DNA from: Oscillospiraceae bacterium
Lineage (GTDB): Bacteria; Bacillota; Clostridia; Oscillospirales; Oscillospiraceae
Assembly: GCA_902778285.1 (NCBI GenBank)
Contig: CACYXC010000008.1
Coordinates: 1-59,027, forward strand
Reading direction: 5' to 3'
Length of the DNA: 59,027 nt
The notes under the pieces were generated by a model. It was not told the origin of the DNA and made no database searches. It saw only the letters and a program-made list of their open reading frames with translations. The translations under genes were made by a program, and so were the position numbers. Each line of letters opens with the position of its first letter. Within the stretch, counting starts at the first letter, position 1. This document shows, one piece after another, positions 1 through 59,027 of this stretch.

Positions 1-59
1 AGATTTGTGGCCGGTTTTCCACAGATCCTCGGTTTCTTTCGACTTTTAGGCCTGAAAAA

Positions 60-95
60 GGGGCCGCTGCAAAACTTCCATTTTGCAACGGCCCC
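60..95 (-). terminator. Intrinsic terminator-like hairpin
   Basis: Two 15-nt arms (60-74 and 81-95) pair with one mismatch around a 6-nt loop. On the minus strand the stem is followed by a run of five T, so it would end a leftward transcript. Confidence 0.6.
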
Positions 96-97
96 TT

Positions 98-250
98 GAG
101 CCTCCCTTGCCTAAAGGGAGGCGGCAGCGGGCCGAAGGCGAGCTGACGGAGGGATACCAAAACGCTGAACCTCATAGAGGGCGGCGATGGAAATCCCCCA
201 GTCTGTCCGCTGCGCAGCCAGACAGCCCCCTTTAGGCAAGGGGGCCATAG
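98..250. repeat. Inverted pair of CCTTGCCTAAAGGG-type repeats
   Basis: Each end carries a short palindrome (CCTTGCCTAAAGGG and its complement) next to a purine-rich tail ending in GGGGGATT or GGAGGGATACC, and the two halves face each other. The right half matches the sequence at 23294-23350 for about 50 bp. It is probably a non-coding dispersed element; no transposase is present. Confidence 0.65.
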
Positions 251-331
251 GGAGTATCTGTCCCTGTACCGTGGCCGGCGGGAGCGCGATGCGCTCCCCC
301 TGCGAACAATCTCCGCACATGGCGCAAAAAG

Positions 332-357
332 CACCGGAAAGCCTTGGCTTTCCGGTG
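332..357 (-). terminator. Terminator of the 69-aa ORF
   Basis: A 12-bp perfect stem lies 22 nt downstream of the small minus-strand gene. On the minus strand it is followed by GCTTTTTG, a typical intrinsic terminator tail. Confidence 0.7.
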
Positions 358-378
358 GTTTTCATCCGTTTTTCCGAA

Positions 379-588
379 TCAGAGGGCATTGATGGCGGCC
401 TCGATCTTCTTGGCCACGTCCTCGGGGACGAGCTTCTTGCTGACGACGAGGTCGAAGATCTCGCCGCAGGTCTTCTTGTTGAAGAGCTTGATGGGGTACT
501 TGCCCAGGTTGGGGGCGTTGTCGAGGATGATCTTTTTCACGGTGGGGTTGTCAAAGGCTTCTTTCACGGTCAGGCTTCTGAAATTCAT
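379..588 (-). CDS. Small uncharacterised protein (69 aa)
   Basis: A 69-residue ORF beginning MNFRSLTVKEAFDNPTVKKI, with AAAGGAG seven bases before the ATG and an intrinsic terminator directly downstream, so it has the complete anatomy of a single-gene transcript. The protein is Lys/Asp rich with alternating short helices. It has no signal peptide, membrane segment or cysteine pattern. I do not recognise a family and assign no function. The clean ribosome-binding site, the terminator and a composition unlike the surrounding repeat DNA argue that it is real. Confidence 0.65.
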   Translation of the reverse strand: MNFRSLTVKEAFDNPTVKKIILDNAPNLGKYPIKLFNKKTCGEIFDLVVSKKLVPEDVAKKIEAAINAL

Positions 589-600
589 AAGAATGCTCCT

Positions 601-1060
601 TTTCAGTTATTCGTCCGTACGGGCTTACCTGTATTGTATCACACTTGTCCCGCCGCGTCAATTTGCGCAAGAGAGGCTTCCGGTTCACCTCACAAGGGGG
701 AGTTCAGAGGGGTGCTCCCCTCTGATTATCGCCTCGCAAGGCGAAAAATGATGCGATCGTTTTTTCCGGGGACATGCGCCTCGGGAAAACTCTTCCCGCT
801 CCGCAAGTGTGCGAGCGGTCGTCCTCGCAAGCTCCGTATCGTCTCGCTTCCGTGCTTGGCACGAAAGCTCGTTCACTCCGCTGCTCGTCCTCTCAAATTC
901 AAAGACTGATGCTTTGAATTTGGAAGGAAAACGGAAGGAGCGGATATGAAGCTTTATCGGCTCTTCGCAACCGGGAAAGCGGAATGAAGCGAGTTTCGTT
1001 TGACGCGCGAGTGCGCGCAGCGGAGTGCGATCCTTCTTGTTTCATAAAAATGACGTCAAG
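601..1060. repeat. Gene-free stretch with CTCGTCCTCTC-family repeat (copy 1)
   Basis: No gene is seen. Bases 812-925 form one copy of a dispersed family also found at 12798-12905 and 58054-58162. The conserved core reads CGTCCTCGCAAGCTCCGTAT, then TCGCTTCC, then CTGCTCGTCCTCTC, and ends in a hairpin (AAATTCAAAG, 7-nt loop, CTTTGAATTT). The arm sequence of that hairpin differs in every copy but stays self-complementary. The flanks to about 1060 are purine-rich with further imperfect palindromes. Confidence 0.7.
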
Positions 1061-2626
1061 TCATTTTTGCGAAACGAAGCGAAGCACGGCCTCGGCGCAG
1101 CGCATCCCGTCCACCGCGGCGGAGGAGATGCCCCCGGCATAGCCCGCCCCCTCGCCGCAGGGGTAGAGCCCGGCGACGGCGGCGCTCAGATCCGCGCCGC
1201 GCAGGATGCGCACCGGGGAGGAGGAGCGGGTCTCCGGCGCGGTCAGCACCGCGTCGGGATCGTCGAAGCCGCGCAGCTTTGTCCCCAGCGCGGGGATGGC
1301 CCGCTCCAGCACGCCGCTGATGCGCTCCGGCAGCAGCTCGTGCAGCTCGCACCAGGTGACGCCGGGCCGGTAGCTCGGCTGCACCGCGCCGGGGCCGGTG
1401 CTCGGCACACGCGCCAGAAAGTCGCCCACGCGCTGGGCCGGGGCGCGATAGTTCCCGCCGCCGAGGCGGAAGGCCCTCCGCTCGATCTCCCGCTGCCAGA
1501 CCATGCCCGCCAGCACGCCCTCGCCCGGAAAATCCTCCGGGTGCAGCGTGACCAGCAGGGCGGCGTTGGCGTTTTCCCCGTCGCGCTTCGAGCAGCTCAT
1601 GCCGTTGGTGACGACGCCGCCCTCCTCGGAGGCCGCGGCGAAGACCTGTCCGCCGGGGCACATGCAGAAGCTGTAGGCGCTCGACCCGTCCGGCAGCCGG
1701 ACGTTCAGGGAGTAGTCCGCCGCGGGCAGCTCTCCGCGCTCGCGTCCGTACTGCGCGAGATCCACGGCGGCCTGCCGGTGCTCGATGCGCACGCCCATCG
1801 AGAAGGGCTTGGCCTCCATGGGGATGCCCAGGGCGTGCAGCATCTCAAAGGTGTCGCGCGCGGAGTGCCCGACGGCGAGGATCAGGGCGCGGCAGGGCAG
1901 CGTCTGCGTGTGATTGACCTCCACGCCGCAGAGCCTGCCGTCCTCGATCCGAAGCCCGGTGAGCTTCGCGCCGAAGCGGACCTCCCCGCCGAGCGAGACG
2001 ATCTCCCGCCGGAAGGCCTGCACCACGTCCACAAGGATGTCGGTGCCGATGTGCGGCTTGGCGTCAAAGCGCACGCTCTCGGGCGCGCCGTGGGCGGCGA
2101 ACTGCTCCAGCACCCAGTGCAGGCGCGGATCGTGCGTGCCGGTGTTGAGCTTTCCGTCCGAGAAGGTGCCCGCGCCGCCCTCGCCGAACTGCACGTTGTT
2201 CTCCGGGTCCAGCGCGCCGCCCGCGCGAAAGGCCTCCACCGCGGCGAGGCGCGTCAGCGCGTCCTGCCCGCGCTCGAGCACGATCGGCCGCGCGCCGGCC
2301 TTTGCCAGCACCAGCGCGGCGAACATGCCCGCCGGGCCGAAGCCCGCAACGACCGGGCGCGTATCGGTCCTCACCCGCGGGATTTCGTATACGGGCGGCG
2401 CATAGTCCGAGACGTCCTTATCCCGGACGCGCAGTTTTCCCTCGACCTCGCACGCCACGGCGCAGACGTGGTGGATATCGTTCTTTTTGCGGGCGTCCAG
2501 CGACTTTTTGACAAGGCGCCATTCGCCGATGCGCTCCGGCGCGATCCGGAGCTTTTTCGCGGCCTTGCCGGGCAGCGCGTCATGGCCCTCGCCCGTTTCC
2601 AGGCGCAGATTGCGGATCAGGATCAT
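1061..2626 (-). CDS. FAD-dependent dehydrogenase, COG2509-like
   Basis: Encodes 521 residues resembling the uncharacterised FAD-dependent dehydrogenases of COG2509. After a basic N-terminal domain (about 1-90), a Rossmann dinucleotide fold begins at VVAGFGPAGMFAALVLAKAG, followed by the family-like segment NNVQFGEGGAGTFSDGKLNT. A second FAD-contact region near the C-terminus reads GLYPCGEGAGYAGGISSAA. The substrate is unknown. The ATG at 2626 overlaps the TGA of the upstream flavoprotein as ATGA, so the two are probably translationally coupled; an upstream in-frame extension would lie inside the neighbouring gene and was rejected. Its 3' end abuts repeat DNA. Confidence 0.88.
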   Translation of the reverse strand: MILIRNLRLETGEGHDALPGKAAKKLRIAPERIGEWRLVKKSLDARKKNDIHHVCAVACEVEGKLRVRDKDVSDYAPPVYEIPRVRTDTRPVVAGFGPAGMFAALVLAKAGARPIVLERGQDALTRLAAVEAFRAGGALDPENNVQFGEGGAGTFSDGKLNTGTHDPRLHWVLEQFAAHGAPESVRFDAKPHIGTDILVDVVQAFRREIVSLGGEVRFGAKLTGLRIEDGRLCGVEVNHTQTLPCRALILAVGHSARDTFEMLHALGIPMEAKPFSMGVRIEHRQAAVDLAQYGRERGELPAADYSLNVRLPDGSSAYSFCMCPGGQVFAAASEEGGVVTNGMSCSKRDGENANAALLVTLHPEDFPGEGVLAGMVWQREIERRAFRLGGGNYRAPAQRVGDFLARVPSTGPGAVQPSYRPGVTWCELHELLPERISGVLERAIPALGTKLRGFDDPDAVLTAPETRSSSPVRILRGADLSAAVAGLYPCGEGAGYAGGISSAAVDGMRCAEAVLRFVSQK

Positions 2627-3828
2627 CTTCCCAGCCTCCCGGCAAGCCTGCCGCTGGCCCAGGCCCACTGCAGGTTGTAACCGCCGCAGTCGCCGTCGAC
2701 GTCCAGAAGCTCCCCGCAGACGAAGAGGCCGGGCAGAAACCAGCTCTCCAGCGTCTCGGGGTTGAAGCCCGCCGTGCGGATGCCGCCGGCCGTGACCTGG
2801 GCGCTGTCGAAGCCCTCGGTGCCGCGCACGGGCAGCGTGAAGTCCGTGCAGGCGCGCGCGGCGCATCGAAGCTCGGCGTCCGTCACGCTCCCCAGCGGGC
2901 GATTGGCCTCGATCCCGGCGTACTTGACCAGCATGCGGCCGAGGCGGTTGTGGAGCATGCCGGTGAAGAGCTCCGAGACGGGCAGCTCGGGAAAGGTCTC
3001 CCGCCGGGCACGGAGCAGCGCGAAGGCGTCCGCCCCGTCGGGCAGGAAATCCGCGTGCAGCGTCAGCCCCTCGCCGCCCGCGGCTGCGGCGCGGGCGAGA
3101 TCGAAGGCCGCGGGGCCGGAGACGCCTGTCTCTGTAAACTGCAGCTCGCCGCGGCTCTCGCCCAGCACGTCCTCCCCCGCCAGAAGGCGCACTCTCGCCT
3201 GCGTCCGCACGCCCTTGAGGGCGCGGGGATAGTCCGGCGCGGTCAGGATCTGCACAAGGGAGGGGCGCAGGGCCGTGCGCTTGTGGCCGAGGGGCCTGAG
3301 CAGCTCGTAGCCGTCGGACACGCCGCCGAGCTTCGCCCCCGCGGCGCCGCCGCAGGCGACGATCAGGAAGTCCGCGTCGACGCTCCCCTCGTCGGTGACG
3401 ACGGCATAGCCCGCGCCTTGCCGCCGGATCTGCCTGGCCGGGCAGGCGCAGCGCAGCTCCACGCCGGCCTTCTCCAGCGCGAAGCGCAGCACGTCCAGCA
3501 CCGAATTGGCGGAGTTCGAGAGGGGATAGACCCGCCCGCCGTACTCCTCCTCGGTCAGAAGCCCCAGGGCGTGGAAAAAGTCCAGCGTGTCCCGCGGCGT
3601 GAATTTTGCCAGCGCCGGGGCGGCGAATCCCGCCTGCTCGCCGTGGTAATTCTTGGGCGCGGCGCCGGTGTTCGTGAGGTTGCAGCGGCCGTTGCCGGTG
3701 GCCAGGAGCTTCCTGCCGATGCGCTGCTGCCGCTCCAGCAGGATCACGCGGTTTTCGCTGTTTTCCGCGGCGGTCAGCGCGGCCATGATGCCGGAGGCCC
3801 CGCCGCCGATGACGACGACTGTGTTCAT
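2623..3828 (-). CDS. NAD(P)/FAD-dependent oxidoreductase, HI0933/BaiN family
   Basis: A 401-residue flavoprotein. The N-terminus VVVIGGGASGIMAALTAAE is a GxGxxG FAD-binding motif, and GRKLLATGNGRCNLTN is the hallmark of the HI0933 family (COG2081), which includes the bile-acid enzyme BaiN. The C-terminal segment VCGELLDVDGDCGGYNLQWA closes the FAD site. Family members are cytoplasmic flavoproteins, mostly of unknown substrate, and bile-acid activity cannot be inferred from the sequence. It is the first gene of a two-gene operon with another flavoprotein. AAGGAAG lies just upstream of the ATG. Confidence 0.93.
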   Translation of the reverse strand: MNTVVVIGGGASGIMAALTAAENSENRVILLERQQRIGRKLLATGNGRCNLTNTGAAPKNYHGEQAGFAAPALAKFTPRDTLDFFHALGLLTEEEYGGRVYPLSNSANSVLDVLRFALEKAGVELRCACPARQIRRQGAGYAVVTDEGSVDADFLIVACGGAAGAKLGGVSDGYELLRPLGHKRTALRPSLVQILTAPDYPRALKGVRTQARVRLLAGEDVLGESRGELQFTETGVSGPAAFDLARAAAAGGEGLTLHADFLPDGADAFALLRARRETFPELPVSELFTGMLHNRLGRMLVKYAGIEANRPLGSVTDAELRCAARACTDFTLPVRGTEGFDSAQVTAGGIRTAGFNPETLESWFLPGLFVCGELLDVDGDCGGYNLQWAWASGRLAGRLGR

Positions 3829-3918
3829 AGCGCTTCCTTCTGCCCCGAGGGGGGCCGGTGCTTTTTTCCTTTTTTCAGCATCAGTATACCAACAGTTCTT
3901 AAAAATGGCAACGCCGCG

Positions 3919-3948
3919 TTGACAGCATTCCCTCTTGTGCGGTATAAT
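3919..3948 (+). promoter_or_regulatory. Sigma-A promoter of the CotH cluster
   Basis: Consensus TTGACA (3919-3924) and TATAAT (3943-3948) are separated by 18 bp, 34 bp upstream of the CotH-family ATG. It lies in the divergent gap with the flavoprotein operon. Confidence 0.88.
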
Positions 3949-3981
3949 AACCTGATTTTCTATGCATATCGGGAGACAAGC

Positions 3982-6423
3982 ATGTCTTTTTCACCTTATC
4001 AAAAAGCACTGACCGTCTGCCTGCTGCTGGCAGCGATGCTGCTGAGCGCCTGCGGTGCCGCGGCGCGGGCGGAGGAAGAGGAGCTGGCGCCGCAGGAGGT
4101 CCAGATGGTGGTCACACCCGCGCCCACCGTCACCCCGCCGCCCACGCCCGAACCGCCGCGGGCCTCGCTGCGCATCACGGAAGTGATGGCAAAGAACCGG
4201 GCCACACTGCGGGACGAGGACGGAGATTTCTCGGACTGGATCGAGATCGAGAACTACGGCAAAACAGAAGTGTCGCTGGAGGGCTTTCGCCTGACGGACC
4301 GGGAGAACCGGCCGGGGCTCGCGCTCTCCGGCAGTCTTGCCCCCGGCGAGCGCCGGCTGTACTGGGCCTCCGGAAAGGATCGCGCTGAGGACGGGCACGG
4401 GGACTTCTCCCTTTCGGCGGAGGAGACCGTGAGCCTGATGGACCCCTACGGCCGCGCGATCTCCGCCGTCTCCGGGCTGAGCGAGCTGGCCGACCATTCC
4501 GTCTGCCTGGGGGAGGACGGCGCCTACGTCGAATGCCGCTACCCCACGCCCGGCCTGCCCAACACCCGGGAAGCCTATGACGCCTGGCAGGAGACGCTGA
4601 AAAACGATTCTCCCCTGCAGATCCACGAGGTCTGCGTATTCAACACCGGCGCCTCCGCCGAGTGGCGCCTGCGCGACAGCGACTGGGTCGAGATCAAAAA
4701 CGTCTCGGATGCGGTGATCGAGCTGTCGGACTACTGCCTGTCTGACGACGGGGACGACTACGGCCTCTGGCACTTCCCCCAAAAGCAGCTGATGCCCGGC
4801 GCGCTTTATCTGGTGCGCTGCGACGATCTGAGTGCGCAGATCTACCAGGGCGACCCCTGCACCGGCTTCTCGCTGGACGCCGGGGCGGAGCAGCTCTATC
4901 TGTCGAAAACGGACGGTACGCTGCTCGACTGGGCCCCGCTGCGCGGCATCCCCTACGGCGGCAGCATGGGCCGTATGGACGGGGAGAACGGCTGGTTCTA
5001 TTTTGCATCGACCACGCCCGCCGCGGAAAACAGCGGCGGCTGCCGCCGCGTCTCTGCGCAGCCGACGGCCAAATCGCCCGACGGCGTGTTCAACGGCGTC
5101 AAGAAGGTGAAGGTCGAGCTCGCGGCCGAGGGCGAGATCTACTACACGCTCGGCGACAAGGTCCCCACCGTGGACAGCGAGCGCTTTGACAAACCCTTCT
5201 CGCTGGAGAAGACGACCATCGTCCGGGCCATTGCGGTGGAGGAGGGCGCCCTGCCCAGCCGCCCCGCGGTCTTCAGCTATATCATCAACGAAAACCACGC
5301 GCTTCCGGTCGTTAGCCTGGTGGCCGACAGCACGAAGGATTTCGTCTGGATGTACGCCAACGGCACCAAGTACAGAGAGCTGCCCGCCACGATCTCCCTC
5401 TATGAGGAGGACGGGGGCTTCACGGTCCCCTGCGGCGTGCGCATGCACGGCGAGACCAGCCTGACGCTGGAAAAGAAAAACATGAGCATCCGCTTCCGCT
5501 CCGCCTACGGGCAGGACACGCTGCATTACGACGTCTACGACGGCGGGGTGGACAGCTTCCGGCATCTGGTGCTGCGCGCCGGGCAGGACTACTACGCCAC
5601 GATCGTCAAGAACGCCGCGGCGCAGAATCTCTGCCTGCAGGCCGGCAACCGGGCCGTTACCGGGCGCAGCAGGTTCTGCATCCTCTACGTCAACGGCGAG
5701 TATCTGGGCATCTACAACCTGATGGAGAAAACCAACGAGCAGCTCTACGCCGACGTGATGGGCGTGAGCCCGGAGAGCGTCGAGGTCATCGAGTCCCAGG
5801 CTCCCGGCACCTCCTCCATTTACAACGACGTGTTCCTCTACTGCATGAACCACGACCTGAGCGTGCCGGAATACTATGAGCACGTCAAGGAGCTCGTGGA
5901 CATCGACAGCGTGATCGACTGGATCGCGCTGGAGGGCTACTGCGCCAACACCGATCTGACCTTCGGCAATGTCCGCTACGCGCACTCCACCGAGGGCGAC
6001 GGCAAGTGGCGCCTGATGTTCTACGATCTGGACGCCACCTTCTGGGACAGCACGGTGGCCTACGCCAACATGTTCGACGGCCTCGCGCTCTATTCCCGGC
6101 AGGTCGGCAACTTCCTCATCCGCCCCCTGCTCCGCAATCCCGATTTCCGGGACCGCCTGCTCAGCCGCACGGGGGAACTGCTGAAAACCGTGCTGTCGGC
6201 GGAGAACGTCACCGCGGAGTTTGACCGCCTCGCGGCGATCGTCGAGCCGGAGGTGGAGCGGGACTACGCCGAGCGGGGCATGAAGATCGACAAGTGGTAT
6301 TTCGACCTGGACTACCTGCACGAGAAATTTGAAAATGACTTCTGGAACAAAAACTGCGTCAGTCAGATCTGCTATTTCCTGCAGCTGACGCCGGAAGAAC
6401 GCGCACAATACTTCGGAGAGTGA
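3982..6423 (+). CDS. CotH kinase-family lipoprotein with lamin-tail domains
   Basis: An 813-residue exported lipoprotein: hydrophobic N-terminus with lipobox LLSAC (Cys24), then an acidic/proline linker. Two lamin-tail-like domains follow (about 62-190, with SDWIEIENYG, and about 212-330, with SDWVEIKNVS), then a chitobiase C-terminal-like beta domain (about 368-435) and a CotH domain (about 440-760). The CotH part shows GVRMHGETS, KKNMSIRFR and the metal-binding-type motif MFYDLDATFWD near residue 680. CotH proteins are atypical kinases that phosphorylate spore-coat or surface proteins. The start is the first ATG after a consensus promoter. It leads a four-gene operon, and its stop nearly overlaps the VTC gene. 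The substrate is unknown. Confidence 0.9.
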   Translation: MSFSPYQKALTVCLLLAAMLLSACGAAARAEEEELAPQEVQMVVTPAPTVTPPPTPEPPRASLRITEVMAKNRATLRDEDGDFSDWIEIENYGKTEVSLEGFRLTDRENRPGLALSGSLAPGERRLYWASGKDRAEDGHGDFSLSAEETVSLMDPYGRAISAVSGLSELADHSVCLGEDGAYVECRYPTPGLPNTREAYDAWQETLKNDSPLQIHEVCVFNTGASAEWRLRDSDWVEIKNVSDAVIELSDYCLSDDGDDYGLWHFPQKQLMPGALYLVRCDDLSAQIYQGDPCTGFSLDAGAEQLYLSKTDGTLLDWAPLRGIPYGGSMGRMDGENGWFYFASTTPAAENSGGCRRVSAQPTAKSPDGVFNGVKKVKVELAAEGEIYYTLGDKVPTVDSERFDKPFSLEKTTIVRAIAVEEGALPSRPAVFSYIINENHALPVVSLVADSTKDFVWMYANGTKYRELPATISLYEEDGGFTVPCGVRMHGETSLTLEKKNMSIRFRSAYGQDTLHYDVYDGGVDSFRHLVLRAGQDYYATIVKNAAAQNLCLQAGNRAVTGRSRFCILYVNGEYLGIYNLMEKTNEQLYADVMGVSPESVEVIESQAPGTSSIYNDVFLYCMNHDLSVPEYYEHVKELVDIDSVIDWIALEGYCANTDLTFGNVRYAHSTEGDGKWRLMFYDLDATFWDSTVAYANMFDGLALYSRQVGNFLIRPLLRNPDFRDRLLSRTGELLKTVLSAENVTAEFDRLAAIVEPEVERDYAERGMKIDKWYFDLDYLHEKFENDFWNKNCVSQICYFLQLTPEERAQYFGE

Positions 6424-6425
6424 CC

Positions 6426-7145
6426 ATGGGAGAGACCAGGCTCAGCTTCAAGCGATACGAAAAGAAATACCTGCTCTCCGCCGAGCAGTACGCGCGGCTG
6501 ATGGAGAAACTGCGGGAGCATATCGAGCCGGACGAGTACTTTCAGAGCACGGTCTGCTCGCTCTACTACGACACGGCGGACTGCACCCTGATCCGCCATT
6601 CCATCGAGGCGCCGGTCTACAAGGAGAAGCTGCGCCTGCGCAGCTACGGCGTGCCGACGGCGGAGGACCCGGTGTTCGTGGAGCTGAAAAAGAAGTACAA
6701 GGGCATCGTCTACAAGCGCCGGGTGACCATGGCGGCGGCGGAGGCCGCGCGCTGGCTCCGGGGCGAGGGCAGACCGCCCGAGGACGGGCAGATGGAGCGG
6801 GAGATCGGCTGGGTCCTGCGGCAGAACCGCCCCGTTCCGAGGGTCTACATCGCCTGTGAGCGGACGGCCTGGCGGGCCGTGGACGATCCGGAGCTGCGCA
6901 TCACCTTCGATGAGCGCATCCGCTGGCGGGAGAGGGATCTGGACCTCTGCGCCGGGAGCGGGGGGGAGCTGCTGACCGAAGAGGGGCAGGTACTGATGGA
7001 GCTGAAGATCCCGGAGGCGGCGCCGCTGTGGCTGGCCGGCCTTCTGAGCGAGGAGCGGCTCTTCCCCACCGGCTTTTCCAAGTACGGCACCGCGTACAAA
7101 GACCACATACTACAAGAACTGTTTGAGGTGACGCAACATGCTTAA
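6426..7145 (+). CDS. VTC-domain polyphosphate polymerase
   Basis: A 239-residue protein with the VTC tunnel-domain pattern: RYEKKYLL near the N-terminus, SLYYDTAD, KLRLRSYG, VFVELKKKYKGIVYKRR, and a late acidic motif VLMELKIPE. In yeast, VTC4 uses this fold to polymerise ATP phosphate into polyphosphate, and bacterial homologues are predicted polyphosphate polymerases. The basic and acidic residues that coordinate triphosphate and metal in the family appear conserved. I chose the ATG at 6426 because GGAG (6415-6418) sits seven bases away. A GTG at 6420 overlapping the CotH stop is an alternative. It overlaps the next gene by 8 bp. Confidence 0.9.
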   Translation: MGETRLSFKRYEKKYLLSAEQYARLMEKLREHIEPDEYFQSTVCSLYYDTADCTLIRHSIEAPVYKEKLRLRSYGVPTAEDPVFVELKKKYKGIVYKRRVTMAAAEAARWLRGEGRPPEDGQMEREIGWVLRQNRPVPRVYIACERTAWRAVDDPELRITFDERIRWRERDLDLCAGSGGELLTEEGQVLMELKIPEAAPLWLAGLLSEERLFPTGFSKYGTAYKDHILQELFEVTQHA

Positions 7146-7803
7146 CAGCATTATCGGCAGCGAGATGAGCATCCTGTCCTTCCTGATCTGCATCTTTACG
7201 GCCATGGTCCTGGGCCTGCTGGCCGCCCTGGTCTTTGCGGGGGGCGGGGATCATCACTCCGCGCCCTTCCGCCAGTCCGTGGCCCTGCTGCCGCCGGTGG
7301 TGGCGCTGGTCATCATGCTCGTCAACGGCAATATCGGCGCAGGGCTGGCCGTGGCGGGGACCTTCGCGCTGGTGCGCTTCCGCAGCGCGCCGGGCAGCGC
7401 CAAGGAGATCACGGCGCTGTTCTTCTCCGTGGCCATCGGCCTTGCCTGCGGCATGGGCTTTGTGGGCTACGCGGCGCTGTTTTTCCTGGTGATGGCTGTG
7501 TACAGCCTGGCGCTGACCCGCTTCCGCTTCGGCGAGACGGCGGGCATCCAGCGCACGCTGAAAATCACCATCCCTGAAAATCTGAACTATGACGGGCTGT
7601 TCGACGACCTGTTCGAGCAGTATACCCGCCGCTGCGAGCTCGTGCGCGTGCGAACGACCAACATGGGCACGCTCTACGAGCTGAGCTATTCGATCGAGCT
7701 GCGCGATCTGACGCACACCAAGGAGTTCATCGACGCGATCCGCTGCCGCAACGGGAACCTGAACATCTCCTGCGGCCGGGAGGAAGACAGGGAGCTGATG
7801 TGA
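7138..7803 (+). CDS. DUF4956 membrane protein
   Basis: A 221-residue protein with about four membrane segments in its first 130 residues, followed by a soluble alpha/beta domain. The segment GNIGAGLAVAGTFALVRFRS and the following GSAKEITALFFSVAIGLA are typical of DUF4956 proteins. The role is unknown, but the family usually sits beside VTC-domain genes, so it may anchor the polymerase or move its product. It overlaps the VTC gene by 8 bp and the following lipoprotein gene by one base, which implies a single translationally coupled unit. Confidence 0.9.
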   Translation: MLNSIIGSEMSILSFLICIFTAMVLGLLAALVFAGGGDHHSAPFRQSVALLPPVVALVIMLVNGNIGAGLAVAGTFALVRFRSAPGSAKEITALFFSVAIGLACGMGFVGYAALFFLVMAVYSLALTRFRFGETAGIQRTLKITIPENLNYDGLFDDLFEQYTRRCELVRVRTTNMGTLYELSYSIELRDLTHTKEFIDAIRCRNGNLNISCGREEDRELM

Positions 7804-9113
7804 TGAAAAAGACGCTTACGCTGCTTTTGTGCCTGAGCGTCCTGCTGCTGGCCGCCTGCGGTCAGGCGGGAGCTTCGGCAAAGAGCGCCGCGGAGGCCGC
7901 GAGCGCGGACAGCGGCACCTCTGTCGTCCTCACAGGGGACGGCGCGCAGATCCACGGCGGCGGCGTCAGGGCCGAGGGCGGCACAGTCACCGTGGGCGCC
8001 GTGGGCGAGTACCGCATCTCGGGCACGCTCAGCGAGGGTCAGATCATCGTGGACACCGGCGAGGACGCCATGGAGGTCACGCTGATCCTCGAGGGCGTCT
8101 CCGTCACCAACCCGCAGGGTCCGGCCCTTTGGGTCAAACAGGCCAAGAAGGTGACCCTGCGCCTGGCCGACGGCAGTGAAAACCTGCTCGTCTCCGGCAC
8201 GGAGGCGGACCTGGCCGCGTACGACGACACGCGCAGCGGCGCGGCGCTCTACGCCGAGGACGACCTGAGCGTCGAGGGGGGCGGCAGCCTCACCATCCGC
8301 GGATATCTGAACAACGGCGTCACCTGCAAGGACGATGTGAAGATCAAGGGCGGAACGCTGGACGTGCTCGGCGCCAACAACGGCGTGCGCGCATCCGAGT
8401 CCGTCACGGTCTCCGGCGGCGCGCTGCGCATCGTCTCCGGCAACGACGGGCTGAAGACCAGCTCGGCCGAGAAGGCGGGCAAGGGCTTCATCGAAATCAG
8501 CGGCGGCAGCCTCTCGATCAGCAGCGGCGGCGACGCCGTGGCCGCGGTCACGGAGCTGCGCGTCTCCGGCGGCGAGCTGAAGGCCGAGACGCGGCAGGAC
8601 CTGGTGGGCACCAACAGCCGCAAGGGCCTGAAGGCCGGCACGCTCGTGGAGATCTCCGGCGGGACGATGACGATCTCCGCCGACGAGGACGGCATCCACT
8701 GCGACGGCAGCGTGCGCATGAGCGGGGGCGAGGCGAGCATCATCGCCTCCACCGGCATCCAGGCCGGCGTCAGGGACAGCGGAGAGGGGGACATCCTGCT
8801 CTCCGGCGGCAGCCTCTTCGTGGCGGCGGTCAAGCAGGGATTGAAGGCCGAGGGCAGTATTGCGGCCGGCAATGAGCTGCTGGCGCTCTGCGGCTCGGAA
8901 AAGCAGGCGGAGCCTCTTGCGGGCGCTCAGGCCTGGATCCGCGCGCTCGTGAGCGGAAACGCGGGCGACGAGGTCATCGTCGGCGCGAGCGGCGCGAGCG
9001 TCACGGCCCCGCTGAACTTCAAGCTCCTGCTCCTCTCCTCCGCGGAGCTGACGCAGGGCGAAAAGACCGAGGTCTCCATCGCCGGGCACAGCTACCAGCT
9101 GACCGCGCGCTGA
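7803..9113 (+). CDS. Cthe_2159-type beta-helix lipoprotein
   Basis: A 436-residue lipoprotein (LLLAAC, Cys19 counted from the ATG at 7803). The mature part is a series of short Gly/Ser-rich beta-solenoid turns, such as EDDLSVEGGGSLTIRGYLNN and SGGALRIVSGNDGLKTSSAE. This matches the Cthe_2159 carbohydrate-binding domain family (PF14262), whose founding member is a right-handed beta-helix reported to bind acidic polysaccharide. The ATG overlaps the preceding TGA by one base; a GTG at 7800 would add one residue. It is the last gene of the CotH/VTC/DUF4956 cluster and is followed by a bracketed structured repeat. The ligand here is unknown. Confidence 0.88.
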   Translation: MKKTLTLLLCLSVLLLAACGQAGASAKSAAEAASADSGTSVVLTGDGAQIHGGGVRAEGGTVTVGAVGEYRISGTLSEGQIIVDTGEDAMEVTLILEGVSVTNPQGPALWVKQAKKVTLRLADGSENLLVSGTEADLAAYDDTRSGAALYAEDDLSVEGGGSLTIRGYLNNGVTCKDDVKIKGGTLDVLGANNGVRASESVTVSGGALRIVSGNDGLKTSSAEKAGKGFIEISGGSLSISSGGDAVAAVTELRVSGGELKAETRQDLVGTNSRKGLKAGTLVEISGGTMTISADEDGIHCDGSVRMSGGEASIIASTGIQAGVRDSGEGDILLSGGSLFVAAVKQGLKAEGSIAAGNELLALCGSEKQAEPLAGAQAWIRALVSGNAGDEVIVGASGASVTAPLNFKLLLLSSAELTQGEKTEVSIAGHSYQLTAR

Positions 9114-9141
9114 GCGCGCAAAAAACACGGCAGAGACAAGA

Positions 9142-9168
9142 GCCTGCGCGGGCGCGTCCCACGCCGGC
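9142..9168 (+). terminator. Left bracketing hairpin of structured repeat A
   Basis: An imperfect stem around CGCGT (arms GCGCGGG and CCCACGC plus flanking pairs), 28 bp after the Cthe_2159 gene. It has nearly the same arms, with the loop inverted, as the hairpin at 9339-9363 on the other side of the repeat. Confidence 0.6.
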
Positions 9169-9338
9169 TTTCCAGCTGTCGACAAAGTGTCGACAGCTGG
9201 AAAGGCGAAAACAGGAACCTTCGAAAAGGTTCCTGTTTTCGCCGAAATTGAACTGCGAGAGGGAATAACCAATCCCCTCTCGCGCTCTCCCCATGCGCGT
9301 CCAGCTTCTGTCGCAAGGCTTTGTATACAATCAGAAAT
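9168..9338 (+). repeat. Structured intergenic repeat, copy A
   Basis: One of four copies of a family of about 165 bp. H1 (9168-9204) has perfect 17-bp arms around AAG and contains GTCGACA and TGTCGAC. H2 (9204-9242) has perfect 15-bp arms. H3 (9255-9283) has GCGAGAGGG and CCCTCTCGC. A tail starting CCCCATGCG can form a small H4. The last bases (TTTGTATAC) are a degenerate inverted copy of the left end. Same orientation as the upstream gene. Spurious ORFs cross it on both strands. Confidence 0.85.
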
Positions 9339-9363
9339 CCGGCGTGGGCGTGTCCCGCGCCGG
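9339..9363 (+). terminator. Right bracketing hairpin/terminator of repeat A
   Basis: A 10-bp GC stem (CCGGCGTGGG with CCCGCGCCGG, one wobble) around CGTGT, followed by CTCTTTTT. It would work as an intrinsic terminator for the CotH cluster. Confidence 0.75.
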
Positions 9364-9581
9364 CTCTTTTTCGCCTCGCCGCAGACTGTCAAAAAAAAGA
9401 CAGCGCTTTCCCGCGGGGAATGCGATTCTCCCCCTTGAATTTTAAGGTTAAATTTAGTATCATTATTGTTGCGTATGTTTTCAAATCTGCGGCAAAACGA
9501 TCGCGGAACCCAATATATTGCAGGAAAAATGTTGCGATCCGCCTTTGGACCGCAACAGCTTGAGTTTTTGGAGGTATCACC

Positions 9582-12398
9582 ATGTCGAACGTAGTACGCA
9601 GGATCCTCTCGATGGTCTTCGTGCTGGCCCTGCTGACGAGCCTGGCCGTGCCCGCATGCGCGCAGGGCAGCATCAGCGCCGCCGAGCCCGACGAATTCGA
9701 CGAGCTCTTCACAGAGGGCGCCATCAGCGGCGTGGAGGACGACATCTTCGCCGAGAGCGCGCCCGCAGCGGAGATCTACGTCTCCGCCGCCGGCGATGAT
9801 ATGGGCTCCGGCAGCCGCGAGGAGCCGCTGGCCACCCTGGCCGCCGCGGCCGAGCTTGCCAACGCTGCGGACCGGGAGACGGTGTATGTGATCCTGCTGA
9901 GCGATCTGACCGTCACGAGGACGGCCCGTTTTCTCGGCAAAAACGTGATCCTCATGAGCGAGGAGGGCAGCGTGCTCGTCTCCCGCGGCAGCGGCTTTGA
10001 GACGGCATATGACGACCTGCGCGGCGCTTACCACCCGGCGATGATCGAGCTCGGCTCGCTGCAGGACGATAAGGCCGCGGGCGCCTCGCTGGCTCTGGAC
10101 AATGTGATCCTGGACGACGCAGGCCTGCATGAGGGCGGCGAGTTCCTTGCCCAGAGCACCGATCCCGCCGCGGAGGTCAACAATCTCGACCGCGTGCAGG
10201 ACGCCATCATCGCCGTGTACGGCGGCTCCCGGCTGACGATCGATCCGGGCAGTGAGCTGCGCAACTTCGGCGGCATGTCCGCCGTGCACGCCGTGGGCGG
10301 CGCCGTCACCGTGGAGGATTACAGCTTTATTCACGACACCGCCGCCGTCGACTCTCCCGCGGGGCTGAAGGCCATCTGCGCCGAGGGCGCGCAGGTCCGT
10401 ATCGGCACCGAGGCCACGGTGATCGAACGCGGCGCCGTTCCGGAGGAAGCCGCTGACGAGACGGGCGAAGAGCCCGCAGAGGAGACGTCCGAAGAGACCG
10501 GCGAAGAGCGTGTCGAGGGGGCGTCCGAAGAGACCGGCGGGGAAGCGGCCGGGGAGACCGGCGAAGAGCCCGCCGGGGAGGCGTCCAAAGAGAATACCGA
10601 AGAAGCGTCCGGGGAGCCCGCCGGGGAGAGCGAATCTGCCGAACGTGCGCTCGCCGGCGAGGGCGAGTCCGCCGAGCTGCAGGACGGCGAGGACGAGGGC
10701 GGTTTCAGCTGGGACGAGCTGATCGGCGGCCTGACCGACATCATCTCCGATCAGATCCCGGAGCTGAGCCGCGACTTTATTGAAAATCTGCTCTCCGGCA
10801 TGTCTGAGGACTTCCTGCGCGACCTGCTCAAGCAGCTGAGCGACGACACCGGCAGCATTCCCGACATCATCGGCGACCTGATCGGCGGCGGTACCGACAT
10901 CCCCGGCATCCCCAGCATCAATCCCGGCAGCAGCACGCTCTCCTTCACGGCTCCCGAGGAGCTGGTCGAGAAGGAGGACGCTCCCTACAGGGTGCCCTAC
11001 AAGGCCACCGTCAAGCTGCCCGATTCTCTGGTCACGGTCATCAATTTTGTGGGGATCGACAGTGTCGAGAGCGGCCGCATCAGGCTCATCTTCAAGCTTG
11101 ACACGCGCCTTGACCCCGTGGCGGGCGAGGACGGAAAGATCTGCAGCATCACCGGCAGCCTGTTTGAAATCAGCGAGGAGAGCTACTCCGAGGCCGACCG
11201 CTCCGTCAGCGTGGCGCTGACGCTCAAGGACGGCTGGAAGGAGCACGGCGACGAGCTCGGCGAGGCGCTGGACCTGAAGTTCACGGCCAGCCTGCCCGAC
11301 GCGAAGTTCGCGGTCGGCGAGACGCTGGTCTCCAGCGCGAAGATGGACAACTTCGTGTTCAAGGTCGGCTCCCGGATCTATGACGGCACCGGCGGCGATG
11401 TGGAGCTGAAGGCCGAGACCAGGATGCTCCCCGCCGAGGGCGCCTTCCTGACCTATGATATCAACGGCGGCGAGGGCGGCCCCGATCCCAATCCCGTCTT
11501 TGTGCGCGAGCAGACCGGCTATGCCCTCGAGAGCAAAAACGTCCCGACCCATGCGGACATCAAGGGCAAGCCCGTGGTCTTTCTGGGCTGGACCGCCGAG
11601 AAGGATACCAAAATCTACAGCCGCACGGACACCGCGCCCGAGACGATCAGCAAGATCGACGTGACAGCGGGCGAAGATGTTACGGTCTATGCGGTCTACG
11701 GCTGCGATGAGAACGGGGACGGCACCCCCGACGTCCGTCAGATCCTGGTGGAGCTGAGCTTTGATCCCAACGGCGGCAGCGGCGCGCCCGATCCCATCCT
11801 GGCCGTGGCCGTGGCGGGCATCGGCGCGAGCATCGACATCCCCGAGACCGAGCCCACTCTCAAATACTACACCTTCCAGGGCTGGAGCACAGATCCCGAC
11901 GCCACCGAGGGCGAATACAAGCATGACGCCTCGAAGGCCTCCAAGCGGGACATCCTGATCACGAAGGACACCGCGCTCTACGCGGTGTGGAAGGAGAACC
12001 CGACCTACACCCTGTATTATAACGCCAACGGCGGCAGCGGCGCGCCCGCAGCCCAGAGCGGCGTGAGCGATGAAAACGACTCCGTCGAGCTGACCATCGC
12101 CTCCGGCAAGCCCACGCGCAGCGGCTACACCTTCCTGGGCTGGTCCGCATCCCGCGGCGGCGCCGCCAGCTACTTTGCCGGCAACAAGGTCAAGATCACG
12201 GGAGGCAACGTGACGCTCTACGCCGTGTGGCAGAAGGGCGGCAGCTCCTACGGCCCCGGCGGCGGCAGCAGCACCACCGCCCCCAAGACCGGCGATGAAG
12301 CGCCCATCGCGCTCTACGCGGCCCTGGCCGTGATCAGCCTCGGCGCCGTCGGCGCGGGCGCCTGGCTCATCCTGCGCAATCAGAAGAAAAAGAAATAA
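9582..12398 (+). CDS. Wall-anchored protein with Listeria-Bacteroides (InlB-type) repeats
   Basis: A 938-residue exported protein with a signal peptide ending near ACAQG (about residue 28). Residues about 60-280 look like a beta-helical domain. A Glu-rich low-complexity block (about 286-369) repeats EETGEEP/EASEETGG-type units. Three InlB-type B-repeats begin near residues 622, 724 and 810, each with xYDxNGGxGxP and ending in LYAVW or a variant. The C-terminus has PKTGDE (about 899), a hydrophobic helix and KKKK, which is a sortase sorting signal. It is probably displayed on the cell wall as an adhesin or structural protein. GGAGG lies eight bases before the ATG, and a strong terminator follows. 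Confidence 0.87.
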   Translation: MSNVVRRILSMVFVLALLTSLAVPACAQGSISAAEPDEFDELFTEGAISGVEDDIFAESAPAAEIYVSAAGDDMGSGSREEPLATLAAAAELANAADRETVYVILLSDLTVTRTARFLGKNVILMSEEGSVLVSRGSGFETAYDDLRGAYHPAMIELGSLQDDKAAGASLALDNVILDDAGLHEGGEFLAQSTDPAAEVNNLDRVQDAIIAVYGGSRLTIDPGSELRNFGGMSAVHAVGGAVTVEDYSFIHDTAAVDSPAGLKAICAEGAQVRIGTEATVIERGAVPEEAADETGEEPAEETSEETGEERVEGASEETGGEAAGETGEEPAGEASKENTEEASGEPAGESESAERALAGEGESAELQDGEDEGGFSWDELIGGLTDIISDQIPELSRDFIENLLSGMSEDFLRDLLKQLSDDTGSIPDIIGDLIGGGTDIPGIPSINPGSSTLSFTAPEELVEKEDAPYRVPYKATVKLPDSLVTVINFVGIDSVESGRIRLIFKLDTRLDPVAGEDGKICSITGSLFEISEESYSEADRSVSVALTLKDGWKEHGDELGEALDLKFTASLPDAKFAVGETLVSSAKMDNFVFKVGSRIYDGTGGDVELKAETRMLPAEGAFLTYDINGGEGGPDPNPVFVREQTGYALESKNVPTHADIKGKPVVFLGWTAEKDTKIYSRTDTAPETISKIDVTAGEDVTVYAVYGCDENGDGTPDVRQILVELSFDPNGGSGAPDPILAVAVAGIGASIDIPETEPTLKYYTFQGWSTDPDATEGEYKHDASKASKRDILITKDTALYAVWKENPTYTLYYNANGGSGAPAAQSGVSDENDSVELTIASGKPTRSGYTFLGWSASRGGAASYFAGNKVKITGGNVTLYAVWQKGGSSYGPGGGSSTTAPKTGDEAPIALYAALAVISLGAVGAGAWLILRNQKKKK

Positions 12399-12414
12399 AG
12401 CAACAACATAGCAT

Positions 12415-12450
12415 AAGCGGGACGCCCACGGCGTCCCGCTTCCTTTTTTG
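12415..12450 (+). terminator. Intrinsic terminator of the wall-anchored protein gene
   Basis: A perfect 12-bp GC stem (12415-12426 with 12430-12441) around CAC, followed by TCCTTTTTT. Confidence 0.92.
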
Positions 12451-12468
12451 ATTAACATACGATGTTTT

Positions 12469-12631
12469 ATACTATTCCCTGATAGAAAGTGCAATTAGAT
12501 TTCCAAGCAGAGTTTGCGCCAGACAAGGCGCCTTCCGCAGAGCATAATGGAGATATATGGTCAAGGAAGGCAACGCAGTATGGCACAAATTCTGCCGGAA
12601 AGATTTTGCAGTTTTTATTAGGGGATAGTAT
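12469..12631. mobile_element. MITE-like element with ATACTAT ends
   Basis: Bounded by ATACTATTCC (12469-12478) and GGATAGTAT (12623-12631), near-perfect inverted ends, with no coding capacity. Its right 48 bp (from TCTGCCGGAAAGA) match the short copy at 35644-35692 between trkA and trkH. Confidence 0.6.
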
Positions 12632-12797
12632 TATCTGTTCGCAAGACATGAACTGCACAATGCGCCCCCATTCTTTCTTTTCGTCTTGCCGAAAAGAAAG
12701 AACGCGCCGCGGCGTCAGACGAAGCTCGTTTCGCACCGCTTCCACGGTTACTGTAAGAGCCGTGAAAGCTATGCATCCACTCCCTCCGTCTTCCTTT

Positions 12798-12905
12798 CCA
12801 AAATCAAAGCAGCCGCTTTGATTTTGAGAGGACGAGCAGCGGAGTGAGTGAGCTATCGAGCCTGCGAGGAAGCGAGTCGATACGGAGCTTGTGAGGACGA
12901 CGCGC
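12798..12905 (-). repeat. CTCGTCCTCTC-family repeat (copy 2)
   Basis: Reverse orientation relative to copy 1, which it matches across about 100 bp. The terminal hairpin here is AAAATCAAAG with CTTTGATTTT, so both arms changed together relative to copy 1. Confidence 0.75.
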
Positions 12906-13015
12906 CGCTGCCCGGGCAGCAACCCGACATCGGGCTGTCGGGGACGCCAACCCCTACGGCAGAAAAGTCGGTTTGTGCTTCGTAGGGGACGGCGTCCTCG
13001 ACGTCCCATTTTTTC

Positions 13016-13165
13016 GCCCGGCGAGCCAACGGTCGCACGTGCGGGAGAACACGCGTGAGTCGTACGATGCTGGCCCGGGAATGGCATTTGCGGCAAGGCG
13101 GTCTGTAAGAACCGCTTCTTTCCACGAGAGGAAAGAAGCGGTTCTTGAAATGACCGGCTTATGTC
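13016..13165 (+). repeat. CGAGAG-hairpin repeat (copy 1)
   Basis: Shares GGCGAGCCA...GTCGCACGTGCGGG and a 3' hairpin with 32118-32340. The hairpin has perfect 16-bp arms (AAGAACCGCTTCTTTC and its complement) around CACGAGAG and is followed by GAAAT. Confidence 0.7.
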
Positions 13166-13194
13166 TTGCAAACAGATAGAGCATATGCGATCCC

Positions 13195-14472
13195 TCACGT
13201 GACCAGCGCGCCGAGGGTGAGGATCCCGCGCACGCGCGCGTAGATCGCGTCCAGCTCGCCGATGGGCAGGGGATTGACGCCCCGCCCGAGCTCCAGCGTG
13301 AAGCCCGGGCGGCGGTAGTCCTGGATGAACCAATCCTTGTAGCCCGCGAAGCCGGAGGCATAGGGCGTATCCTCCGCCGCGTAGCCCGACAGGTCGGAAA
13401 ACAGCCCGGCGATCTGCTCCGCGCCGGGCACCTCGAGATCGAGATACTTCCAGTAGATGAGCTCCCCCTGCGTGTGCAGCGAGAGCGTCAGCGCGGGATC
13501 GAAGGCGCGCGTACAGGCGTAGAGCGCGCGGCTCTCCGGCGCCTCCAGCGGGGCGGAACCGACATAATCCGCCGGCGCGGGCGAGGTGATGCCGAGGGCG
13601 AACTTGTTCTCTCGCGCCTGCTCCCAGCCCGCCGGATACTGGAGATTGAGGTCCACGCCCTGAATGTTGGCCTTCCAGCCGTCCGGGAAAGGGAAGCGCG
13701 GCCAGCGCGCGGCGATGCGCCGGGCCTCCTCATAGGCGCGCCCCTCCCGGAGCTCGCCGGTGCAGAGGTCCATCCCGTCGGGGTTGACGGCCGGGACCAG
13801 CAGGATGCTCGCATAGTCCAGGATCTCGGACGCCGCGGTGCCGAGCAGAGCGCCGTCCTCCGCCGCAGCCCGGCCCAGCTCCTCGGCGAAGCGCAGCAGC
13901 ACCGGCGTGGTGATCCACTCGTTGGCGTGGTGCTCGGCGTTGTAGAGCACGCGGTTGACGCCCTGACCCAGCAGCAGGCTGCGGATGGGCCGACCCAGAA
14001 CGCTCCGCCCGATCGTGCCCGCGCGGAAGAAGGGGTAGCGCGCGGCCAGTCCCTCCACACAGAGCTCCGCCAGCGCCGAAAAAAAGTCGATATCCGTCGG
14101 CACCACGGGGAAGTTCAGCGGCACCGTGAGCATGGCCCCGAGCGGGAGGCTCTCCGGCGCGAGGGCGGGATTGGCGCTGCGCAGCGCGTCGAGGGAGACG
14201 CCGTAGAGCCGCGAGATCGACCAGAAGCTCTCGCCCCGCTGTACCCGGTGCGTCAGGTAGCCGGTATACCACGGGCGCAGCGCCCTGTGCGTCAGCGCGC
14301 CCGCCACGCCGTCCGGCCGCAGATCCATCTCCCGCTGAAAATCCCGCAGCGCAGCCGCAGTGACCGGACCGAAGCGCCCGTCGCGCCGGAGCGGGCCGAA
14401 GCCGGCCCGGTCCAGCGCCAGCTGCAGCAGCTGGACCGCCGGGCCCCGGCTTCCCTCGCGCAAGATCCTCAT
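13195..14472 (-). CDS. M14 zinc carboxypeptidase with peptidoglycan-binding and LysM domains
   Basis: A 425-residue protein. An N-terminal peptidoglycan-binding-1 domain (about 1-65, GSRGPAVQLLQLALDRAGF) and a LysM (about 75-119, HRVQRGESFWSISRLYGVS) precede an M14 peptidase domain (125-420). The zinc-site pattern is H182-x-x-E185 in NAEHHANEW, with a later His in LSLHTQGELIYW; the catalytic Glu is probably in FTLELGRG. The architecture is that of gamma-D-glutamyl-L-diamino acid endopeptidase I, which cuts peptidoglycan stem peptides, often in sporulation. No signal peptide is seen, as in several spore homologues. GGGAGGG precedes the ATG. It stands alone, facing tctC. Confidence 0.9.
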   Translation of the reverse strand: MRILREGSRGPAVQLLQLALDRAGFGPLRRDGRFGPVTAAALRDFQREMDLRPDGVAGALTHRALRPWYTGYLTHRVQRGESFWSISRLYGVSLDALRSANPALAPESLPLGAMLTVPLNFPVVPTDIDFFSALAELCVEGLAARYPFFRAGTIGRSVLGRPIRSLLLGQGVNRVLYNAEHHANEWITTPVLLRFAEELGRAAAEDGALLGTAASEILDYASILLVPAVNPDGMDLCTGELREGRAYEEARRIAARWPRFPFPDGWKANIQGVDLNLQYPAGWEQARENKFALGITSPAPADYVGSAPLEAPESRALYACTRAFDPALTLSLHTQGELIYWKYLDLEVPGAEQIAGLFSDLSGYAAEDTPYASGFAGYKDWFIQDYRRPGFTLELGRGVNPLPIGELDAIYARVRGILTLGALVT

Positions 14473-14568
14473 ACGATCCCTCCCAATGCCGTTTTTCCAC
14501 AATGTATGCGCGCAGCCAAAAAAAGATGCACGAGAGAGGAAAGAAAACAGAAAAATACTTTGTAAACA

Positions 14569-14597
14569 TTGACAGTGGCGGCCCGCTATTTTATAAT
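14569..14597 (+). promoter_or_regulatory. Consensus sigma-A promoter of tctCBA
   Basis: TTGACA (14569-14574) and TATAAT (14592-14597) are spaced 17 bp, 43 bp upstream of the tctC ATG. Both hexamers are perfect. Confidence 0.93.
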
Positions 14598-14640
14598 CAA
14601 GCCATACTGCAAGGCAGTAATATTTAAGGAGGAAAACACA

Positions 14641-15633
14641 ATGAAAAAGATCTTCGCGCTTCTTCTTGTCCTCTGCATGATCTTTGCGCTGTCCGCCTGC
14701 GGCAAGAGCGGCGGCACCACTTCCAGCGAGGCTCCCGCCGCCGAAAGCGGCGAATTCAAGCCCGACGGCCCCGTCACGCTGATCGTCGCCTACAAGGCCG
14801 GCTCCGGCACCGACGGCCCCGCCCGCATCCTCGCCCAGTTTGCCGAGAAGTACATTGGCCAGACTGTCGTCGTCGAGAACGTGGACGGCGGCTCCGGCTC
14901 CATCGGCTGGTCCCAGCTCGCCGCGGCCGATCCCGACGGCATGACCATCGGCGTCATGAACCTGCCCAACTTCAACAACTCCATCGTCAACGAGCTCGGC
15001 ACCTACACCACCGCCAGCTTCAAAGCCATCTGCAACCATGTGACCGAGACCTCCATCGTCATCGTCCGCGCCGACGACGACCGCTTCCCCGATCTGGACG
15101 CGCTGGTCGCCTACGGCAAGGAGCATGACGGCGAGCTGAAGGCTTCCACCAACGGCGCCAAGGCCTCCAACCACATCGGCGCGCAGGCCTTCGCCAACTC
15201 CGCCGGCTTCAAGTACATCGACATCCCCCAGGGCGGCACCGCCGACCAGCTCCTCTCTCTGCGCAACAAGGAATCCGACTTCACCGTCGTCAAGCTCGGT
15301 GACATCGCCGGTCAGGAGAGCGCCTACCGCGTGCTCGGCATCTTCGCCGCCGAGCGCGACTCCCGCATTCCCGACGTTCCCACGCTCGCCGAGAAGGGCC
15401 TGTACGACCAGTGGCTGGGCTCCTCCCGCGCCATCGTGGCCCCCGCCGGTGTGAGCGATGCGGTCATCGGGTTCTATGAGGAAGCCCTCAAGAAGACCAT
15501 GGAAGATCCCGACTACCTCGCCGCTGCCTCCAGCTTCGACACCAACTTCCAGGATCATGCGGCGACCGCCGCGCTGATCGAGCAGCAGCAGCAGTTCGCC
15601 GAGAGCCTCGGCGCCGAGTTCTGGGGCGAGTAA
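14641..15633 (+). CDS. tctC: Tripartite tricarboxylate transporter substrate-binding protein
   Basis: A 330-residue lipoprotein (LSAC lipobox, Cys20) of the TctC/Bug solute-binding family. The family pattern is visible as VTLIVAYKAGSGTDGPARIL, GQTVVVENVDGGSGSIGW, then KASNHIGAQAF and IPQGGTADQLLSL. It captures an organic acid, classically citrate or another tricarboxylate, and hands it to TctAB; the actual ligand cannot be read from the sequence. AAGGAGG lies nine bases before the ATG, downstream of a perfect promoter. It comes first, and a stem-loop separates it from tctB, suiting an excess of binding protein over membrane subunits. Confidence 0.93.
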   Translation: MKKIFALLLVLCMIFALSACGKSGGTTSSEAPAAESGEFKPDGPVTLIVAYKAGSGTDGPARILAQFAEKYIGQTVVVENVDGGSGSIGWSQLAAADPDGMTIGVMNLPNFNNSIVNELGTYTTASFKAICNHVTETSIVIVRADDDRFPDLDALVAYGKEHDGELKASTNGAKASNHIGAQAFANSAGFKYIDIPQGGTADQLLSLRNKESDFTVVKLGDIAGQESAYRVLGIFAAERDSRIPDVPTLAEKGLYDQWLGSSRAIVAPAGVSDAVIGFYEEALKKTMEDPDYLAAASSFDTNFQDHAATAALIEQQQQFAESLGAEFWGE

Positions 15634-15678
15634 TCAGCCTTCCGGGGACCCGGACAAGCTGTCAGACGCAAATCGAAA

Positions 15679-15712
15679 AAAGAAAGGGCAGGTCTTCTCC
15701 TGTCCTTTCTTT
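15679..15712 (+). promoter_or_regulatory. Stem-loop between tctC and tctB
   Basis: Arms of 14 nt (AAAGAAAGGGCAGG and CCTGTCCTTTCTTT, one wobble) around TCTTCT. It could be a leaky terminator or a 3'-end stabiliser for the tctC message. Confidence 0.75.
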
Positions 15713-15748
15713 GAGAAAAGAGAGTTTCATAAAAGGAGGGATTGCCTC

Positions 15749-16210
15749 TTGAAAATGAGGAAGACGGATCTCGGCGTCGTCGCCTTCATGTATCTGGTCT
15801 GCGCGTATTTCTACTCGCAGACGATCACCTTCAAGGCCGACAGCCAGACCTACCCCAAATTCACCATCATCCTGCTCTTCGCCCTGACGACGCTGTACCT
15901 GCTGCAGATGGTCGTCGCGGCCAAAAAGCACGGTGTGGAGAGCGGCGTGAAGGAGGTCTTCAAGGACTTCCAGCCCGCGCAGTTCTTTGTCTGCCTGCTC
16001 GGCGCGATCCTCTATGTCGTTCTGATGCACTTCTTCGGCTTCTACATTTCGACGGTCATCTTCATGGCGGCGGTGCTGCTGTACCTGCGCGTTCCCGCGC
16101 TGTACACGGTGATCGCCATCGTTGCCATCGTCGCTCTGGTCTACTTCGCCTTCGGCAAGTTCCTGGGCGTGAGGCTCCCCGTCGGCACCGTGATCAAGGC
16201 GCTGCGCTAA
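15749..16210 (+). CDS. tctB: Tripartite tricarboxylate transporter small membrane subunit
   Basis: A 153-residue hydrophobic protein with about four membrane helices, matching TctB in size and position. It forms the membrane complex with TctA. I used the TTG at 15749 because GGAGGG (15735-15740) is eight bases away; the in-frame ATG at 15755 (MRKTDLGVVAFMYLV) would have 14-base spacing and is the alternative. The segment QTYPKFTIILLFALTTLYLL, with its charged residue before a helix, is common in the family. A weak start could lower TctB output relative to TctC. Confidence 0.9.
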   Translation: MKMRKTDLGVVAFMYLVCAYFYSQTITFKADSQTYPKFTIILLFALTTLYLLQMVVAAKKHGVESGVKEVFKDFQPAQFFVCLLGAILYVVLMHFFGFYISTVIFMAAVLLYLRVPALYTVIAIVAIVALVYFAFGKFLGVRLPVGTVIKALR

Positions 16211-16225
16211 AGGAGGACGACGAAA

Positions 16226-17779
16226 ATGCTTGAAACCTTAGGCCTGATGGGCGCAGGCTTTATAAACGCCCTCACTCCCATTAACCTGCTGATGATGGCC
16301 GGCGGCGTCGCGATGGGCATCATCATCGGCTGCATGCCCGGCCTTTCGGCGGCCATGGGCGTTGCGCTGATGCTGCCGCTGACCTTCACGATGAAGGCCG
16401 AGACCGGCCTGATCGTCCTCGGCGCCATCTACTGCGGCGCCATCTTCGGCGGCTCCATTTCCGCCATCCTGATCCATACGCCGGGCACGCCGGCCTCCGC
16501 CGCCACCGCCATCGAGGGCTACCAGATGACCCTGCGCGGCAAGGCGGGCAAGGCGCTCTTCACCGCCTGCTACGCCTCCTTCTGGGGCGGCCTTTTAAGC
16601 TGCATCTCCCTGTACTTCTTCGCCCCGCTGCTGGCCCAGCTGACGCTGAAGTTCCGCTCCGCCGAGTATTTCTGGCTGTCGATCTTCGGCCTGACCATCA
16701 TCGCGGGCGTCTCCGGCAAGTCGATCGTCAAGGGCCTGATCTCCGGCGCCTTCGGCCTGCTGCTGTCCACCATCGGCCTTGACCCGGTCACAGGCGCCAA
16801 GCGCGTCATGTTCGGCCAGGCCTACTTCGCCGAGGGCATCAACACCACCTGCGCCCTGATCGGTCTGTTCTCCATGTCCCAGGTCTTCATCCTGGCGGAG
16901 AAGAAGATCACCGCGCGCGCCCAGGCCACCAAGTTCACCGACAAGATGAGCCTGACCCGGGACGAGCGCAAGCTGATCCGCCCGACGATCGTCCGCTCCT
17001 GGCTGATCGGCAACATCATCGGCATCCTGCCCGGCGCCGGCGCCGCCATCGCCTGCTTCCTGGGCTACAACACCTCCAAGCAGTTCTCCAAGCACAAGGA
17101 GATGTTCGGCAAGGGCTCCATCGAGGGCGTGGCCGGCTCCGAGGCGGCCAACAACGCCGTCACCGGCGGCTCCCTGATCCCGACCCTGACCCTGGGCATC
17201 CCGGGCGAGTCCGTCACGGCGGTGCTGATGGGCGGCCTGGTCATCCAGGGCCTCGCCCCGGGACCCGAGCTCTTCGGCAAGTACGCGCCCATGACCTACA
17301 CCTTCTTCGCGGGCTTCGTGCTGGTGCAGTTCTTCATGCTGGGCATCGGCCTGCTGGGCTGCCGCGGCTTCGCGCAGATCTCCCGCCTGTCCGACGCGAT
17401 CCTGATCCCCTGCGTGACGGTGCTGTGCTGCGTGGGCTCCTACGCGATCCACAAGAACATTCTCGACATCGTGGTCATGATGACCTTCGGCGTCATCGGC
17501 TACCTGATGCGCAAGTTCGACCTGAACACCGCCGCCGTCGTGCTGGCGCTGATCCTCGGGCCCATCGGCGAGAAGGGCCTGCGCAACGCCCTCAAGTCCT
17601 CCGGCGGCAACCCCGCCATCCTGTTCTCCTCCGTCGTGTGCTGGGTCCTGATCGGCCTGTGCATCGTCGGCATCCTCTCCCCCATCTTCATGGCGAAGCT
17701 GGAGGCGAAGGCCGAGAAGGAGGCAGTCGCCGGAACCGAAGAGGACGTGGAGAAGCTGACCGAGGAAGACTCCGTCTGA
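16226..17779 (+). CDS. tctA: Tripartite tricarboxylate transporter large permease
   Basis: A 517-residue polytopic membrane protein. Family signatures are GIIIGCMPGLSAAMGVAL, IYCGAIFGGSISAILIHTPG and GSLIPTLTLGIPGESVTAVL. It forms the cation-coupled translocation channel for the TctC-bound substrate. AAAGGAGG lies upstream of the ATG, 15 bp after tctB. The C-terminal tail is unusually acidic. It ends the operon, followed by a GC hairpin and two tandem structured repeats. Confidence 0.95.
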   Translation: MLETLGLMGAGFINALTPINLLMMAGGVAMGIIIGCMPGLSAAMGVALMLPLTFTMKAETGLIVLGAIYCGAIFGGSISAILIHTPGTPASAATAIEGYQMTLRGKAGKALFTACYASFWGGLLSCISLYFFAPLLAQLTLKFRSAEYFWLSIFGLTIIAGVSGKSIVKGLISGAFGLLLSTIGLDPVTGAKRVMFGQAYFAEGINTTCALIGLFSMSQVFILAEKKITARAQATKFTDKMSLTRDERKLIRPTIVRSWLIGNIIGILPGAGAAIACFLGYNTSKQFSKHKEMFGKGSIEGVAGSEAANNAVTGGSLIPTLTLGIPGESVTAVLMGGLVIQGLAPGPELFGKYAPMTYTFFAGFVLVQFFMLGIGLLGCRGFAQISRLSDAILIPCVTVLCCVGSYAIHKNILDIVVMMTFGVIGYLMRKFDLNTAAVVLALILGPIGEKGLRNALKSSGGNPAILFSSVVCWVLIGLCIVGILSPIFMAKLEAKAEKEAVAGTEEDVEKLTEEDSV

Positions 17780-17801
17780 TCTCCGCCCCCATATGCCCCA
17801 A

Positions 17802-17827
17802 CGCCCCGCTGCAAAGCGGGGCGTTTT
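17802..17827 (+). terminator. tctA terminator and left bracket of repeat B
   Basis: An 8-bp GC stem (CGCCCCGC with GCGGGGCG) around TGCAAA, followed by TTTT. The same stem recurs at 17995, 18189 and 18378. Confidence 0.88.
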
Positions 17828-17994
17828 CCAAGCCGTCGACAAAGTGTCGACAGCTTGAAAAGCGAAAATGGGAGCGTCTGGAAAAGCGCCCATTTTCGCA
17901 TGGATTGAACGTGAAGAGGGGCATACCCTCCCCTCTTCACAATCACCCCATGCGTCTCCAACCTTGTCCGCACAGGTTTGCCGACAGTCAGAAA
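17824..17994 (+). repeat. Structured intergenic repeat, copy B
   Basis: Same layout as copy A: H1 17824-17861 (GTCGACA/TGTCGAC core), H2 17862-17899 with arms GCGAAAATGGG and CCCATTTTCGC, H3 17911-17940 with GTGAAGAGGGG and CCCCTCTTCAC, and a tail with the small hairpin AACCTTGT/ACAGGTT. H2 and H3 arms differ from copy A, yet pairing is kept. Confidence 0.88.
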
Positions 17995-18017
17995 CGCCCC
18001 GCGGTATCCGCGGGGCG
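17995..18017 (+). terminator. Second copy of the tctA terminator stem
   Basis: CGCCCCGC with GCGGGGCG around GGTATCC, followed by TTTTCC. It lies exactly between structured repeats B and C. Confidence 0.85.
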
Positions 18018-18188
18018 TTTTCCAAGCCGTCGACAAAGTGTCGACAGCTTGAAAATCAAAAAATGAGAACTCCCCAAAAAGTTCTCATTTTTGAGTATAT
18101 CAATCGCGAGAGGGAATAACCAATCCCCTCTCGCGCTCTCCCCATGCGTCTCCAACCTTGTCCGCACAGGTTTGCCGACAGTCAGAAA
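18018..18188 (+). repeat. Structured intergenic repeat, copy C
   Basis: In tandem with copy B. H1 and the tail are nearly identical to B. H2 (about 18058-18094) carries different arms (ATGAGAACT and AGTTCTCAT). H3 (18106-18134) is the same as in copy A rather than copy B. Confidence 0.88.
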
Positions 18189-18211
18189 CGCCCCGCAGTA
18201 TCCGCGGGGCG
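18189..18211 (+). terminator. Third copy of the tctA terminator stem
   Basis: CGCCCCGC with GCGGGGCG around AGTATCC, followed by TTTCC, immediately after repeat C. Confidence 0.8.
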
Positions 18212-18239
18212 TTTCCGTTTGTCGGCAAAGCGCGCTTCT

Positions 18240-18337
18240 GTCATCCTGAGCGGAGCGAAGCGGAGTCGAAGGATCTCAAAAACTTCGTCACCTGAGCAGT
18301 TAATGAGATCCTTCGTCACTTCGTTCCTCAGGATGAC
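18240..18337. repeat. GTCATCCTGAG inverted-end repeat (copy 1)
   Basis: Begins GTCATCCTGAG and ends CTCAGGATGAC, with AAGGATCT and AGATCCTT inside. A second, shorter copy is at 54565-54640. This type of element is widespread in Firmicutes intergenic DNA; no function is established that I can cite. Confidence 0.8.
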
Positions 18338-18377
18338 AGCGCTGTTGTTGATTGAGCAGACTTTGTCGACAGCTTGC

Positions 18378-18403
18378 CGCCCCGCCGCAAAGCGGGGCGT
18401 TTT
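18378..18403 (+). terminator. Fourth copy of the tctA terminator stem
   Basis: CGCCCCGC with GCGGGGCG around CGCAAA, followed by TTTTCC. Its loop matches the first copy (17802) rather than the second and third, so these two bracket the whole repeat cluster. Confidence 0.82.
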
Positions 18404-18433
18404 CCTTTGCGCGTGCATGGACCACGCTTTTTG

Positions 18434-18462
18434 TTGACTTCAAGGCGCGGCTATCGTAAAAT
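18434..18462 (+). promoter_or_regulatory. Sigma-A promoter of the polyphosphate operon
   Basis: TTGACT (18434-18439) and TAAAAT (18457-18462), 17 bp apart, leaving a leader of about 85 bases before the first gene. Confidence 0.72.
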
Positions 18463-18553
18463 AAAAGTTACGATATTGGAAGTGTTTTCGGCTTTTCCTT
18501 CGGCGGGAGGCGCTTTCAAGCGCGGAAAAACAAACGGGAAAGGACGGATCTGC

Positions 18554-20032
18554 ATGTCGAAGGAGGACAAAGAGACCAAACGGGAGGAAAAAGCCCGGCA
18601 GAAGGCGGAGCTCAAGGCGCTGCGCGAAAAGCTGATGGGCCAGCAGCAAGAGATCCGGGCCAAGGGCCTGCCGATCATCGTGCTGGTGGAGGGCTGGGCG
18701 ACCGCCGGCAAGGGCAGCCTCATCAACGAGCTCATCAGTGAGCTCGACCCGCGCTTTTACAACGTCACCACACACAGGATCGACCCGGAAGCGGAGTCGC
18801 GCTATCCCTTCCTTTACCCCTACGCCAGGGCCATCCCGGAAAACGGCAAGATCATGATCTACGACGCCGGCTGGATGGAGGACTGCGTGCGCAAGCTGAT
18901 GCGGCGCGAGATCACAAAGGACGAGTACAAGAACCGCGTGCGCGCGGTCAATGAGTTCGAGCGGCAGCTGCGCGACGGCGGCTACCTGATCCTCAAGCTC
19001 TTCCTCGACATCGATCAGGACGAGCAGCGTAAGCGCATCCGCGCATTCCGGGAAAACTTCGAGACCGAGTGGCGCGTGTCGGCGGATGATCTCTGGCAGC
19101 ACAGGGAGTATAAGCTGTTTCGCGAGACCTACGAGGCCTTCATGGACAAGACCGGCAAGCTCATCCCCTGGCACGTGCTGGACGGCGGGAAGAAGACCGC
19201 CTCGGCCTGTGAGGCGCTGTGCCTGCTGACGGACATGATCGACAAAGCGCTGGAGAAGGGCCGCTACGTGGGCAAGCCCTTTGAGGAGGACTTCCCGCTG
19301 CGCAAGATGCCGAAGCTCGCCGCGGTGGACCTCTCCCCGGCGCTGACGGACGAGGAGTACCGCGAGCAGCTCAAGAAGCTGCAGAAGCGCCTGGGCGAGC
19401 TGCACAACGTCATTTACCGCAAGAAGATCCCGGTCATCCTCTGCTACGAGGGCTGGGACGCCGCCGGCAAGGGCGGCAACATCCGCCGCATCGCCCGCCC
19501 GCTGGACCCGCGCGGCTTCGACGTCAAGCCTATCGCCTCGCCCGAGCCGCACGAGCTGGCGCGCCAGTATCTGTGGCGCTTCTGGACGCGGCTTCCCCGC
19601 ACGGGCCATATCTGCATCTTCGACCGCACCTGGTACGGGCGCGTCATGGTGGAGCGGCTGGAGGGCTTCTGCTCGGAGGACGACTGGAAGCGCGCCTACA
19701 ACGAGATCAACGAATTCGAGCGCCAGCTCACCGACTGGGGCGCCGTGGTGCTGAAGTTCTGGATCCACATCGACCAGGACACCCAGCTCGCGCGCTTCAA
19801 CGACCGGCAGAACACCCCCGAGAAGCAGTGGAAGCTGACCGAGGAGGACTGGCGCAACCGCGAGAAATGGCCCCAGTACGAGGAGGCCATCGACGAGATG
19901 CTGCAGAAGACCAGCACCGAAAACGCCCCCTGGTTCATCATCGAGTCCAACGACAAGAAATATGCCCGCATCAAGACGCTGAACATCGTGATCGACGCGC
20001 TGGAAAAAGCGATCGAGGCGCGCCTGGCGTAA
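18554..20032 (+). CDS. pap: PPK2-family polyphosphate:AMP phosphotransferase (two-domain)
   Basis: A 492-residue protein with two tandem PPK2 domains. The first has Walker A EGWATAGKGS (about 47-56) but a divergent second motif, YDAGWMEDC. The C-terminal one has EGWDAAGKGG (about 299) and the intact FDRTWYGRV. Two-domain PPK2 enzymes (class II, Pap type) transfer phosphate from polyphosphate to AMP, giving ADP, and usually only the C-terminal half is active. The altered N-terminal motif fits that. AAAGGA lies about ten bases before the ATG. It is first in an operon with ppk1 (13-bp gap), so the pair can make and spend polyphosphate. Confidence 0.9.
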   Translation: MSKEDKETKREEKARQKAELKALREKLMGQQQEIRAKGLPIIVLVEGWATAGKGSLINELISELDPRFYNVTTHRIDPEAESRYPFLYPYARAIPENGKIMIYDAGWMEDCVRKLMRREITKDEYKNRVRAVNEFERQLRDGGYLILKLFLDIDQDEQRKRIRAFRENFETEWRVSADDLWQHREYKLFRETYEAFMDKTGKLIPWHVLDGGKKTASACEALCLLTDMIDKALEKGRYVGKPFEEDFPLRKMPKLAAVDLSPALTDEEYREQLKKLQKRLGELHNVIYRKKIPVILCYEGWDAAGKGGNIRRIARPLDPRGFDVKPIASPEPHELARQYLWRFWTRLPRTGHICIFDRTWYGRVMVERLEGFCSEDDWKRAYNEINEFERQLTDWGAVVLKFWIHIDQDTQLARFNDRQNTPEKQWKLTEEDWRNREKWPQYEEAIDEMLQKTSTENAPWFIIESNDKKYARIKTLNIVIDALEKAIEARLA

Positions 20033-20045
20033 GAAAGAGACTGTC

Positions 20046-22214
20046 ATGGCAACGAAAGAGAAAAAAAGCGAAAGCGAGAAACCGGCCGCGCCGGAGAGCA
20101 TCTTCCTTAACCGCGAGCTGAGCTGGCTGGCCTTCAACCTGCGCGTACTGCAGGAGGCCGCCGACCCCGCCGTCCCCCTGCTGGAGCGGCTGAAGTTTTT
20201 GATGATCTACCAGTCCAATCTGGAAGAGTTCTACCGCGTGCGCATCGGCATCATGACCCACCGGCTCCTGCTGACGCCGGACAAGGCCGATCCGCTCTCC
20301 GGCATGCTGCCGGATGCGACGATCAACGAGGTGCTGCGCGTCACGCGGGAGCAGCAGGCCCTGATGGAGAGCATCTGGAAGGGCATCCGGGAGGAGCTGC
20401 GCGAAAACGGCGTGGACGTGCTGGACTTCAAAAAAGTCAGCAAGGTGGACGGGCTGATGAGCAAGAAGCTCTTCGGCGACATCCGCGGCATGCTGGATCC
20501 CCGCGTGATCGACATCAACGATGGCCTGCCCTTCCTGTGGAGCGGGGAGACCTATGTGATCGCCTTCCTGGGCCGGGGCACGGAGCAGAAGCTCTGCATC
20601 CTGCCGCTGAGCCGGGTGCCCTCCTATCTGAGCTTCGAGATCGACGGCTGCCAGAAGATCGTGCTGACCGCCCAGCTTGTACGGCATTTCCTGCCGCTGC
20701 TCCTGAAAAAGGAGAACATCCTGCAGTCCGCCGTCATCGAGGTCACCCGCAATGCGGACGTGTTCCTCTCCGACGTGCAGGAACACGCGGACGACGATCT
20801 GCGGCAGAAGGTCTCCACCATGCTCACCAAGCGCAAGCGGGAGATGCCCGTGCGCGTGCGCATCTACGGCAAGCTCTCGGATCCGGCGAAGGCGCTGCTG
20901 GTCAAGAAGCTGCGCGTGCCGGAGAGCCGGGTCTTCACCCAGAACGTGCCCTTCGACCTGTCCTTCCGCTCCTGTATCGGCGGGCCGGAGAGCTTCCGCT
21001 ACGAGGAGCGCAGGCCCGCGAGGGATATCGGGCTGAAAAAGGGCGAATATTTCTCCTATATCGAAAAGCACGACCTGCTGATGAGCTTCCCCTTCCAGAG
21101 CATGATGCCCTTCGTGGACCTCATCTACGAGGCGGCGGACGACCCGGAGGTCCTGAGCATCAAGATCACGCTCTACCGCATGTCCGGCAGCAGCAAGATC
21201 GCGGCCGCGCTGGCCTATGCCGCCGACAAAGGGAAGGACGTGCTGTGTCTTCTCGAACTGCGCGCACGCTTTGACGAGCAGAACAACATCGACTACTCCG
21301 AGATGCTGGAGGACGCGGGCTGCCGCGTGATCTACGGCCTGCCGGAGCACAAGGTGCACAGCAAGCTCTGCGTCATCACCCGCCAGCACGGCGGCAACTT
21401 CACCCGCATCACCCAGGTCGGCACCGGCAACTACAACGAGGTCACCGGCGAGCAGTATACCGACCTGTCCCTCATCACCGCCCGCGAAGACGCGGGACTG
21501 GACGCGGAGGCCGCCTTCGCCGCCCTCCTCAACGGGGAGCTTCCGCCCGAGGCGAAGAGCCTCTGGATCGCGCCGCTGAGCTTCAAGAGCCGCGTGATGG
21601 AGATGCTGGACCGGGAGATCGCCAAGGGGGAGAACGGCCGCGTCGCCATCAAGGTCAACGCCCTCAACAATATGGAAATGATGGAGAAGCTCATCGAGTG
21701 CTCCCAGGCGGGGGTAAAGGTGGAGCTCTTCATCCGCGGCATCTGCTCCCTGCGTCCGGGCGTCCCCGGCATGACGGAGAACATCACGGTGCAGAGCGTG
21801 GTCGGCCGCTGGCTGGAGCACTCGCGCATCTACAGCTTCGGCGAGGGGGAGGAGCAGCGGATCTTCATCGGCTCCGGCGACCTGCTCAACCGCAACGTGG
21901 AGCGGCGCGTGGAGGCCTTCATCGAGGCCGTCACGCCCGACACCCGCGAGCAGCTCAACCGCGTGCTCGACGCGCTGCGCGAGGACCGGGAGAAGTCCCG
22001 CCGCATGCTGCCCGACGGCAGCTACGTCCGCGACGAGGGCGGCGAGGGCACGTCCTCCCAGGAGGCGCTCTACCGCTATTTCAGCGCCCGCAGGGTCTCG
22101 GCGAACGAGCCCGAAGCGGAGATCGAAGAGCAGGAGACCGAGGCGCCTGAGAACACAGAGCGCGCCGCGCAGCCCGGCGGCATTCGCGGCTGGCTGAGAA
22201 GTATTTTTCATTAA
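20046..22214 (+). CDS. ppk1: Polyphosphate kinase 1
   Basis: A 722-residue PPK1. The N-terminal domain starts FLNRELSWLAFNLRVLQEA, the head-domain residues follow, and the two phospholipase-D-like domains carry the catalytic His regions HKVHSKLCVI (about 435-444) and EHSRIYSFG (about 592-600). VGTGNYNEVTGEQYTDLSLI is also characteristic. It reversibly polymerises the gamma-phosphate of ATP into polyphosphate. The acidic, Pro-rich C-terminal extension (about 675-722) is longer than I would expect. It is 13 bp downstream of the PPK2-type gene and 21 bp upstream of a ROK kinase gene. Confidence 0.96.
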   Translation: MATKEKKSESEKPAAPESIFLNRELSWLAFNLRVLQEAADPAVPLLERLKFLMIYQSNLEEFYRVRIGIMTHRLLLTPDKADPLSGMLPDATINEVLRVTREQQALMESIWKGIREELRENGVDVLDFKKVSKVDGLMSKKLFGDIRGMLDPRVIDINDGLPFLWSGETYVIAFLGRGTEQKLCILPLSRVPSYLSFEIDGCQKIVLTAQLVRHFLPLLLKKENILQSAVIEVTRNADVFLSDVQEHADDDLRQKVSTMLTKRKREMPVRVRIYGKLSDPAKALLVKKLRVPESRVFTQNVPFDLSFRSCIGGPESFRYEERRPARDIGLKKGEYFSYIEKHDLLMSFPFQSMMPFVDLIYEAADDPEVLSIKITLYRMSGSSKIAAALAYAADKGKDVLCLLELRARFDEQNNIDYSEMLEDAGCRVIYGLPEHKVHSKLCVITRQHGGNFTRITQVGTGNYNEVTGEQYTDLSLITAREDAGLDAEAAFAALLNGELPPEAKSLWIAPLSFKSRVMEMLDREIAKGENGRVAIKVNALNNMEMMEKLIECSQAGVKVELFIRGICSLRPGVPGMTENITVQSVVGRWLEHSRIYSFGEGEEQRIFIGSGDLLNRNVERRVEAFIEAVTPDTREQLNRVLDALREDREKSRRMLPDGSYVRDEGGEGTSSQEALYRYFSARRVSANEPEAEIEEQETEAPENTERAAQPGGIRGWLRSIFH

Positions 22215-22235
22215 ACGATAAAGGAGGCTCCCGGC

Positions 22236-23195
22236 ATGCCCGAAAGCTACAACATCTGTCTGGACGTGGGCGGCACCAAGGTGCTCGGCGCGATCTTCAA
22301 CGAGAAGGACGAGATCATCTACCGCCTGAAAAAGCGCTCCAAGAGCGGCGGCGAAGGCACCGCCGACGTGGAAAAGGTCATCATCGACGTGGTCGAGGAG
22401 ATGATCGCGGAATCCGGCATCGACCGCAAAAAGCTCAACGCCATCGCCTCCTGCGCCCCCGGCGTCATCGACCAGGACACGGGCGTGGTGCTCTTTACGC
22501 CGAACCTGCCCTGGCGCAACTACGACCTGGCCGGGGCCATGCGCAAGAAATTCGGCGTGCCCTTTTATGTGGGCAACGACGTGAACCTCGGCGTGCTGGG
22601 CGAGTATCAATACGGCGCCGCCAGAGGCTACAAAAACGTGGTCGGCTTCTTCGTGGGCACCGGCATGGGCGGCGGCCTGATCCTCAACGGCGAGCTCTAC
22701 ACCGGCCACCAGTTCAAGGCCGCCGAATACGGCCACATGATCCTCGACCCGGAGGGCCCGCTGTGTAACTGCGGGCAGCGCGGCTGCCTGGAGGCCTTCT
22801 CCAGCAAGCAGGGCATGACGGCCTACATCCGCCAGCAGCTCTCCCGCGGACGCGAGAGCATGATGGCGGAGGCCGTGCAGGAGGGCGTCTTCCGCTCCAA
22901 GAAGCTGAAAAAGGCCCTCGCCGCCGGCGATGAAGTGGCCATGGAGGCCGTGGACCGCGCCTGCCACTATCTGGCCATCGCCACCGGCAACATGATCAAC
23001 ACCTTCTCCCCGGACCTGGTGCTCTACGGCGGCGGCGTGATCGAGGCCGTGGGCGAGATCTTCCTGGAGAAGGTGCTCAAAGAGGTGGACCGCTACTGCA
23101 TGACCGCCATCCGCCCGACGGTGGACATCAAGATCGCCGAGCTCGGCGACGACTCCATCCTCTACGGCGACCTGGCGCTGATCAAGGGACTGTAA
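22236..23195 (+). CDS. ROK-family sugar kinase
   Basis: A 319-residue ROK protein. The N-terminal phosphate loop is CLDVGGTKVLGAIF, the second ATP motif is FFVGTGMGGGLILNGELYTG, and the zinc motif CNCGQRGCLEA lies near residue 178. Members phosphorylate glucose or other hexoses. No N-terminal HTH is present, so it is a kinase rather than a NagC-type repressor. Its place behind pap and ppk1 raises the possibility of polyphosphate as phosphoryl donor, since polyphosphate glucokinases are ROK proteins, but I cannot see a decisive donor-specificity motif. AAAGGAGG precedes the ATG. Confidence 0.9.
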   Translation: MPESYNICLDVGGTKVLGAIFNEKDEIIYRLKKRSKSGGEGTADVEKVIIDVVEEMIAESGIDRKKLNAIASCAPGVIDQDTGVVLFTPNLPWRNYDLAGAMRKKFGVPFYVGNDVNLGVLGEYQYGAARGYKNVVGFFVGTGMGGGLILNGELYTGHQFKAAEYGHMILDPEGPLCNCGQRGCLEAFSSKQGMTAYIRQQLSRGRESMMAEAVQEGVFRSKKLKKALAAGDEVAMEAVDRACHYLAIATGNMINTFSPDLVLYGGGVIEAVGEIFLEKVLKEVDRYCMTAIRPTVDIKIAELGDDSILYGDLALIKGL

Positions 23196-23209
23196 GCGGG
23201 CGCTGCGGC

Positions 23210-23278
23210 GTAGGGCCGACCATTGGTCGGCCGCGTGCGAGAGGAAGGCAGCAACGGACGAGCGATGCTCGTCCCTAC
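23210..23278. repeat. GACCATTGGTC palindromic repeat (copy 1)
   Basis: Outer ends GTAGGG and CCCTAC enclose CGACCATTGGTCGG and CGAGCGATGCTCG. A shorter version with changed but complementary ends (GTAGCGCCGA and TCGGCGCTAC) is at 42433-42487. Confidence 0.75.
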
Positions 23279-23293
23279 GTCCGTCTTCCTAAG

Positions 23294-23350
23294 GACGGCG
23301 GCCCCTTGCCTAAAGGGGGCTGGCTGGCCGCAGGCCAGACTGGGGGATAC
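23294..23350 (+). repeat. CCTTGCCTAAAGGGGG repeat
   Basis: Matches the complement of 196-250: the palindrome CCCCTTGCCTAAAGGGGG, then GCTGGCTGGCCGCAGGCC and ACTGGGGGATAC. It lies just upstream of the moaA ribosome-binding site. Confidence 0.75.
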
Positions 23351-23374
23351 AGATTGAAAGGAGAGGCAAAAGAA

Positions 23375-24328
23375 ATGGTAGACAATTACGGACGCAGCAT
23401 CACCTATCTGCGCCTTTCCGTGACGGAGCTGTGCAACCTGCGCTGCCGCTACTGCATGCCCGAGGACGGCGTGTGCAAAAAGCGGCACGAGGAGATGCTG
23501 ACGCAGGAGGAGATGCTGACGGCGATCCGCGCGGCGGCCTCGCTCGGCGTCACGAAGCTCCGCATCACCGGCGGCGAGCCGCTGGTCAAGCCCAACATCG
23601 TCGAGCTCTGCCGGGAGGCCGCGGCCACGCCCGGCATCGAGGAGCTCTGCCTGACCACGAACGGCACCCTGCTGCCGCGGCTGGCGGGCCCCCTGAAGGC
23701 GGCGGGCGTCCATCGGCTGAACATCAGCCTCGACACGCTCAACGCCGACAAGTACCGATTCATCACGCGCCGCGGCGAGCTGGAGCAGGCGATCGCGGGC
23801 ATCGAGGCGGCGCTGGACGCGGGCTTTGACAAGATCAAGCTCAACACCGTGCTCATCGGCGGCTTCAACGACGACGAGATCCCGGCGCTGGCCGATCTCA
23901 CCCGGCGCTGGCCGGTGGATCTGCGCTTTATCGAGCTCATGCCCATGTACGACAGCGGCGACTTCGGGCCCGAGGCCTTCCTGCCCTATACGGTCGTCAC
24001 CGAGCGCCTGCCGGAGCTCCAGAGCGTCGCGCAGGACGGCGGCGTGGCGAAGCTTTTCCGCCTGCCGGACGCGCAGGGCCGCATCGGGCTCATCAGCCCG
24101 GTCAGCGCGCACTTCTGCGCCGCGTGCAACCGCATCCGCCTGACGGCGGACGGCAGGCTCAAGCCCTGCCTCCACTCCGCCGACGAGATCTCCCTCAAGG
24201 GCCTTGACGAGGACGGCATGCGCGAGAAGATCCGTGAGGCCATCCTCTCCAAGCCCCAGTGGCACGGCGAGCTCAACTACTACGAGCGCAGCCGCGCCCA
24301 CCGCAACATGAACCAGATCGGCGGCTGA
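23375..24328 (+). CDS. moaA: GTP 3',8-cyclase MoaA
   Basis: A 317-residue radical-SAM enzyme for the first step of molybdenum cofactor synthesis, GTP to 3',8-cyclo-GTP. The N-terminal cluster motif is C20-x3-C24-x2-C27 in CNLRCRYC. The C-terminal second [4Fe-4S] motif is CAACNRIRLTADGRLKPC, and the protein ends in the family's Gly-Gly tail. The ATG at 23375 follows AAAGGAGAGG by eight bases; a longer upstream reading would run through repeat DNA and was rejected. No other moa or mod gene is in the window. Confidence 0.96.
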   Translation: MVDNYGRSITYLRLSVTELCNLRCRYCMPEDGVCKKRHEEMLTQEEMLTAIRAAASLGVTKLRITGGEPLVKPNIVELCREAAATPGIEELCLTTNGTLLPRLAGPLKAAGVHRLNISLDTLNADKYRFITRRGELEQAIAGIEAALDAGFDKIKLNTVLIGGFNDDEIPALADLTRRWPVDLRFIELMPMYDSGDFGPEAFLPYTVVTERLPELQSVAQDGGVAKLFRLPDAQGRIGLISPVSAHFCAACNRIRLTADGRLKPCLHSADEISLKGLDEDGMREKIREAILSKPQWHGELNYYERSRAHRNMNQIGG

Positions 24329-24375
24329 GGAGTTTTCAGTGTTCAGTTTTTAGTTTTCAGACGACGAAAGATCAG

Positions 24376-24414
24376 AAAACCGGCGCATACGCAGCAGCGT
24401 ATGCGCCGGTTTTT
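24376..24414. terminator. Bidirectional terminator between moaA and rarA
   Basis: A perfect 17-bp stem (AAAACCGGCGCATACGC and its complement) around AGCA, with T/A tracts on both sides, between convergent genes. Confidence 0.95.
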
Positions 24415-24429
24415 CTCAAAACGCAAAAC

Positions 24430-25752
24430 TCAGCTCTCAAAACGCTTCTTCCATTCCTTGATCTGCTCGAGCCGGTCCTTGAAGCGGGTCTCCAGGCCCT
24501 GGTCGGTGGGGCGGTAGTACTCTCTGCCCAGCAGGGAGTCGGGCAGGCAGCGCATGTCGGTGAGCTTTTCCTCCGTGTCGTGGGCGTACTGGTAGCCCCT
24601 GCCGTAGCCCAGATCCTTCATCAGTGCCGTCACACCGTTTCGAATGTGCAGCGGCACGGGGTCGGCCAGCTGCTCCAGCGCGTCCTTCTTCGCGGTCTCA
24701 TAGGCCACGTACAGGGCGTTGGACTTCGGCGCGAGGGAGAGATAGACCACGGCCTCCGTCAGGTGTACCGTGCATTCGGGCATGCCGATGGCGTGACAGG
24801 CCTGGAAGGCCGCCACGGCGATCTCCAGCGCCCGCGGGTCGGCAAGGCCGACGTCCTCGCTGGCAAAGCGCGTCACGCGCCGGGCCACGTACAGCGGGTC
24901 CTCCCCGGCCTCGAGCATGCGCGCGAGCCAGTAGACGGCCGCGTCCGGGTCGGAGTTGCGCATGGATTTGTGCAGGGCGGAGATCAGGTTGTAATGCTCC
25001 TCGCCGCTCTTGTCGTAGAGAAGGGACTTGCGCGAGGTGCACTGCTCCACCGTCTCGCGCGTCACGGTGGTGACGCCGTCCTCCAGCGCGCCGTTGAGCA
25101 CCGCCATCTCCAGCGTGGAGAGGGCCGTGCGCGCGTCGCCGTTGGCAAAGCGGGCGATGAGGCCCAGCGTGTCGCCGTCGATCTCGATCTTCTGCCCGCC
25201 GAAGCCCTTCGGACTCGTGAGCGCCCGGCGCAGAAGCTCGGTCAGCTCCTCCTCGCTCAGCGCCTTGAGAACGAAAACCTTGCAGCGCGAAAGCAGCGCC
25301 CCGTTGACCTCGAAGGAGGGGTTTTCCGTGGTGGCGCCGATGAGGATGATGCTGCCCTTTTCCACAAAGGGCAGGAAGGCGTCCTGCTGGGCCTTGTTGA
25401 AGCGGTGGATCTCGTCGACGAAGACGATGGTCTTCTCGCCGAAGCGGCGGTTGTCCTCCGCCTGCTGCATGACGGTGCGGATCTCCCTGATGCCGCTGGT
25501 GACGGCGGAGAAGTTGATGAAGCTGGCGCGCGTCTGGTTGGCGATGACGTTTGCCAGCGTGGTCTTGCCCACGCCCGGCGGCCCCCAGAAGATCATCGAG
25601 GAGACCATGTCCTGCTCGATGATGCGGCGCAGGACCTTGCCCGGCCCCAGCAGATGCCGCTGGCCCACGATCTCGTCGATGCTCTGCGGCCGCAGACGGG
25701 CGGGCAGGGGCTGGCTCAGCTCCGCGCCCAGCATGCTCATTTGCTCGTTCAT
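24430..25752 (-). CDS. rarA: Replication-associated recombination protein RarA/MgsA
   Basis: A 440-residue AAA+ ATPase of the clamp-loader superfamily. It has the N-terminal segment LRPQSIDEIVGQRHLLGPGK, Walker A GPPGVGKTT (about 57-65), Walker B TIVFVDEIHRFNKAQQDAFL, sensor 1 IGATTENPSFEVN and the C-terminal tetramerisation region RFASEDVGLADPRAL. RarA acts at stalled forks with SSB. I started at MNEQMSMLG (25752), since the ten residues further upstream look like leader; M at 25740 is also possible. The gene diverges from an exonuclease gene and ends at a shared terminator. Confidence 0.95.
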   Translation of the reverse strand: MNEQMSMLGAELSQPLPARLRPQSIDEIVGQRHLLGPGKVLRRIIEQDMVSSMIFWGPPGVGKTTLANVIANQTRASFINFSAVTSGIREIRTVMQQAEDNRRFGEKTIVFVDEIHRFNKAQQDAFLPFVEKGSIILIGATTENPSFEVNGALLSRCKVFVLKALSEEELTELLRRALTSPKGFGGQKIEIDGDTLGLIARFANGDARTALSTLEMAVLNGALEDGVTTVTRETVEQCTSRKSLLYDKSGEEHYNLISALHKSMRNSDPDAAVYWLARMLEAGEDPLYVARRVTRFASEDVGLADPRALEIAVAAFQACHAIGMPECTVHLTEAVVYLSLAPKSNALYVAYETAKKDALEQLADPVPLHIRNGVTALMKDLGYGRGYQYAHDTEEKLTDMRCLPDSLLGREYYRPTDQGLETRFKDRLEQIKEWKKRFES

Positions 25753-25816
25753 TCTTGTGCTTCGCCCCCAACTGTGATACACTCAACAAATAAAACGACA
25801 GAAAAGGATTCGTACC

Positions 25817-26380
25817 ATGGAACGCTTTGTCGCCTTCGACGTGGAAACGCCCAACGCCGCCAACGACCGCATGAGTTCGATCGGCATCGCCGTGATCGAG
25901 GAGGGGGAAGTGGTATACAGCTTCTCCTCCCTGATCGACCCGGAGGTGCATTTTGACGCCTTCAACATCCGCCTCACCGGGATCTCGGAGGACACGGTGC
26001 GCGATGCGCCGAACTTCGCCGGGCTCTGGCCGGAGATCGGCCCGCTGCTCGAAAGCGGGATCCTGCTCGCCCACAATGCGACCTTCGACCTGCGGGTGCT
26101 GGCCTGCTGCCTGGACGCCTACGGCATCGACATGCCGCGCTATCTCCGCTACGCCTGCACCGTGCAGATGGGGCGCCGCTGCTATCCGGAGCTGCCGAAC
26201 CACCGGCTGGACACACTCTGCCGCTACCGGGGCATCGCCCTCGACCATCACCGGGCCGACAGCGACAGCCTCGCCTGCGCAAAGCTCCTGCTGGACTATG
26301 AGAGCAGCGGTCTGGACGCGGCGGAATTTCTGCGCTGCTACGACTGGTGGACGCGCAGGACGGTTTCACAGGCTCCATAA
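25817..26380 (+). CDS. DnaQ-like 3'-5' exonuclease (DEDDh)
   Basis: A 187-residue protein with the DEDDh active site visible in order: FDVET (D8, E10), AHNATFDLRVL (second Asp), and HHRADSDSLACA (catalytic His and final Asp). It is a stand-alone exonuclease domain, similar to the epsilon subunit or the exonuclease part of PolC. It could proofread or process DNA or RNA ends; the substrate cannot be read from the sequence. AAAAGGA lies about eight bases before the ATG. It diverges from rarA and is followed by an array of hairpins. Confidence 0.9.
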   Translation: MERFVAFDVETPNAANDRMSSIGIAVIEEGEVVYSFSSLIDPEVHFDAFNIRLTGISEDTVRDAPNFAGLWPEIGPLLESGILLAHNATFDLRVLACCLDAYGIDMPRYLRYACTVQMGRRCYPELPNHRLDTLCRYRGIALDHHRADSDSLACAKLLLDYESSGLDAAEFLRCYDWWTRRTVSQAP

Positions 26381-26392
26381 TGAATATCTGAT

Positions 26393-26532
26393 GGCGAAAC
26401 GCCGCAGGGCGTTCCGCCGGGCAGCCTTGCTGCTCGGCAAAACAGCTCTGCTGTTTTGCCATATATTCATTGCAATGAGCATCGGGCGAATGATTCAAAG
26501 AATCATTCGCTGCCAAACTTGTTGTTTGGCAG
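26393..26532. repeat. Array of six consecutive hairpins
   Basis: Stems at 26393-26418, 26421-26433 (GCAGC CTT GCTGC), 26436-26460 (GGCAAAACAG with CTGTTTTGCC), 26467-26478 (TCATTGCAATGA), 26486-26510 (GCGAATGATTC with GAATCATTCGC) and 26510-26532 (CTGCCAAAC with GTTTGGCAG). All but the first are perfect, and there is almost no spacer between the last two. Confidence 0.85.
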
Positions 26533-26606
26533 CGACCCGAGAGGGCGGCTCTGACAAGTAGCGAGGGCCCGCCTGCTCTTCCCCGGGCCTTGAAAAAAAC
26601 GCCTAA

Positions 26607-26654
26607 AGGCCGAAAAACAGGCCCTTTTGTAGGCCGAAAAACAGGCCCTTTCCC
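26607..26654 (+). repeat. Two tandem 24-bp units
   Basis: Each unit reads AGGCCGAAAAACAGGCCCTT plus four bases, directly upstream of the MMPL promoter -35 box. Two units only; the function is unknown. Confidence 0.8.
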
Positions 26655-26655
26655 C

Positions 26656-26684
26656 TTGAAAAGCGATGCTTAAAAAGCTATAAT
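26656..26684 (+). promoter_or_regulatory. Sigma-A promoter of the MMPL operon
   Basis: TTGAAA (26656-26661) and TATAAT (26679-26684) with 17-bp spacing; leader of about 60 bases. Confidence 0.82.
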
Positions 26685-26752
26685 TATAAGATAGCGCACA
26701 GCTTATTGCAGAAGCTTTCCGCCGGGATGCCGGCTTTCGTAAGGATACTGCC

Positions 26753-29230
26753 ATGCAGAACAACAACCAGCCCAATTTCATGACGCGCCTTGCCGCCTTC
26801 ATCGTGGACAAGCGCAGGCTGTTCTTCTTCCTCTTTGCGGCGATGTGCATCTTCTGCGCCTTCTCCTTCCGCTGGGTCCGGGTCAACGAGACCCTGACCG
26901 ACTACCTGGGCGAGGAGACGGAGACGCGCCGGGGCATCGAGCTGATGGACCGCGAGTTCACCACCTATGCCACCGCCCAGATCATGGTGCAGAACATCAC
27001 CTATGACCAGGCCAAGGCCATGCAGCCCCGCATCGAGCAGATCGAGGGCGTCAGATCCGTGGCCTTCGATGAGACGAAGGACCACTATGCCTCCGCCTCC
27101 GCCCTGTTCCTTGTCACCTTCGACGGCACGAACGACGACGAGCTGAGCATTCGCGCCCTCGCCGCGGTGGAGGAGGAGCTCTCGGGCTACGATCTCTATG
27201 TGAACAGCCAGGTGGGAAACCCGCTCAAGACCATCGTCAATCAGGAGATGCTGGTGGTGGACCTGATCGCGCTGGTCATCATCGTCCTGGTGCTGCTCTT
27301 CACCTCGCGGACTTACGGGGAGATCCCGGTGCTGCTGATCACCTTCGGCGCGGCGGCCCTGCTGAACATGGGCACCAACTACATGATGGGCGAGATCTCC
27401 TTCGTCACCAACGCCATCGCCATCGTCCTGCAGCTCGCGCTGGCCATCGACTACGCGATCATCCTCTGCCACCGCTACATGGAGGAGCACGAGAGCAAGC
27501 CGCCCAGAGAGGCGGCCGTCGCCGCGCTGAGCAAGGCCATCCCGGAGATCTCCGCCAGCAGCCTGACGACCGTGTCCGGCCTGCTCGCCCTGACCTTCAT
27601 GCAGTTCAAGCTCGGCCTGGACATGGGCATGGTGCTCATCAAGGCGATCCTGCTGAGCCTCGCCTCGGTCTTCCTGCTGATGCCCGGGCTGCTCATCGCC
27701 TTCTCGAAGGCCATCGACCGCACGCACCACAAGAGCTTCGTGCCGAAGATCTCCTTCCTCGGGCGCTACGCCTACGCCACGCGCTTTGTCGTGCCGGTGC
27801 TGTTCGCGGCGCTGATCGTGGGGGCCTGGTTCTGCTCCCACCGCGTCAACTACGTCTATGACTTCAACTCGGTGCGCCCCATCCGCCAGAATGAGATGCA
27901 GATCGCCCGCGAGCAGATCATCGACACCTTCGGCGCCAACAACACGATCGCCATGCTGGTCCCCGCGGGGGACTACGACCGGGAGGCAGAGCTGATCCAG
28001 GAGATCCGCGAGCTGCCGCAGACCGTCCTCGTGACGGGGCTGGCCGGCATCGAGGCCAACGACGACTATCTCATCACCTCCGCGCTGACCCCGCGCCAGT
28101 TTGCGGAAATGACCGACATGGACTACGAGGTGGCCCGGGTGCTCTACACCGGCTACGCCATGGAGCGGGACGACTACGGGCAGGCCGCCACCAACATCGA
28201 CAACTATAAGATCTCGCTGATCGACCTCTTCACCTACCTCAACGAACAGCGCGATTCCATCACCGTCAAGCTCTCGCAGGAGACGGAGGAGGAGCTGGAC
28301 GATCTGCAGGAGGAGCTGGACGACGCGAAGCTCCAGCTGCAGAGCGAGAACTGGAGCCGCATCGTCATCGAGGTGGACCTCCCCGTCGAGGCGGAGGAGA
28401 GCTACGAATACCTCAGCATCCTCCACGGCATCGCCGCCCGCTACTATCCCGAGCATTATCTGGTGGGCGACACGACGAGCTGCTACGATCTGCGCAGTTC
28501 CTTCGAGCACGACAACCTGCTCATCAGCATCCTCACCGTGTTCTTCGTCGTGGCGGTGCTGATCTTCACCTTCCGCTCGGTGGGCCTGCCGGTGCTGCTG
28601 ATCGCGATCATCCAGGGCAGCATCTGGTGCAACTTCTCCACGCCCTACCTGAGCGGGAAAAACCTGTACTTTTTGACCTACCTGATCATCAGCGCCATCC
28701 AGATGGGCGCGAACATCGACTACGCCATCGTCATCTCCAGCCGCTATCTCGCGCTCAAGAAGGAGCTGCCGCTCAGGCAGGCCATGATCGAGACGCTCAA
28801 CCAGGCCTTCCCGACCATCATCACCTCCGGCCTGATGCTGGCCTCGGCGGGTATGGCGATCGGCTTTCTGACCTCGAACGAGACCATTTCGGCCATCGGC
28901 GTCTACCTCGGCACCGGCACGCTGATCTCGATCGCGCTGGTCATGGGCGTCCTGCCGCAGATCCTGCTGCTGGGCGACACGCTCATCCAGCGCACCAGCT
29001 TCGAGCTGCAGCCCTCCTTCAAGCTCAGCAACCGGGCGGGGATGATGCGCATCGACGGCCGCGTGCGCGGCACCATGAACGGCTACTTCGACGCAGAGGT
29101 GCACGGCGTGTTCCGCGGGAGCATGAGCGCCATCGTGGACATGAACAACATCACGGATCTGGAGCAGCCAAGGCTGGACGATCCGTCCGCGCAGGAACAG
29201 ACTACAGAAGACGGAGTGATACACCTATGA
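26753..29230 (+). CDS. MMPL/RND-superfamily transporter
   Basis: An 825-residue polytopic protein with the RND/MMPL duplicated layout: a membrane helix near the N-terminus, a large extracytoplasmic loop, five or six helices, then the pattern repeated. The charged intramembrane motif is seen as LALAIDYAIILCHRY in the first half and MGANIDYAIVISSRY in the second, typical of proton-motive-force-driven lipid or surface-molecule exporters. An acidic coiled-coil stretch (ETEEELDDLQEELDDAKLQL) lies in the second loop. The last 60 residues are soluble. Its TGA overlaps the ATG of the GLUG-repeat protein gene, so the two are translated together and probably work together at the surface. Confidence 0.92.
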   Translation: MQNNNQPNFMTRLAAFIVDKRRLFFFLFAAMCIFCAFSFRWVRVNETLTDYLGEETETRRGIELMDREFTTYATAQIMVQNITYDQAKAMQPRIEQIEGVRSVAFDETKDHYASASALFLVTFDGTNDDELSIRALAAVEEELSGYDLYVNSQVGNPLKTIVNQEMLVVDLIALVIIVLVLLFTSRTYGEIPVLLITFGAAALLNMGTNYMMGEISFVTNAIAIVLQLALAIDYAIILCHRYMEEHESKPPREAAVAALSKAIPEISASSLTTVSGLLALTFMQFKLGLDMGMVLIKAILLSLASVFLLMPGLLIAFSKAIDRTHHKSFVPKISFLGRYAYATRFVVPVLFAALIVGAWFCSHRVNYVYDFNSVRPIRQNEMQIAREQIIDTFGANNTIAMLVPAGDYDREAELIQEIRELPQTVLVTGLAGIEANDDYLITSALTPRQFAEMTDMDYEVARVLYTGYAMERDDYGQAATNIDNYKISLIDLFTYLNEQRDSITVKLSQETEEELDDLQEELDDAKLQLQSENWSRIVIEVDLPVEAEESYEYLSILHGIAARYYPEHYLVGDTTSCYDLRSSFEHDNLLISILTVFFVVAVLIFTFRSVGLPVLLIAIIQGSIWCNFSTPYLSGKNLYFLTYLIISAIQMGANIDYAIVISSRYLALKKELPLRQAMIETLNQAFPTIITSGLMLASAGMAIGFLTSNETISAIGVYLGTGTLISIALVMGVLPQILLLGDTLIQRTSFELQPSFKLSNRAGMMRIDGRVRGTMNGYFDAEVHGVFRGSMSAIVDMNNITDLEQPRLDDPSAQEQTTEDGVIHL

Positions 29231-31986
29231 GAATCAAGCGCATGCTTGCCATCCTGCTGGCCCTGACGCTGCTGGCGGCCATCGGGCTGCCGGCCGCCGC
29301 CGAAGGCGTGATCGAGGCCGCCGGAGAGGCTGCCGCGGGCAGCACGCTGCATATCGCGAGCGTGGAGGATTTCCGCCGCCTGGCGGGATTCTGCGCCCTG
29401 GACAGCTATTCCACCGGCATGACCGTCGTGCTGGATCAGGATCTGGACCTCGGCGCGGACACGGTCGCCATCCCCATCTTCAACGGCGTCTTTGACGGCG
29501 GCGGTCACACGATCTCCGGCGTGACGCTGACGGGCGGCTCGAACCTCGGCCTGTTCCGCTATCTCCAGAGCGAGGGCGTGATCCGCGATCTGCATGTGAA
29601 GGGCACGGTCCTGCCGGATGAGGGCAGCGACAAGGTGGGCGGAATAGCCGGCACGAGCTACGGCCGGATCGAGAACTGCAGCTTTGAGGGCAGCGTCAGC
29701 GGCCGTAATTACGTGGGCGGCATCGTCGGCACGAGTACCGGCGCGATCCTCAACTGCCGCGCCGACGCGGAGGTCAGCGGCAAGCGCTTCACCGGCGGCG
29801 TGGTCGGCTACAGCGAGGGCCTGGTGCGCGGCTGCGAAAACCGCGGTCCCGTCAACACCAGCGTGACCGAGGAGATGCTGAGCCTGAACGACCTGGCGAC
29901 AGTCACCTCCAACAGCCTGGACCTGCTCACCGCGGAGGATGAGAACGTGGTCTCCGACAGCGGCGGCATCGCGGGCTTTTCCAGCGGCGTCGTGATGGAG
30001 TGCGTCAACCACGGGGCTGTCGGCTACCAGCATTTCGGCTACAACGTCGGCGGCATCGTCGGACGCCAGTCCGGCCATCTGACCGCCTGCGAAAACTACG
30101 GCGCCATCCTCGGCCGCAAGGACGTGGCCGGCGTCGTCGGCCAGATGGAGCCGTATCTGAATCTGATCTCCGAGGAGAGCCTTGCCGACGAGATCATCAC
30201 GCTCAATGAATACCTGAACGCGGCCTCCGGCGACCTGGCCGTCATGAGCGCGGAGATGAACTCCCTGCGCGAGGACGCGGAGGCGGACGGCAGCTCCATG
30301 CTCGCGGACGCCGACAACATCGCCGCGGCGGGCGGCGGGACGATCTCGCCCGCGGACGGGGGCGAGATCTCCGGCGGGGGCGGCGGCAGTATCTCCGGCG
30401 GCTCCATTTCCGGGGGCGGTACCATCTCCGGCGGTGACGGCCAGAGCGAGAGCGGCAGCTCCGCGCACAGCGACTACAACAGCTTCTCCGAGCGCGTGGG
30501 CGAGGCCTACGGCATCTTGAGCAATTCCTCCGGCGCTCTGTCCGTCGATCTGGGCAGCGCCAACGACCAGTTCTCCAAGGTGCTGCTGATGATGTCCGAC
30601 GCCGTCAACGGCGCGGCCAACCACGAGGTCTTTGAGGATATCTCCGAACAGCTCGGCCAGGAGGACACCGAGGGCCGGGTCTCCGGCAACCGCAACCTCG
30701 GCAGCGTCGAGGGCGACAGCAACGTCGGCGGCATCATCGGCGCCATGGGCATCGAGTATGAGTTCGACATCGAGGACAAGGTCGTCGAGACCCTGGGCGT
30801 CAACGGCATCGTCAACAAGACCTACGAGACCAAGTGCGTCAGCGCCGACAACGTCAACTACGGGAGCGTGACCGGCCGCAAGGACCGCATCGGCGGCGTG
30901 GTCGGCAGCTCGGAGACCGGCGTCGTGAGCTCCTGCGAGGGCTACGGCAGCGTCAAAAGCAGCGACGGCGGCTATGTCGGCGGCGTGGCGGGCTATTCCG
31001 ACACCGCCATCCGCGGCTGCTACGCGATGTGCAGCCTCGAGGGCGGCAAGTACGTCGGCGGCATCGCCGGCTACGGCAGCACCATCACCGACTGCGCGAC
31101 GCTGGTGGAGCTGAGCGCATCCAATGTCTGCACCGGCGCCATCGCCGGCTGGGCGGACATGGCGGGGGAGGAGACCGTCGACCGCAATATCTACGTCCAT
31201 GACACGCTGGGCGCGGTGGACGGCATCAGCTATACCGACAAGGCGGCCCCGGTCAGCTATGAGGAGCTGATCGCCCGCGAGGACGTGCCCGAGGAGTTCA
31301 AGTTCGTCACGGTCAGCTTCCTGGCCGACGGGGAGCTGGTCGAGAACGTGCGGCTGCCCTACGGCGGCACGCTGGACGCCTCCCAGGTGCCCGAGGTGCC
31401 CGTCAAGCCCGGCTACGCCGGCGACTGGGCGCCGTTTGAGAACACGGATCTGCGCTTCAACAGCACGGTCGAGGCCGTGTACATCCTCAACCAGAACACG
31501 CTGGCCGCGGATACCGTCCGCGAGGATTCGCCCATGTCCGTCGTGCTCATCGAGGGCGACTTCCAGGAGGAGATCCATGTCTCCCTGACGCCGTACACCG
31601 AGGGCGGACCCGAGGGCGTGGCGGTTCTGGAGACCTGGGAGCTGAAGGTCGAGGGCTACACCAATCCCGACGGCGAGGGCTACACGGTGCGCTTCCTGAC
31701 GCCCGCCGTCGAGCGCGGCACGCAGCTGGAGCTCTACCGCCTGGCCGACGGCGTCTGGACGCGGCTGGAGGTCGGCCGCAGCGGCAGCTACGTGACCTTC
31801 CGTGCACAGGAGGACGACGTGATCTTCGCCGTCACGACGCACGAGGACGTCCGCAATCAGATGATCCCCTGGATCGCGGCGGGCGCCGGGGCGCTGGTGC
31901 TGCTGATCGCCGTACCCGTCGGGATCGCGAAGGCGAACAAAAAGAAGAAGGCTGCGAAGGAAACGGGCAGCGAAAAAGCAGAATAA
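29227..31986 (+). CDS. Membrane-anchored surface protein with GLUG-type beta-helix repeats
   Basis: A 919-residue exported protein: signal peptide ending near PAAAEG, then many GLUG-like turns (VGGIAGTSYGRIENCSFEG, VGGIVGTSTGAILNCRADA, IGGVVGSSETGVVSSCEGYG and others) that should stack into a right-handed beta-helix. A Gly/Ser low-complexity insert (around residues 362-415) splits the turn series, and a central alpha-helical part follows. The C-terminus has beta domains, a membrane helix (WIAAGAGALVLLIAVPVG) and a Lys-rich tail. No PKTG-type motif is present, so it is held by the membrane rather than by sortase. The ATGA overlap with the MMPL transporter suggests export or assembly partnership. 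Ligand unknown. Confidence 0.85.
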   Translation: MRIKRMLAILLALTLLAAIGLPAAAEGVIEAAGEAAAGSTLHIASVEDFRRLAGFCALDSYSTGMTVVLDQDLDLGADTVAIPIFNGVFDGGGHTISGVTLTGGSNLGLFRYLQSEGVIRDLHVKGTVLPDEGSDKVGGIAGTSYGRIENCSFEGSVSGRNYVGGIVGTSTGAILNCRADAEVSGKRFTGGVVGYSEGLVRGCENRGPVNTSVTEEMLSLNDLATVTSNSLDLLTAEDENVVSDSGGIAGFSSGVVMECVNHGAVGYQHFGYNVGGIVGRQSGHLTACENYGAILGRKDVAGVVGQMEPYLNLISEESLADEIITLNEYLNAASGDLAVMSAEMNSLREDAEADGSSMLADADNIAAAGGGTISPADGGEISGGGGGSISGGSISGGGTISGGDGQSESGSSAHSDYNSFSERVGEAYGILSNSSGALSVDLGSANDQFSKVLLMMSDAVNGAANHEVFEDISEQLGQEDTEGRVSGNRNLGSVEGDSNVGGIIGAMGIEYEFDIEDKVVETLGVNGIVNKTYETKCVSADNVNYGSVTGRKDRIGGVVGSSETGVVSSCEGYGSVKSSDGGYVGGVAGYSDTAIRGCYAMCSLEGGKYVGGIAGYGSTITDCATLVELSASNVCTGAIAGWADMAGEETVDRNIYVHDTLGAVDGISYTDKAAPVSYEELIAREDVPEEFKFVTVSFLADGELVENVRLPYGGTLDASQVPEVPVKPGYAGDWAPFENTDLRFNSTVEAVYILNQNTLAADTVREDSPMSVVLIEGDFQEEIHVSLTPYTEGGPEGVAVLETWELKVEGYTNPDGEGYTVRFLTPAVERGTQLELYRLADGVWTRLEVGRSGSYVTFRAQEDDVIFAVTTHEDVRNQMIPWIAAGAGALVLLIAVPVGIAKANKKKKAAKETGSEKAE

Positions 31987-31992
31987 TCCATA

Positions 31993-32031
31993 GACAGGCC
32001 CGCCGGGGATCGCGGCGGGCCTGTCTTTTTT
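31993..32031 (+). terminator. Terminator of the MMPL operon
   Basis: A 13-bp perfect GC stem (GACAGGCCCGCCG and its complement), followed by six T. Confidence 0.95.
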
Positions 32032-32117
32032 GCCTGTGTGTCCGGCCGCCTGCGCGTGTTTGCGGTCCTGCGCTTCTCCGTTCGCGGATTGGCTTCGCTT
32101 CGCTCGCGCCGCTGCCC

Positions 32118-32340
32118 GGTCTATAGACCGGCGAGCCAGCGTCCGCACGTTCGGGCGAGAAAGCACGATATGTACAATGTCGGCCGGGGTAATGCCCAGC
32201 TCATTTCTTGGGGCGACGATAACGGCCGGCAAGCCGCCTGCTGTGCCGAGGGGTCAAGGGGATACTTCCCCTTGTCGCCTTTCTTTGAAGCCCAAGGAAC
32301 CTTTCTTTCCGCGAGAGGAAAGAAAAGTTCCTTGAAATAC
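32118..32340 (+). repeat. CGAGAG-hairpin repeat (copy 2)
   Basis: Longer than copy 1 (13016-13165) but collinear at both ends: GGCGAGCCAGCGTCCGCACG at the left, and at the right a hairpin with arms AAGGAACCTTTCTTTC and GAAAGAAAAGTTCCTT around CGCGAGAG, followed by GAAAT. The hairpin arms differ from copy 1 but still pair with one mismatch. Confidence 0.7.
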
Positions 32341-32402
32341 GCAGCCTTCCGGTTCTGAACAGGATGATACACATTACACCGCGCCGTACACAAAGAAAAC
32401 AC

Positions 32403-32432
32403 CGCGCCCGCCGGGCTTTCCCGGCGGGCGCG
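32403..32432 (-). terminator. Terminator of the glycosyltransferase operon
   Basis: A 13-bp GC stem (CGCGCCCGCCGGG and its complement). On the minus strand it is followed by GTGTTTTCTTT. Confidence 0.85.
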
Positions 32433-32451
32433 TTTGACGGTATGAGGCGAT

Positions 32452-33486
32452 TTACTTCCTGTGCTTAATGCTCGTAAACAGATTCGGCGCGGTCCGGCCG
32501 ACCCAGGCGACGCCGCGGAAGGCCGCGAGCATAAGAGCGGGATCGCCGCTGCGCAGCACGGCGCAGAGCGCCCGGACCGGGAACCCGCCGGAGGCGTCCC
32601 GGCAGCGGCGACGCACCCGCTCGTTTTCCGCGATCTCCTTCGCGGCCGCGCGCTTTTCCTCCGCCGTGAGCGGGCAGGAGGGCGCGTAGAGCGTGGTCAG
32701 GCAGGAGAAGACGCTCTTCGAGAACATATAGCGGAAATCCCGCTCGTCCGTCACGCCGAGGCTGCGGCACATGTCCTCCATCCGCCGGTCGATTTCCAGA
32801 CAGACCTCGAACTTTCGGTCGTAATACTTGCTGATCAGGCTCTCGCCCTCGTGCATGATGTAGCGGTACAGGCAGTCCGGCAGCACGGACACATTCTCCG
32901 CCCGCTCGAGACAGTCGAAGACGAAGAAGCGGTCCTCGCCCCAGCGGTAGTCGGGGAAGCGGATATGGCCCTCCCGGATATGCTCCGCCCGGAAGAGCTT
33001 GGCCCAGATCTGGTTGAGGAGGTTCGCCTTGTAAAGCCTCCCCAGCGCGCCGCCGAGCTCCTCCCGGCTCAGGCGCTGCCCCGGCTCGCAGTAGTCCCGG
33101 CGGCCGCCGTCGATCGCCATGATCGAGAAGCCGAAGAGCACCAGATCGGCGCCGGCCTCCGCCGCGGCCACGGCCTTCTCCGCCGCGTCGGGCAGCAGGA
33201 CGTCGTCCGCGTCGATGAACATGACGTACTTCGTCTCCTCGCCCAGCCGGTCGAGCGCGAGATTGCGCGCCCTGCCCGGGCCGCCGTTGGGCACGGTCAG
33301 GGGCGTCAGCCGCGGATCCTCCTGCGCCAGACGCGCAAGGATCGCGGCGGTGGCGTCGGTCGAGCCGTCGTCCACCACGAACAGGCGCAGATCGCGGTAG
33401 CTCTGGCCGAGAACGCTGCGCACCGAGCGCTCGATGTATTTCTCCGCGTTCCACGCGGGCATGATCAGCGTCAGCGCGGCGCTCAT
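32452..33486 (-). CDS. Family 2 glycosyltransferase
   Basis: A 344-residue GT-A enzyme. The N-terminal nucleotide-sugar fold starts ALTLIMPAWNAEKYIERSVR and continues LFVVDDGSTDATAAI and the DxD motif FIDADDVLL. Family members use UDP- or other activated sugars to build surface polysaccharides or teichoic-acid-like polymers. No membrane segment is seen, so it is likely cytoplasmic. The ATG at 33486 overlaps the DUF2461 stop as ATGA; the 27 residues readable upstream belong to the neighbour's reading and were excluded. Acceptor and donor are unknown. Confidence 0.9.
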   Translation of the reverse strand: MSAALTLIMPAWNAEKYIERSVRSVLGQSYRDLRLFVVDDGSTDATAAILARLAQEDPRLTPLTVPNGGPGRARNLALDRLGEETKYVMFIDADDVLLPDAAEKAVAAAEAGADLVLFGFSIMAIDGGRRDYCEPGQRLSREELGGALGRLYKANLLNQIWAKLFRAEHIREGHIRFPDYRWGEDRFFVFDCLERAENVSVLPDCLYRYIMHEGESLISKYYDRKFEVCLEIDRRMEDMCRSLGVTDERDFRYMFSKSVFSCLTTLYAPSCPLTAEEKRAAAKEIAENERVRRRCRDASGGFPVRALCAVLRSGDPALMLAAFRGVAWVGRTAPNLFTSIKHRK

Positions 33487-34157
33487 GCTTTCCCCTCCTC
33501 GCGGCTGTTCTCGTAGGCCTCCATGATGAAATCGTGCAGGGGCATCAGGCGGGCAAAGGTATCGCACAGGCGCTGCGGCAGCGCCGGCGAAAAGAGCTCT
33601 TCGCCGAAATCGCCCGAAAACTCCGCCGTCACGTATTTGCGGTTGTACCAGCGGTTGAGATACTCCCCGCGATCGCCCTTGGGGCGCTTGTACTCCTCGC
33701 CGCGGATGTGCACGCCCGGCAGCCGCTCCGCCTGCCGCGCCAGGCGCTCGAAGCGGGCGGGGTTTGCGTCGATGGCGCGGCGGAAATGCTCCATCATGGC
33801 GGGCCGCGTGCTCCAGACGCCGAGGCCGTACAGATAACGCGCGGCATTGAGCTCAAACCAGAAGCAGGGGCCCTCGTCCCCGTCCGAGGCATAGACGGTA
33901 AACCACAGGTGGTCGTTGTAGGGGCCGCGGCCGAAGAGACGCCGCGCGTCCCGGTAGATGCGCGAGACGTGCAGGCCTAACTGCCTGTCCGGGAAACGCT
34001 CGGACATCAGCCGCCAGCAGTCCTGCGCCAGCGCGTGGAAGGGACGGTGGAGGGAGCGCTCGTACTGCTCCCTGTGCGCCTGGAACCAGGGCCGCTCGTT
34101 GTGGAAGCTCAGCTCCCACAGAAACTCGCCGGTCTCCGGTGAAAAGCCTTCAAACAT
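33483..34157 (-). CDS. DUF2461-domain protein
   Basis: A 224-residue cytoplasmic protein of the DUF2461 (TIGR02453) family. It starts FLWELSFHNERPWFQAHREQ, followed by the conserved VSRIYRDARRLFGRGPYNDH and the C-terminal LNRWYNRKYVTAEF. No biochemical role is established that I know of. It is translationally coupled to the downstream glycosyltransferase. A TTGCGA-17-TATAAT promoter lies in the divergent gap with trkA. Confidence 0.88.
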   Translation of the reverse strand: MFEGFSPETGEFLWELSFHNERPWFQAHREQYERSLHRPFHALAQDCWRLMSERFPDRQLGLHVSRIYRDARRLFGRGPYNDHLWFTVYASDGDEGPCFWFELNAARYLYGLGVWSTRPAMMEHFRRAIDANPARFERLARQAERLPGVHIRGEEYKRPKGDRGEYLNRWYNRKYVTAEFSGDFGEELFSPALPQRLCDTFARLMPLHDFIMEAYENSREEGKA

Positions 34158-34185
34158 AGCAAAACCTCTTTCTTCTTATGCTGTG

Positions 34186-34214
34186 ATTATATCCGAAGAG
34201 AAGGAATTTCGCAA
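34186..34214 (-). promoter_or_regulatory. Promoter of DUF2461-glycosyltransferase operon
   Basis: On the minus strand TTGCGA (34214-34209) and TATAAT (34191-34186) are 17 bp apart. It almost abuts the divergent trkA promoter. Confidence 0.7.
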
Positions 34215-34215
34215 C

Positions 34216-34244
34216 TGTACAATCGGGAAGCATAGTGATATAAT
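34216..34244 (+). promoter_or_regulatory. Promoter of trkA
   Basis: TGTACA (34216-34221, weak -35) and a perfect TATAAT (34239-34244), 17 bp apart, 44 bp upstream of the ATG. Confidence 0.65.
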
Positions 34245-34288
34245 ACAATATCAAATTGTGAATTTAGCGCAAACCGGAGGGAGCTCCC

Positions 34289-35644
34289 ATGAAAATCATC
34301 ATTGCCGGCGGCGGGAAGATCGGACATTCCGTCGCCTCCATCCTGGCGGATGAGGGACATGACGTCACCGTCATCGACCACAACCCCGAGCTGATCACGC
34401 AGCTGTCCAACTCGCTGGACGTGATCTGCGTCGAGGGCAGCGCCACCAGTCCCGACAGCCTGCGCGAGGCCGGCGCGGCCGAGGCGGACCTGCTGCTGGC
34501 CGCCACCCAGCACGACGAGGTCAACATGGTCTGCGGCATTTCCGCCCGCCACCTCGGCGCGCGGCACGTGATCGCGCGCATCCGCGACCCGGAGTACCTG
34601 AGCCAGAGGGCCTTCCTGAGGGAGGCGCTGGGCCTCGATCTGATCGTCAACCCCGACTTCGAGTGCGCCCGTGAGATCGCGCGCATCCTGCGCTTTCCGA
34701 GCGCCGTGCGCGTGGACACCTTCTCCAAGGGCAGCGTCGAGATTGTCGAGCATAAGGTCGCCGAGGGCAGCGTGCTCGAGGGCGTCCAGATGAGAGAGCT
34801 CGGCGCGAAGCTCGGCGTGCGCGTGCTGGTCAGCGTGGTCGAGCGCGGAGGAGAGGCCTTTATCCCCAACGGCGCTTTTACGCTGCAGGCGGGCGACCGC
34901 CTGAGCATCACCAGCACCGTGAAGGAGCTGCGCCGCTTCTTCGCCGCCGTGGGCCAGCTCAAAAAGCCGATCAAGCAGGTCATGATCGTCGGCGGCAGCC
35001 GCACCGCCGTGTATCTCAGCCGCATGCTGATGGAGAGCGGCATGTCCGTCACGGTGGTGGAGAAGGAACGCGAGCGCTGCGACCGGCTCTGCGACCTGCT
35101 GCCGGACGCGCATATCGTCTACGGCGACGCCACGCGCAGCGACGTGCTGCAGGAGGACGGCCTGAGCACGGCCGACGCCTTCGTGGCCCTGACCGGCGAG
35201 GACGGGGACAATATCGTCACCTCCATGTACGCCAGGCAGTGCGGCGTGAGCAAGATCGTCGCCAAGGTCAACCGCGAGCATTTTGCGGACATTTTGGAGG
35301 GCGCTGGGCTGGACAGCATCGTCTCGGCGCGGGATCTGATCGCCGAGCAGCTGGCCCGCTACGTGCGCGCCATGTCGAACTCCGCCGGCAGCAGCATGGA
35401 GACCCTCTACCGCCTGGCCGACGGGAGGGTCGAAGCCCTGGAATTCCGCGTGGGCGAGAACGCCGCCTGCGTCGGCAAGCCCCTGCGCGAGCTGAAGCTC
35501 AAACCCGACACCCTGATTGCGGCCGTCATCCGCGGCAGTAAGAGCATTCTGCCCGACGGCGGCACGGTCATCCAGCCCGGCGACCACGCCATCGTCGTCT
35601 CGGCGGCGGGCAAGCTCCAGACACTGGATGATATTGTATTATGA
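34289..35644 (+). CDS. trkA: Trk potassium uptake regulator TrkA
   Basis: A 451-residue peripheral membrane protein with two RCK units. The first NAD-binding site is KIIIAGGGKIGHSVASILA; the second, near residue 230, is VMIVGGSRTAVYLSRMLM. Each is followed by an RCK-C domain. It gates TrkH in response to nucleotide binding. GGAGGGAG lies upstream of the ATG. The gene ends 48 bp before trkH, and that gap is almost entirely a small MITE-like element. Confidence 0.96.
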   Translation: MKIIIAGGGKIGHSVASILADEGHDVTVIDHNPELITQLSNSLDVICVEGSATSPDSLREAGAAEADLLLAATQHDEVNMVCGISARHLGARHVIARIRDPEYLSQRAFLREALGLDLIVNPDFECAREIARILRFPSAVRVDTFSKGSVEIVEHKVAEGSVLEGVQMRELGAKLGVRVLVSVVERGGEAFIPNGAFTLQAGDRLSITSTVKELRRFFAAVGQLKKPIKQVMIVGGSRTAVYLSRMLMESGMSVTVVEKERERCDRLCDLLPDAHIVYGDATRSDVLQEDGLSTADAFVALTGEDGDNIVTSMYARQCGVSKIVAKVNREHFADILEGAGLDSIVSARDLIAEQLARYVRAMSNSAGSSMETLYRLADGRVEALEFRVGENAACVGKPLRELKLKPDTLIAAVIRGSKSILPDGGTVIQPGDHAIVVSAAGKLQTLDDIVL

Positions 35645-35692
35645 TACTATTCTGCCGGAAAGACTTGAAGGTTTTCATTGGAGGATAGTATT
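35644..35692. mobile_element. Short MITE-like element between trkA and trkH
   Basis: ATACTAT (35644-35650) and the facing GGATAGTAT (35683-35691) enclose TCTGCCGGAAAGACTTGAAG and a T-rich spacer. About 48 bp match 12585-12634 closely. The GGAGG at 35680-35684 that should serve trkH is at the element's right end. Confidence 0.65.
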
Positions 35693-37132
35693 ATGAACTA
35701 CCGAATGATCTCCCGCGTCCTGGGACTGATCCTGCTGGCGATGGCGGCGCTGATGCTGCTGCCGCTGATCGCCGGCCTGTGCTTCCATGAACGCGTAACG
35801 AACTTTATCATCACCATCGCCGCCGCGGCCGCGCTCGGGGGCCTGCTGATGCTGCCGAAGCCCCGTTCGCGCAGTCTCGTGGCGCGGGACGGCTTCGTGA
35901 TCGTGGGCTTCGGATGGATCCTGATCTCCGTGATCGGGGCCCTGCCCTTCGTCCTGAGCGGCAGCATCCCCCATTTTTACGACGCCTTTTTCGAGACGGC
36001 CTCGGGCCTGTCCACCACCGGCGCATCCGTCGTGACCGACATCCCCGCCATGCCCCGGGGCGATCTGTTTTGGCGTCTCTTCACCCACTGGATCGGCGGC
36101 ATGGGCGTGCTGGTCTTCCTCATGGCGGTGCTGCCGATGAGCGGCGAGCACTCCATGCACATCATGCGCGCCGAGGTGCCCGGCCCCAGCGTGGGCAAGC
36201 TGGTCCCCAGGGTGCGCAAGACCGCCATGACCCTGTACATGATCTACATCGCCCTGACGCTGGCGGAGGCCTTCTTCCTGCGGCTGGGCGGCATGAGCTT
36301 TTACGACGCGCTGCTGCACGCCTGCGCTACCGCAGGCACCGGCGGCTTCTCCACCAACCCCGCGAGCATCGGCGGCTTCAACAGTCTCTACATCGAGATC
36401 GTCGTCACGGTGTTCATGCTGCTCTTCGGCATCAACTTCAACCTCTACTTCCTGCTGCTGATCGGGCGCTGGAGGGAAGTGGCGAAGAATGAGGAGCTGC
36501 ACTGGTTCCTCGGCATCGTGCTCGGCTCGGTGCTGCTGCTGGCCGCGGGCATCACGAAGATCTACGGCAGCTTCGGCACCGCCCTGCGGCATGCCTTCTT
36601 CAACACCGCCACACTCATCAGCACCACCGGCTTCGGCACCGTGGACTTCACCGACTGGCCGGAGTACTGCAAGTGGATCCTGATCCTGCTGATGTTCTGC
36701 GGCGGCTGCGCCGGCAGCACCGGCGGCGGCATCAAGCTCTCGCGCCTGATGATCCTGGGCAAGGCCTCCGCCGCGGAGCTCAAGCAGATGGTGCGCCCGC
36801 GCAGCGTCGTGCGCGTGCAGATGGACGGCAAGCGCGTCGAGACCGGCACCGTCCGCGCGGCCTACCTGTTTCTGGCCGTGTATATGTTCCTGCTGCTGTT
36901 CTTCGCAGTTGTGGTCAGCTTCGACGGCTTCGACGTGGCCACCTGCTTCACGGCCTCACTCAGCTGCCTGTCGAACATCGGCCCCGGCATGACGAAGCTC
37001 ATCGGGCCCGCCGGCAGCTTTGCCGTCTTCTCCCCGCGCACCAAGGTCTTCCTGACCTTTGCGATGCTGCTGGGCAGACTGGAGATCTACCCGATCCTCG
37101 TGCTGCTCATCCCGCGCACCTGGAAGCGGTAA
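35693..37132 (+). CDS. trkH: Trk potassium transporter TrkH
   Basis: A 479-residue K+ channel-like transporter with four membrane-pore-membrane repeats. The four selectivity-filter loops are recognisable as GLSTTGASVV, ATAGTGGFST, ISTTGFGTVDF and LSNIGPGMT. It imports K+ under TrkA control. I used the ATG at 35693, which follows GGAGG at eight-base spacing; a TTG fifteen bases upstream is within the repeat and less likely. The last residues (IPRTWKR) are typical of the family. Confidence 0.96.
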   Translation: MNYRMISRVLGLILLAMAALMLLPLIAGLCFHERVTNFIITIAAAAALGGLLMLPKPRSRSLVARDGFVIVGFGWILISVIGALPFVLSGSIPHFYDAFFETASGLSTTGASVVTDIPAMPRGDLFWRLFTHWIGGMGVLVFLMAVLPMSGEHSMHIMRAEVPGPSVGKLVPRVRKTAMTLYMIYIALTLAEAFFLRLGGMSFYDALLHACATAGTGGFSTNPASIGGFNSLYIEIVVTVFMLLFGINFNLYFLLLIGRWREVAKNEELHWFLGIVLGSVLLLAAGITKIYGSFGTALRHAFFNTATLISTTGFGTVDFTDWPEYCKWILILLMFCGGCAGSTGGGIKLSRLMILGKASAAELKQMVRPRSVVRVQMDGKRVETGTVRAAYLFLAVYMFLLLFFAVVVSFDGFDVATCFTASLSCLSNIGPGMTKLIGPAGSFAVFSPRTKVFLTFAMLLGRLEIYPILVLLIPRTWKR

Positions 37133-37182
37133 AAGGCTGATCCTGTCAAACAAAATGCCGCCGGGTGCCCGGCGGCGGGACA

Positions 37183-37217
37183 GCAAGGAAAGAGGACCGG
37201 AGTGCCCTCTTTCCTGC
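37183..37217 (+). promoter_or_regulatory. Hairpin just upstream of PPOX-family gene
   Basis: GGAAAGAGG and CCTCTTTCC with flanking GC/TGC pairs around ACCGGAGTGC. It ends four bases before the GGGAGG of the next gene. It could end trkH transcription or shape translation. A second small hairpin (CCGCCGGGTGCCCGGCGG) precedes it. Confidence 0.6.
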
Positions 37218-37231
37218 AAGGGGAGGATATC

Positions 37232-37726
37232 ATGGAACCTGCGATCACGCCCGCCTTCCGCGGCATGCGCCGCTTCAAACAGCAGCTTACCGAACAGGAG
37301 TGCGTCAAAATCCTCGAAACACAGCCCCGCGGCGTGCTGGCCGTGCTGGGAGACGGGGATTACCCCTACGCCGTGCCGCTGGATCACCTGTACCGGGACG
37401 GGAAGCTCTATTTCCACGGCGCGCGGGAGGGCCACAAGCTCGACGCCGTACGCCGCCATGACAAGGTCAGCTACTGTGTCACGGACGAGGGCTTTCACCG
37501 CGAGGGGGACTGGGCGCTCACGTTCCGCAGCGTCATCGTCTTCGGCCGCATCCGGCCCATGGCGTACGACGAGCCGGGGATCGAGGAGCTGCTGCGCGCG
37601 CTGGGGAACAAGTACAACCCCGACCCCGCCGATGTGGAGCGGGAGCTGCGCGCCGCCATTGCGCGCGTGCAGCTGCTGGAGCTCACGATCGAGCACATGA
37701 GCGGCAAGCTCGTCAGGGAAGCCTGA
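37232..37726 (+). CDS. Pyridoxamine 5'-phosphate oxidase-family flavoprotein
   Basis: A 164-residue split-barrel protein resembling the NimA/PPOX-like group: RGVLAVLGDGDYPYAVPLDHLY, LYFHGAREGHKLDAVRRHDKVSYCV and a C-terminal LTIEHMSGK helix. Members bind FMN, F420 or haem and reduce small substrates such as nitro compounds; the substrate cannot be read here. GGGAGG lies five bases before the ATG at 37232. It could be the last gene after trkAH or an independent transcript. Confidence 0.88.
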   Translation: MEPAITPAFRGMRRFKQQLTEQECVKILETQPRGVLAVLGDGDYPYAVPLDHLYRDGKLYFHGAREGHKLDAVRRHDKVSYCVTDEGFHREGDWALTFRSVIVFGRIRPMAYDEPGIEELLRALGNKYNPDPADVERELRAAIARVQLLELTIEHMSGKLVREA

Positions 37727-37745
37727 TAAAAAACTGAGGTTCACA

Positions 37746-37770
37746 GCCGCCGGGAGTTTCTCCCGGCGGC
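37746..37770. terminator. Bidirectional terminator between PPOX gene and ylmC
   Basis: A perfect 10-bp stem (GCCGCCGGGA with TCCCGGCGGC) around GTTTC, between convergent genes. Confidence 0.8.
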
Positions 37771-37774
37771 ATGC

Positions 37775-38062
37775 CTATGTCAGCCCCGGAAAGCCCCGGC
37801 GCGGGCGCTTGCGGCGCGGCAGCTCCTCCTTGGCGTCGATGAGGATGATGTCCCCGCCGATGCGCACGATGCAGCCCCACGGCAGCACGAAATCGTCCTC
37901 CCGGCCCAGCAGACCGAAGAGCTTGGCGCGCCCCGGCGTGATGAGCGAGAGGAGCCGCCCCTCCGCGTGGTCGAACTCCGCGTCGAACACGTAGCCCAGC
38001 CGGTAGCCCGAGTGGATGTCGATGACCTCCTTGTAGCGCAGGTCGGAGAAAAAGCCGATCAA
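37775..38062 (-). CDS. ylmC: YlmC/YmxH-family PRC-barrel protein
   Basis: A 95-residue PRC-barrel protein of the YlmC/YmxH sporulation family: LRYKEVIDIHSGYRLGYVFD, then GRLLSLITPGR and CIVRIGGDIILID, and a basic C-terminal tail (LPRRKRPRRG). It starts at TTG (38062), six bases after a GAGGTGAT Shine-Dalgarno that sits within one arm of a strong hairpin. An ATG further upstream is in another frame. It is downstream of noc on the same strand. The exact role of the family is not settled. Confidence 0.88.
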   Translation of the reverse strand: MIGFFSDLRYKEVIDIHSGYRLGYVFDAEFDHAEGRLLSLITPGRAKLFGLLGREDDFVLPWGCIVRIGGDIILIDAKEELPRRKRPRRGFPGLT

Positions 38063-38064
38063 AA

Positions 38065-38099
38065 CACATCACCTCTATAGAATCTATGGAGGTGATGTG
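38065..38099 (-). promoter_or_regulatory. Hairpin sequestering the ylmC Shine-Dalgarno
   Basis: 16-nt arms with one mismatch around three bases. The arm nearer ylmC contains GAGGTGAT, and the other contains its complement ATCACCTC, mimicking the anti-Shine-Dalgarno of 16S rRNA. Confidence 0.75.
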
Positions 38100-38103
38100 C
38101 GTT

Positions 38104-38928
38104 TTATGTCGTCGTTTTGGTTTTCGGGATGGAGATGGTCAGGATCAGGGCCTCGTCGGTCTCCTCCCGGCGCACGCCCGCGGCGATGCCGCCCTGCTTC
38201 ATCAGCGCCAGCGCGTGATTGACGCTGTTGAGGAAGACGCGCACGTCCTTCATCACGAAGCTGCGCCGGCCCTCCGCTTTCCTCGGCGGCGGCTCGGGGG
38301 AGGCGAGCAGCGCGTCCACATAGGCGTCGGTCGCCGCCACGGTCAGGTCGTGCTCCAGAATGTAGCCCAGCGCGGCGCGGCGGCTCTCCGCGTCCGGCAG
38401 ACGCAGCAGGGCGCGGCCGTGCCGCTCGCCGAGACCGTTTTCCCGCAGAGCCTCCAGCACGTCCTCCGGCAGCTTGAGCAGCCGCAGCTTGTTGGCCACC
38501 GCGCTCTGCGAGCGCCCGACGCGCCGCGCGGCCTCCTCCTGGCTCAGGCCGAACATGCCGATCAGCTGCTGCAGGCCGCGCGCCTCCTCCAAGAAATCCA
38601 GATCCTTCCGCTGCAGATTCTCCACAAGGGCCAGCAGCCCCGCGTCCTCGAGATCCACGTCCACCACCATACAGGGCACCTCCCGCAGTCCGGCGAGCTT
38701 TGCGGCCCGCAGCCGCCGCTCTCCCGCCACCAGCTCGTATTTCCCGCCGCGCAGCCGCACCGTCAGCGGGTGCAGGACGCCGTAAAGACGGATGCTTTCG
38801 CTCAGCTCCCGCAGCGCCTCCTCGTCAAAGCGGCTGCGCGGCTGTACCGGATTCGGCAGAATGTCGTCCACGCGCAGATACAGAAGCCCGCTGCGCCGCA
38901 GGGTCGGGCGTGATCGCAGAGCCTGCAT
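38104..38928 (-). CDS. noc: ParB/Noc-family chromosome-binding protein
   Basis: A 274-residue ParB-type CTP-dependent DNA clamp. The N-terminal ParB/Srx domain has QPRSRFDEEALRELSESIR and the GERRLRAAKLAG motif, followed by the HTH LSQEEAARRVGRSQSAVANK (about 129-148) and a C-terminal dimerisation helix. No parA is adjacent, which fits Noc, the nucleoid-occlusion paralogue of Firmicutes, better than Spo0J. The assignment between the two rests on context only. GGAGGCGA precedes the ATG. No perfect parS or NBS palindrome is seen nearby. Confidence 0.85.
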   Translation of the reverse strand: MQALRSRPTLRRSGLLYLRVDDILPNPVQPRSRFDEEALRELSESIRLYGVLHPLTVRLRGGKYELVAGERRLRAAKLAGLREVPCMVVDVDLEDAGLLALVENLQRKDLDFLEEARGLQQLIGMFGLSQEEAARRVGRSQSAVANKLRLLKLPEDVLEALRENGLGERHGRALLRLPDAESRRAALGYILEHDLTVAATDAYVDALLASPEPPPRKAEGRRSFVMKDVRVFLNSVNHALALMKQGGIAAGVRREETDEALILTISIPKTKTTT

Positions 38929-39005
38929 TGTCGCTCGCCTCCTTAGCTTATTTTGTGTTTGATAGATAATATATACACCATATCTTGTGAAAAACGACGC
39001 GAAAA

Positions 39006-39034
39006 GCCGCCCGTCAAATCTGTTGACGGGCGGC
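39006..39034. terminator. Hairpin between dapF and noc
   Basis: A perfect 12-bp stem (GCCGCCCGTCAA with TTGACGGGCGGC) around ATCTG. On the minus strand it is followed by TTTTC, so it probably ends dapF transcription before noc. Confidence 0.75.
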
Positions 39035-39137
39035 GAAAAGGCCGGGATGCGAGCCGGGAATGGGCGGAAATACGGATTGCGGGGGAAGAGAGCCCATCGC
39101 CCCGCATCTCCGAAAGCTATGGGCTTGGCGCTAAGCG

Positions 39138-39953
39138 CTAAAGGCTAAGCTCTCCCGCCTCCACCACGGCCGTGGGGCCGGTGAGCAGGATATCCCGCAC
39201 GCGGTCCGCCGTCCGCGTCAGCTCGATGCGGAGGCGGCCGCCGGGCATGTCGATCTCGAGCGCTTCGCCGGGGACACGGCCGCGCAGGATGAGGCTCACG
39301 GCGATCGCGCCGCAGCCGGTGCCGCAGGAGAGCGTGAAGTCCTCCACGCCGCGCTCGAAGGTGATCGCGCGCACGCGGCCCTCATCCGTCGGGCAGGCGA
39401 AGCTGACGTTTGCGCCGCGGGGAAAGGCGGCGCAGCGCCGGAGCCGACGTCCGCGCTCGCGCAGGGCGTCGAGATCCTCGAAGGCCTCCGGCCCGACCTC
39501 CACCACCGCGTGGGGGATGCCGGGATCACCCAGTTCGACGTAGGCGCAGTCCGTACCCGCCGCCTCACGGTGCACTTCGATGACCGAGGGGTCGTTCAGG
39601 CGGACCTGATACAGCTCCTCTGTTACCCGGCGGCCCGTCACGAGGCCCGCGGTCGTCTGCACGCGGATGTTCTCCGCGTCCCGCACCAGAGCGTGCTCGA
39701 CGCCGTAGCGCGCGATACAGCGCGCGCCGTTGCCGCACATCTCGCCCAGGGAGCCGTCGCTGTTATAGAACAGCATGCCGAAATCGGCGTTTTCCGCCGG
39801 GACGAGCACGATCATCCCGTCCGCGCCGGGGCCGGTTTTCCCGTCGCAGAGCCGCAGGGCGAGGACCGAAAGATCCTCGCCCTGAAGCTCGCCGTGCAGG
39901 TTTTCCGTCAGAACGAAGGAGTTGCCCGCGCCGTGCATTTTGGTGTATCGCAT
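39138..39953 (-). CDS. dapF: Diaminopimelate epimerase
   Basis: A 271-residue cofactor-independent epimerase converting LL- to meso-diaminopimelate for lysine and peptidoglycan. The two active-site cysteines are in MCGNGARC (C73) and SCGTGCGA (C210), and the N-terminus KMHGAGNSFVL is diagnostic. The start overlaps the stop of the upstream symporter gene by one base (TAATG), so they are coupled. The pairing with an amino/dicarboxylic-acid symporter is unusual and may be incidental. Confidence 0.95.
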   Translation of the reverse strand: MRYTKMHGAGNSFVLTENLHGELQGEDLSVLALRLCDGKTGPGADGMIVLVPAENADFGMLFYNSDGSLGEMCGNGARCIARYGVEHALVRDAENIRVQTTAGLVTGRRVTEELYQVRLNDPSVIEVHREAAGTDCAYVELGDPGIPHAVVEVGPEAFEDLDALRERGRRLRRCAAFPRGANVSFACPTDEGRVRAITFERGVEDFTLSCGTGCGAIAVSLILRGRVPGEALEIDMPGGRLRIELTRTADRVRDILLTGPTAVVEAGELSL

Positions 39954-41197
39954 TACTTTTTCGCGTCAGCCTGCAGCTTCTTCTGCAGCCAGTCCTTGCC
40001 GTCGTTGAAGCGGGAGACGATGAAGGAGGCCACATAGTCGCCGGCGGCGTTGACCATGGTGGCGGGAGGATCGACCAGATCGCCGATGGCCTGCGCGATG
40101 GGGAAGGCGATGGCCAGCTGCTCCGGGAAGAACAGGGAGCAGAGCACCAGCTCGCCGGTGCCGCCGCCGCCGGGAATGCCGGACATGGCGACGGAGGAGA
40201 CCGTGGCGACCACGATGGCCAGCAGCGCGTCCTTGGAGCCGAAGTCCAGGCCGAACATGCCGAAGAGGAAGGCGACCTTGATGATCGCGCTCATGCCGGA
40301 GCCGTCCATGTTCATGGTGGCGCCCATGGGCAGCACGATATCGGTCACGTCCTTGGAGATGCCGGTGTCCTCGGAGACCTCCATGTTGGTGGGGATGGTC
40401 GCGACGCTGGAGCAGGTGCCGAAGGCGACCGCCGCGGGGCGGAACAGGTGCTGGAACATGACCTTGGCGGCGCCCTTGCCGCCGCCGAAGCGGGCGTAGA
40501 GCGGGAAGATCAGGAACATGTAGGCGAAGGACACGATGTAATAGAGGATGATCGCCCGGGCATAGCTGGAGACGAAGTCGGCGCCGTGGGCCGCGACCAG
40601 GGCGGCGAAGAAGCCGAAGAAGCCGATGGGGGCGTAGAAGCTGATGAGCTTGATGACCTTCATGAGGACGTTGGTGATCTCCTCAAGGAGCTTGGCGACC
40701 TTCGTCTCGGGCCCGCCGCACATCTGCACGCCGAAGCCGAAGAAGATGCCGGCGACGATCAGCTGCAGGATGGAGCGGCGGCTCCACAGCTCGGGGAAGT
40801 CGGGCTTGGTGAAGAAGCCGACGATCATATCGCCCGCGCTCATGGGCTCGGAGGCGCCCGGCTCAAAGGCGGGCTCGCCGGTGTAGATGGGGATGAAGCG
40901 CACCAGCACGTACATGATGACGGAGGCGATGATCGTGGTGCACATGAAAGTCAGCACCGTGGTGCCCATCAGCTTGCCCGCGCGCTTGGCGCTCTTCATG
41001 TTCGCGATGGAGGAGGAGATGGAGAAGAACACCATCGGGACCACCACGCAGAACATCATGTTGATAAACAGTGTGCCCAGAGGCTCCAGCGCACCGGCGC
41101 CGGGCCAGGCAAAGCCGACCACAATGCCCAGGACGATGCCGAGGATCATGGTGAAGAAGAACCAGTTGTTCTTCAGGAAACCGCCCTTGTTGTTCAT
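39953..41197 (-). CDS. Dicarboxylate/amino acid:cation symporter (DAACS/SLC1)
   Basis: A 414-residue secondary transporter of the GltP/GltPh fold. Recognisable are the serine-rich hairpin region with FGTCSSVATIPTNMEV, the MGATMNMDGSGM motif (NMDGT type) and the second hairpin SGIPGGGGTGELVL. It imports glutamate, aspartate, C4-dicarboxylates or serine with Na+ or H+. I used the ATG at 41197, preceded by AAGGAG; the 30 residues readable upstream have no ribosome-binding site. It lies upstream of dapF with a one-base overlap. A TATAAT on the minus strand (41238-41233) is the likely -10. Confidence 0.93.
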   Translation of the reverse strand: MNNKGGFLKNNWFFFTMILGIVLGIVVGFAWPGAGALEPLGTLFINMMFCVVVPMVFFSISSSIANMKSAKRAGKLMGTTVLTFMCTTIIASVIMYVLVRFIPIYTGEPAFEPGASEPMSAGDMIVGFFTKPDFPELWSRRSILQLIVAGIFFGFGVQMCGGPETKVAKLLEEITNVLMKVIKLISFYAPIGFFGFFAALVAAHGADFVSSYARAIILYYIVSFAYMFLIFPLYARFGGGKGAAKVMFQHLFRPAAVAFGTCSSVATIPTNMEVSEDTGISKDVTDIVLPMGATMNMDGSGMSAIIKVAFLFGMFGLDFGSKDALLAIVVATVSSVAMSGIPGGGGTGELVLCSLFFPEQLAIAFPIAQAIGDLVDPPATMVNAAGDYVASFIVSRFNDGKDWLQKKLQADAKK

Positions 41198-41599
41198 AAT
41201 CGATACGCTCCTTCTTTCAGAGTTCTGCTCCATTATATTTGCAAAGATATGCCAAGTAAATTGCAGTTTATGCTTGAAAACTTGCAAAAAGTGCTATAAT
41301 ATTATATTCATCTCGGGCTTCCCCCTCGGGGGAAGCTGTCCGCGAAGCGGACTGATGAGGGGCGTCCGTCCCTCTGAGCCGTGATGGCGGAGCGCTGTTC
41401 GGGATCAGCTTAGCCCTCCGACCAGGCTTCCCCCTCGGGGGAAGCTGTCCGCGAAGCGGACTGATGAGGGGCGTCCGTCCCTCTGAGCCGTGATGGCGGG
41501 GCGCTGTTCGAGATGAGCTTAGCCCTCCGACCGCGCTGTGCCCGGCCGCCTCCCCTTGCGGGGGAGGAAATTGTGCAGAGTTGAAGAAAGGCGGCGCCC
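41198..41599. other. 400-bp gene-free divergent stretch
   Basis: AT-rich divergent promoter region (41230-41300, TATAAT on both strands) followed by two tandem 109-bp repeats and a CCTCCCC/GGGGAGG hairpin (about 41549-41568) before the AraC-family gene. Confidence 0.7.
41316..41533 (+). repeat. Two tandem 109-bp repeats
   Basis: Units 41316-41424 and 41425-41533 differ at only a few positions. Each holds CTTCCCCCTCGGGGGAAG, then CTGTCCGCGAAGCGGACTGA and TGATGAGGGGCG. The first two motifs form hairpins. Confidence 0.9.
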
Positions 41600-42433
41600 A
41601 TGAAAAAGGAACAGACCTTCAGCCGCGAGGGCTATCTGGAGGAGAATTACCACTACTTCCACCTGCGCGACACCGCCGGGCAGGAGCGGGATTACCATTA
41701 TCACGAGTTCGACAAGATCGTGCTGCTGCTGTCAGGCCGGGTGGACTACGCGGTCGAGAGCGTCAGCTACGCCCTGCGGCCCTGGGACATCCTGCTGGTC
41801 AAGCACCACGTGATCCACAAGGCCCTGATCGACAAGTCCGTGCCCTATGAGCGCATCATCCTCTATCTCGACGGCGGTTATTTCGAGCGCCTGCAGCCGG
41901 AGGCGGGGCTGATGAACTGCTTCGAACAGGCGGACCGCAGCGGCGAATACCGCCTCGTTCCAGACGCGGAGCAGCGCGCCGCGCTGGAGCGGACCCTGCA
42001 GGCCTATGAGCGGGCGGCGGGAGACCCGCAGTTCGGCGCGCAGACCCTCTGCGACAGCTACATCCTCCAGCTGCTGGTGCTGATCGGGCGGATGAACGCC
42101 GCGCCGCGGCGCGAGGAGCAGCGCTTCGACCCCAAGATCCGCGAGACGCTCTCCTTCATCAACGAGAACCTCGGCCGGGAGCTGTCGGTGGACGCGCTGG
42201 CCGAGCGGGTGTATCTGAGCCGCTACCACTTCATGCGCCTGTTCAAGGCCGAGACGGGCAGCACCGTGCACGCCTATGTGCGGCAGAAGCGGCTTCTGTA
42301 CGCGGCGCGGCTGATCCGCGAGGGGACGAGCGCCAATCAGGCCGCCGAGGCCGCGGGCTTTTCGGACTACTCTGCCTTTCACCGCGCCTTCCGCAGCAGC
42401 TTCGGCGTCAGCCCGGGGCAGCTGAAGAAATAG
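41600..42433 (+). CDS. AraC-family transcriptional regulator
   Basis: A 277-residue regulator: N-terminal cupin (about 1-130, HEFDKIVLLLSGRVDYAVES) for effector binding and C-terminal double HTH (about 180-277, LSVDALAERVYLSRYHFMRL and AAEAAGFSDYSAFHRAFRSS). It would sense a small molecule, often a sugar or metabolite. No obvious target gene is adjacent; the divergent symporter gene is the nearest candidate. It is read out from behind the 109-bp tandem repeats. Its stop codon abuts a palindromic repeat. Confidence 0.92.
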   Translation: MKKEQTFSREGYLEENYHYFHLRDTAGQERDYHYHEFDKIVLLLSGRVDYAVESVSYALRPWDILLVKHHVIHKALIDKSVPYERIILYLDGGYFERLQPEAGLMNCFEQADRSGEYRLVPDAEQRAALERTLQAYERAAGDPQFGAQTLCDSYILQLLVLIGRMNAAPRREEQRFDPKIRETLSFINENLGRELSVDALAERVYLSRYHFMRLFKAETGSTVHAYVRQKRLLYAARLIREGTSANQAAEAAGFSDYSAFHRAFRSSFGVSPGQLKK

Positions 42434-42487
42434 TAGCGCCGACCATTGGTCGGCGAACGATGGCGGCCGAGCGATGCTCGGCGCTAC
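42433..42487. repeat. GACCATTGGTC palindromic repeat (copy 2)
   Basis: Begins on the last base of the AraC-family stop codon. The ends GTAGCGCCGA and TCGGCGCTAC pair, enclosing GACCATTGGTC and GAGCGATGCTC. Matches 23210-23278. Confidence 0.75.
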
Positions 42488-42526
42488 AGCTCGGAATGAC
42501 ACGCTATTTGAGCTTTGTCAGCACAT

Positions 42527-42562
42527 GGAGCCTGGCAGACAGTTCTGCCAGGCTCCAATTTT
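42527..42562 (+). terminator. Terminator after the AraC-family gene
   Basis: A perfect 13-bp stem (GGAGCCTGGCAGA and its complement) around CAGT, followed by AATTTTG. It may also serve the convergent ABC operon. Confidence 0.85.
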
Positions 42563-42578
42563 GATTCTGAAAACTAAA

Positions 42579-43409
42579 TTACGCGAGATTCAGTCCCCGC
42601 TTGAGGCCCAGGACCGTGGCGATATACAGCACCGCGGACTGGACGAGCTCGATCGCCAGCATCTCGGCCAGGATCGCCTTGCCGAGGCGGATAGCCTCCT
42701 GCGCAGTTTCCAGGATGTAGTCTGCGCCGCCGCTGGCGACGAAGCGGCCGGTGCTGTAGCCGGTGGTCGCCAGGCTCAGGACAAAGCTGATGCCGACGAA
42801 AAAGACGATGGAGAGCAGGATCTTGTCCTTGGAGAACATGTGGCCCAGGCTCATGGCCGCATAGAAGTGCAGGCAGGTGTAGAGGCCTGCTACGACGACC
42901 GCCAGCAGAGTCTCCAGCCCGATCACCCACAGATCGCCGCTGCGGATGCCGGCTTCGGCCAGCGCTGCCTTGATCTCCGCCCAGCTGGGGAAGCCGGCGA
43001 AGAACTGCGCCAGGCTGGTGCCGGTCTGGAAGAGAGCCGTCAGGATGATCACCAGCCAGATCACCAGGAAGGTGCAGATGAACCACACCACGGAGACGAT
43101 CATCTTGCTCCACACGAGCTCATGGACGCTGACGGGCAGGGTGTGCATCAGATAGCCCTCGTCCTTGAGGTAGTTGGTGTAGAAGCGCTTGATCATCATG
43201 ACGAGGGTCATGATCCCGGCGGCGATGATGCCGATGATGAAGGCCGCGATGATCAGGCCGCAGAAGATGGTGACCAGCGTGTGTACGCTCCGGTCTATCA
43301 CGCGGATCGAGAAGTTGGCCAGCACCGCCAGCACCACGACCGCGGCGTAGACCGGGAGCATCGTGCGCCCTGTGGCGCGGAATTCATGCTTCAACAGTTT
43401 GCTCAGCAT
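42579..43409 (-). CDS. ABC-type permease subunit
   Basis: A 276-residue membrane protein with six predicted helices, ABC-2 type in size and layout (MLSKLLKHEFRATGRTMLPV, then VHTLVTIFCGLIIAAFIIGI). It overlaps the ATPase gene by seven bases and is the last gene of a GntR-ATPase-permease operon of the YtrABC type. Such systems in Firmicutes respond to cell-envelope antibiotics or export lipid-like compounds; the substrate is unknown here. Confidence 0.87.
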   Translation of the reverse strand: MLSKLLKHEFRATGRTMLPVYAAVVVLAVLANFSIRVIDRSVHTLVTIFCGLIIAAFIIGIIAAGIMTLVMMIKRFYTNYLKDEGYLMHTLPVSVHELVWSKMIVSVVWFICTFLVIWLVIILTALFQTGTSLAQFFAGFPSWAEIKAALAEAGIRSGDLWVIGLETLLAVVVAGLYTCLHFYAAMSLGHMFSKDKILLSIVFFVGISFVLSLATTGYSTGRFVASGGADYILETAQEAIRLGKAILAEMLAIELVQSAVLYIATVLGLKRGLNLA

Positions 43410-44098
43410 TTGAATACCTCCCTGAAGTAAGCGTCCACGCTCTTGCCCTTCTCCTCGCGGATCTCATCCACCGAGGACTGGAGCGCCACATGGCCGTTCT
43501 GAATAAAGATCACGTCGTCCAGCACCTGCTCCACATCGGCGATCAGATGGGTCGAGATCACCACGGCGGCGCTGGGGTTGTAGTTGCGGATGATGGTGTC
43601 GAGGATGTAGTCCCGGGTGGCCGGGTCCACGCCGCCGATGGGCTCGTCGAGCAGGTAGAGCTTCGCCTGACGGCTCATCACCAGGATCAGCTGCACCTTC
43701 TCGCGGGTGCCCTTGGACATCTGCTTGATGCGCATCGACTCGTCGATGCCGAGACGGGTGAGCATCTCCCCGGCGCGCTCGCGGTCGAAGTCCGCGTAGA
43801 AGTCGGCGAAGAAGTCCATGAGCTGCCTGGCGCTCATCCAGTCAGGCAGATACTCCTTGTCGGGCAGATAGGAGACAAGGGCCTTGCTCTCTTTGCCGGG
43901 GGCCCTGCCGTCGATCAGGATCTCGCCGGCCGTGGGGGTCAGCAGACCGTTTGCCAGCTTGATCAGCGTGGTTTTGCCGCTGCCGTTGGGACCGAGGAGC
44001 CCCACTACACGGCCCGGCTCGATACTGAGATTGATGTCCTCCAGCGCCTGGATCCTGCCGAAGCGCTTGGACAGTCCCTTGCATTCCAGAATAGCCAT
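43403..44098 (-). CDS. ABC transporter ATP-binding protein
   Basis: A 231-residue ATPase: Walker A LGPNGSGKTTLI, a divergent signature MSKGTREKVQL in place of LSGGQ, Walker B LYLLDEPIGGVD, and an H-loop in VVISTHLIADVEQ. The signature variant is common in the YtrB-like exporters. It follows the GntR stop directly, with no gap (TAA then ATG), and overlaps the permease gene. Confidence 0.92.
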   Translation of the reverse strand: MAILECKGLSKRFGRIQALEDINLSIEPGRVVGLLGPNGSGKTTLIKLANGLLTPTAGEILIDGRAPGKESKALVSYLPDKEYLPDWMSARQLMDFFADFYADFDRERAGEMLTRLGIDESMRIKQMSKGTREKVQLILVMSRQAKLYLLDEPIGGVDPATRDYILDTIIRNYNPSAAVVISTHLIADVEQVLDDVIFIQNGHVALQSSVDEIREEKGKSVDAYFREVFKC

Positions 44099-44455
44099 TT
44101 ATTCATCCTCCTTGAGCAGGTCTATGATGCCCTGTCGGTCATAGCCCAGTTCTTTCATCGCCTTGAGAAAGCTCTCGATCTGGCCTTTCGCCAGCGTCTT
44201 TTTGATTTCGTCGATCACCGTGATGTCCTCCGTCACAAATCTCCCCGCGGTCCGCTGGGAAAAGACCAGCCCCTGCCGCTCAAGCTCCTGCAGCGCCCGC
44301 TGCATGGTGTTGGGGTTGACCCCCGCCTCCGTCGCCAGGTCCCGGACGGAAGCCAGCCTCTCGCCGGGAGGGAGCGCGCCGGAGACGATCGCGAGCTTGA
44401 TCCTGTCCACCAGCTGCGAGTAGATGGGCAGATCGTTGCGAAACGTCCAATCCAA
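44099..44455 (-). CDS. GntR-family regulator, YtrA subfamily
   Basis: A 118-residue short GntR protein: winged HTH (LPIYSQLVDRIKLAIVSGAL, then SVRDLATEAGVNPNTMQRAL) and only a small C-terminal helical tail, the YtrA layout. It most likely represses its own operon through the perfect 12-bp inverted repeat overlapping the promoter (44471-44506). GGAGGTGCT sits in front of the ATG. Confidence 0.92.
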   Translation of the reverse strand: MDWTFRNDLPIYSQLVDRIKLAIVSGALPPGERLASVRDLATEAGVNPNTMQRALQELERQGLVFSQRTAGRFVTEDITVIDEIKKTLAKGQIESFLKAMKELGYDRQGIIDLLKEDE

Positions 44456-44470
44456 TTGTCAGCACCTCCG

Positions 44471-44506
44471 TGTGTTATTGTATTAAGCGATTAGTACAAT
44501 AACACA
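44471..44506 (-). promoter_or_regulatory. GntR operator (perfect 12-bp inverted repeat)
   Basis: TGTGTTATTGTA (44471-44482) and TACAATAACACA (44495-44506) are perfect complements with a 12-base spacer. They lie 15 bases upstream of the regulator's ATG and overlap the probable -10. Confidence 0.9.
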
Positions 44507-44523
44507 TTTTTCGGAAATGTCAA
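44496..44523 (-). promoter_or_regulatory. Promoter of the GntR-ABC operon
   Basis: TTGACA (44523-44518) and TATTGT (44501-44496) on the minus strand, 16 bp apart. The -10 lies inside one operator arm. Confidence 0.65.
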
Positions 44524-44585
44524 TAGGCTTTTTGAAAAAAGTTGAAAAAATTTTTTCAGGCCCGCCTTCGCCCGGTGAGGAAGCA

Positions 44586-44609
44586 ATGCGCGCCCATTAG
44601 AGCGCGCAT
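44586..44609. terminator. Left bracketing hairpin of the TGTCATT repeat
   Basis: ATGCGCGC and GCGCGCAT around CCATTAGA. No gene ends here, so a terminator function is not obvious. Confidence 0.6.
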
Positions 44610-44634
44610 TCGTTTGCAGATAACGTGGGTTTCT

Positions 44635-44759
44635 TGTCATTCCGAACCAGTGACCGATGTCACTGGTGTGGGAATCCGCATCTTAAAATCCCCGGTACGA
44701 GGGCATTTTGGGGAAAACGGATTGCCACGCCAGTGTTGTGACACTGGCTCGCAATGACA
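44635..44759. repeat. TGTCATT...AATGACA dispersed repeat
   Basis: 125 bp with inverted ends TGTCATT and AATGACA. Two internal hairpins, CCAGTGAC/GTCACTGG and GCCAGTGT/ACACTGGC, resemble each other, and CGGATTGCCACGCCAGTG mirrors the left half. I recognise this type from clostridial genomes, but only one copy is in the window. Confidence 0.75.
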
Positions 44760-44784
44760 TGTTCTGGGCTTTGTCTGCACATTG

Positions 44785-44808
44785 ATGCGCGCCCTTTCGG
44801 GCGCGCAT
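44785..44808. terminator. Right bracketing hairpin of the TGTCATT repeat
   Basis: ATGCGCGCCC and GGGCGCGCAT around TTTC. It lies 35 bases downstream of the P-loop pseudogene and may end its transcript. Confidence 0.65.
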
Positions 44809-44843
44809 GGTGATCTGCAGTATTGTGAACAACCGCTCCGCGT

Positions 44844-45477
44844 TCAGCCCAGACCGAAGCATTCCTCGACCAGGGCGAGCGTCTCTTCAACGCTCCTGCC
44901 GTCGTCGCGCAGGAGCACCGGGAAGCCGGCGTGCAGGTAAGAATCGTATCGCTCCCGCGAGTTGACGCGCTCGAGGCAGCGCCGAAAATTCTCCAGGGCC
45001 CGCTCCGGGTCGGGCTCCTCGAGGAGCAGGCGGTAGAGGAACTGCTTCTCCCGGTCCGGCCGTTCAAAAAAGCGCCTCACGGAGACCTCGGGGTCGGCGA
45101 GCATGACGAGCACGTGCGAGCGGTCCGAAATGCGCGCCAGCGTCTCCGGCGATATGTTCGTGTCCACGAAGACCGGCTTCCCCCGCGCAGATGTCCTCAA
45201 GCAGCCGCAGCTCCAGGACCTCGCACTCGGCAGAGGCACCCAGGATCCAGGCCTCGTACTCCTCCGGTGTGCGCCGGACGAAACCGTGCCAGTCCGCGAG
45301 ATCGCGTGTGTAGCAGAGACAGGGGAACTCCCGCGGATCGAGGCTGTCGTCCATCAGCTGCTCGTGGTAGTTCTCCCCGCAGGCGATCCCGCCGTGCTTA
45401 TCCGCCAGAAGCCTTACCATCGTAGACTTGCCGGCGTAGGCGGTCCCAATTATAAAATAGGTATTGCTCAGATCCAT
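44844..45477 (-). pseudogene. P-loop NTPase, frameshifted
   Basis: Two overlapping reading frames together encode one protein of about 210 residues. The N-terminal part (from ATG 45477) starts MDLSNTYFIIGTAYAGKSTM with a Walker A, and runs to LRLLEDICAG. The C-terminal part continues as KPVFVDTNISPETLARISDR and ends ECFGLG. The switch falls in a run of five G (45184-45180); removing one G joins the frames without a gap. The protein resembles adenylate/shikimate-kinase-like P-loop enzymes; the substrate is unknown. It could be a true mutation or a homopolymer sequencing error. Confidence 0.75.
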
Positions 45478-45504
45478 TTCCTTTATCCCTTCTGGCGGCA
45501 AAGC

Positions 45505-45527
45505 GCCCGCCGGGAATCCCGGCGGGC
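45505..45527 (-). terminator. Terminator after the DUF1934 gene
   Basis: An 11-bp GC stem (GCCCGCCGGGA and its complement) between the DUF1934 gene and the P-loop gene. Confidence 0.7.
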
Positions 45528-45535
45528 GGCGTCAT

Positions 45536-45985
45536 TCAGCAGCCGAGCGGCGGCACCGGCTCCTTCTTCTCTGTCACGGTGATCTGAAAGCGGTTGCGCG
45601 TGGCGACGGCGTGCTCCATGTCCACCACGTAGTCGATCTCCACCTTGCCGCCCGCCTCGTCCATGTGATGGCGGATGCGCCGGGTGTCGATGCCCATGGT
45701 GGCCGCGCCGTAGGGCGTGGAGAACTGGAAGGCGTCGCGCAGGCCCTCGCGGAAGATCATCCGGCTCGTGATCATGCCGTCCCGGTCCACGACGACCTGG
45801 TCGGGCATGACGAGCACGCTGGTGCGCGTGCCCTCCAGACCGGTCACGTCCGTCTCCATATAGGTGAAGCAGCCGTTTTCCCCGTCGAAGTAGTAGTGCC
45901 CGTCAGTGGAGAACTCGAGGCTGTCCCCGTCCTCCCGGTCATAACTGTGTATGCTGTTGATCGAAATCCAAACGTCTTTTAACAT
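45536..45985 (-). CDS. DUF1934 beta-barrel protein (YwiB-like)
   Basis: A 149-residue small calycin-like protein: DVWISINSIHSYDREDGDSL, YYFDGENGCFTYMETDVTGL, then RTSVLVMPDQVVVDRDGMI and a C-terminal IDYVVDMEHAVATRNRFQIT. It matches the DUF1934 family, for which no firm function is known. It starts three bases after the murI stop, so the two are one operon. Confidence 0.85.
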   Translation of the reverse strand: MLKDVWISINSIHSYDREDGDSLEFSTDGHYYFDGENGCFTYMETDVTGLEGTRTSVLVMPDQVVVDRDGMITSRMIFREGLRDAFQFSTPYGAATMGIDTRRIRHHMDEAGGKVEIDYVVDMEHAVATRNRFQITVTEKKEPVPPLGC

Positions 45986-45988
45986 GAT

Positions 45989-46783
45989 TCAATACTCCAT
46001 CAGCGGCGCCTGCTCCGCGCCGCGGGCCATCGGCCGCCCCAGGAAGGTGGAGGCGGCCAGCGTAAAGTCGGCCGGGTCGCCGCTGGCAAGAAAACGCTCT
46101 TCCCCGCGGCCGCCCGTCAGGCCGTTTACGATCAGATACTGGGCGACCTGCGCCGCGCCGCAGACCGAGGCGCTGACCAGCGCCGTCTCCGGCCCGAGAT
46201 ACGCCGCGATCGCCCTGCCGATGATGCCGTAATGCGTGCAGCCCAGCAGCACCGCGTCCGCGCCGCGAAGCGGCGCGCAGTAGCGCGCGACGGCCTCGCG
46301 CACGGCGGGGTGCTCCGAATCGTGCCCGCTCTCGATGAGCGGCACGAAGTCCGGGCAGGGGACCGCCAGGATCTCCCGCCCCGGGCAGGCCTCGCGCAGG
46401 GCGCGCTCGAAGGAGCCGCTGCGCACGCTGGCCTCCGTGGCGATGACGCCGAGCGGCCCGGCCCCGGGGACCTTGCTCATCCCGGCCACGCCCGCCTTCA
46501 GCACGCCGAAGGTGGGGACAGGGTAAGCGTCGAGAATGTCCGGCGCGTTGGAGGACAGGGTCCCGCAGGCCACGAGAATGGCCTTGACGCCGCCGGAGGC
46601 GATCAGGTCCAGATCCTGCGCCGCCATGCGGCGGAGCTGCTCGCGGGTCTTGGCGCCGTAGGGCAGGCGCCCGGTGTCGCCGAAATATATGATGTTTTCC
46701 TCCGGCAGCAGCTCCTGCAGCGCTTTCATCGCCGTCAGGCCGCCCAGACCGGAGTCGAAAATGCCGATCGCTCTGTTGTCCAT
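45989..46783 (-). CDS. murI: Glutamate racemase
   Basis: A 264-residue racemase supplying D-glutamate for peptidoglycan. It has the N-terminal GIFDSGLGGLTAMKAL, the substrate loop FGDTGRLPYGAKT, first catalytic Cys in LVACGTLSSNA (C73) and second in GCTHYGIIG (C183). The first motif is ACGTLSS where most MurI proteins read ACNTAS/T. The catalytic cysteine is intact, and the variant may be lineage-specific. It lies upstream of a DUF1934 gene with a three-base gap. Confidence 0.92.
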   Translation of the reverse strand: MDNRAIGIFDSGLGGLTAMKALQELLPEENIIYFGDTGRLPYGAKTREQLRRMAAQDLDLIASGGVKAILVACGTLSSNAPDILDAYPVPTFGVLKAGVAGMSKVPGAGPLGVIATEASVRSGSFERALREACPGREILAVPCPDFVPLIESGHDSEHPAVREAVARYCAPLRGADAVLLGCTHYGIIGRAIAAYLGPETALVSASVCGAAQVAQYLIVNGLTGGRGEERFLASGDPADFTLAASTFLGRPMARGAEQAPLMEY

Positions 46784-46854
46784 ACCTGCTCCTTGTTAAA
46801 AACAGACACCTTAATATACATCATTCCCCGCCGCAATACAAGTAAATTTTCCTC

Positions 46855-46882
46855 TTGTATTCCGGCGGAATAGGTATATAAT
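46855..46882 (+). promoter_or_regulatory. Promoter of the 136-aa gene and greA-like gene
   Basis: TTGTAT (46855-46860) and a perfect TATAAT (46877-46882), 16 bp apart, 65 bp before the ATG. The gap is shared divergently with murI. Confidence 0.6.
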
Positions 46883-46947
46883 ATCCTTTACCGCAGGGGA
46901 AGATTGAGAAGCCTCGGTATCGCAACGGAAGAAAAAGGGGTGAGCGC

Positions 46948-47358
46948 ATGCAGATCGAACTGAGCGAAAAGGAGTTCCGGCGGCTGCTGGACATGGTGTA
47001 TATCGGCAACTGGATCCTCAACTCCGCCCGGGGAGAGGACCGCTTTGAGGACTACGACAAGCTGCAGGAAAAGCTCTTTGCCCTCTGCTCGAAAAACGGC
47101 ATGCCCACGCTGGCCACGCACTGGATGGGGCACGTGTTCCCCTCGCAGGCCTATGAGGACGGCGGCATCCACGAGGCCATCGCCGACTATGAGGACGCGG
47201 TGTTCTACGACATTCTGGCCGAGGAGCTGGCCCGGCGCGACCTGGGCCTTGCGGACAGCGACCCGGAGGACTACGGCGAGCTTACGGCCCGGATGGAGGA
47301 ATACCTGAGCGAATTCGACAAGAACGGGCTCGATACCATTACCATAGATAATATGTGA
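46948..47358 (+). CDS. Conserved hypothetical protein (136 aa)
   Basis: An acidic cytoplasmic protein: MQIELSEKEFRRLLDMVYIG, a central DYDKLQEKLFALCSKNGM, then EAIADYEDAVFYDILAEELA and an acidic C-terminus. It is predicted almost fully helical, with no membrane segment. I do not recognise a named family. AAAAAGGGG lies about eight bases before the ATG. It ends 14 bases before the GreA-family ATG, so the two are likely one transcript. Confidence 0.82.
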   Translation: MQIELSEKEFRRLLDMVYIGNWILNSARGEDRFEDYDKLQEKLFALCSKNGMPTLATHWMGHVFPSQAYEDGGIHEAIADYEDAVFYDILAEELARRDLGLADSDPEDYGELTARMEEYLSEFDKNGLDTITIDNM

Positions 47359-47372
47359 GGACGACATTCACC

Positions 47373-47876
47373 ATGCATGACGAACTGACCCGCGAGGATA
47401 TCCGCAAGATGCAGCAGGAGCTCGACTACCGCAGGCTGGAGCTGATGCCCGGCCTGATCGAGGAGGTCAAGCGCACCCGCGCCTTCGGAGATCTGAGCGA
47501 AAACTTTGAATACAAGGCGGCCAAGCAGGCCCAGAACAAAAACCGCAGCCGCATCCGCTACCTGGAGGGCATGATCAAGACGGCGAAGGTGATCGAGGAT
47601 CGCTCCGGCGCCGACCAGGTGGGCCTCTTCGACAGGGTGGAGATCTACATGCCCGAGGACGACGAGACCGAAGTGATCCAGGTGGTGACCACGGTGCGCT
47701 GCGACCCGCGCAAAGGGCTCATCAGCAAGGAGAGCCCCTTCGGCAGACAGGTGCTGGGCAAAAGGGTGGGCGACCGCTTCACCGTGACCGTCAGCGAGTC
47801 CTACAGCTATGAGGCGGAGATCCGTTCCATCACCAAGGGCGAGGACGACGGCTCCGCCCCGCTGATGGGGTATTGA
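47373..47876 (+). CDS. GreA-family transcription elongation factor
   Basis: A 167-residue protein: N-terminal coiled coil with the acidic-tip motif RAFGDLSENFEYKAAKQAQ and C-terminal FKBP-like domain (VGLFDRVEIYMPEDDETEVI, then KRVGDRFTV). GreA factors stimulate transcript cleavage by stalled RNA polymerase. It differs from canonical GreA at the start (no MTxxG), so it may be a second, GreA-like paralogue. The ATG at 47373 was chosen; a GTG at 47355 overlapping the preceding stop is possible. Confidence 0.87.
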   Translation: MHDELTREDIRKMQQELDYRRLELMPGLIEEVKRTRAFGDLSENFEYKAAKQAQNKNRSRIRYLEGMIKTAKVIEDRSGADQVGLFDRVEIYMPEDDETEVIQVVTTVRCDPRKGLISKESPFGRQVLGKRVGDRFTVTVSESYSYEAEIRSITKGEDDGSAPLMGY

Positions 47877-47985
47877 GCGCATAGTGCATAGCGCCTAGGA
47901 TATAGCGCATAGGATATAGGAGAAACGTTTTTCTACTAGGTGCTAGGCACTAGGCGCTATATCCACGGCGCTTGGCGCTGAACCA
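47877..47985. repeat. Cluster of short TAGCGC/CTAGG palindromes
   Basis: Degenerate copies of CATAGCGCCTAGGATATA and GGTGCTAGGCACTAGGCGC. GGATATAGCGC (47898) can pair with GCGCTATATCC (47953) across the stretch. It lies upstream of the rpsF promoter. Confidence 0.6.
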
Positions 47986-48000
47986 GGCGCGAAAAAAAGC

Positions 48001-48028
48001 TTGACATTTGCACAATTGAAGGTATAAT
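48001..48028 (+). promoter_or_regulatory. Sigma-A promoter of rpsF-ssb-rpsR
   Basis: TTGACA (48001-48006) and TATAAT (48023-48028), 16 bp apart, giving a leader of about 95 bases. Confidence 0.9.
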
Positions 48029-48110
48029 AATATGGCCTGTCCGTATGGGCGGGCCATATTTCCTTGCTCCCACGGGCGGCGCGCCGCTCAATTCCGTGTG
48101 GGGGCCTACA
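48029..48110 (+). promoter_or_regulatory. Structured rpsF leader, candidate S6:S18 binding site
   Basis: Two stems: ATATGGCC with GGGCCATAT at the start, and GCTCCCACGG (48066-48075) with CCGTGTGGGGGC (48094-48105), with a bulge and a GC-rich apical hairpin. Leaders of rpsF operons in many bacteria carry an S6:S18 autoregulatory site; I cannot verify the consensus without alignment. Confidence 0.45.
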
Positions 48111-48130
48111 GACCAGAAGGAGGTGCAACC

Positions 48131-48427
48131 ATGGCAAAAGCAAGCGAAAAGTACGAAGTGATGTACATCATCAACCCCAACTTCTCCGAGGAGGAGACCG
48201 CGGCGGTCGTTGAGAAGTTCAAGGCGCTTGTTGAGGCGAATGGTACCCTGGAAGAGTTGGAGGAGATGGGCAAGCGCAAGCTCGCTTACGAGATCAACTA
48301 CATTTCCGAGGGCTACTATGTGCTGATGAAGTTCACCAGCGGCCCCGACTTCCCCGCCGAGCTCGACCGTATTCTCGGCATTACCGACGGCATCATGCGT
48401 CGCCTGATCACCCTGCGCGCAGAGTAA
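48131..48427 (+). CDS. rpsF: Ribosomal protein bS6
   Basis: A 98-residue small-subunit protein: YEVMYIINPNFSEEETAAVV, then GKRKLAYEINYISEGYYVLM and the C-terminal GITDGIMRRLITLR. It binds the 30S platform with bS18. AGAAGGAGGTGC lies six bases before the ATG. First gene of the rpsF-ssb-rpsR operon. Confidence 0.97.
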   Translation: MAKASEKYEVMYIINPNFSEEETAAVVEKFKALVEANGTLEELEEMGKRKLAYEINYISEGYYVLMKFTSGPDFPAELDRILGITDGIMRRLITLRAE

Positions 48428-48439
48428 AGGAGACGGAGA

Positions 48440-48919
48440 ATGCTCAACCACATCGTTATCATGGGTCGCCTGACCCGCGATCCCGAGCTGCGCAGCACGC
48501 AGTCCGGCGTCAGTGTGGCGTCCTTCACCGTGGCGGTTGACCGCGACTTCGGCGGCCGCGACGGGGGCGAGAAGCAGACCGATTTTATCGACTGCGTCGC
48601 CTGGCGTCAGACCGGCGAGTTCGTGTCCAAGTACTTCCACAAGGGCAGCATGATCGTTGTCTCCGGCCGGCTCCAGTCCCGCAAATGGCAGGACCGCGAG
48701 GGCAACAACCGCACCAACTGGGAGATCCAGGCGGACAACGTGTACTTCGGGGAAAGCCGCAGCAGCGGCAGCAGTTCCCGCGATGACAGCAGCTACTCCG
48801 GCAGCAGCTATTCCAACTCCGGCAGCAACGGCTCTTACGACGGCGGCCGCCAGAACAGCGCCCCCGCCCCCTCCGCCTTTGCCGAGCTGGACGACGGCGA
48901 CGGAGAACTCCCCTTCTAA
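48440..48919 (+). CDS. ssb: Single-stranded DNA-binding protein
   Basis: A 159-residue SSB: OB fold (about 1-108) starting MLNHIVIMGRLTRDPELRST, a Ser/Gly/Asn-rich linker, and the acidic interaction tip DDGDGELPF. It coats single-stranded DNA and recruits repair proteins through its C-terminus; RarA is encoded in this window. AAGGAGACGG precedes the ATG, 12 bp after rpsF. A dispersed repeat separates it from rpsR. Confidence 0.97.
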   Translation: MLNHIVIMGRLTRDPELRSTQSGVSVASFTVAVDRDFGGRDGGEKQTDFIDCVAWRQTGEFVSKYFHKGSMIVVSGRLQSRKWQDREGNNRTNWEIQADNVYFGESRSSGSSSRDDSSYSGSSYSNSGSNGSYDGGRQNSAPAPSAFAELDDGDGELPF

Positions 48920-48986
48920 GCAAACAATACCGTTGGTAAATGAAACTTGAGTGTGCTCGTTTCCGTCCCGAAGGGATATCCGAATG

Positions 48987-49125
48987 TTTTTGACACGGCT
49001 CTGCCGCGGCAAAAACACCTTGAGGCGAACGAAGTGAGCCCTCGCGCCGACCAAACGAGGCGATCTCACGCGAGCCGAGAGCGATAAGCGCGAGTCCCTC
49101 GATTGTAAAACGGCGTTTTACAATC
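48987..49125 (+). repeat. GGCAAAAACACC repeat within the rpsF operon
   Basis: Shares TTTTTG...CTCTGCCG...GGCAAAAACACC, TGAGGCG and CCCTCGCGCCG with 55577-55640, and ends in a perfect 11-bp hairpin (CGATTGTAAAA with TTTTACAATCG, 49099-49125). It fills most of the 236-bp gap between ssb and rpsR. Confidence 0.75.
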
Positions 49126-49155
49126 GAAAGAATCTGAGAATAGGAGGATACAGCT

Positions 49156-49395
49156 TTGGCTTTCGATAAGAACAATCCCAAGAACCGCAAGCGCAGAAAA
49201 GTTTGCCAGTTCTGCGCGGACAAGGCCACTTATATCGATTACAAGGACACCGCGAAGCTTCGCCGCTTCCTGTCCGAGCGCGGCAAGATCCTGCCCCGCC
49301 GCACCACTGGTACCTGCGCCATGCATCAGCGTGAGCTGACCGAGGCGATCAAGCGTTCCCGTCAGGTGGCGCTCCTGCCCTACGTGCTCGATTAA
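49156..49395 (+). CDS. rpsR: Ribosomal protein bS18
   Basis: A 79-residue protein: [20 protein letters not shown], then [20 protein letters not shown] and a basic C-terminus. The CxxC pair plus Cys before MHQ make it a zinc-type (C+) bS18. It starts with TTG (49156), eight bases after AGGAGG. It is the last gene of the operon, separated from ssb by a repeat. Confidence 0.96.
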
Positions 49396-49465
49396 GTCTC
49401 AAATCACAATATGCCGCCGGAGAACCCGCGCGCCTATGCGCCCGGACATGCCGGCACGGAAACCG

Positions 49466-49507
49466 ACAGGGTCCCCGACTTGTCTCAAGCCGGGGACCCT
49501 GTTTCTG
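49466..49507 (+). terminator. Terminator of the rpsF operon
   Basis: A perfect 12-bp stem (ACAGGGTCCCCG and its complement), followed by TTTCTG. Confidence 0.88.
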
Positions 49508-49549
49508 TACGCCGACGCGCGGGACAGACAGAGCCGCCGCACAAAGCAT

Positions 49550-49578
49550 TTGACAGTGTGCAGGATATAAATTATTAT
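49550..49578 (+). promoter_or_regulatory. Promoter of the GH32-like gene
   Basis: TTGACA (49550-49555) and TATTAT (49573-49578) with 17-bp spacing; a leader of about 90 bases. Confidence 0.8.
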
Positions 49579-49674
49579 ACTTTACAGAATGAACCCATAT
49601 TCTGCATAAGCGCAGTACAGATCCGCCCGTGTGAAAGACGGGAGGATCATCAAAACGAGAAAGGTGTGAATACC

Positions 49675-51267
49675 ATGCGCAATTGGAAGTATCTGCTCGC
49701 CGCCCTTCTGATCATGGCCCTGTTCCTGTCCGCCTGCGGCGCTTCGGCGGCGCCCGCGTCGAATCTGGCGGAAGCGCCCGAGGTCGCCGAGGAACCGGCG
49801 GAGAGCGCCCGGGAGGTCATCCCCGACGAACCCTACGAGGCGGTGGAATACAGCCTGTATCCCGCACCCGAGGGCGGCTACGTGGGCGACGTGATGCCCT
49901 TTGTGACCGAGGACGGGACTCTGGAGCTCTACTATCTGTACGACACCGACCACAACGGACAGGGCTATCACCCGATCTATAAATTCTCCACTGCGGACCT
50001 CTGCGAATATGAGGACCACGGCATGATGCTGAACTTCGGCCAGATGTCCGACCCCGACCCCGCGCTGGGCACCGGCTCGGTCCTGCGGGATCAGGACGGC
50101 CTCTACCACCTCTTCTATACCGGCCACAACGACACCGGCAACGGCGGACAGGGCAAGGAGTGCGTCATGCACGCCACGAGCACCGACCGGGAGAACTGGG
50201 TCAAGGATGAGGAGGTGCTGTTCTTCAGCCCCGAAAACTACTCCAAGGACGACTTCCGCGATCCCGAGGTCTTCTGGGTCGAGGAGGAGCAGTGCTACTG
50301 GCTGCTGATCGCGGCCAGGGAGAACACGCTGGGCGGCGTGGTGCTCAAGTACACCTCCACCGACCTGAAAAACTGGGAGATCTACGGGCCGATCTTCGCG
50401 CCCATGGCCCAGTACATGCTCGAATGCCCCGACCTGTTCCGGATCGGGGACACCTGGTACCTCACCTACAGCTGGGACTGCTGCACCTACTACGCCATCG
50501 GCGATTCCATGAACGGCCCCTTCGTCGCCCCGAGGGACAACATCCTCGACGGCCAGGGCACGATTTCCGGCAACGGCTTCGTCTTCTACGCGGCCAAGAC
50601 CGCTGAACTCGGCGGCAACACCTACCTCTGCGGCTGGCTCGGCCGCCCCGGCGTGAGCGGCGACTCCGGCATCTACCAGTGGGCCGGCAGAGTGCTCAAC
50701 CATCAGCTCGTCCAGAATGAGGACAAGACCCTGGGCGTGAAGGCGCCCGAGCAGTTTGCCGACTACTTCACCATCGACAAGCTGGTCCACGCCGCGGCGA
50801 GAGAGGGCAATGCCGAAGTCAGCGGCAACAACATCTCCCTCTCGGCGGAACCCGGTTCCTACGCGCTGGCCGATATGGGCACCCGCCCGGCCACGATGAC
50901 TCTGGAGTGCGACGTAACGCTGGACGAATACGGCTGCGCGGGCTTTGCCTTCGGCGGCAGCGCGCAGGACGAGACCTTCACGGTGCTCTGCCTGGACGCC
51001 GAACGCGGCTGCCTGCACTACGAGGGCTACGAGATCGCAGATCTCGAGAATTTTGATCCCACGGCGCTCACCCGCTTCGACTTCTCCAAAAACGACGTCC
51101 ACCATGTGAAGCTCGTGTGCGAAAACGACGTCGTCGTGCTGTACGTGGACGATTTGAAGGCCCTCAGCTCCCACATCTTCCACTCCACCGACGGCGCGCA
51201 CATCGGCGTATTTGCCAACGGCTGCAACGCGAGCTTCAGCAACATCAGCATGAAGATCCCGGGATAA
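49675..51267 (+). CDS. GH32-like exported lipoprotein
   Basis: A 530-residue lipoprotein (LFLSAC, Cys21) with a five-bladed propeller of the GH32/GH43 type: GDVMPFVTEDGTLELYYLYD, FRDPEVFW (about 191, the RDP motif) and ECPDLF (about 249, acid/base). A C-terminal beta-sandwich follows (about 380-530). GH32 enzymes split fructans or sucrose. The usual WMNDPNG nucleophile block is replaced by GDVMPF, whose Asp may serve. It stands alone with its own promoter and terminator; no transporter is adjacent. It may release fructose at the cell surface. Confidence 0.85.
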   Translation: MRNWKYLLAALLIMALFLSACGASAAPASNLAEAPEVAEEPAESAREVIPDEPYEAVEYSLYPAPEGGYVGDVMPFVTEDGTLELYYLYDTDHNGQGYHPIYKFSTADLCEYEDHGMMLNFGQMSDPDPALGTGSVLRDQDGLYHLFYTGHNDTGNGGQGKECVMHATSTDRENWVKDEEVLFFSPENYSKDDFRDPEVFWVEEEQCYWLLIAARENTLGGVVLKYTSTDLKNWEIYGPIFAPMAQYMLECPDLFRIGDTWYLTYSWDCCTYYAIGDSMNGPFVAPRDNILDGQGTISGNGFVFYAAKTAELGGNTYLCGWLGRPGVSGDSGIYQWAGRVLNHQLVQNEDKTLGVKAPEQFADYFTIDKLVHAAAREGNAEVSGNNISLSAEPGSYALADMGTRPATMTLECDVTLDEYGCAGFAFGGSAQDETFTVLCLDAERGCLHYEGYEIADLENFDPTALTRFDFSKNDVHHVKLVCENDVVVLYVDDLKALSSHIFHSTDGAHIGVFANGCNASFSNISMKIPG

Positions 51268-51289
51268 GCACAGCACTTCGGAAGACAAA

Positions 51290-51328
51290 ACAGCTCCCTC
51301 GCCGTTTCGGCGAGGGAGCTGTCGTTTT
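51290..51328. terminator. Bidirectional terminator
   Basis: A perfect 14-bp stem (ACAGCTCCCTCGCC and its complement) around GTTTC, with AAAA before and TTTT after, between convergent genes. Confidence 0.9.
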
Positions 51329-51340
51329 GTCCGCCGCGGT

Positions 51341-54178
51341 TTACGGCACCACATAGACCGTGATGCTGCGCGTGACGCCGTGATACTCCGCCGTCAGGGT
51401 CACACCGCCCTCGACGGGGGTCCTGGGCGCGACCGTGCAGCTTCCGTCGTCAAGGGTCTCCAGCGCGAGCGCTTCCTCGTTCGACACGGACCACTCGGCG
51501 GCGACCTGCACACCGCTGGCGGAATCCGCCGCGTAGAGCGCAACGGGCGCGTCGCCCGGGTGGACGGTGAACTCGTCCAGCTTGACGGTGAAGAAGCAGA
51601 TATCCAGCGCGTCCACGCTGTCTGTCGGGACGATCTGCACCAGCTCGGTCAGGCGCGTGCTTTCCGAGCCGCTGTCCAGCTCGTATTCGCCGGTCACTTC
51701 GAAGAGATACTTCGCCGAGGGCTTGAGCGGCCGCAGGATCGTACGCCCCTCGTCGTCGATGTAGGTCTCAAGGTAGCCCTCCGCACCGTCGGAGAAGGAG
51801 ATGCCGCGCAGCTTCTCGTCGGGCAGGCCGAAAAGCGAGGAGACAGGGAGATCCCGGCCCTCCCACAGCAGCGTCACAAGGCGCGACTCGTGCTCCGGTA
51901 TGGGCAGCGGCGCATCGTCTTCGTCGGAAATGACCTGCACATGAGCAATGATGAGCGCGTTGTCGTTCAGGTGCTTCGAAAAGTAATCGGCGGACACCTC
52001 AAGGAGCGTATCCGAGGGCTTGAGCGGGCGCAGGATCCAGCGCCCTCCGCCGTCGGTGTACAGCTCGAGGAAGCCCTCCGCCTCCGGGGAGAGGCGGATG
52101 TTGCTCAGCTCCTCGTCCGGCAGGCCGAGGACCGAGGCGGCGGGGACCTCCTCGCCGACCAGCAGCCTGCGCACCATGCCGCCCGCCACGTGCATCTGCA
52201 CGGTGAAGCGGGAGATCGCGCCGCCCATGGCGTATTCCGCGGTCACGGGTATCGTTTCGGTGCTGCTCATCAGCGCCCGGAGCATCTGCCTCCCCGCCGC
52301 GTCGGTATAGCTTTCGAGAATGCCCTTCGCCTCGGGGGGAAGCGAAACGGAAGCGAGCAGCGTGTCCGGCAGGGTAAACACGCGCTCCAGCGCGATCGTC
52401 TCGCCCGGCTGCAGGGTGACTCCCTTTTGCGACAGCTGGAAGGCGAGCGTCTCCGTATTCAGGGGGAAGGGGAGCGACAGACCCGAGAGCAGCCCGTCCA
52501 GATAGCTCTCGTCCTTGTCCTCGGCGCTGAAATAGCGGATATCGAGGCGCGTGCCGTCCAGCAGGAGCGAGCGCTCAAAGCGCGTCACGGCCCAGTCGTA
52601 GTCGGGATCGGACAGATCGCCGCCCGCGTAGGCCGGGTCCGGCTCCGCGGAGCCGGGCCGCCAGCGGACGATCAGCGCCTCCCGGTCGACGTCGTCGTAC
52701 CAGATCTCCTTGAGGCGGACCGTGCCCGCGAGGTCGTCCCAGACCCAGACAAAGTCGTCCTCCATCCGCGTCAGAGCGTCCCCGACCTGCGGCAGCTCCA
52801 CGACCGGGCAGCCGTAGCGCTGCGCACAGTCCGCGGGGTGCAGGGGCTCGCCGTAGTTGGTGTTGAAGGTCTCCCGGCGGCGGATCTCGTAGTAGATGCG
52901 GCTGCGCACGTCCCGGTCGCCGGTCTCGACGGCCTTCTCATGCAGCTCCTCCATCAGATCGTACAGGGCCTCGCCGCCCGAAACATCGTAGAAGAAGGCG
53001 CCCCGGCGGATCGTGTCCGGCGCGTTGAGGGCAAATTCATTCCAGCCGCCGAGGCGGTGGGGCTGTATGTCGATGCGGTAGCGGTAGCCGCTCGTGCCCT
53101 CCGAGGAGCGGCTTCGGGTATACGAGAGCTTTGCCAGCGCTCTGGAAAAGCGGCTCAGATCGTCGCGGTCGTCGATGGTAAAGGCGAGGCCGGTGTCGTC
53201 ATAAGATACAATGACGCGCTCGATGCCCTCCGCCGGCCGGGCGAGGGGATCGGCGGGATCGGTCAGGAAGAAGACCGCCAGCGCCGCGCAGAGCAAAACG
53301 CCGACCAGCAGCACCCAGAAGCCGGGCTTTTTCCAGCTTAGCACGTTTTTGATGCGGCCCTTCGCGTCGGACTCGCCGAAGGCCAGCGGGCAGGCGGCGA
53401 TGCGCCGGTGCGGGACGCTCTGTTCCAGCAGGGCGCGGGAATAGGGCTTTTTCGCCTCCGGCCCGAGAACAGCCAGCACATGCTCGTCGCAGGCAAGCTC
53501 GATGTCCCGGCAGAAGAGCGCATAGCCCAGCCAGGCCAGGGGATTGAACCAGCTTACGGCCAGCAGCGCAAAGCCCAGCGGCTTCCACCAGTGGTCATGC
53601 CGGGTGATGTGGCCCTGCTCGTGGGCCAGTACCAGCGCCATGTTGGCCTCCGTCATGCCGAAGGGGAGGTAGATCCGCGGGGAAAGCAGCCCCAGCACGA
53701 AGGGGGAGCCGCTTTTATCGCTCAGGTAGATGTTGTCGTGCAGCAGCACCGCGTCCGCCATGCGGCGGCGCAGAAGGATATAGCTCACGAGCGCGTAGCA
53801 GAGCAGCGCCGCAAGCCCTGCCAGCCATACGACCGCTCCGATGTGCAGCCAGATCTGCGCGGGGTCTGCGCCGGCGGCGGGGACGGGCGCGAAGCTCTCC
53901 GCCAGCGCGGGATTCAGTGCCGCGTCCACGGCGGCAAAGCCGCTCTCCACCGTCGGGGCGGCCCCGGGTGCGACGGAGATGGGCGCCGCGGCGGGGATCA
54001 GGCTCAGCGGGCTTTTCAGCCGCGCCGGCAGCAGCAGGCGCAGCGCGGCCAGGCCCCAGAGCAGACAGCGCAGATTTTTCGGCGCTTTTTTCAGCAGCGG
54101 CCGCAGAAGCAGCACCGCGAGCAGCAGCCAGGAGGCCGCAAGGCTCCGGTTCAGAAACTCCAGAAAAAGTGCGTCCAT
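51341..54178 (-). CDS. M56-family (BlaR1/MecR1-like) sensor peptidase with repeat sensor domain
   Basis: A 945-residue protein. The N-terminal four-helix membrane metalloprotease carries HEQGH (186-190) and ELACDEH (227-233, third zinc ligand). A membrane segment near residue 300 leads to a large extracellular part. Unlike BlaR1 of staphylococci, the sensor is not a penicillin-binding fold. Residues about 603-855 are three tandem units with LPDEELxxI, AEGFLExYxD and GRxILRPLKPS, and 856-945 is a Big-type Ig domain. It most likely senses a wall or surface signal and then cleaves the BlaI-like repressor encoded one base upstream. Confidence 0.9.
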   Translation of the reverse strand: MDALFLEFLNRSLAASWLLLAVLLLRPLLKKAPKNLRCLLWGLAALRLLLPARLKSPLSLIPAAAPISVAPGAAPTVESGFAAVDAALNPALAESFAPVPAAGADPAQIWLHIGAVVWLAGLAALLCYALVSYILLRRRMADAVLLHDNIYLSDKSGSPFVLGLLSPRIYLPFGMTEANMALVLAHEQGHITRHDHWWKPLGFALLAVSWFNPLAWLGYALFCRDIELACDEHVLAVLGPEAKKPYSRALLEQSVPHRRIAACPLAFGESDAKGRIKNVLSWKKPGFWVLLVGVLLCAALAVFFLTDPADPLARPAEGIERVIVSYDDTGLAFTIDDRDDLSRFSRALAKLSYTRSRSSEGTSGYRYRIDIQPHRLGGWNEFALNAPDTIRRGAFFYDVSGGEALYDLMEELHEKAVETGDRDVRSRIYYEIRRRETFNTNYGEPLHPADCAQRYGCPVVELPQVGDALTRMEDDFVWVWDDLAGTVRLKEIWYDDVDREALIVRWRPGSAEPDPAYAGGDLSDPDYDWAVTRFERSLLLDGTRLDIRYFSAEDKDESYLDGLLSGLSLPFPLNTETLAFQLSQKGVTLQPGETIALERVFTLPDTLLASVSLPPEAKGILESYTDAAGRQMLRALMSSTETIPVTAEYAMGGAISRFTVQMHVAGGMVRRLLVGEEVPAASVLGLPDEELSNIRLSPEAEGFLELYTDGGGRWILRPLKPSDTLLEVSADYFSKHLNDNALIIAHVQVISDEDDAPLPIPEHESRLVTLLWEGRDLPVSSLFGLPDEKLRGISFSDGAEGYLETYIDDEGRTILRPLKPSAKYLFEVTGEYELDSGSESTRLTELVQIVPTDSVDALDICFFTVKLDEFTVHPGDAPVALYAADSASGVQVAAEWSVSNEEALALETLDDGSCTVAPRTPVEGGVTLTAEYHGVTRSITVYVVP

Positions 54179-54179
54179 G

Positions 54180-54539
54180 TCAGTCCTCCGCCTCCTCGAT
54201 CATTTTTCGCAGGGCGGCCGCCTCCTCGGCGGAGAGCTTCTGACGGCGGCTGAAGGCGGCCACAAAGGCCGGCAGAGAGCCGCCGAAGGTGTCCTCCACC
54301 AGCTCGTCGATGCGGGCGTTCTCGGCCTCCTGACGGGACACGAGGCTCGTCACCACCGCGTCCTCGCTTTTGACGACGCCGCGCTCCGACAGGCGCTTGA
54401 TGACCGTGTAGGTCGTGGCCTTGCTCCAGCCCAGCTTCTCCCTGCAGAGCTTCACCAGCTCGGTGCTCTTCACCGGCTCGCAATCCCAGAGGATCTGGCA
54501 GAAGCGGTACTCGCTTTCAAATATTTTCGGGGTCGCCAT
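54180..54539 (-). CDS. BlaI/MecI-family repressor
   Basis: A 119-residue winged-helix repressor: FESEYRFCQILWDCEPVKST, the recognition region WSKATTYTVIKRLSERGVVK and a C-terminal dimerisation and cleavage region. It should be inactivated by the coupled BlaR1-like peptidase. The ATG at 54539 follows GGAGGAGGG. It is separated from blaR by one base. Its target genes other than its own operon are not visible in the window. Confidence 0.92.
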   Translation of the reverse strand: MATPKIFESEYRFCQILWDCEPVKSTELVKLCREKLGWSKATTYTVIKRLSERGVVKSEDAVVTSLVSRQEAENARIDELVEDTFGGSLPAFVAAFSRRQKLSAEEAAALRKMIEEAED

Positions 54540-54564
54540 AGGACTTCCCTCCTCCTTGCAAATT

Positions 54565-54640
54565 GTCATTCTGAGGAGCGTCAGCGACGAAGAATCTCCA
54601 AAGAGATTCTTCGGGATCCTTCGCTTACGCTCAGGATGAC
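54565..54640. repeat. GTCATTCTGAG inverted-end repeat (copy 2)
   Basis: Begins GTCATTCTGAG and ends CTCAGGATGAC, with an AGAATCTC/GAGATTCT hairpin inside. Related to 18240-18337. It occupies the presumed promoter region of the BlaI-like gene. Confidence 0.75.
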
Positions 54641-54644
54641 AGAA

Positions 54645-54696
54645 AAACAGGTCGAACGCGTTAGACTACCATGAGTCTAACGCGTTCGACCTGTTT
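54645..54696 (-). terminator. Terminator of the inositol-phosphatase-family gene
   Basis: A perfect 23-bp stem around ACCATG, with T5 on the minus strand. It may also insulate the BlaI promoter. Confidence 0.88.
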
Positions 54697-54718
54697 TGTC
54701 AATCCCTCTTGGGAATTC

Positions 54719-55504
54719 TTAAGAATTGCCCTCCGGCAGCCGCCGGAAATCGGCATAGGCCGCCGGGCCGCCGGCGAGGATCGTCGGGCGCGAGGCGTCG
54801 AAGGGCAGGGGAGAGCCGTCGATCCGGGTGCAGATCCCGCCCGCCTCCTCGACCAGGAGCGTCCCGGCCGCGTAATCCCAGAGGGACAGGGCCATCTCGA
54901 AATAAGCCCCGGCGCGGCCCGCCGCCACGCTGCACAGATCCAGCGCGGCCGAGCCCTGCCGTCGGATGTCGAGGCTCGCGCGGTAGGCCTTTTCCATGAG
55001 GCGGAAGGTATCGGTGACAGCCTCCGGGCTGTAGGGCGCGGTGCCGCAGACCACCAGCGTCTCGGAGAGCGGGGCTTCATCCACATGGATGGGCTTTCCG
55101 TTCAAAAACGCGCCTTCGCCCCGGACGGCGGTGAAGAGCTCCTCCGCATAGGGGTTCAGGACCGCGCCGCAGAGGCGTTCGCCCCGGCTGCAGTATGCGA
55201 CCGAGATGCAGCTGTGGTTCAGGCGGCGCACGAAGTTCATCGTCCCGTCGATGGGGTCGATGATGAACAGATGCTCGGCGTTCAGGTCGTCGTGCCGGTC
55301 GTTTTCCTCGCAGAAAAAGCGCGCGCCGGGCACGGCCTGAGAAAGCCGGGCGGTCAGCAGCTCCTGCACCCGGCGGTCATACTCCGTGACCACGTCCCGA
55401 TGGCCGCTCTTGCACTCGGCGAGGATGCCGTGCGCCTGCAGGATCAGCGCGGCGGCCTCCCGTTCGGCGGCGGTAATGGCGTTTAAGATGTCAGATACGT
55501 TCAT
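54719..55504 (-). CDS. Inositol monophosphatase-family protein
   Basis: A 261-residue metal-dependent phosphatase: CEEND (about 65-69), the signature IIDPIDGTMNF (about 81-91) and the C-terminal WDYAAGTLLVEEAGG. It hydrolyses inositol-1-phosphate or a related sugar phosphate (SuhB/CysQ/FBPase-like); the substrate cannot be read. I used the ATG at 55504, six bases after GAGGAG. Readings further upstream would run through a terminator hairpin. Confidence 0.93.
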   Translation of the reverse strand: MNVSDILNAITAAEREAAALILQAHGILAECKSGHRDVVTEYDRRVQELLTARLSQAVPGARFFCEENDRHDDLNAEHLFIIDPIDGTMNFVRRLNHSCISVAYCSRGERLCGAVLNPYAEELFTAVRGEGAFLNGKPIHVDEAPLSETLVVCGTAPYSPEAVTDTFRLMEKAYRASLDIRRQGSAALDLCSVAAGRAGAYFEMALSLWDYAAGTLLVEEAGGICTRIDGSPLPFDASRPTILAGGPAAYADFRRLPEGNS

Positions 55505-55520
55505 GGTATTCTCCTCAAGG

Positions 55521-55548
55521 AAAAAACGGGAGGGGAATCCCCTCCCGT
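55521..55548 (-). terminator. Intrinsic terminator just upstream of the phosphatase gene
   Basis: ACGGGAGGGGA with TCCCCTCCCGT, followed on the minus strand by TTTTTT, then the GAGGAG and ATG of the phosphatase gene. It would stop any transcript coming from the right. Confidence 0.88.
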
Positions 55549-55576
55549 CAGACTGTTGATAAACTGTTTTTGAATC

Positions 55577-55752
55577 GTTTTTGCCGCAGCTTTGCCGAGG
55601 CAAAAACACCCTGAGGCGGTCGCAAAGCGCCGCCCTCGCGCCGTCGTCAAACGAAACTCACTCCATTTCGCTTCCGCAAGATAGCGAAAGCTCCATATAT
55701 GTTCCTTCCGTTTTCCTCTCAAATGCAAAGCAGATGCTTTGCATTTGAGAGG
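55577..55752 (+). repeat. GGCAAAAACACC repeat with perfect hairpin
   Basis: The left part matches 48987-49045. The right end is a perfect hairpin with 15-nt arms (CTCTCAAATGCAAAG and its complement) around CAGAT, comparable to the terminal hairpins of the CTCGTCCTCTC repeats. Confidence 0.75.
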
Positions 55753-55849
55753 AAGAAAGAGGGAGCGGAACGTAGTTTTCGTCACGCTTGACGGAAACGG
55801 AGTACAGCGAGCTTCTTCTGACGCTGCGATGGAGCGCGAGCGCTTCAAA

Positions 55850-55875
55850 GGGAAGCCCCTCTATGGGGCTTCCCT
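55850..55875 (-). terminator. Bracketing hairpin of repeat D, distal copy
   Basis: GGGAAGCCCC with GGGGCTTCCC. The whole 26 bp is identical to 56039-56064. Confidence 0.85.
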
Positions 55876-56038
55876 CAGACTGTAGACAAACCCTACAGCG
55901 GCCAGGCCGGACCAGGAAGGGGGATTGTGAAGGGGGACGGGGAGTCCCCCTTCACGTTCAATTCATGCGAAAACGGGAACTTTCAAAATAGTTCCCGTTT
56001 TCGTCTTTCAAGCTGTCGACACTTTGTCGACAGCTTGA
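55876..56038 (-). repeat. Structured intergenic repeat, copy D
   Basis: Reads on the minus strand, like uraA. H1 has the GTCGACA/TGTCGAC core, H2 has arms CGAAAACGGGAACT and AGTTCCCGTTTTCG, and H3 (55927-55955) has GTGAAGGGGG with CCCCCTTCAC. The tail ends GTTTGTCTACAGTCTG, an imperfect inverted copy of the start. H2 and H3 arms differ from copies A-C but pair fully. Confidence 0.88.
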
Positions 56039-56064
56039 GGGAAGCCCCTCTATGGGGCTTCCCT
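56039..56064 (-). terminator. uraA terminator, proximal bracket of repeat D
   Basis: GGGAAGCCCC with GGGGCTTCCC, 11 bases after the uraA stop. Identical over 26 bp to the hairpin on the far side of repeat D. Confidence 0.85.
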
Positions 56065-56074
56065 TTGAGATGGA

Positions 56075-57478
56075 TCAGAACTTGCCGAGCGAGCCGGAAT
56101 TTTCCTGGTTTGGCATGTACTCTTCGCGCTTTCCGGGGAGGATGGCGTTGAGGAGGATGCCGACGATGGAGGCCACGGCCAGACCGGAGAGGGCGATCTT
56201 CATGTCGCCGATCATGAAGGAGATGGCACCGGTGGCGTTGTTGCCGGCGGTGGTGATGTCCGCGCCGAGGGCGCCGGAGAAGTTGATGCCCAGCGCGAGG
56301 CCGAGGATGACGGCCGCGACGATGACGTTTCTGGACTTCTGGAAGTCGGTGTGGTTCTCGACCATGTTGCGCACGCCGACCGCGGAGATCATGCCGTAGA
56401 GGATGATGGACACGCCGCCGATCGTGGCCGCGGGCATGGCGGAGATCAGGGCCGCGAACTTCGGGCAGAAGGAGAGGATGATCGCAAAGTACGCCGCGAT
56501 GCGGACGACCTTCGGGTCATAGACCTTGGTCAGCACGAGCACGCCGGTGTTCTCGCCGTAGGTGGTGTTGGCCGGGGCGCCGAAGAGCGCGGCGATCGTG
56601 GTGCCGACACCGTCGCCGATCAGGGTGCGGTGCAGACCCGGGTCCTCGATCAGGTTCTTCTCGATGGTGCCGCCGATGGCGGAGATGTCGCCCACGTGCT
56701 CCATCATCGTCGCGAAGGCGATCGGGACGATCATGATGATCGAGGAGACGAGCAGGCCGCTGTTGACATTGCCGGAGGCGAAGAGACCGAAAACGGTGTC
56801 CTGCATCTGGAAGGGAAGGCCGAGCCAGGCGGCTTCCTTCACGCCGCTGAAGTCGACGTTGCCAGTCAGCGCGGCGACAAGATAGGAGGCGAGGACGCCC
56901 ATCAGGATCGGGACGATCTTGATCATGCCCTTGCCCCAGATGTTGCAGACGATCACAACGACGATCGCGACGAGGGCGATGAGCCAGTTGGTGGAGCAGT
57001 TGTTGATGGCGGAGGGGGCGAGGATCAGGCCGATGGCGATGATGATCGGGCCGGTGACGACGGGCGGGAAGAAGCGCATGACGTTTTTGGAGCCGAAGGC
57101 CTTGCAGATCAGCGAGAGCACAAGGTACAGCAGACCCGCGCAGGCGACGCCCACGCAGGCGTAGGGCAGGGCCTCGCGCTGGGAGAGACCGATCTCGGCG
57201 CCGGAGGCGACGACCGCGAAGTAGCCGCCGAGGAAGGCGAAGGAGGAGCCGAGGAAGACGGGGACCTTCTTGCCGGTCACAAGATGCATGAACAGCGTGG
57301 CGAGGCCCGCAAACAGGAGCGTCGCCGAAACGCTCAGCCCGGTCAGGATCGGGACGAGGACCGTCGCGCCGAACATCGCGAACAGGTGCTGCAGGCCCAG
57401 CACCAGCATTTTCGGCGTGCCGAGCTCGCGCGCGTCGTAGATCGGCGCGTCAAGCTGAGCCTTTTTTTCTTTTCCCAT
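56075..57478 (-). CDS. uraA: Uracil permease (NCS2 family)
   Basis: A 467-residue uracil:H+ symporter. The UraA signature regions are visible as MMEHVGDISAIGGTIEKN, GVGTTIAALFGAPANTTYGE and NTGVLVLTKVYDP; fourteen membrane helices fit the 7+7 fold. It lies 41 bp downstream of pyrR in one operon controlled by the PyrR attenuator, so uptake would fall when UMP is plentiful. It is followed by a terminator and structured repeat D. Confidence 0.95.
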   Translation of the reverse strand: MGKEKKAQLDAPIYDARELGTPKMLVLGLQHLFAMFGATVLVPILTGLSVSATLLFAGLATLFMHLVTGKKVPVFLGSSFAFLGGYFAVVASGAEIGLSQREALPYACVGVACAGLLYLVLSLICKAFGSKNVMRFFPPVVTGPIIIAIGLILAPSAINNCSTNWLIALVAIVVVIVCNIWGKGMIKIVPILMGVLASYLVAALTGNVDFSGVKEAAWLGLPFQMQDTVFGLFASGNVNSGLLVSSIIMIVPIAFATMMEHVGDISAIGGTIEKNLIEDPGLHRTLIGDGVGTTIAALFGAPANTTYGENTGVLVLTKVYDPKVVRIAAYFAIILSFCPKFAALISAMPAATIGGVSIILYGMISAVGVRNMVENHTDFQKSRNVIVAAVILGLALGINFSGALGADITTAGNNATGAISFMIGDMKIALSGLAVASIVGILLNAILPGKREEYMPNQENSGSLGKF

Positions 57479-57519
57479 GGTGAAAACCTCTCTTTATCTT
57501 AGTTTTGTTTTGCACTGTT

Positions 57520-58304
<785 letters not shown>

Positions 58305-58333
58305 ATTATACGGCAGTGCAGGGCAAAAAGCAA
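58305..58333 (-). promoter_or_regulatory. Promoter of pyrR-uraA
   Basis: TTGCTT (58333-58328) and TATAAT (58310-58305) on the minus strand, 17 bp apart. Confidence 0.78.
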
Positions 58334-58374
58334 GCGCTTTTTTCATGTTTCACACTTTTTGTGGAAACATACAA

Positions 58375-58404
58375 AAACGCAGCGGGATTTCTCCCGCTGC
58401 GTTT
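58375..58404 (-). terminator. Terminator of the sugar ABC ATPase gene
   Basis: A perfect 13-bp stem (AAACGCAGCGGGA and its complement) around TTTC, followed by TTTTTGT on the minus strand. Confidence 0.92.
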
Positions 58405-58426
58405 GAAAGACTATGGAAAATGCAGA

Positions 58427-59027
58427 TCAGAACTCGAGGTTCTTGTCGGTCTCCTTGGAGAACACGTGGGCGACGAAGGTGAAGTGCACGGTGTCGCCGA
58501 TGTTGTAGTTGCCCTTCATGTCGATGGTCGGCACGATGATGATCACGTCGCGGCCCTCGGCGTTGACGTGCAGGTGCACGCTCGAGCCCATCATTTCGCT
58601 CACGTCCACGCGGGCCTGTACGCCCTTCTCCGCCACGTCCGTGTGCTCCGGACGCACGCCCAGCGTAATGGGCTGGCTCTGCACGTTGTTCTTCAGCAGG
58701 CGGGCGGTCTTCTCCTCGTCCAGCTGGACCTTTACGCCGCTCAGCTCCACAAAGAACTTGTCGCCCTCGCGCTTGAGCTCGGCGTCGAAGAAGTTCATGA
58801 CGGGCATGCCGATGAAGCCGGCCACAAACAGGTTCGCCGGGTGATTGAACACCTCCTGCGGCGTGCCGATCTGCTGGATGTAGCCGTCCTTCATGATGAC
58901 GATGCGGTCGCCCAGCGTCATGGCCTCGGTCTGGTCATGGGTGACGTACATGAAGGTGGTGTCGATGCGCTGCCTGAGCTTGATGATCTCCGCGCGCATT
59001 TCGTTGCGGAGCTTGGCGTCCAGGTTG
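58427..59027 (-). CDS. ugpC: Sugar ABC transporter ATPase (UgpC/MsmK type), 5' partial
   Basis: The C-terminal 199 codons of an ABC ATPase that runs off the right edge. It enters at NLDAKLRNEMRAEI, has the H-loop region YVTHDQTEAMTLGDRIVIMK, and continues GTPQEVFNHPANLFVAGFIG into a TOBE/MalK regulatory domain (ITLGVRPEHTDVAEKG). Such ATPases energise several CUT1 sugar importers. Walker A and B lie outside the window. It is followed by a strong terminator and is unrelated to the pyrR operon. Confidence 0.92.
   Translation of the reverse strand, partial: NLDAKLRNEMRAEIIKLRQRIDTTFMYVTHDQTEAMTLGDRIVIMKDGYIQQIGTPQEVFNHPANLFVAGFIGMPVMNFFDAELKREGDKFFVELSGVKVQLDEEKTARLLKNNVQSQPITLGVRPEHTDVAEKGVQARVDVSEMMGSSVHLHVNAEGRDVIIIVPTIDMKGNYNIGDTVHFTFVAHVFSKETDKNLEF

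Follow-up and report, generated by a model that had tools for sequence, protein, structure and literature searches.

Whole terminator hairpins are duplicated around short mobile elements of an Oscillospiraceae bacterium, with a likely link to IS1182-family transposases

Hairpins flanking repeats in the window

The window (the whole stretch analysed, 59,027 nucleotides from an Oscillospiraceae bacterium) carries four places where a repeat of 162-175 bp is flanked by two hairpins that are like each other and unlike the hairpins at the other places. This layout had been put forward in a preliminary description of the sequence, and re-measurement bears it out with coordinates that differ by a few bases. 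The repeats are MITEs, non-autonomous elements that mostly measure 107-168 bp and have ends CAAGCTGTCGACAAAG and, read inward, CAGACTGTAGACAAAC.

9139..9171, no strand: left hairpin copy of element A, a target duplication matching the right copy at 26/33 positions
9172..9334, + strand: MITE copy A, 163 bp, ends CCAGCTGTCGACAAAG and TTTGTATACAATCAG
9335..9367, no strand: right hairpin copy of element A
17798..17828, no strand: hairpin H1, GCAAA loop, directly 3′ of the TctA gene
17829..17991, + strand: MITE E1, 163 bp
17992..18022, no strand: hairpin H2, GTATCC loop
18023..18185, + strand: MITE E2, 163 bp, flanks agreeing at 29/31 positions
18186..18216, no strand: hairpin H3, GTATCC loop, final 2 bases overlapping the assigned start of E3
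18215..18376, no strand: element E3 with TGTCATCCTGAG interior, ends CCGTTTGTCGGCAAAG and, read inward, CAAGCTGTCGACAAAG
18377..18405, no strand: hairpin H4, GCAAA loop
44586..44609, no strand: left hairpin of the TGTCATT element, matching the right copy at 21/24 positions
44610..44784, no strand: TGTCATT element, 175 bp, ends TCGTTTGCAGATAACG and, read inward, CAATGTGCAGACAAAG
44785..44808, no strand: right hairpin of the TGTCATT element
55849..55875, no strand: hairpin copy flanking element D, 27 bp, matching the other copy at 27/27 positions
55876..56037, - strand: MITE copy D, 162 bp, ends CAAGCTGTCGACAAAG and, read inward, CAGACTGTAGACAAAC
56038..56064, no strand: second hairpin copy of element D, where the Xan_ur_permease gene ends
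56075-57478, - strand: Xan_ur_permease gene, adjoining the element D hairpin copy

The pair around copy D, earlier given as an identical hairpin of 26 bp, is indeed identical throughout; its length is now 27 bp and its coordinates are those listed. Around copy A the two hairpins are identical at 26/33 positions in direct and likewise at 26/33 in inverted orientation, so the description of one loop as inverted is neither confirmed nor excluded. The hairpins of the TGTCATT element differ at three positions, all between the 8-bp arms. This element had been called unrelated to the others, a label that falls because its terminal repeats resemble those of the MITEs.

In the tct cluster four hairpins alternate with three elements. 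Its loops are as first described, with GCAAA common to H1 and H4 and GTATCC common to H2 and H3. The two hairpins of the middle element agree at 29/31 positions, and those of the outer elements at 17/31 and 10/29 in ungapped comparison, low values that arise because the loops differ in sequence and length; the stems CGCCCCGC/GCGGGGCG agree across the outer pairs. With flanks agreeing at 29/31, E2 is probably the youngest of the three. The simplest order that we infer has the two outer elements arriving first and the middle one last, into a middle hairpin whose loop had already changed, which would come close to the nested insertion proposed earlier.

Three other hairpin pairs in the window (31992/32403, 37157/37746 and 41317/41426) enclose no element bounded by terminal inverted repeats and were judged to reflect chance or tandem repetition. 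Positions 41316-41533 hold a 109-bp tandem duplication, 96% identical, that includes the hairpin GCTTCCCCCTCGGGGGAAGC. The window also contains inverted, partly matching intergenic repeats of the CGTCAAACGAAACTC type at 818-1030, 12805-12901, 55577-55764 and 58053-58148, one of which adjoins element D.

A survey of MITE copies across the genome

The genome that contains the window is represented by a fragmented, 89%-complete assembly of 2.43 Mb in 76 contigs. The palindromic left end of the MITE occurs there at least 152 times with up to two mismatches, versus 16 occurrences of a reversed control, and the right end TTTGTCTACAGTCTG at least 129 times with up to one mismatch, versus none for its control. 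An exact 15-base right end is found in 45 of 102 genomes of the genus, by far the most (101) in the genome studied here. Several contigs of this genome, G000 (L030, L038, L039, L042, L071, L081, L088 and L095), start or stop within a MITE. The repeats thus break the assembly, and may hide an autonomous copy.

Flanks were analysed in the window plus 115 stretches of the same genome, whose choice drew on the end-motif matches listed and on 40 scored of 232 candidates; some of the 129 right ends lie outside this sample. It contains 113 right ends, 18 of them with no left end in reach, hence 95 complete copies. For the preliminary description, flanks that match no better than random terminators genome-wide would have counted against its reading. 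What we found is that 80 of the 95 complete copies have matching direct-repeat flanks, compared with 2 of 4,707 random pairings. A less strict test, in which the left end may be shortened, finds the flank again upstream for 89/104 right ends versus 26/2,062 controls, and finds no matching upstream flank for 15/104 right ends in the window and the 115 stretches.

The duplications were characterized in 82 copies, namely the 80 matching ones together with L033 and L107, which fall below the score cut through loop mismatches. Their length ranges from 20 to 44 bp with a mean of 29.4, and every one contains a hairpin with a stem score of at least 6. The duplication is exact, loop included, in 60/82 copies. 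In 70/82 the dyad coincides exactly with the centre of the duplication, and in the other 12 it is displaced by 0.5 to 6 positions. When these 12 displaced copies are left out, a T-run (at least 4 of 8) follows the right hairpin copy in 48/70 cases versus 9/69 control stretches, and an A-run precedes the left copy in 46/70 versus 12/69. The duplicated hairpins that flank the MITEs thus bear the marks of intrinsic terminators, with a T-run on the 3′ side and an A-run on the 5′ side.

One copy departs from this setting. In L100 (positions 941-1062) a MITE is located within an open frame resembling an ABC transporter permease, a family assigned by eye from the translation. The duplication is 6 bp, AGTTCT, and forms the centre of the 12-bp palindrome GGAAGTTCTTCC. 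A copy within a coding frame suggests that the rule concerns palindromes rather than terminators as such. The target looks to be a palindrome that is usually, though not always, a terminator, and the rule looks structural.

Terminators without an element in related genomes

We looked for six predicted empty sites in 41 genomes of the genus, that of the window included. In the relatives' segments a hairpin call required a stem score of 9 or more within 250-275 bases. The search yielded 43 segments beside orthologous genes at five sites, site E having none; they represent 42 places, since L184 repeats L156, and L157 serves two sites. Untabulated segments are L148, L169, L174, L181, L182, L192 and L193, all of which except L169 repeat tabulated places.

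The proposal had been that empty sites carry one hairpin rather than two, and 38 of the 43 segments carry a single hairpin. Three have none by the stem cut-off and two (L155 and L191) have two unlike hairpins; two matching hairpins were found in 0/43 of these orthologous terminator segments. At site A, relative G033 has a single hairpin, ACAGCCCCGCTCATAGGAGCGGGGCTGT, with the sequence on both sides recognisable, where the genome studied here has ACAGCCCCGCTCTTTCGAGCAGGGCTGT on each side of the MITE. In most other relatives only one flanking gene is matched and the hairpin sequence differs, so most empty sites reveal the number of hairpins and not the exact precursor. Two segments from G022 (L150 and L190) contain element remnants beside a single hairpin.

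These counts bear on the idea that tandem terminators came first and that the element merely lies between them. Paired hairpins do occur in the two segments just named, as do three in L169, outside the 43 segments, but in each case the hairpins are unlike one another. Given that matching pairs are absent from all 43 segments and that 60/82 MITE duplications are exact down to the loop, we regard a tandem origin as hardly credible.

A candidate autonomous partner in the genus

No IS1182 transposase was found in the fragmented, 89%-complete assembly by a PF13751 search at E 0.001 or a transposase search at E 1e-30. Relatives of the L055 transposase (E 1e-30) are present in 9 of 102 genomes of the genus. 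Among the IS of this genus, L195 (1,637 bp, from G065) and L196 (1,635 bp, from G106) have the left end CAGCCTGTAGACAAAGT or CAGACTGCAGACAAAGT and the right end CAGACCGTAGACAAACCC. Those of the MITE, CAAGCTGTCGACAAAGT and CAGACTGTAGACAAACC, are near to these, and the left-right asymmetry is kept. By eye, the terminal repeats of the window elements also resemble the IS ends, most closely in copy D and more weakly in E3 and the TGTCATT element.

Against NF033551 (transpos_IS1182; cut-off 270) the transposase of L195 reaches 444.9 bits, and it contains the domains PF05598, PF13751 and PF01609. Its gene is enclosed by terminal inverted repeats that agree at 13/16 positions. IS1634-family elements make long duplications; L195 falls short of that family, scoring 28.6 bits against NF033559, whose cut-off is 100. 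REP/BIME elements, which were also considered, are palindromes that bear tags and owe their spread to a tyrosine transposase associated with REP.

Exact hairpin duplications, of 41 bp and 32 bp, flank L200 and L203 (the latter the same place as L052), two IS of the genus that are more distantly related. In L195 and L196, whose ends are nearest those of the MITE, both ends carry a hairpin, yet the two hairpins differ. Such unlike flanks are seen in 5 of 7 complete IS of the genus (L195, L196, L197, L198 and L199; hairpins judged by eye, the right end of L199 being weak). When 20 transposase loci were scripted for ends, one clean duplication emerged, L052, and a second script again returned L052; in the latter, L063 is an IS with unlike hairpins and the remaining transposase loci have no credible ends.

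Judging from the similarity of ends, the autonomous partner of the MITEs is likely an IS1182-family IS of the same genus, and a transposase of the L195 type would then mobilise them. The rule of target duplication is common to MITEs and IS, as seen in L200, L203 and 49/69 IS loci of a wider sample (best 80 of at least 443; see below).

The ends of L195 and L196 and the left end of the MITE could themselves fold. The MITE left end CAAGCTGTCGACAAAGTGTCGACAGCTTG is a palindrome, and the left end of L195 contains ACAAAGTACCCATAG plus, further in, its complement. Donor ends and targets may thus both be hairpins.

Further stacks and element types are apparent in the genome. L044 (1177-1725) resembles the tct cluster, with four hairpins of the AGCCGGGACG type and three elements between them, one of which has a CAGTGACC interior like that of the TGTCATT repeat. 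At the right flank of L121 a hairpin beside the MITE end is followed at once by a terminal repeat, CAGTTTGTCAAAAAG, like that of a second IS1182 type, so distinct IS groups seem to stack at one terminator. In L138 (794-1012), two similar hairpins enclose an element of the TGTCATCC type whose terminal repeat is CAGACTGCAGACAAACGCC. Judging from L138, the TGTCAT repeats look like IS1182-type MITEs as well.

The same target rule in other genera

Species genomes were scanned with a four-protein alignment, and the best 80 of at least 443 IS loci were taken as a sample. These come from records such as Butyrivibrio, Anaerostipes, Cytobacillus, Lysinibacillus and Sporosarcina; one of them, L238, belongs to the genus of the MITE host and contains the L196 copy. 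To place the IS ends, the motif CAGnnTGT[AC]GACAAA was matched with at most two mismatches, and the pair of matches giving the best duplication was taken. Both ends were located at 69 of the 80 loci (best 80 of at least 443).

Within this sample of the best 80 of at least 443, a duplication of 19-35 bp is present at 49/69 loci, and in 49/49 it is a hairpin centred on its dyad with an offset of 0. Because this way of picking ends favours the best duplication, a control with swapped flanks was run: among the 61 loci with usable flanks, none of 3,660 pairings scores as high.

The other 20 of the 69 loci, again from the best 80 of at least 443, comprise 8 with too short a flank, 9 with hairpin feet at both junctions but of different hairpins, and 3 that are unclear. 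Duplication is absent at 12 of the 61 loci with usable flanks (same best 80 of at least 443). When sorted by record titles these fall into 3 of 41 loci in isolates versus 9 of 20 in metagenome or uncultured assemblies (p = 0.001; best 80 of at least 443), an excess that makes assembly mixing through repeats likely. Recombination between IS copies would look the same. A second mode of transposition, considered as a source of unlike end hairpins, was set aside given the excess in metagenome assemblies.

The combined MITE and IS data bear on two other ways in which paired hairpins might arise. In one, the transposase would read its target as linear sequence (an A-tract, a GC arm and a T-tract) with a variable stagger, and hairpin structure would be irrelevant. 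MITE duplications do start with A in 75/82 cases and end with T in 77/82. Against this stand the exact centring in 70/82 MITEs and 49/49 IS duplications (best 80 of at least 443 loci) over lengths of 19-44 bp, arm sequences that are unrelated between sites, and the numbers of A/T pairs within the duplication (0 to 4) and of paired positions that extend past it (0 to 11). The 6-bp duplication at a 12-bp palindrome in the coding frame of L100 also speaks against a linear target, and we consider such a target very unlikely.

In the other, insertion without a stagger would occur at one hairpin foot and the second hairpin would be made later, through recombination or template switching between palindromes. 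Consistent with this, loops differ between the two hairpin copies more often than stems do, at 10/293 positions as against 14/1,744 (p = 0.001), so some exchange or selection acts on stems. However, loops too agree in 60/82 pairs, the same exact centring recurs at 49 IS loci (best 80 of at least 443), and many intermediates with a single hairpin would be expected. A two-step origin therefore seems to us very unlikely, even more so than a linear target.

A model for integration at hairpin feet

We think it very probable that the repeats are MITEs of IS1182-family IS, and that the transposase picks palindromes by shape, joins the element to their 5′ feet and leaves gaps whose filling duplicates the hairpin. 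The target would be a short palindrome able to form a hairpin on each strand, in most cases an intrinsic terminator. In a cruciform the 5′ feet of the two hairpins face each other across the junction, and the two 3′ ends of the element would be joined to these two feet, symmetrically about the dyad. The gaps would then be the hairpin strands themselves, and filling them would give a complete hairpin on either side.

Transposons usually make a short target duplication of fixed length. With joining at hairpin feet, duplication length (6 to 44 bp seen) would be set by the size of the hairpin and not by a fixed stagger. Joining at both feet would thereby account for duplications that are exactly symmetric, vary in length and follow no sequence consensus.

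The chemistry at the feet, and a cruciform in place of a single-stranded hairpin, are what we infer from the products. Possibly the transposase instead uses a single-stranded hairpin, for instance on the lagging strand, with the second strand handled later. Hairpins form readily on single strands and the same sequence outcome would be expected, yet symmetric positions on both strands most simply mean that both hairpins were present at once. Moreover, DDE-type transposases, to which PF01609 and PF13751 point, normally join both ends to a double-stranded target. We give the single-stranded route a real but distinctly smaller chance than the cruciform.

The preliminary description held that elements enter at terminators and duplicate the whole hairpin. 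Duplication of the hairpin accords with the flanks of 80/95 complete MITE copies, with 0/43 matching pairs at empty sites and with 49/49 IS duplications (best 80 of at least 443 loci); restriction to terminators does not, as L100 has a palindrome that is not one. The layout also makes it plausible that, as suggested then, an insertion leaves the gene still terminated. At a bidirectional terminator, transcription of each gene would first have to cross the element and would then meet one hairpin with that gene's own T-run.

More broadly, we lean towards the view that a widespread branch of the IS1182 family reads DNA shape alone and integrates at the feet of cruciforms or hairpin pairs, and that rebuilt terminators make the insertions nearly harmless. 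If so, duplication length is a read-out of hairpin size, and near-harmless insertion lets MITEs exceed a hundred copies and pile up at a single terminator in stacks of several. Hairpin-sized, exactly symmetric duplications over a wide range of lengths in several genera are strong comparative evidence for structure-guided DDE integration. They offer a simple genomic signature for mapping palindromes that formed hairpins in living cells, suggest a route to high element abundance with little gene damage, and provide a testable model of how bacterial terminators are duplicated and 3′ UTRs change.

Comparison with known systems

Exact, dyad-centred duplication of a hairpin as an observed outcome, or a MITE family of this kind, was not encountered in the portions covered of the literature on IS1182 elements and prokaryotic MITEs, with ISfinder and the main IS reviews outside that scope. 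ISfinder reportedly lists direct repeats of 0-60 bp for the IS1182 family, so its curators may know of hairpin duplication.

The NF033551 match and Pfam domains of L195 fit the IS1182 family generally, some members of which target palindromic sequences (Siguier and co-workers 2015, as cited in the sections considered of PMC4923244 and PMC5678879). ISCaa15 from Amoebophilus is likewise an IS1182-family element but, unlike those described here, has a 4-bp direct repeat in two copies, according to the part of its report considered (PMC3196728). As short, non-coding, intergenic and clustered elements with terminal inverted repeats, the present repeats resemble prokaryotic MITEs as reviewed in PMC10969869. 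In the covered portion of that review we encountered no MITE that duplicates a whole terminator hairpin, and its main text does not use the term IS1182.

The closest parallels are IS1272 and TnSha1, IS1182-family elements of staphylococci. As set out in the sections considered of PMC4923244 and PMC5678879, both target hairpins, terminators included, without a sequence consensus. The earlier statement that no described mobile element has such a target rule was consequently too strong, although in those two cases the hairpin is deleted. The elements share a transposase family with ours, a preference for stem-loops that are often terminators, and repeated insertion in one terminator (PMC4923244, PMC5678879, same sections). 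They differ in that IS1272 and TnSha1 lose the stem-loop, which is deleted or replaced in a blunt reaction with no target duplication (in the same portions of both papers), whereas the present elements duplicate it whole. Target replacement in the mode of IS1272 is not the pattern here, where duplication is found in 80/95 MITEs and 49/69 IS loci (best 80 of at least 443).

In the part considered of the 2017 model for IS1272, attack is proposed at the 3′ feet, hence the loss of the hairpin, and duplication of the whole stem-loop is drawn solely as a possible branch (Fig 13, pathway b; PMC5678879). The present data are what pathway b, as drawn there, predicts. As far as the sources considered extend, hairpin targeting is already published, and the new elements are the outcome, duplication and not deletion, together with the exact rule and the scale of the MITE family.
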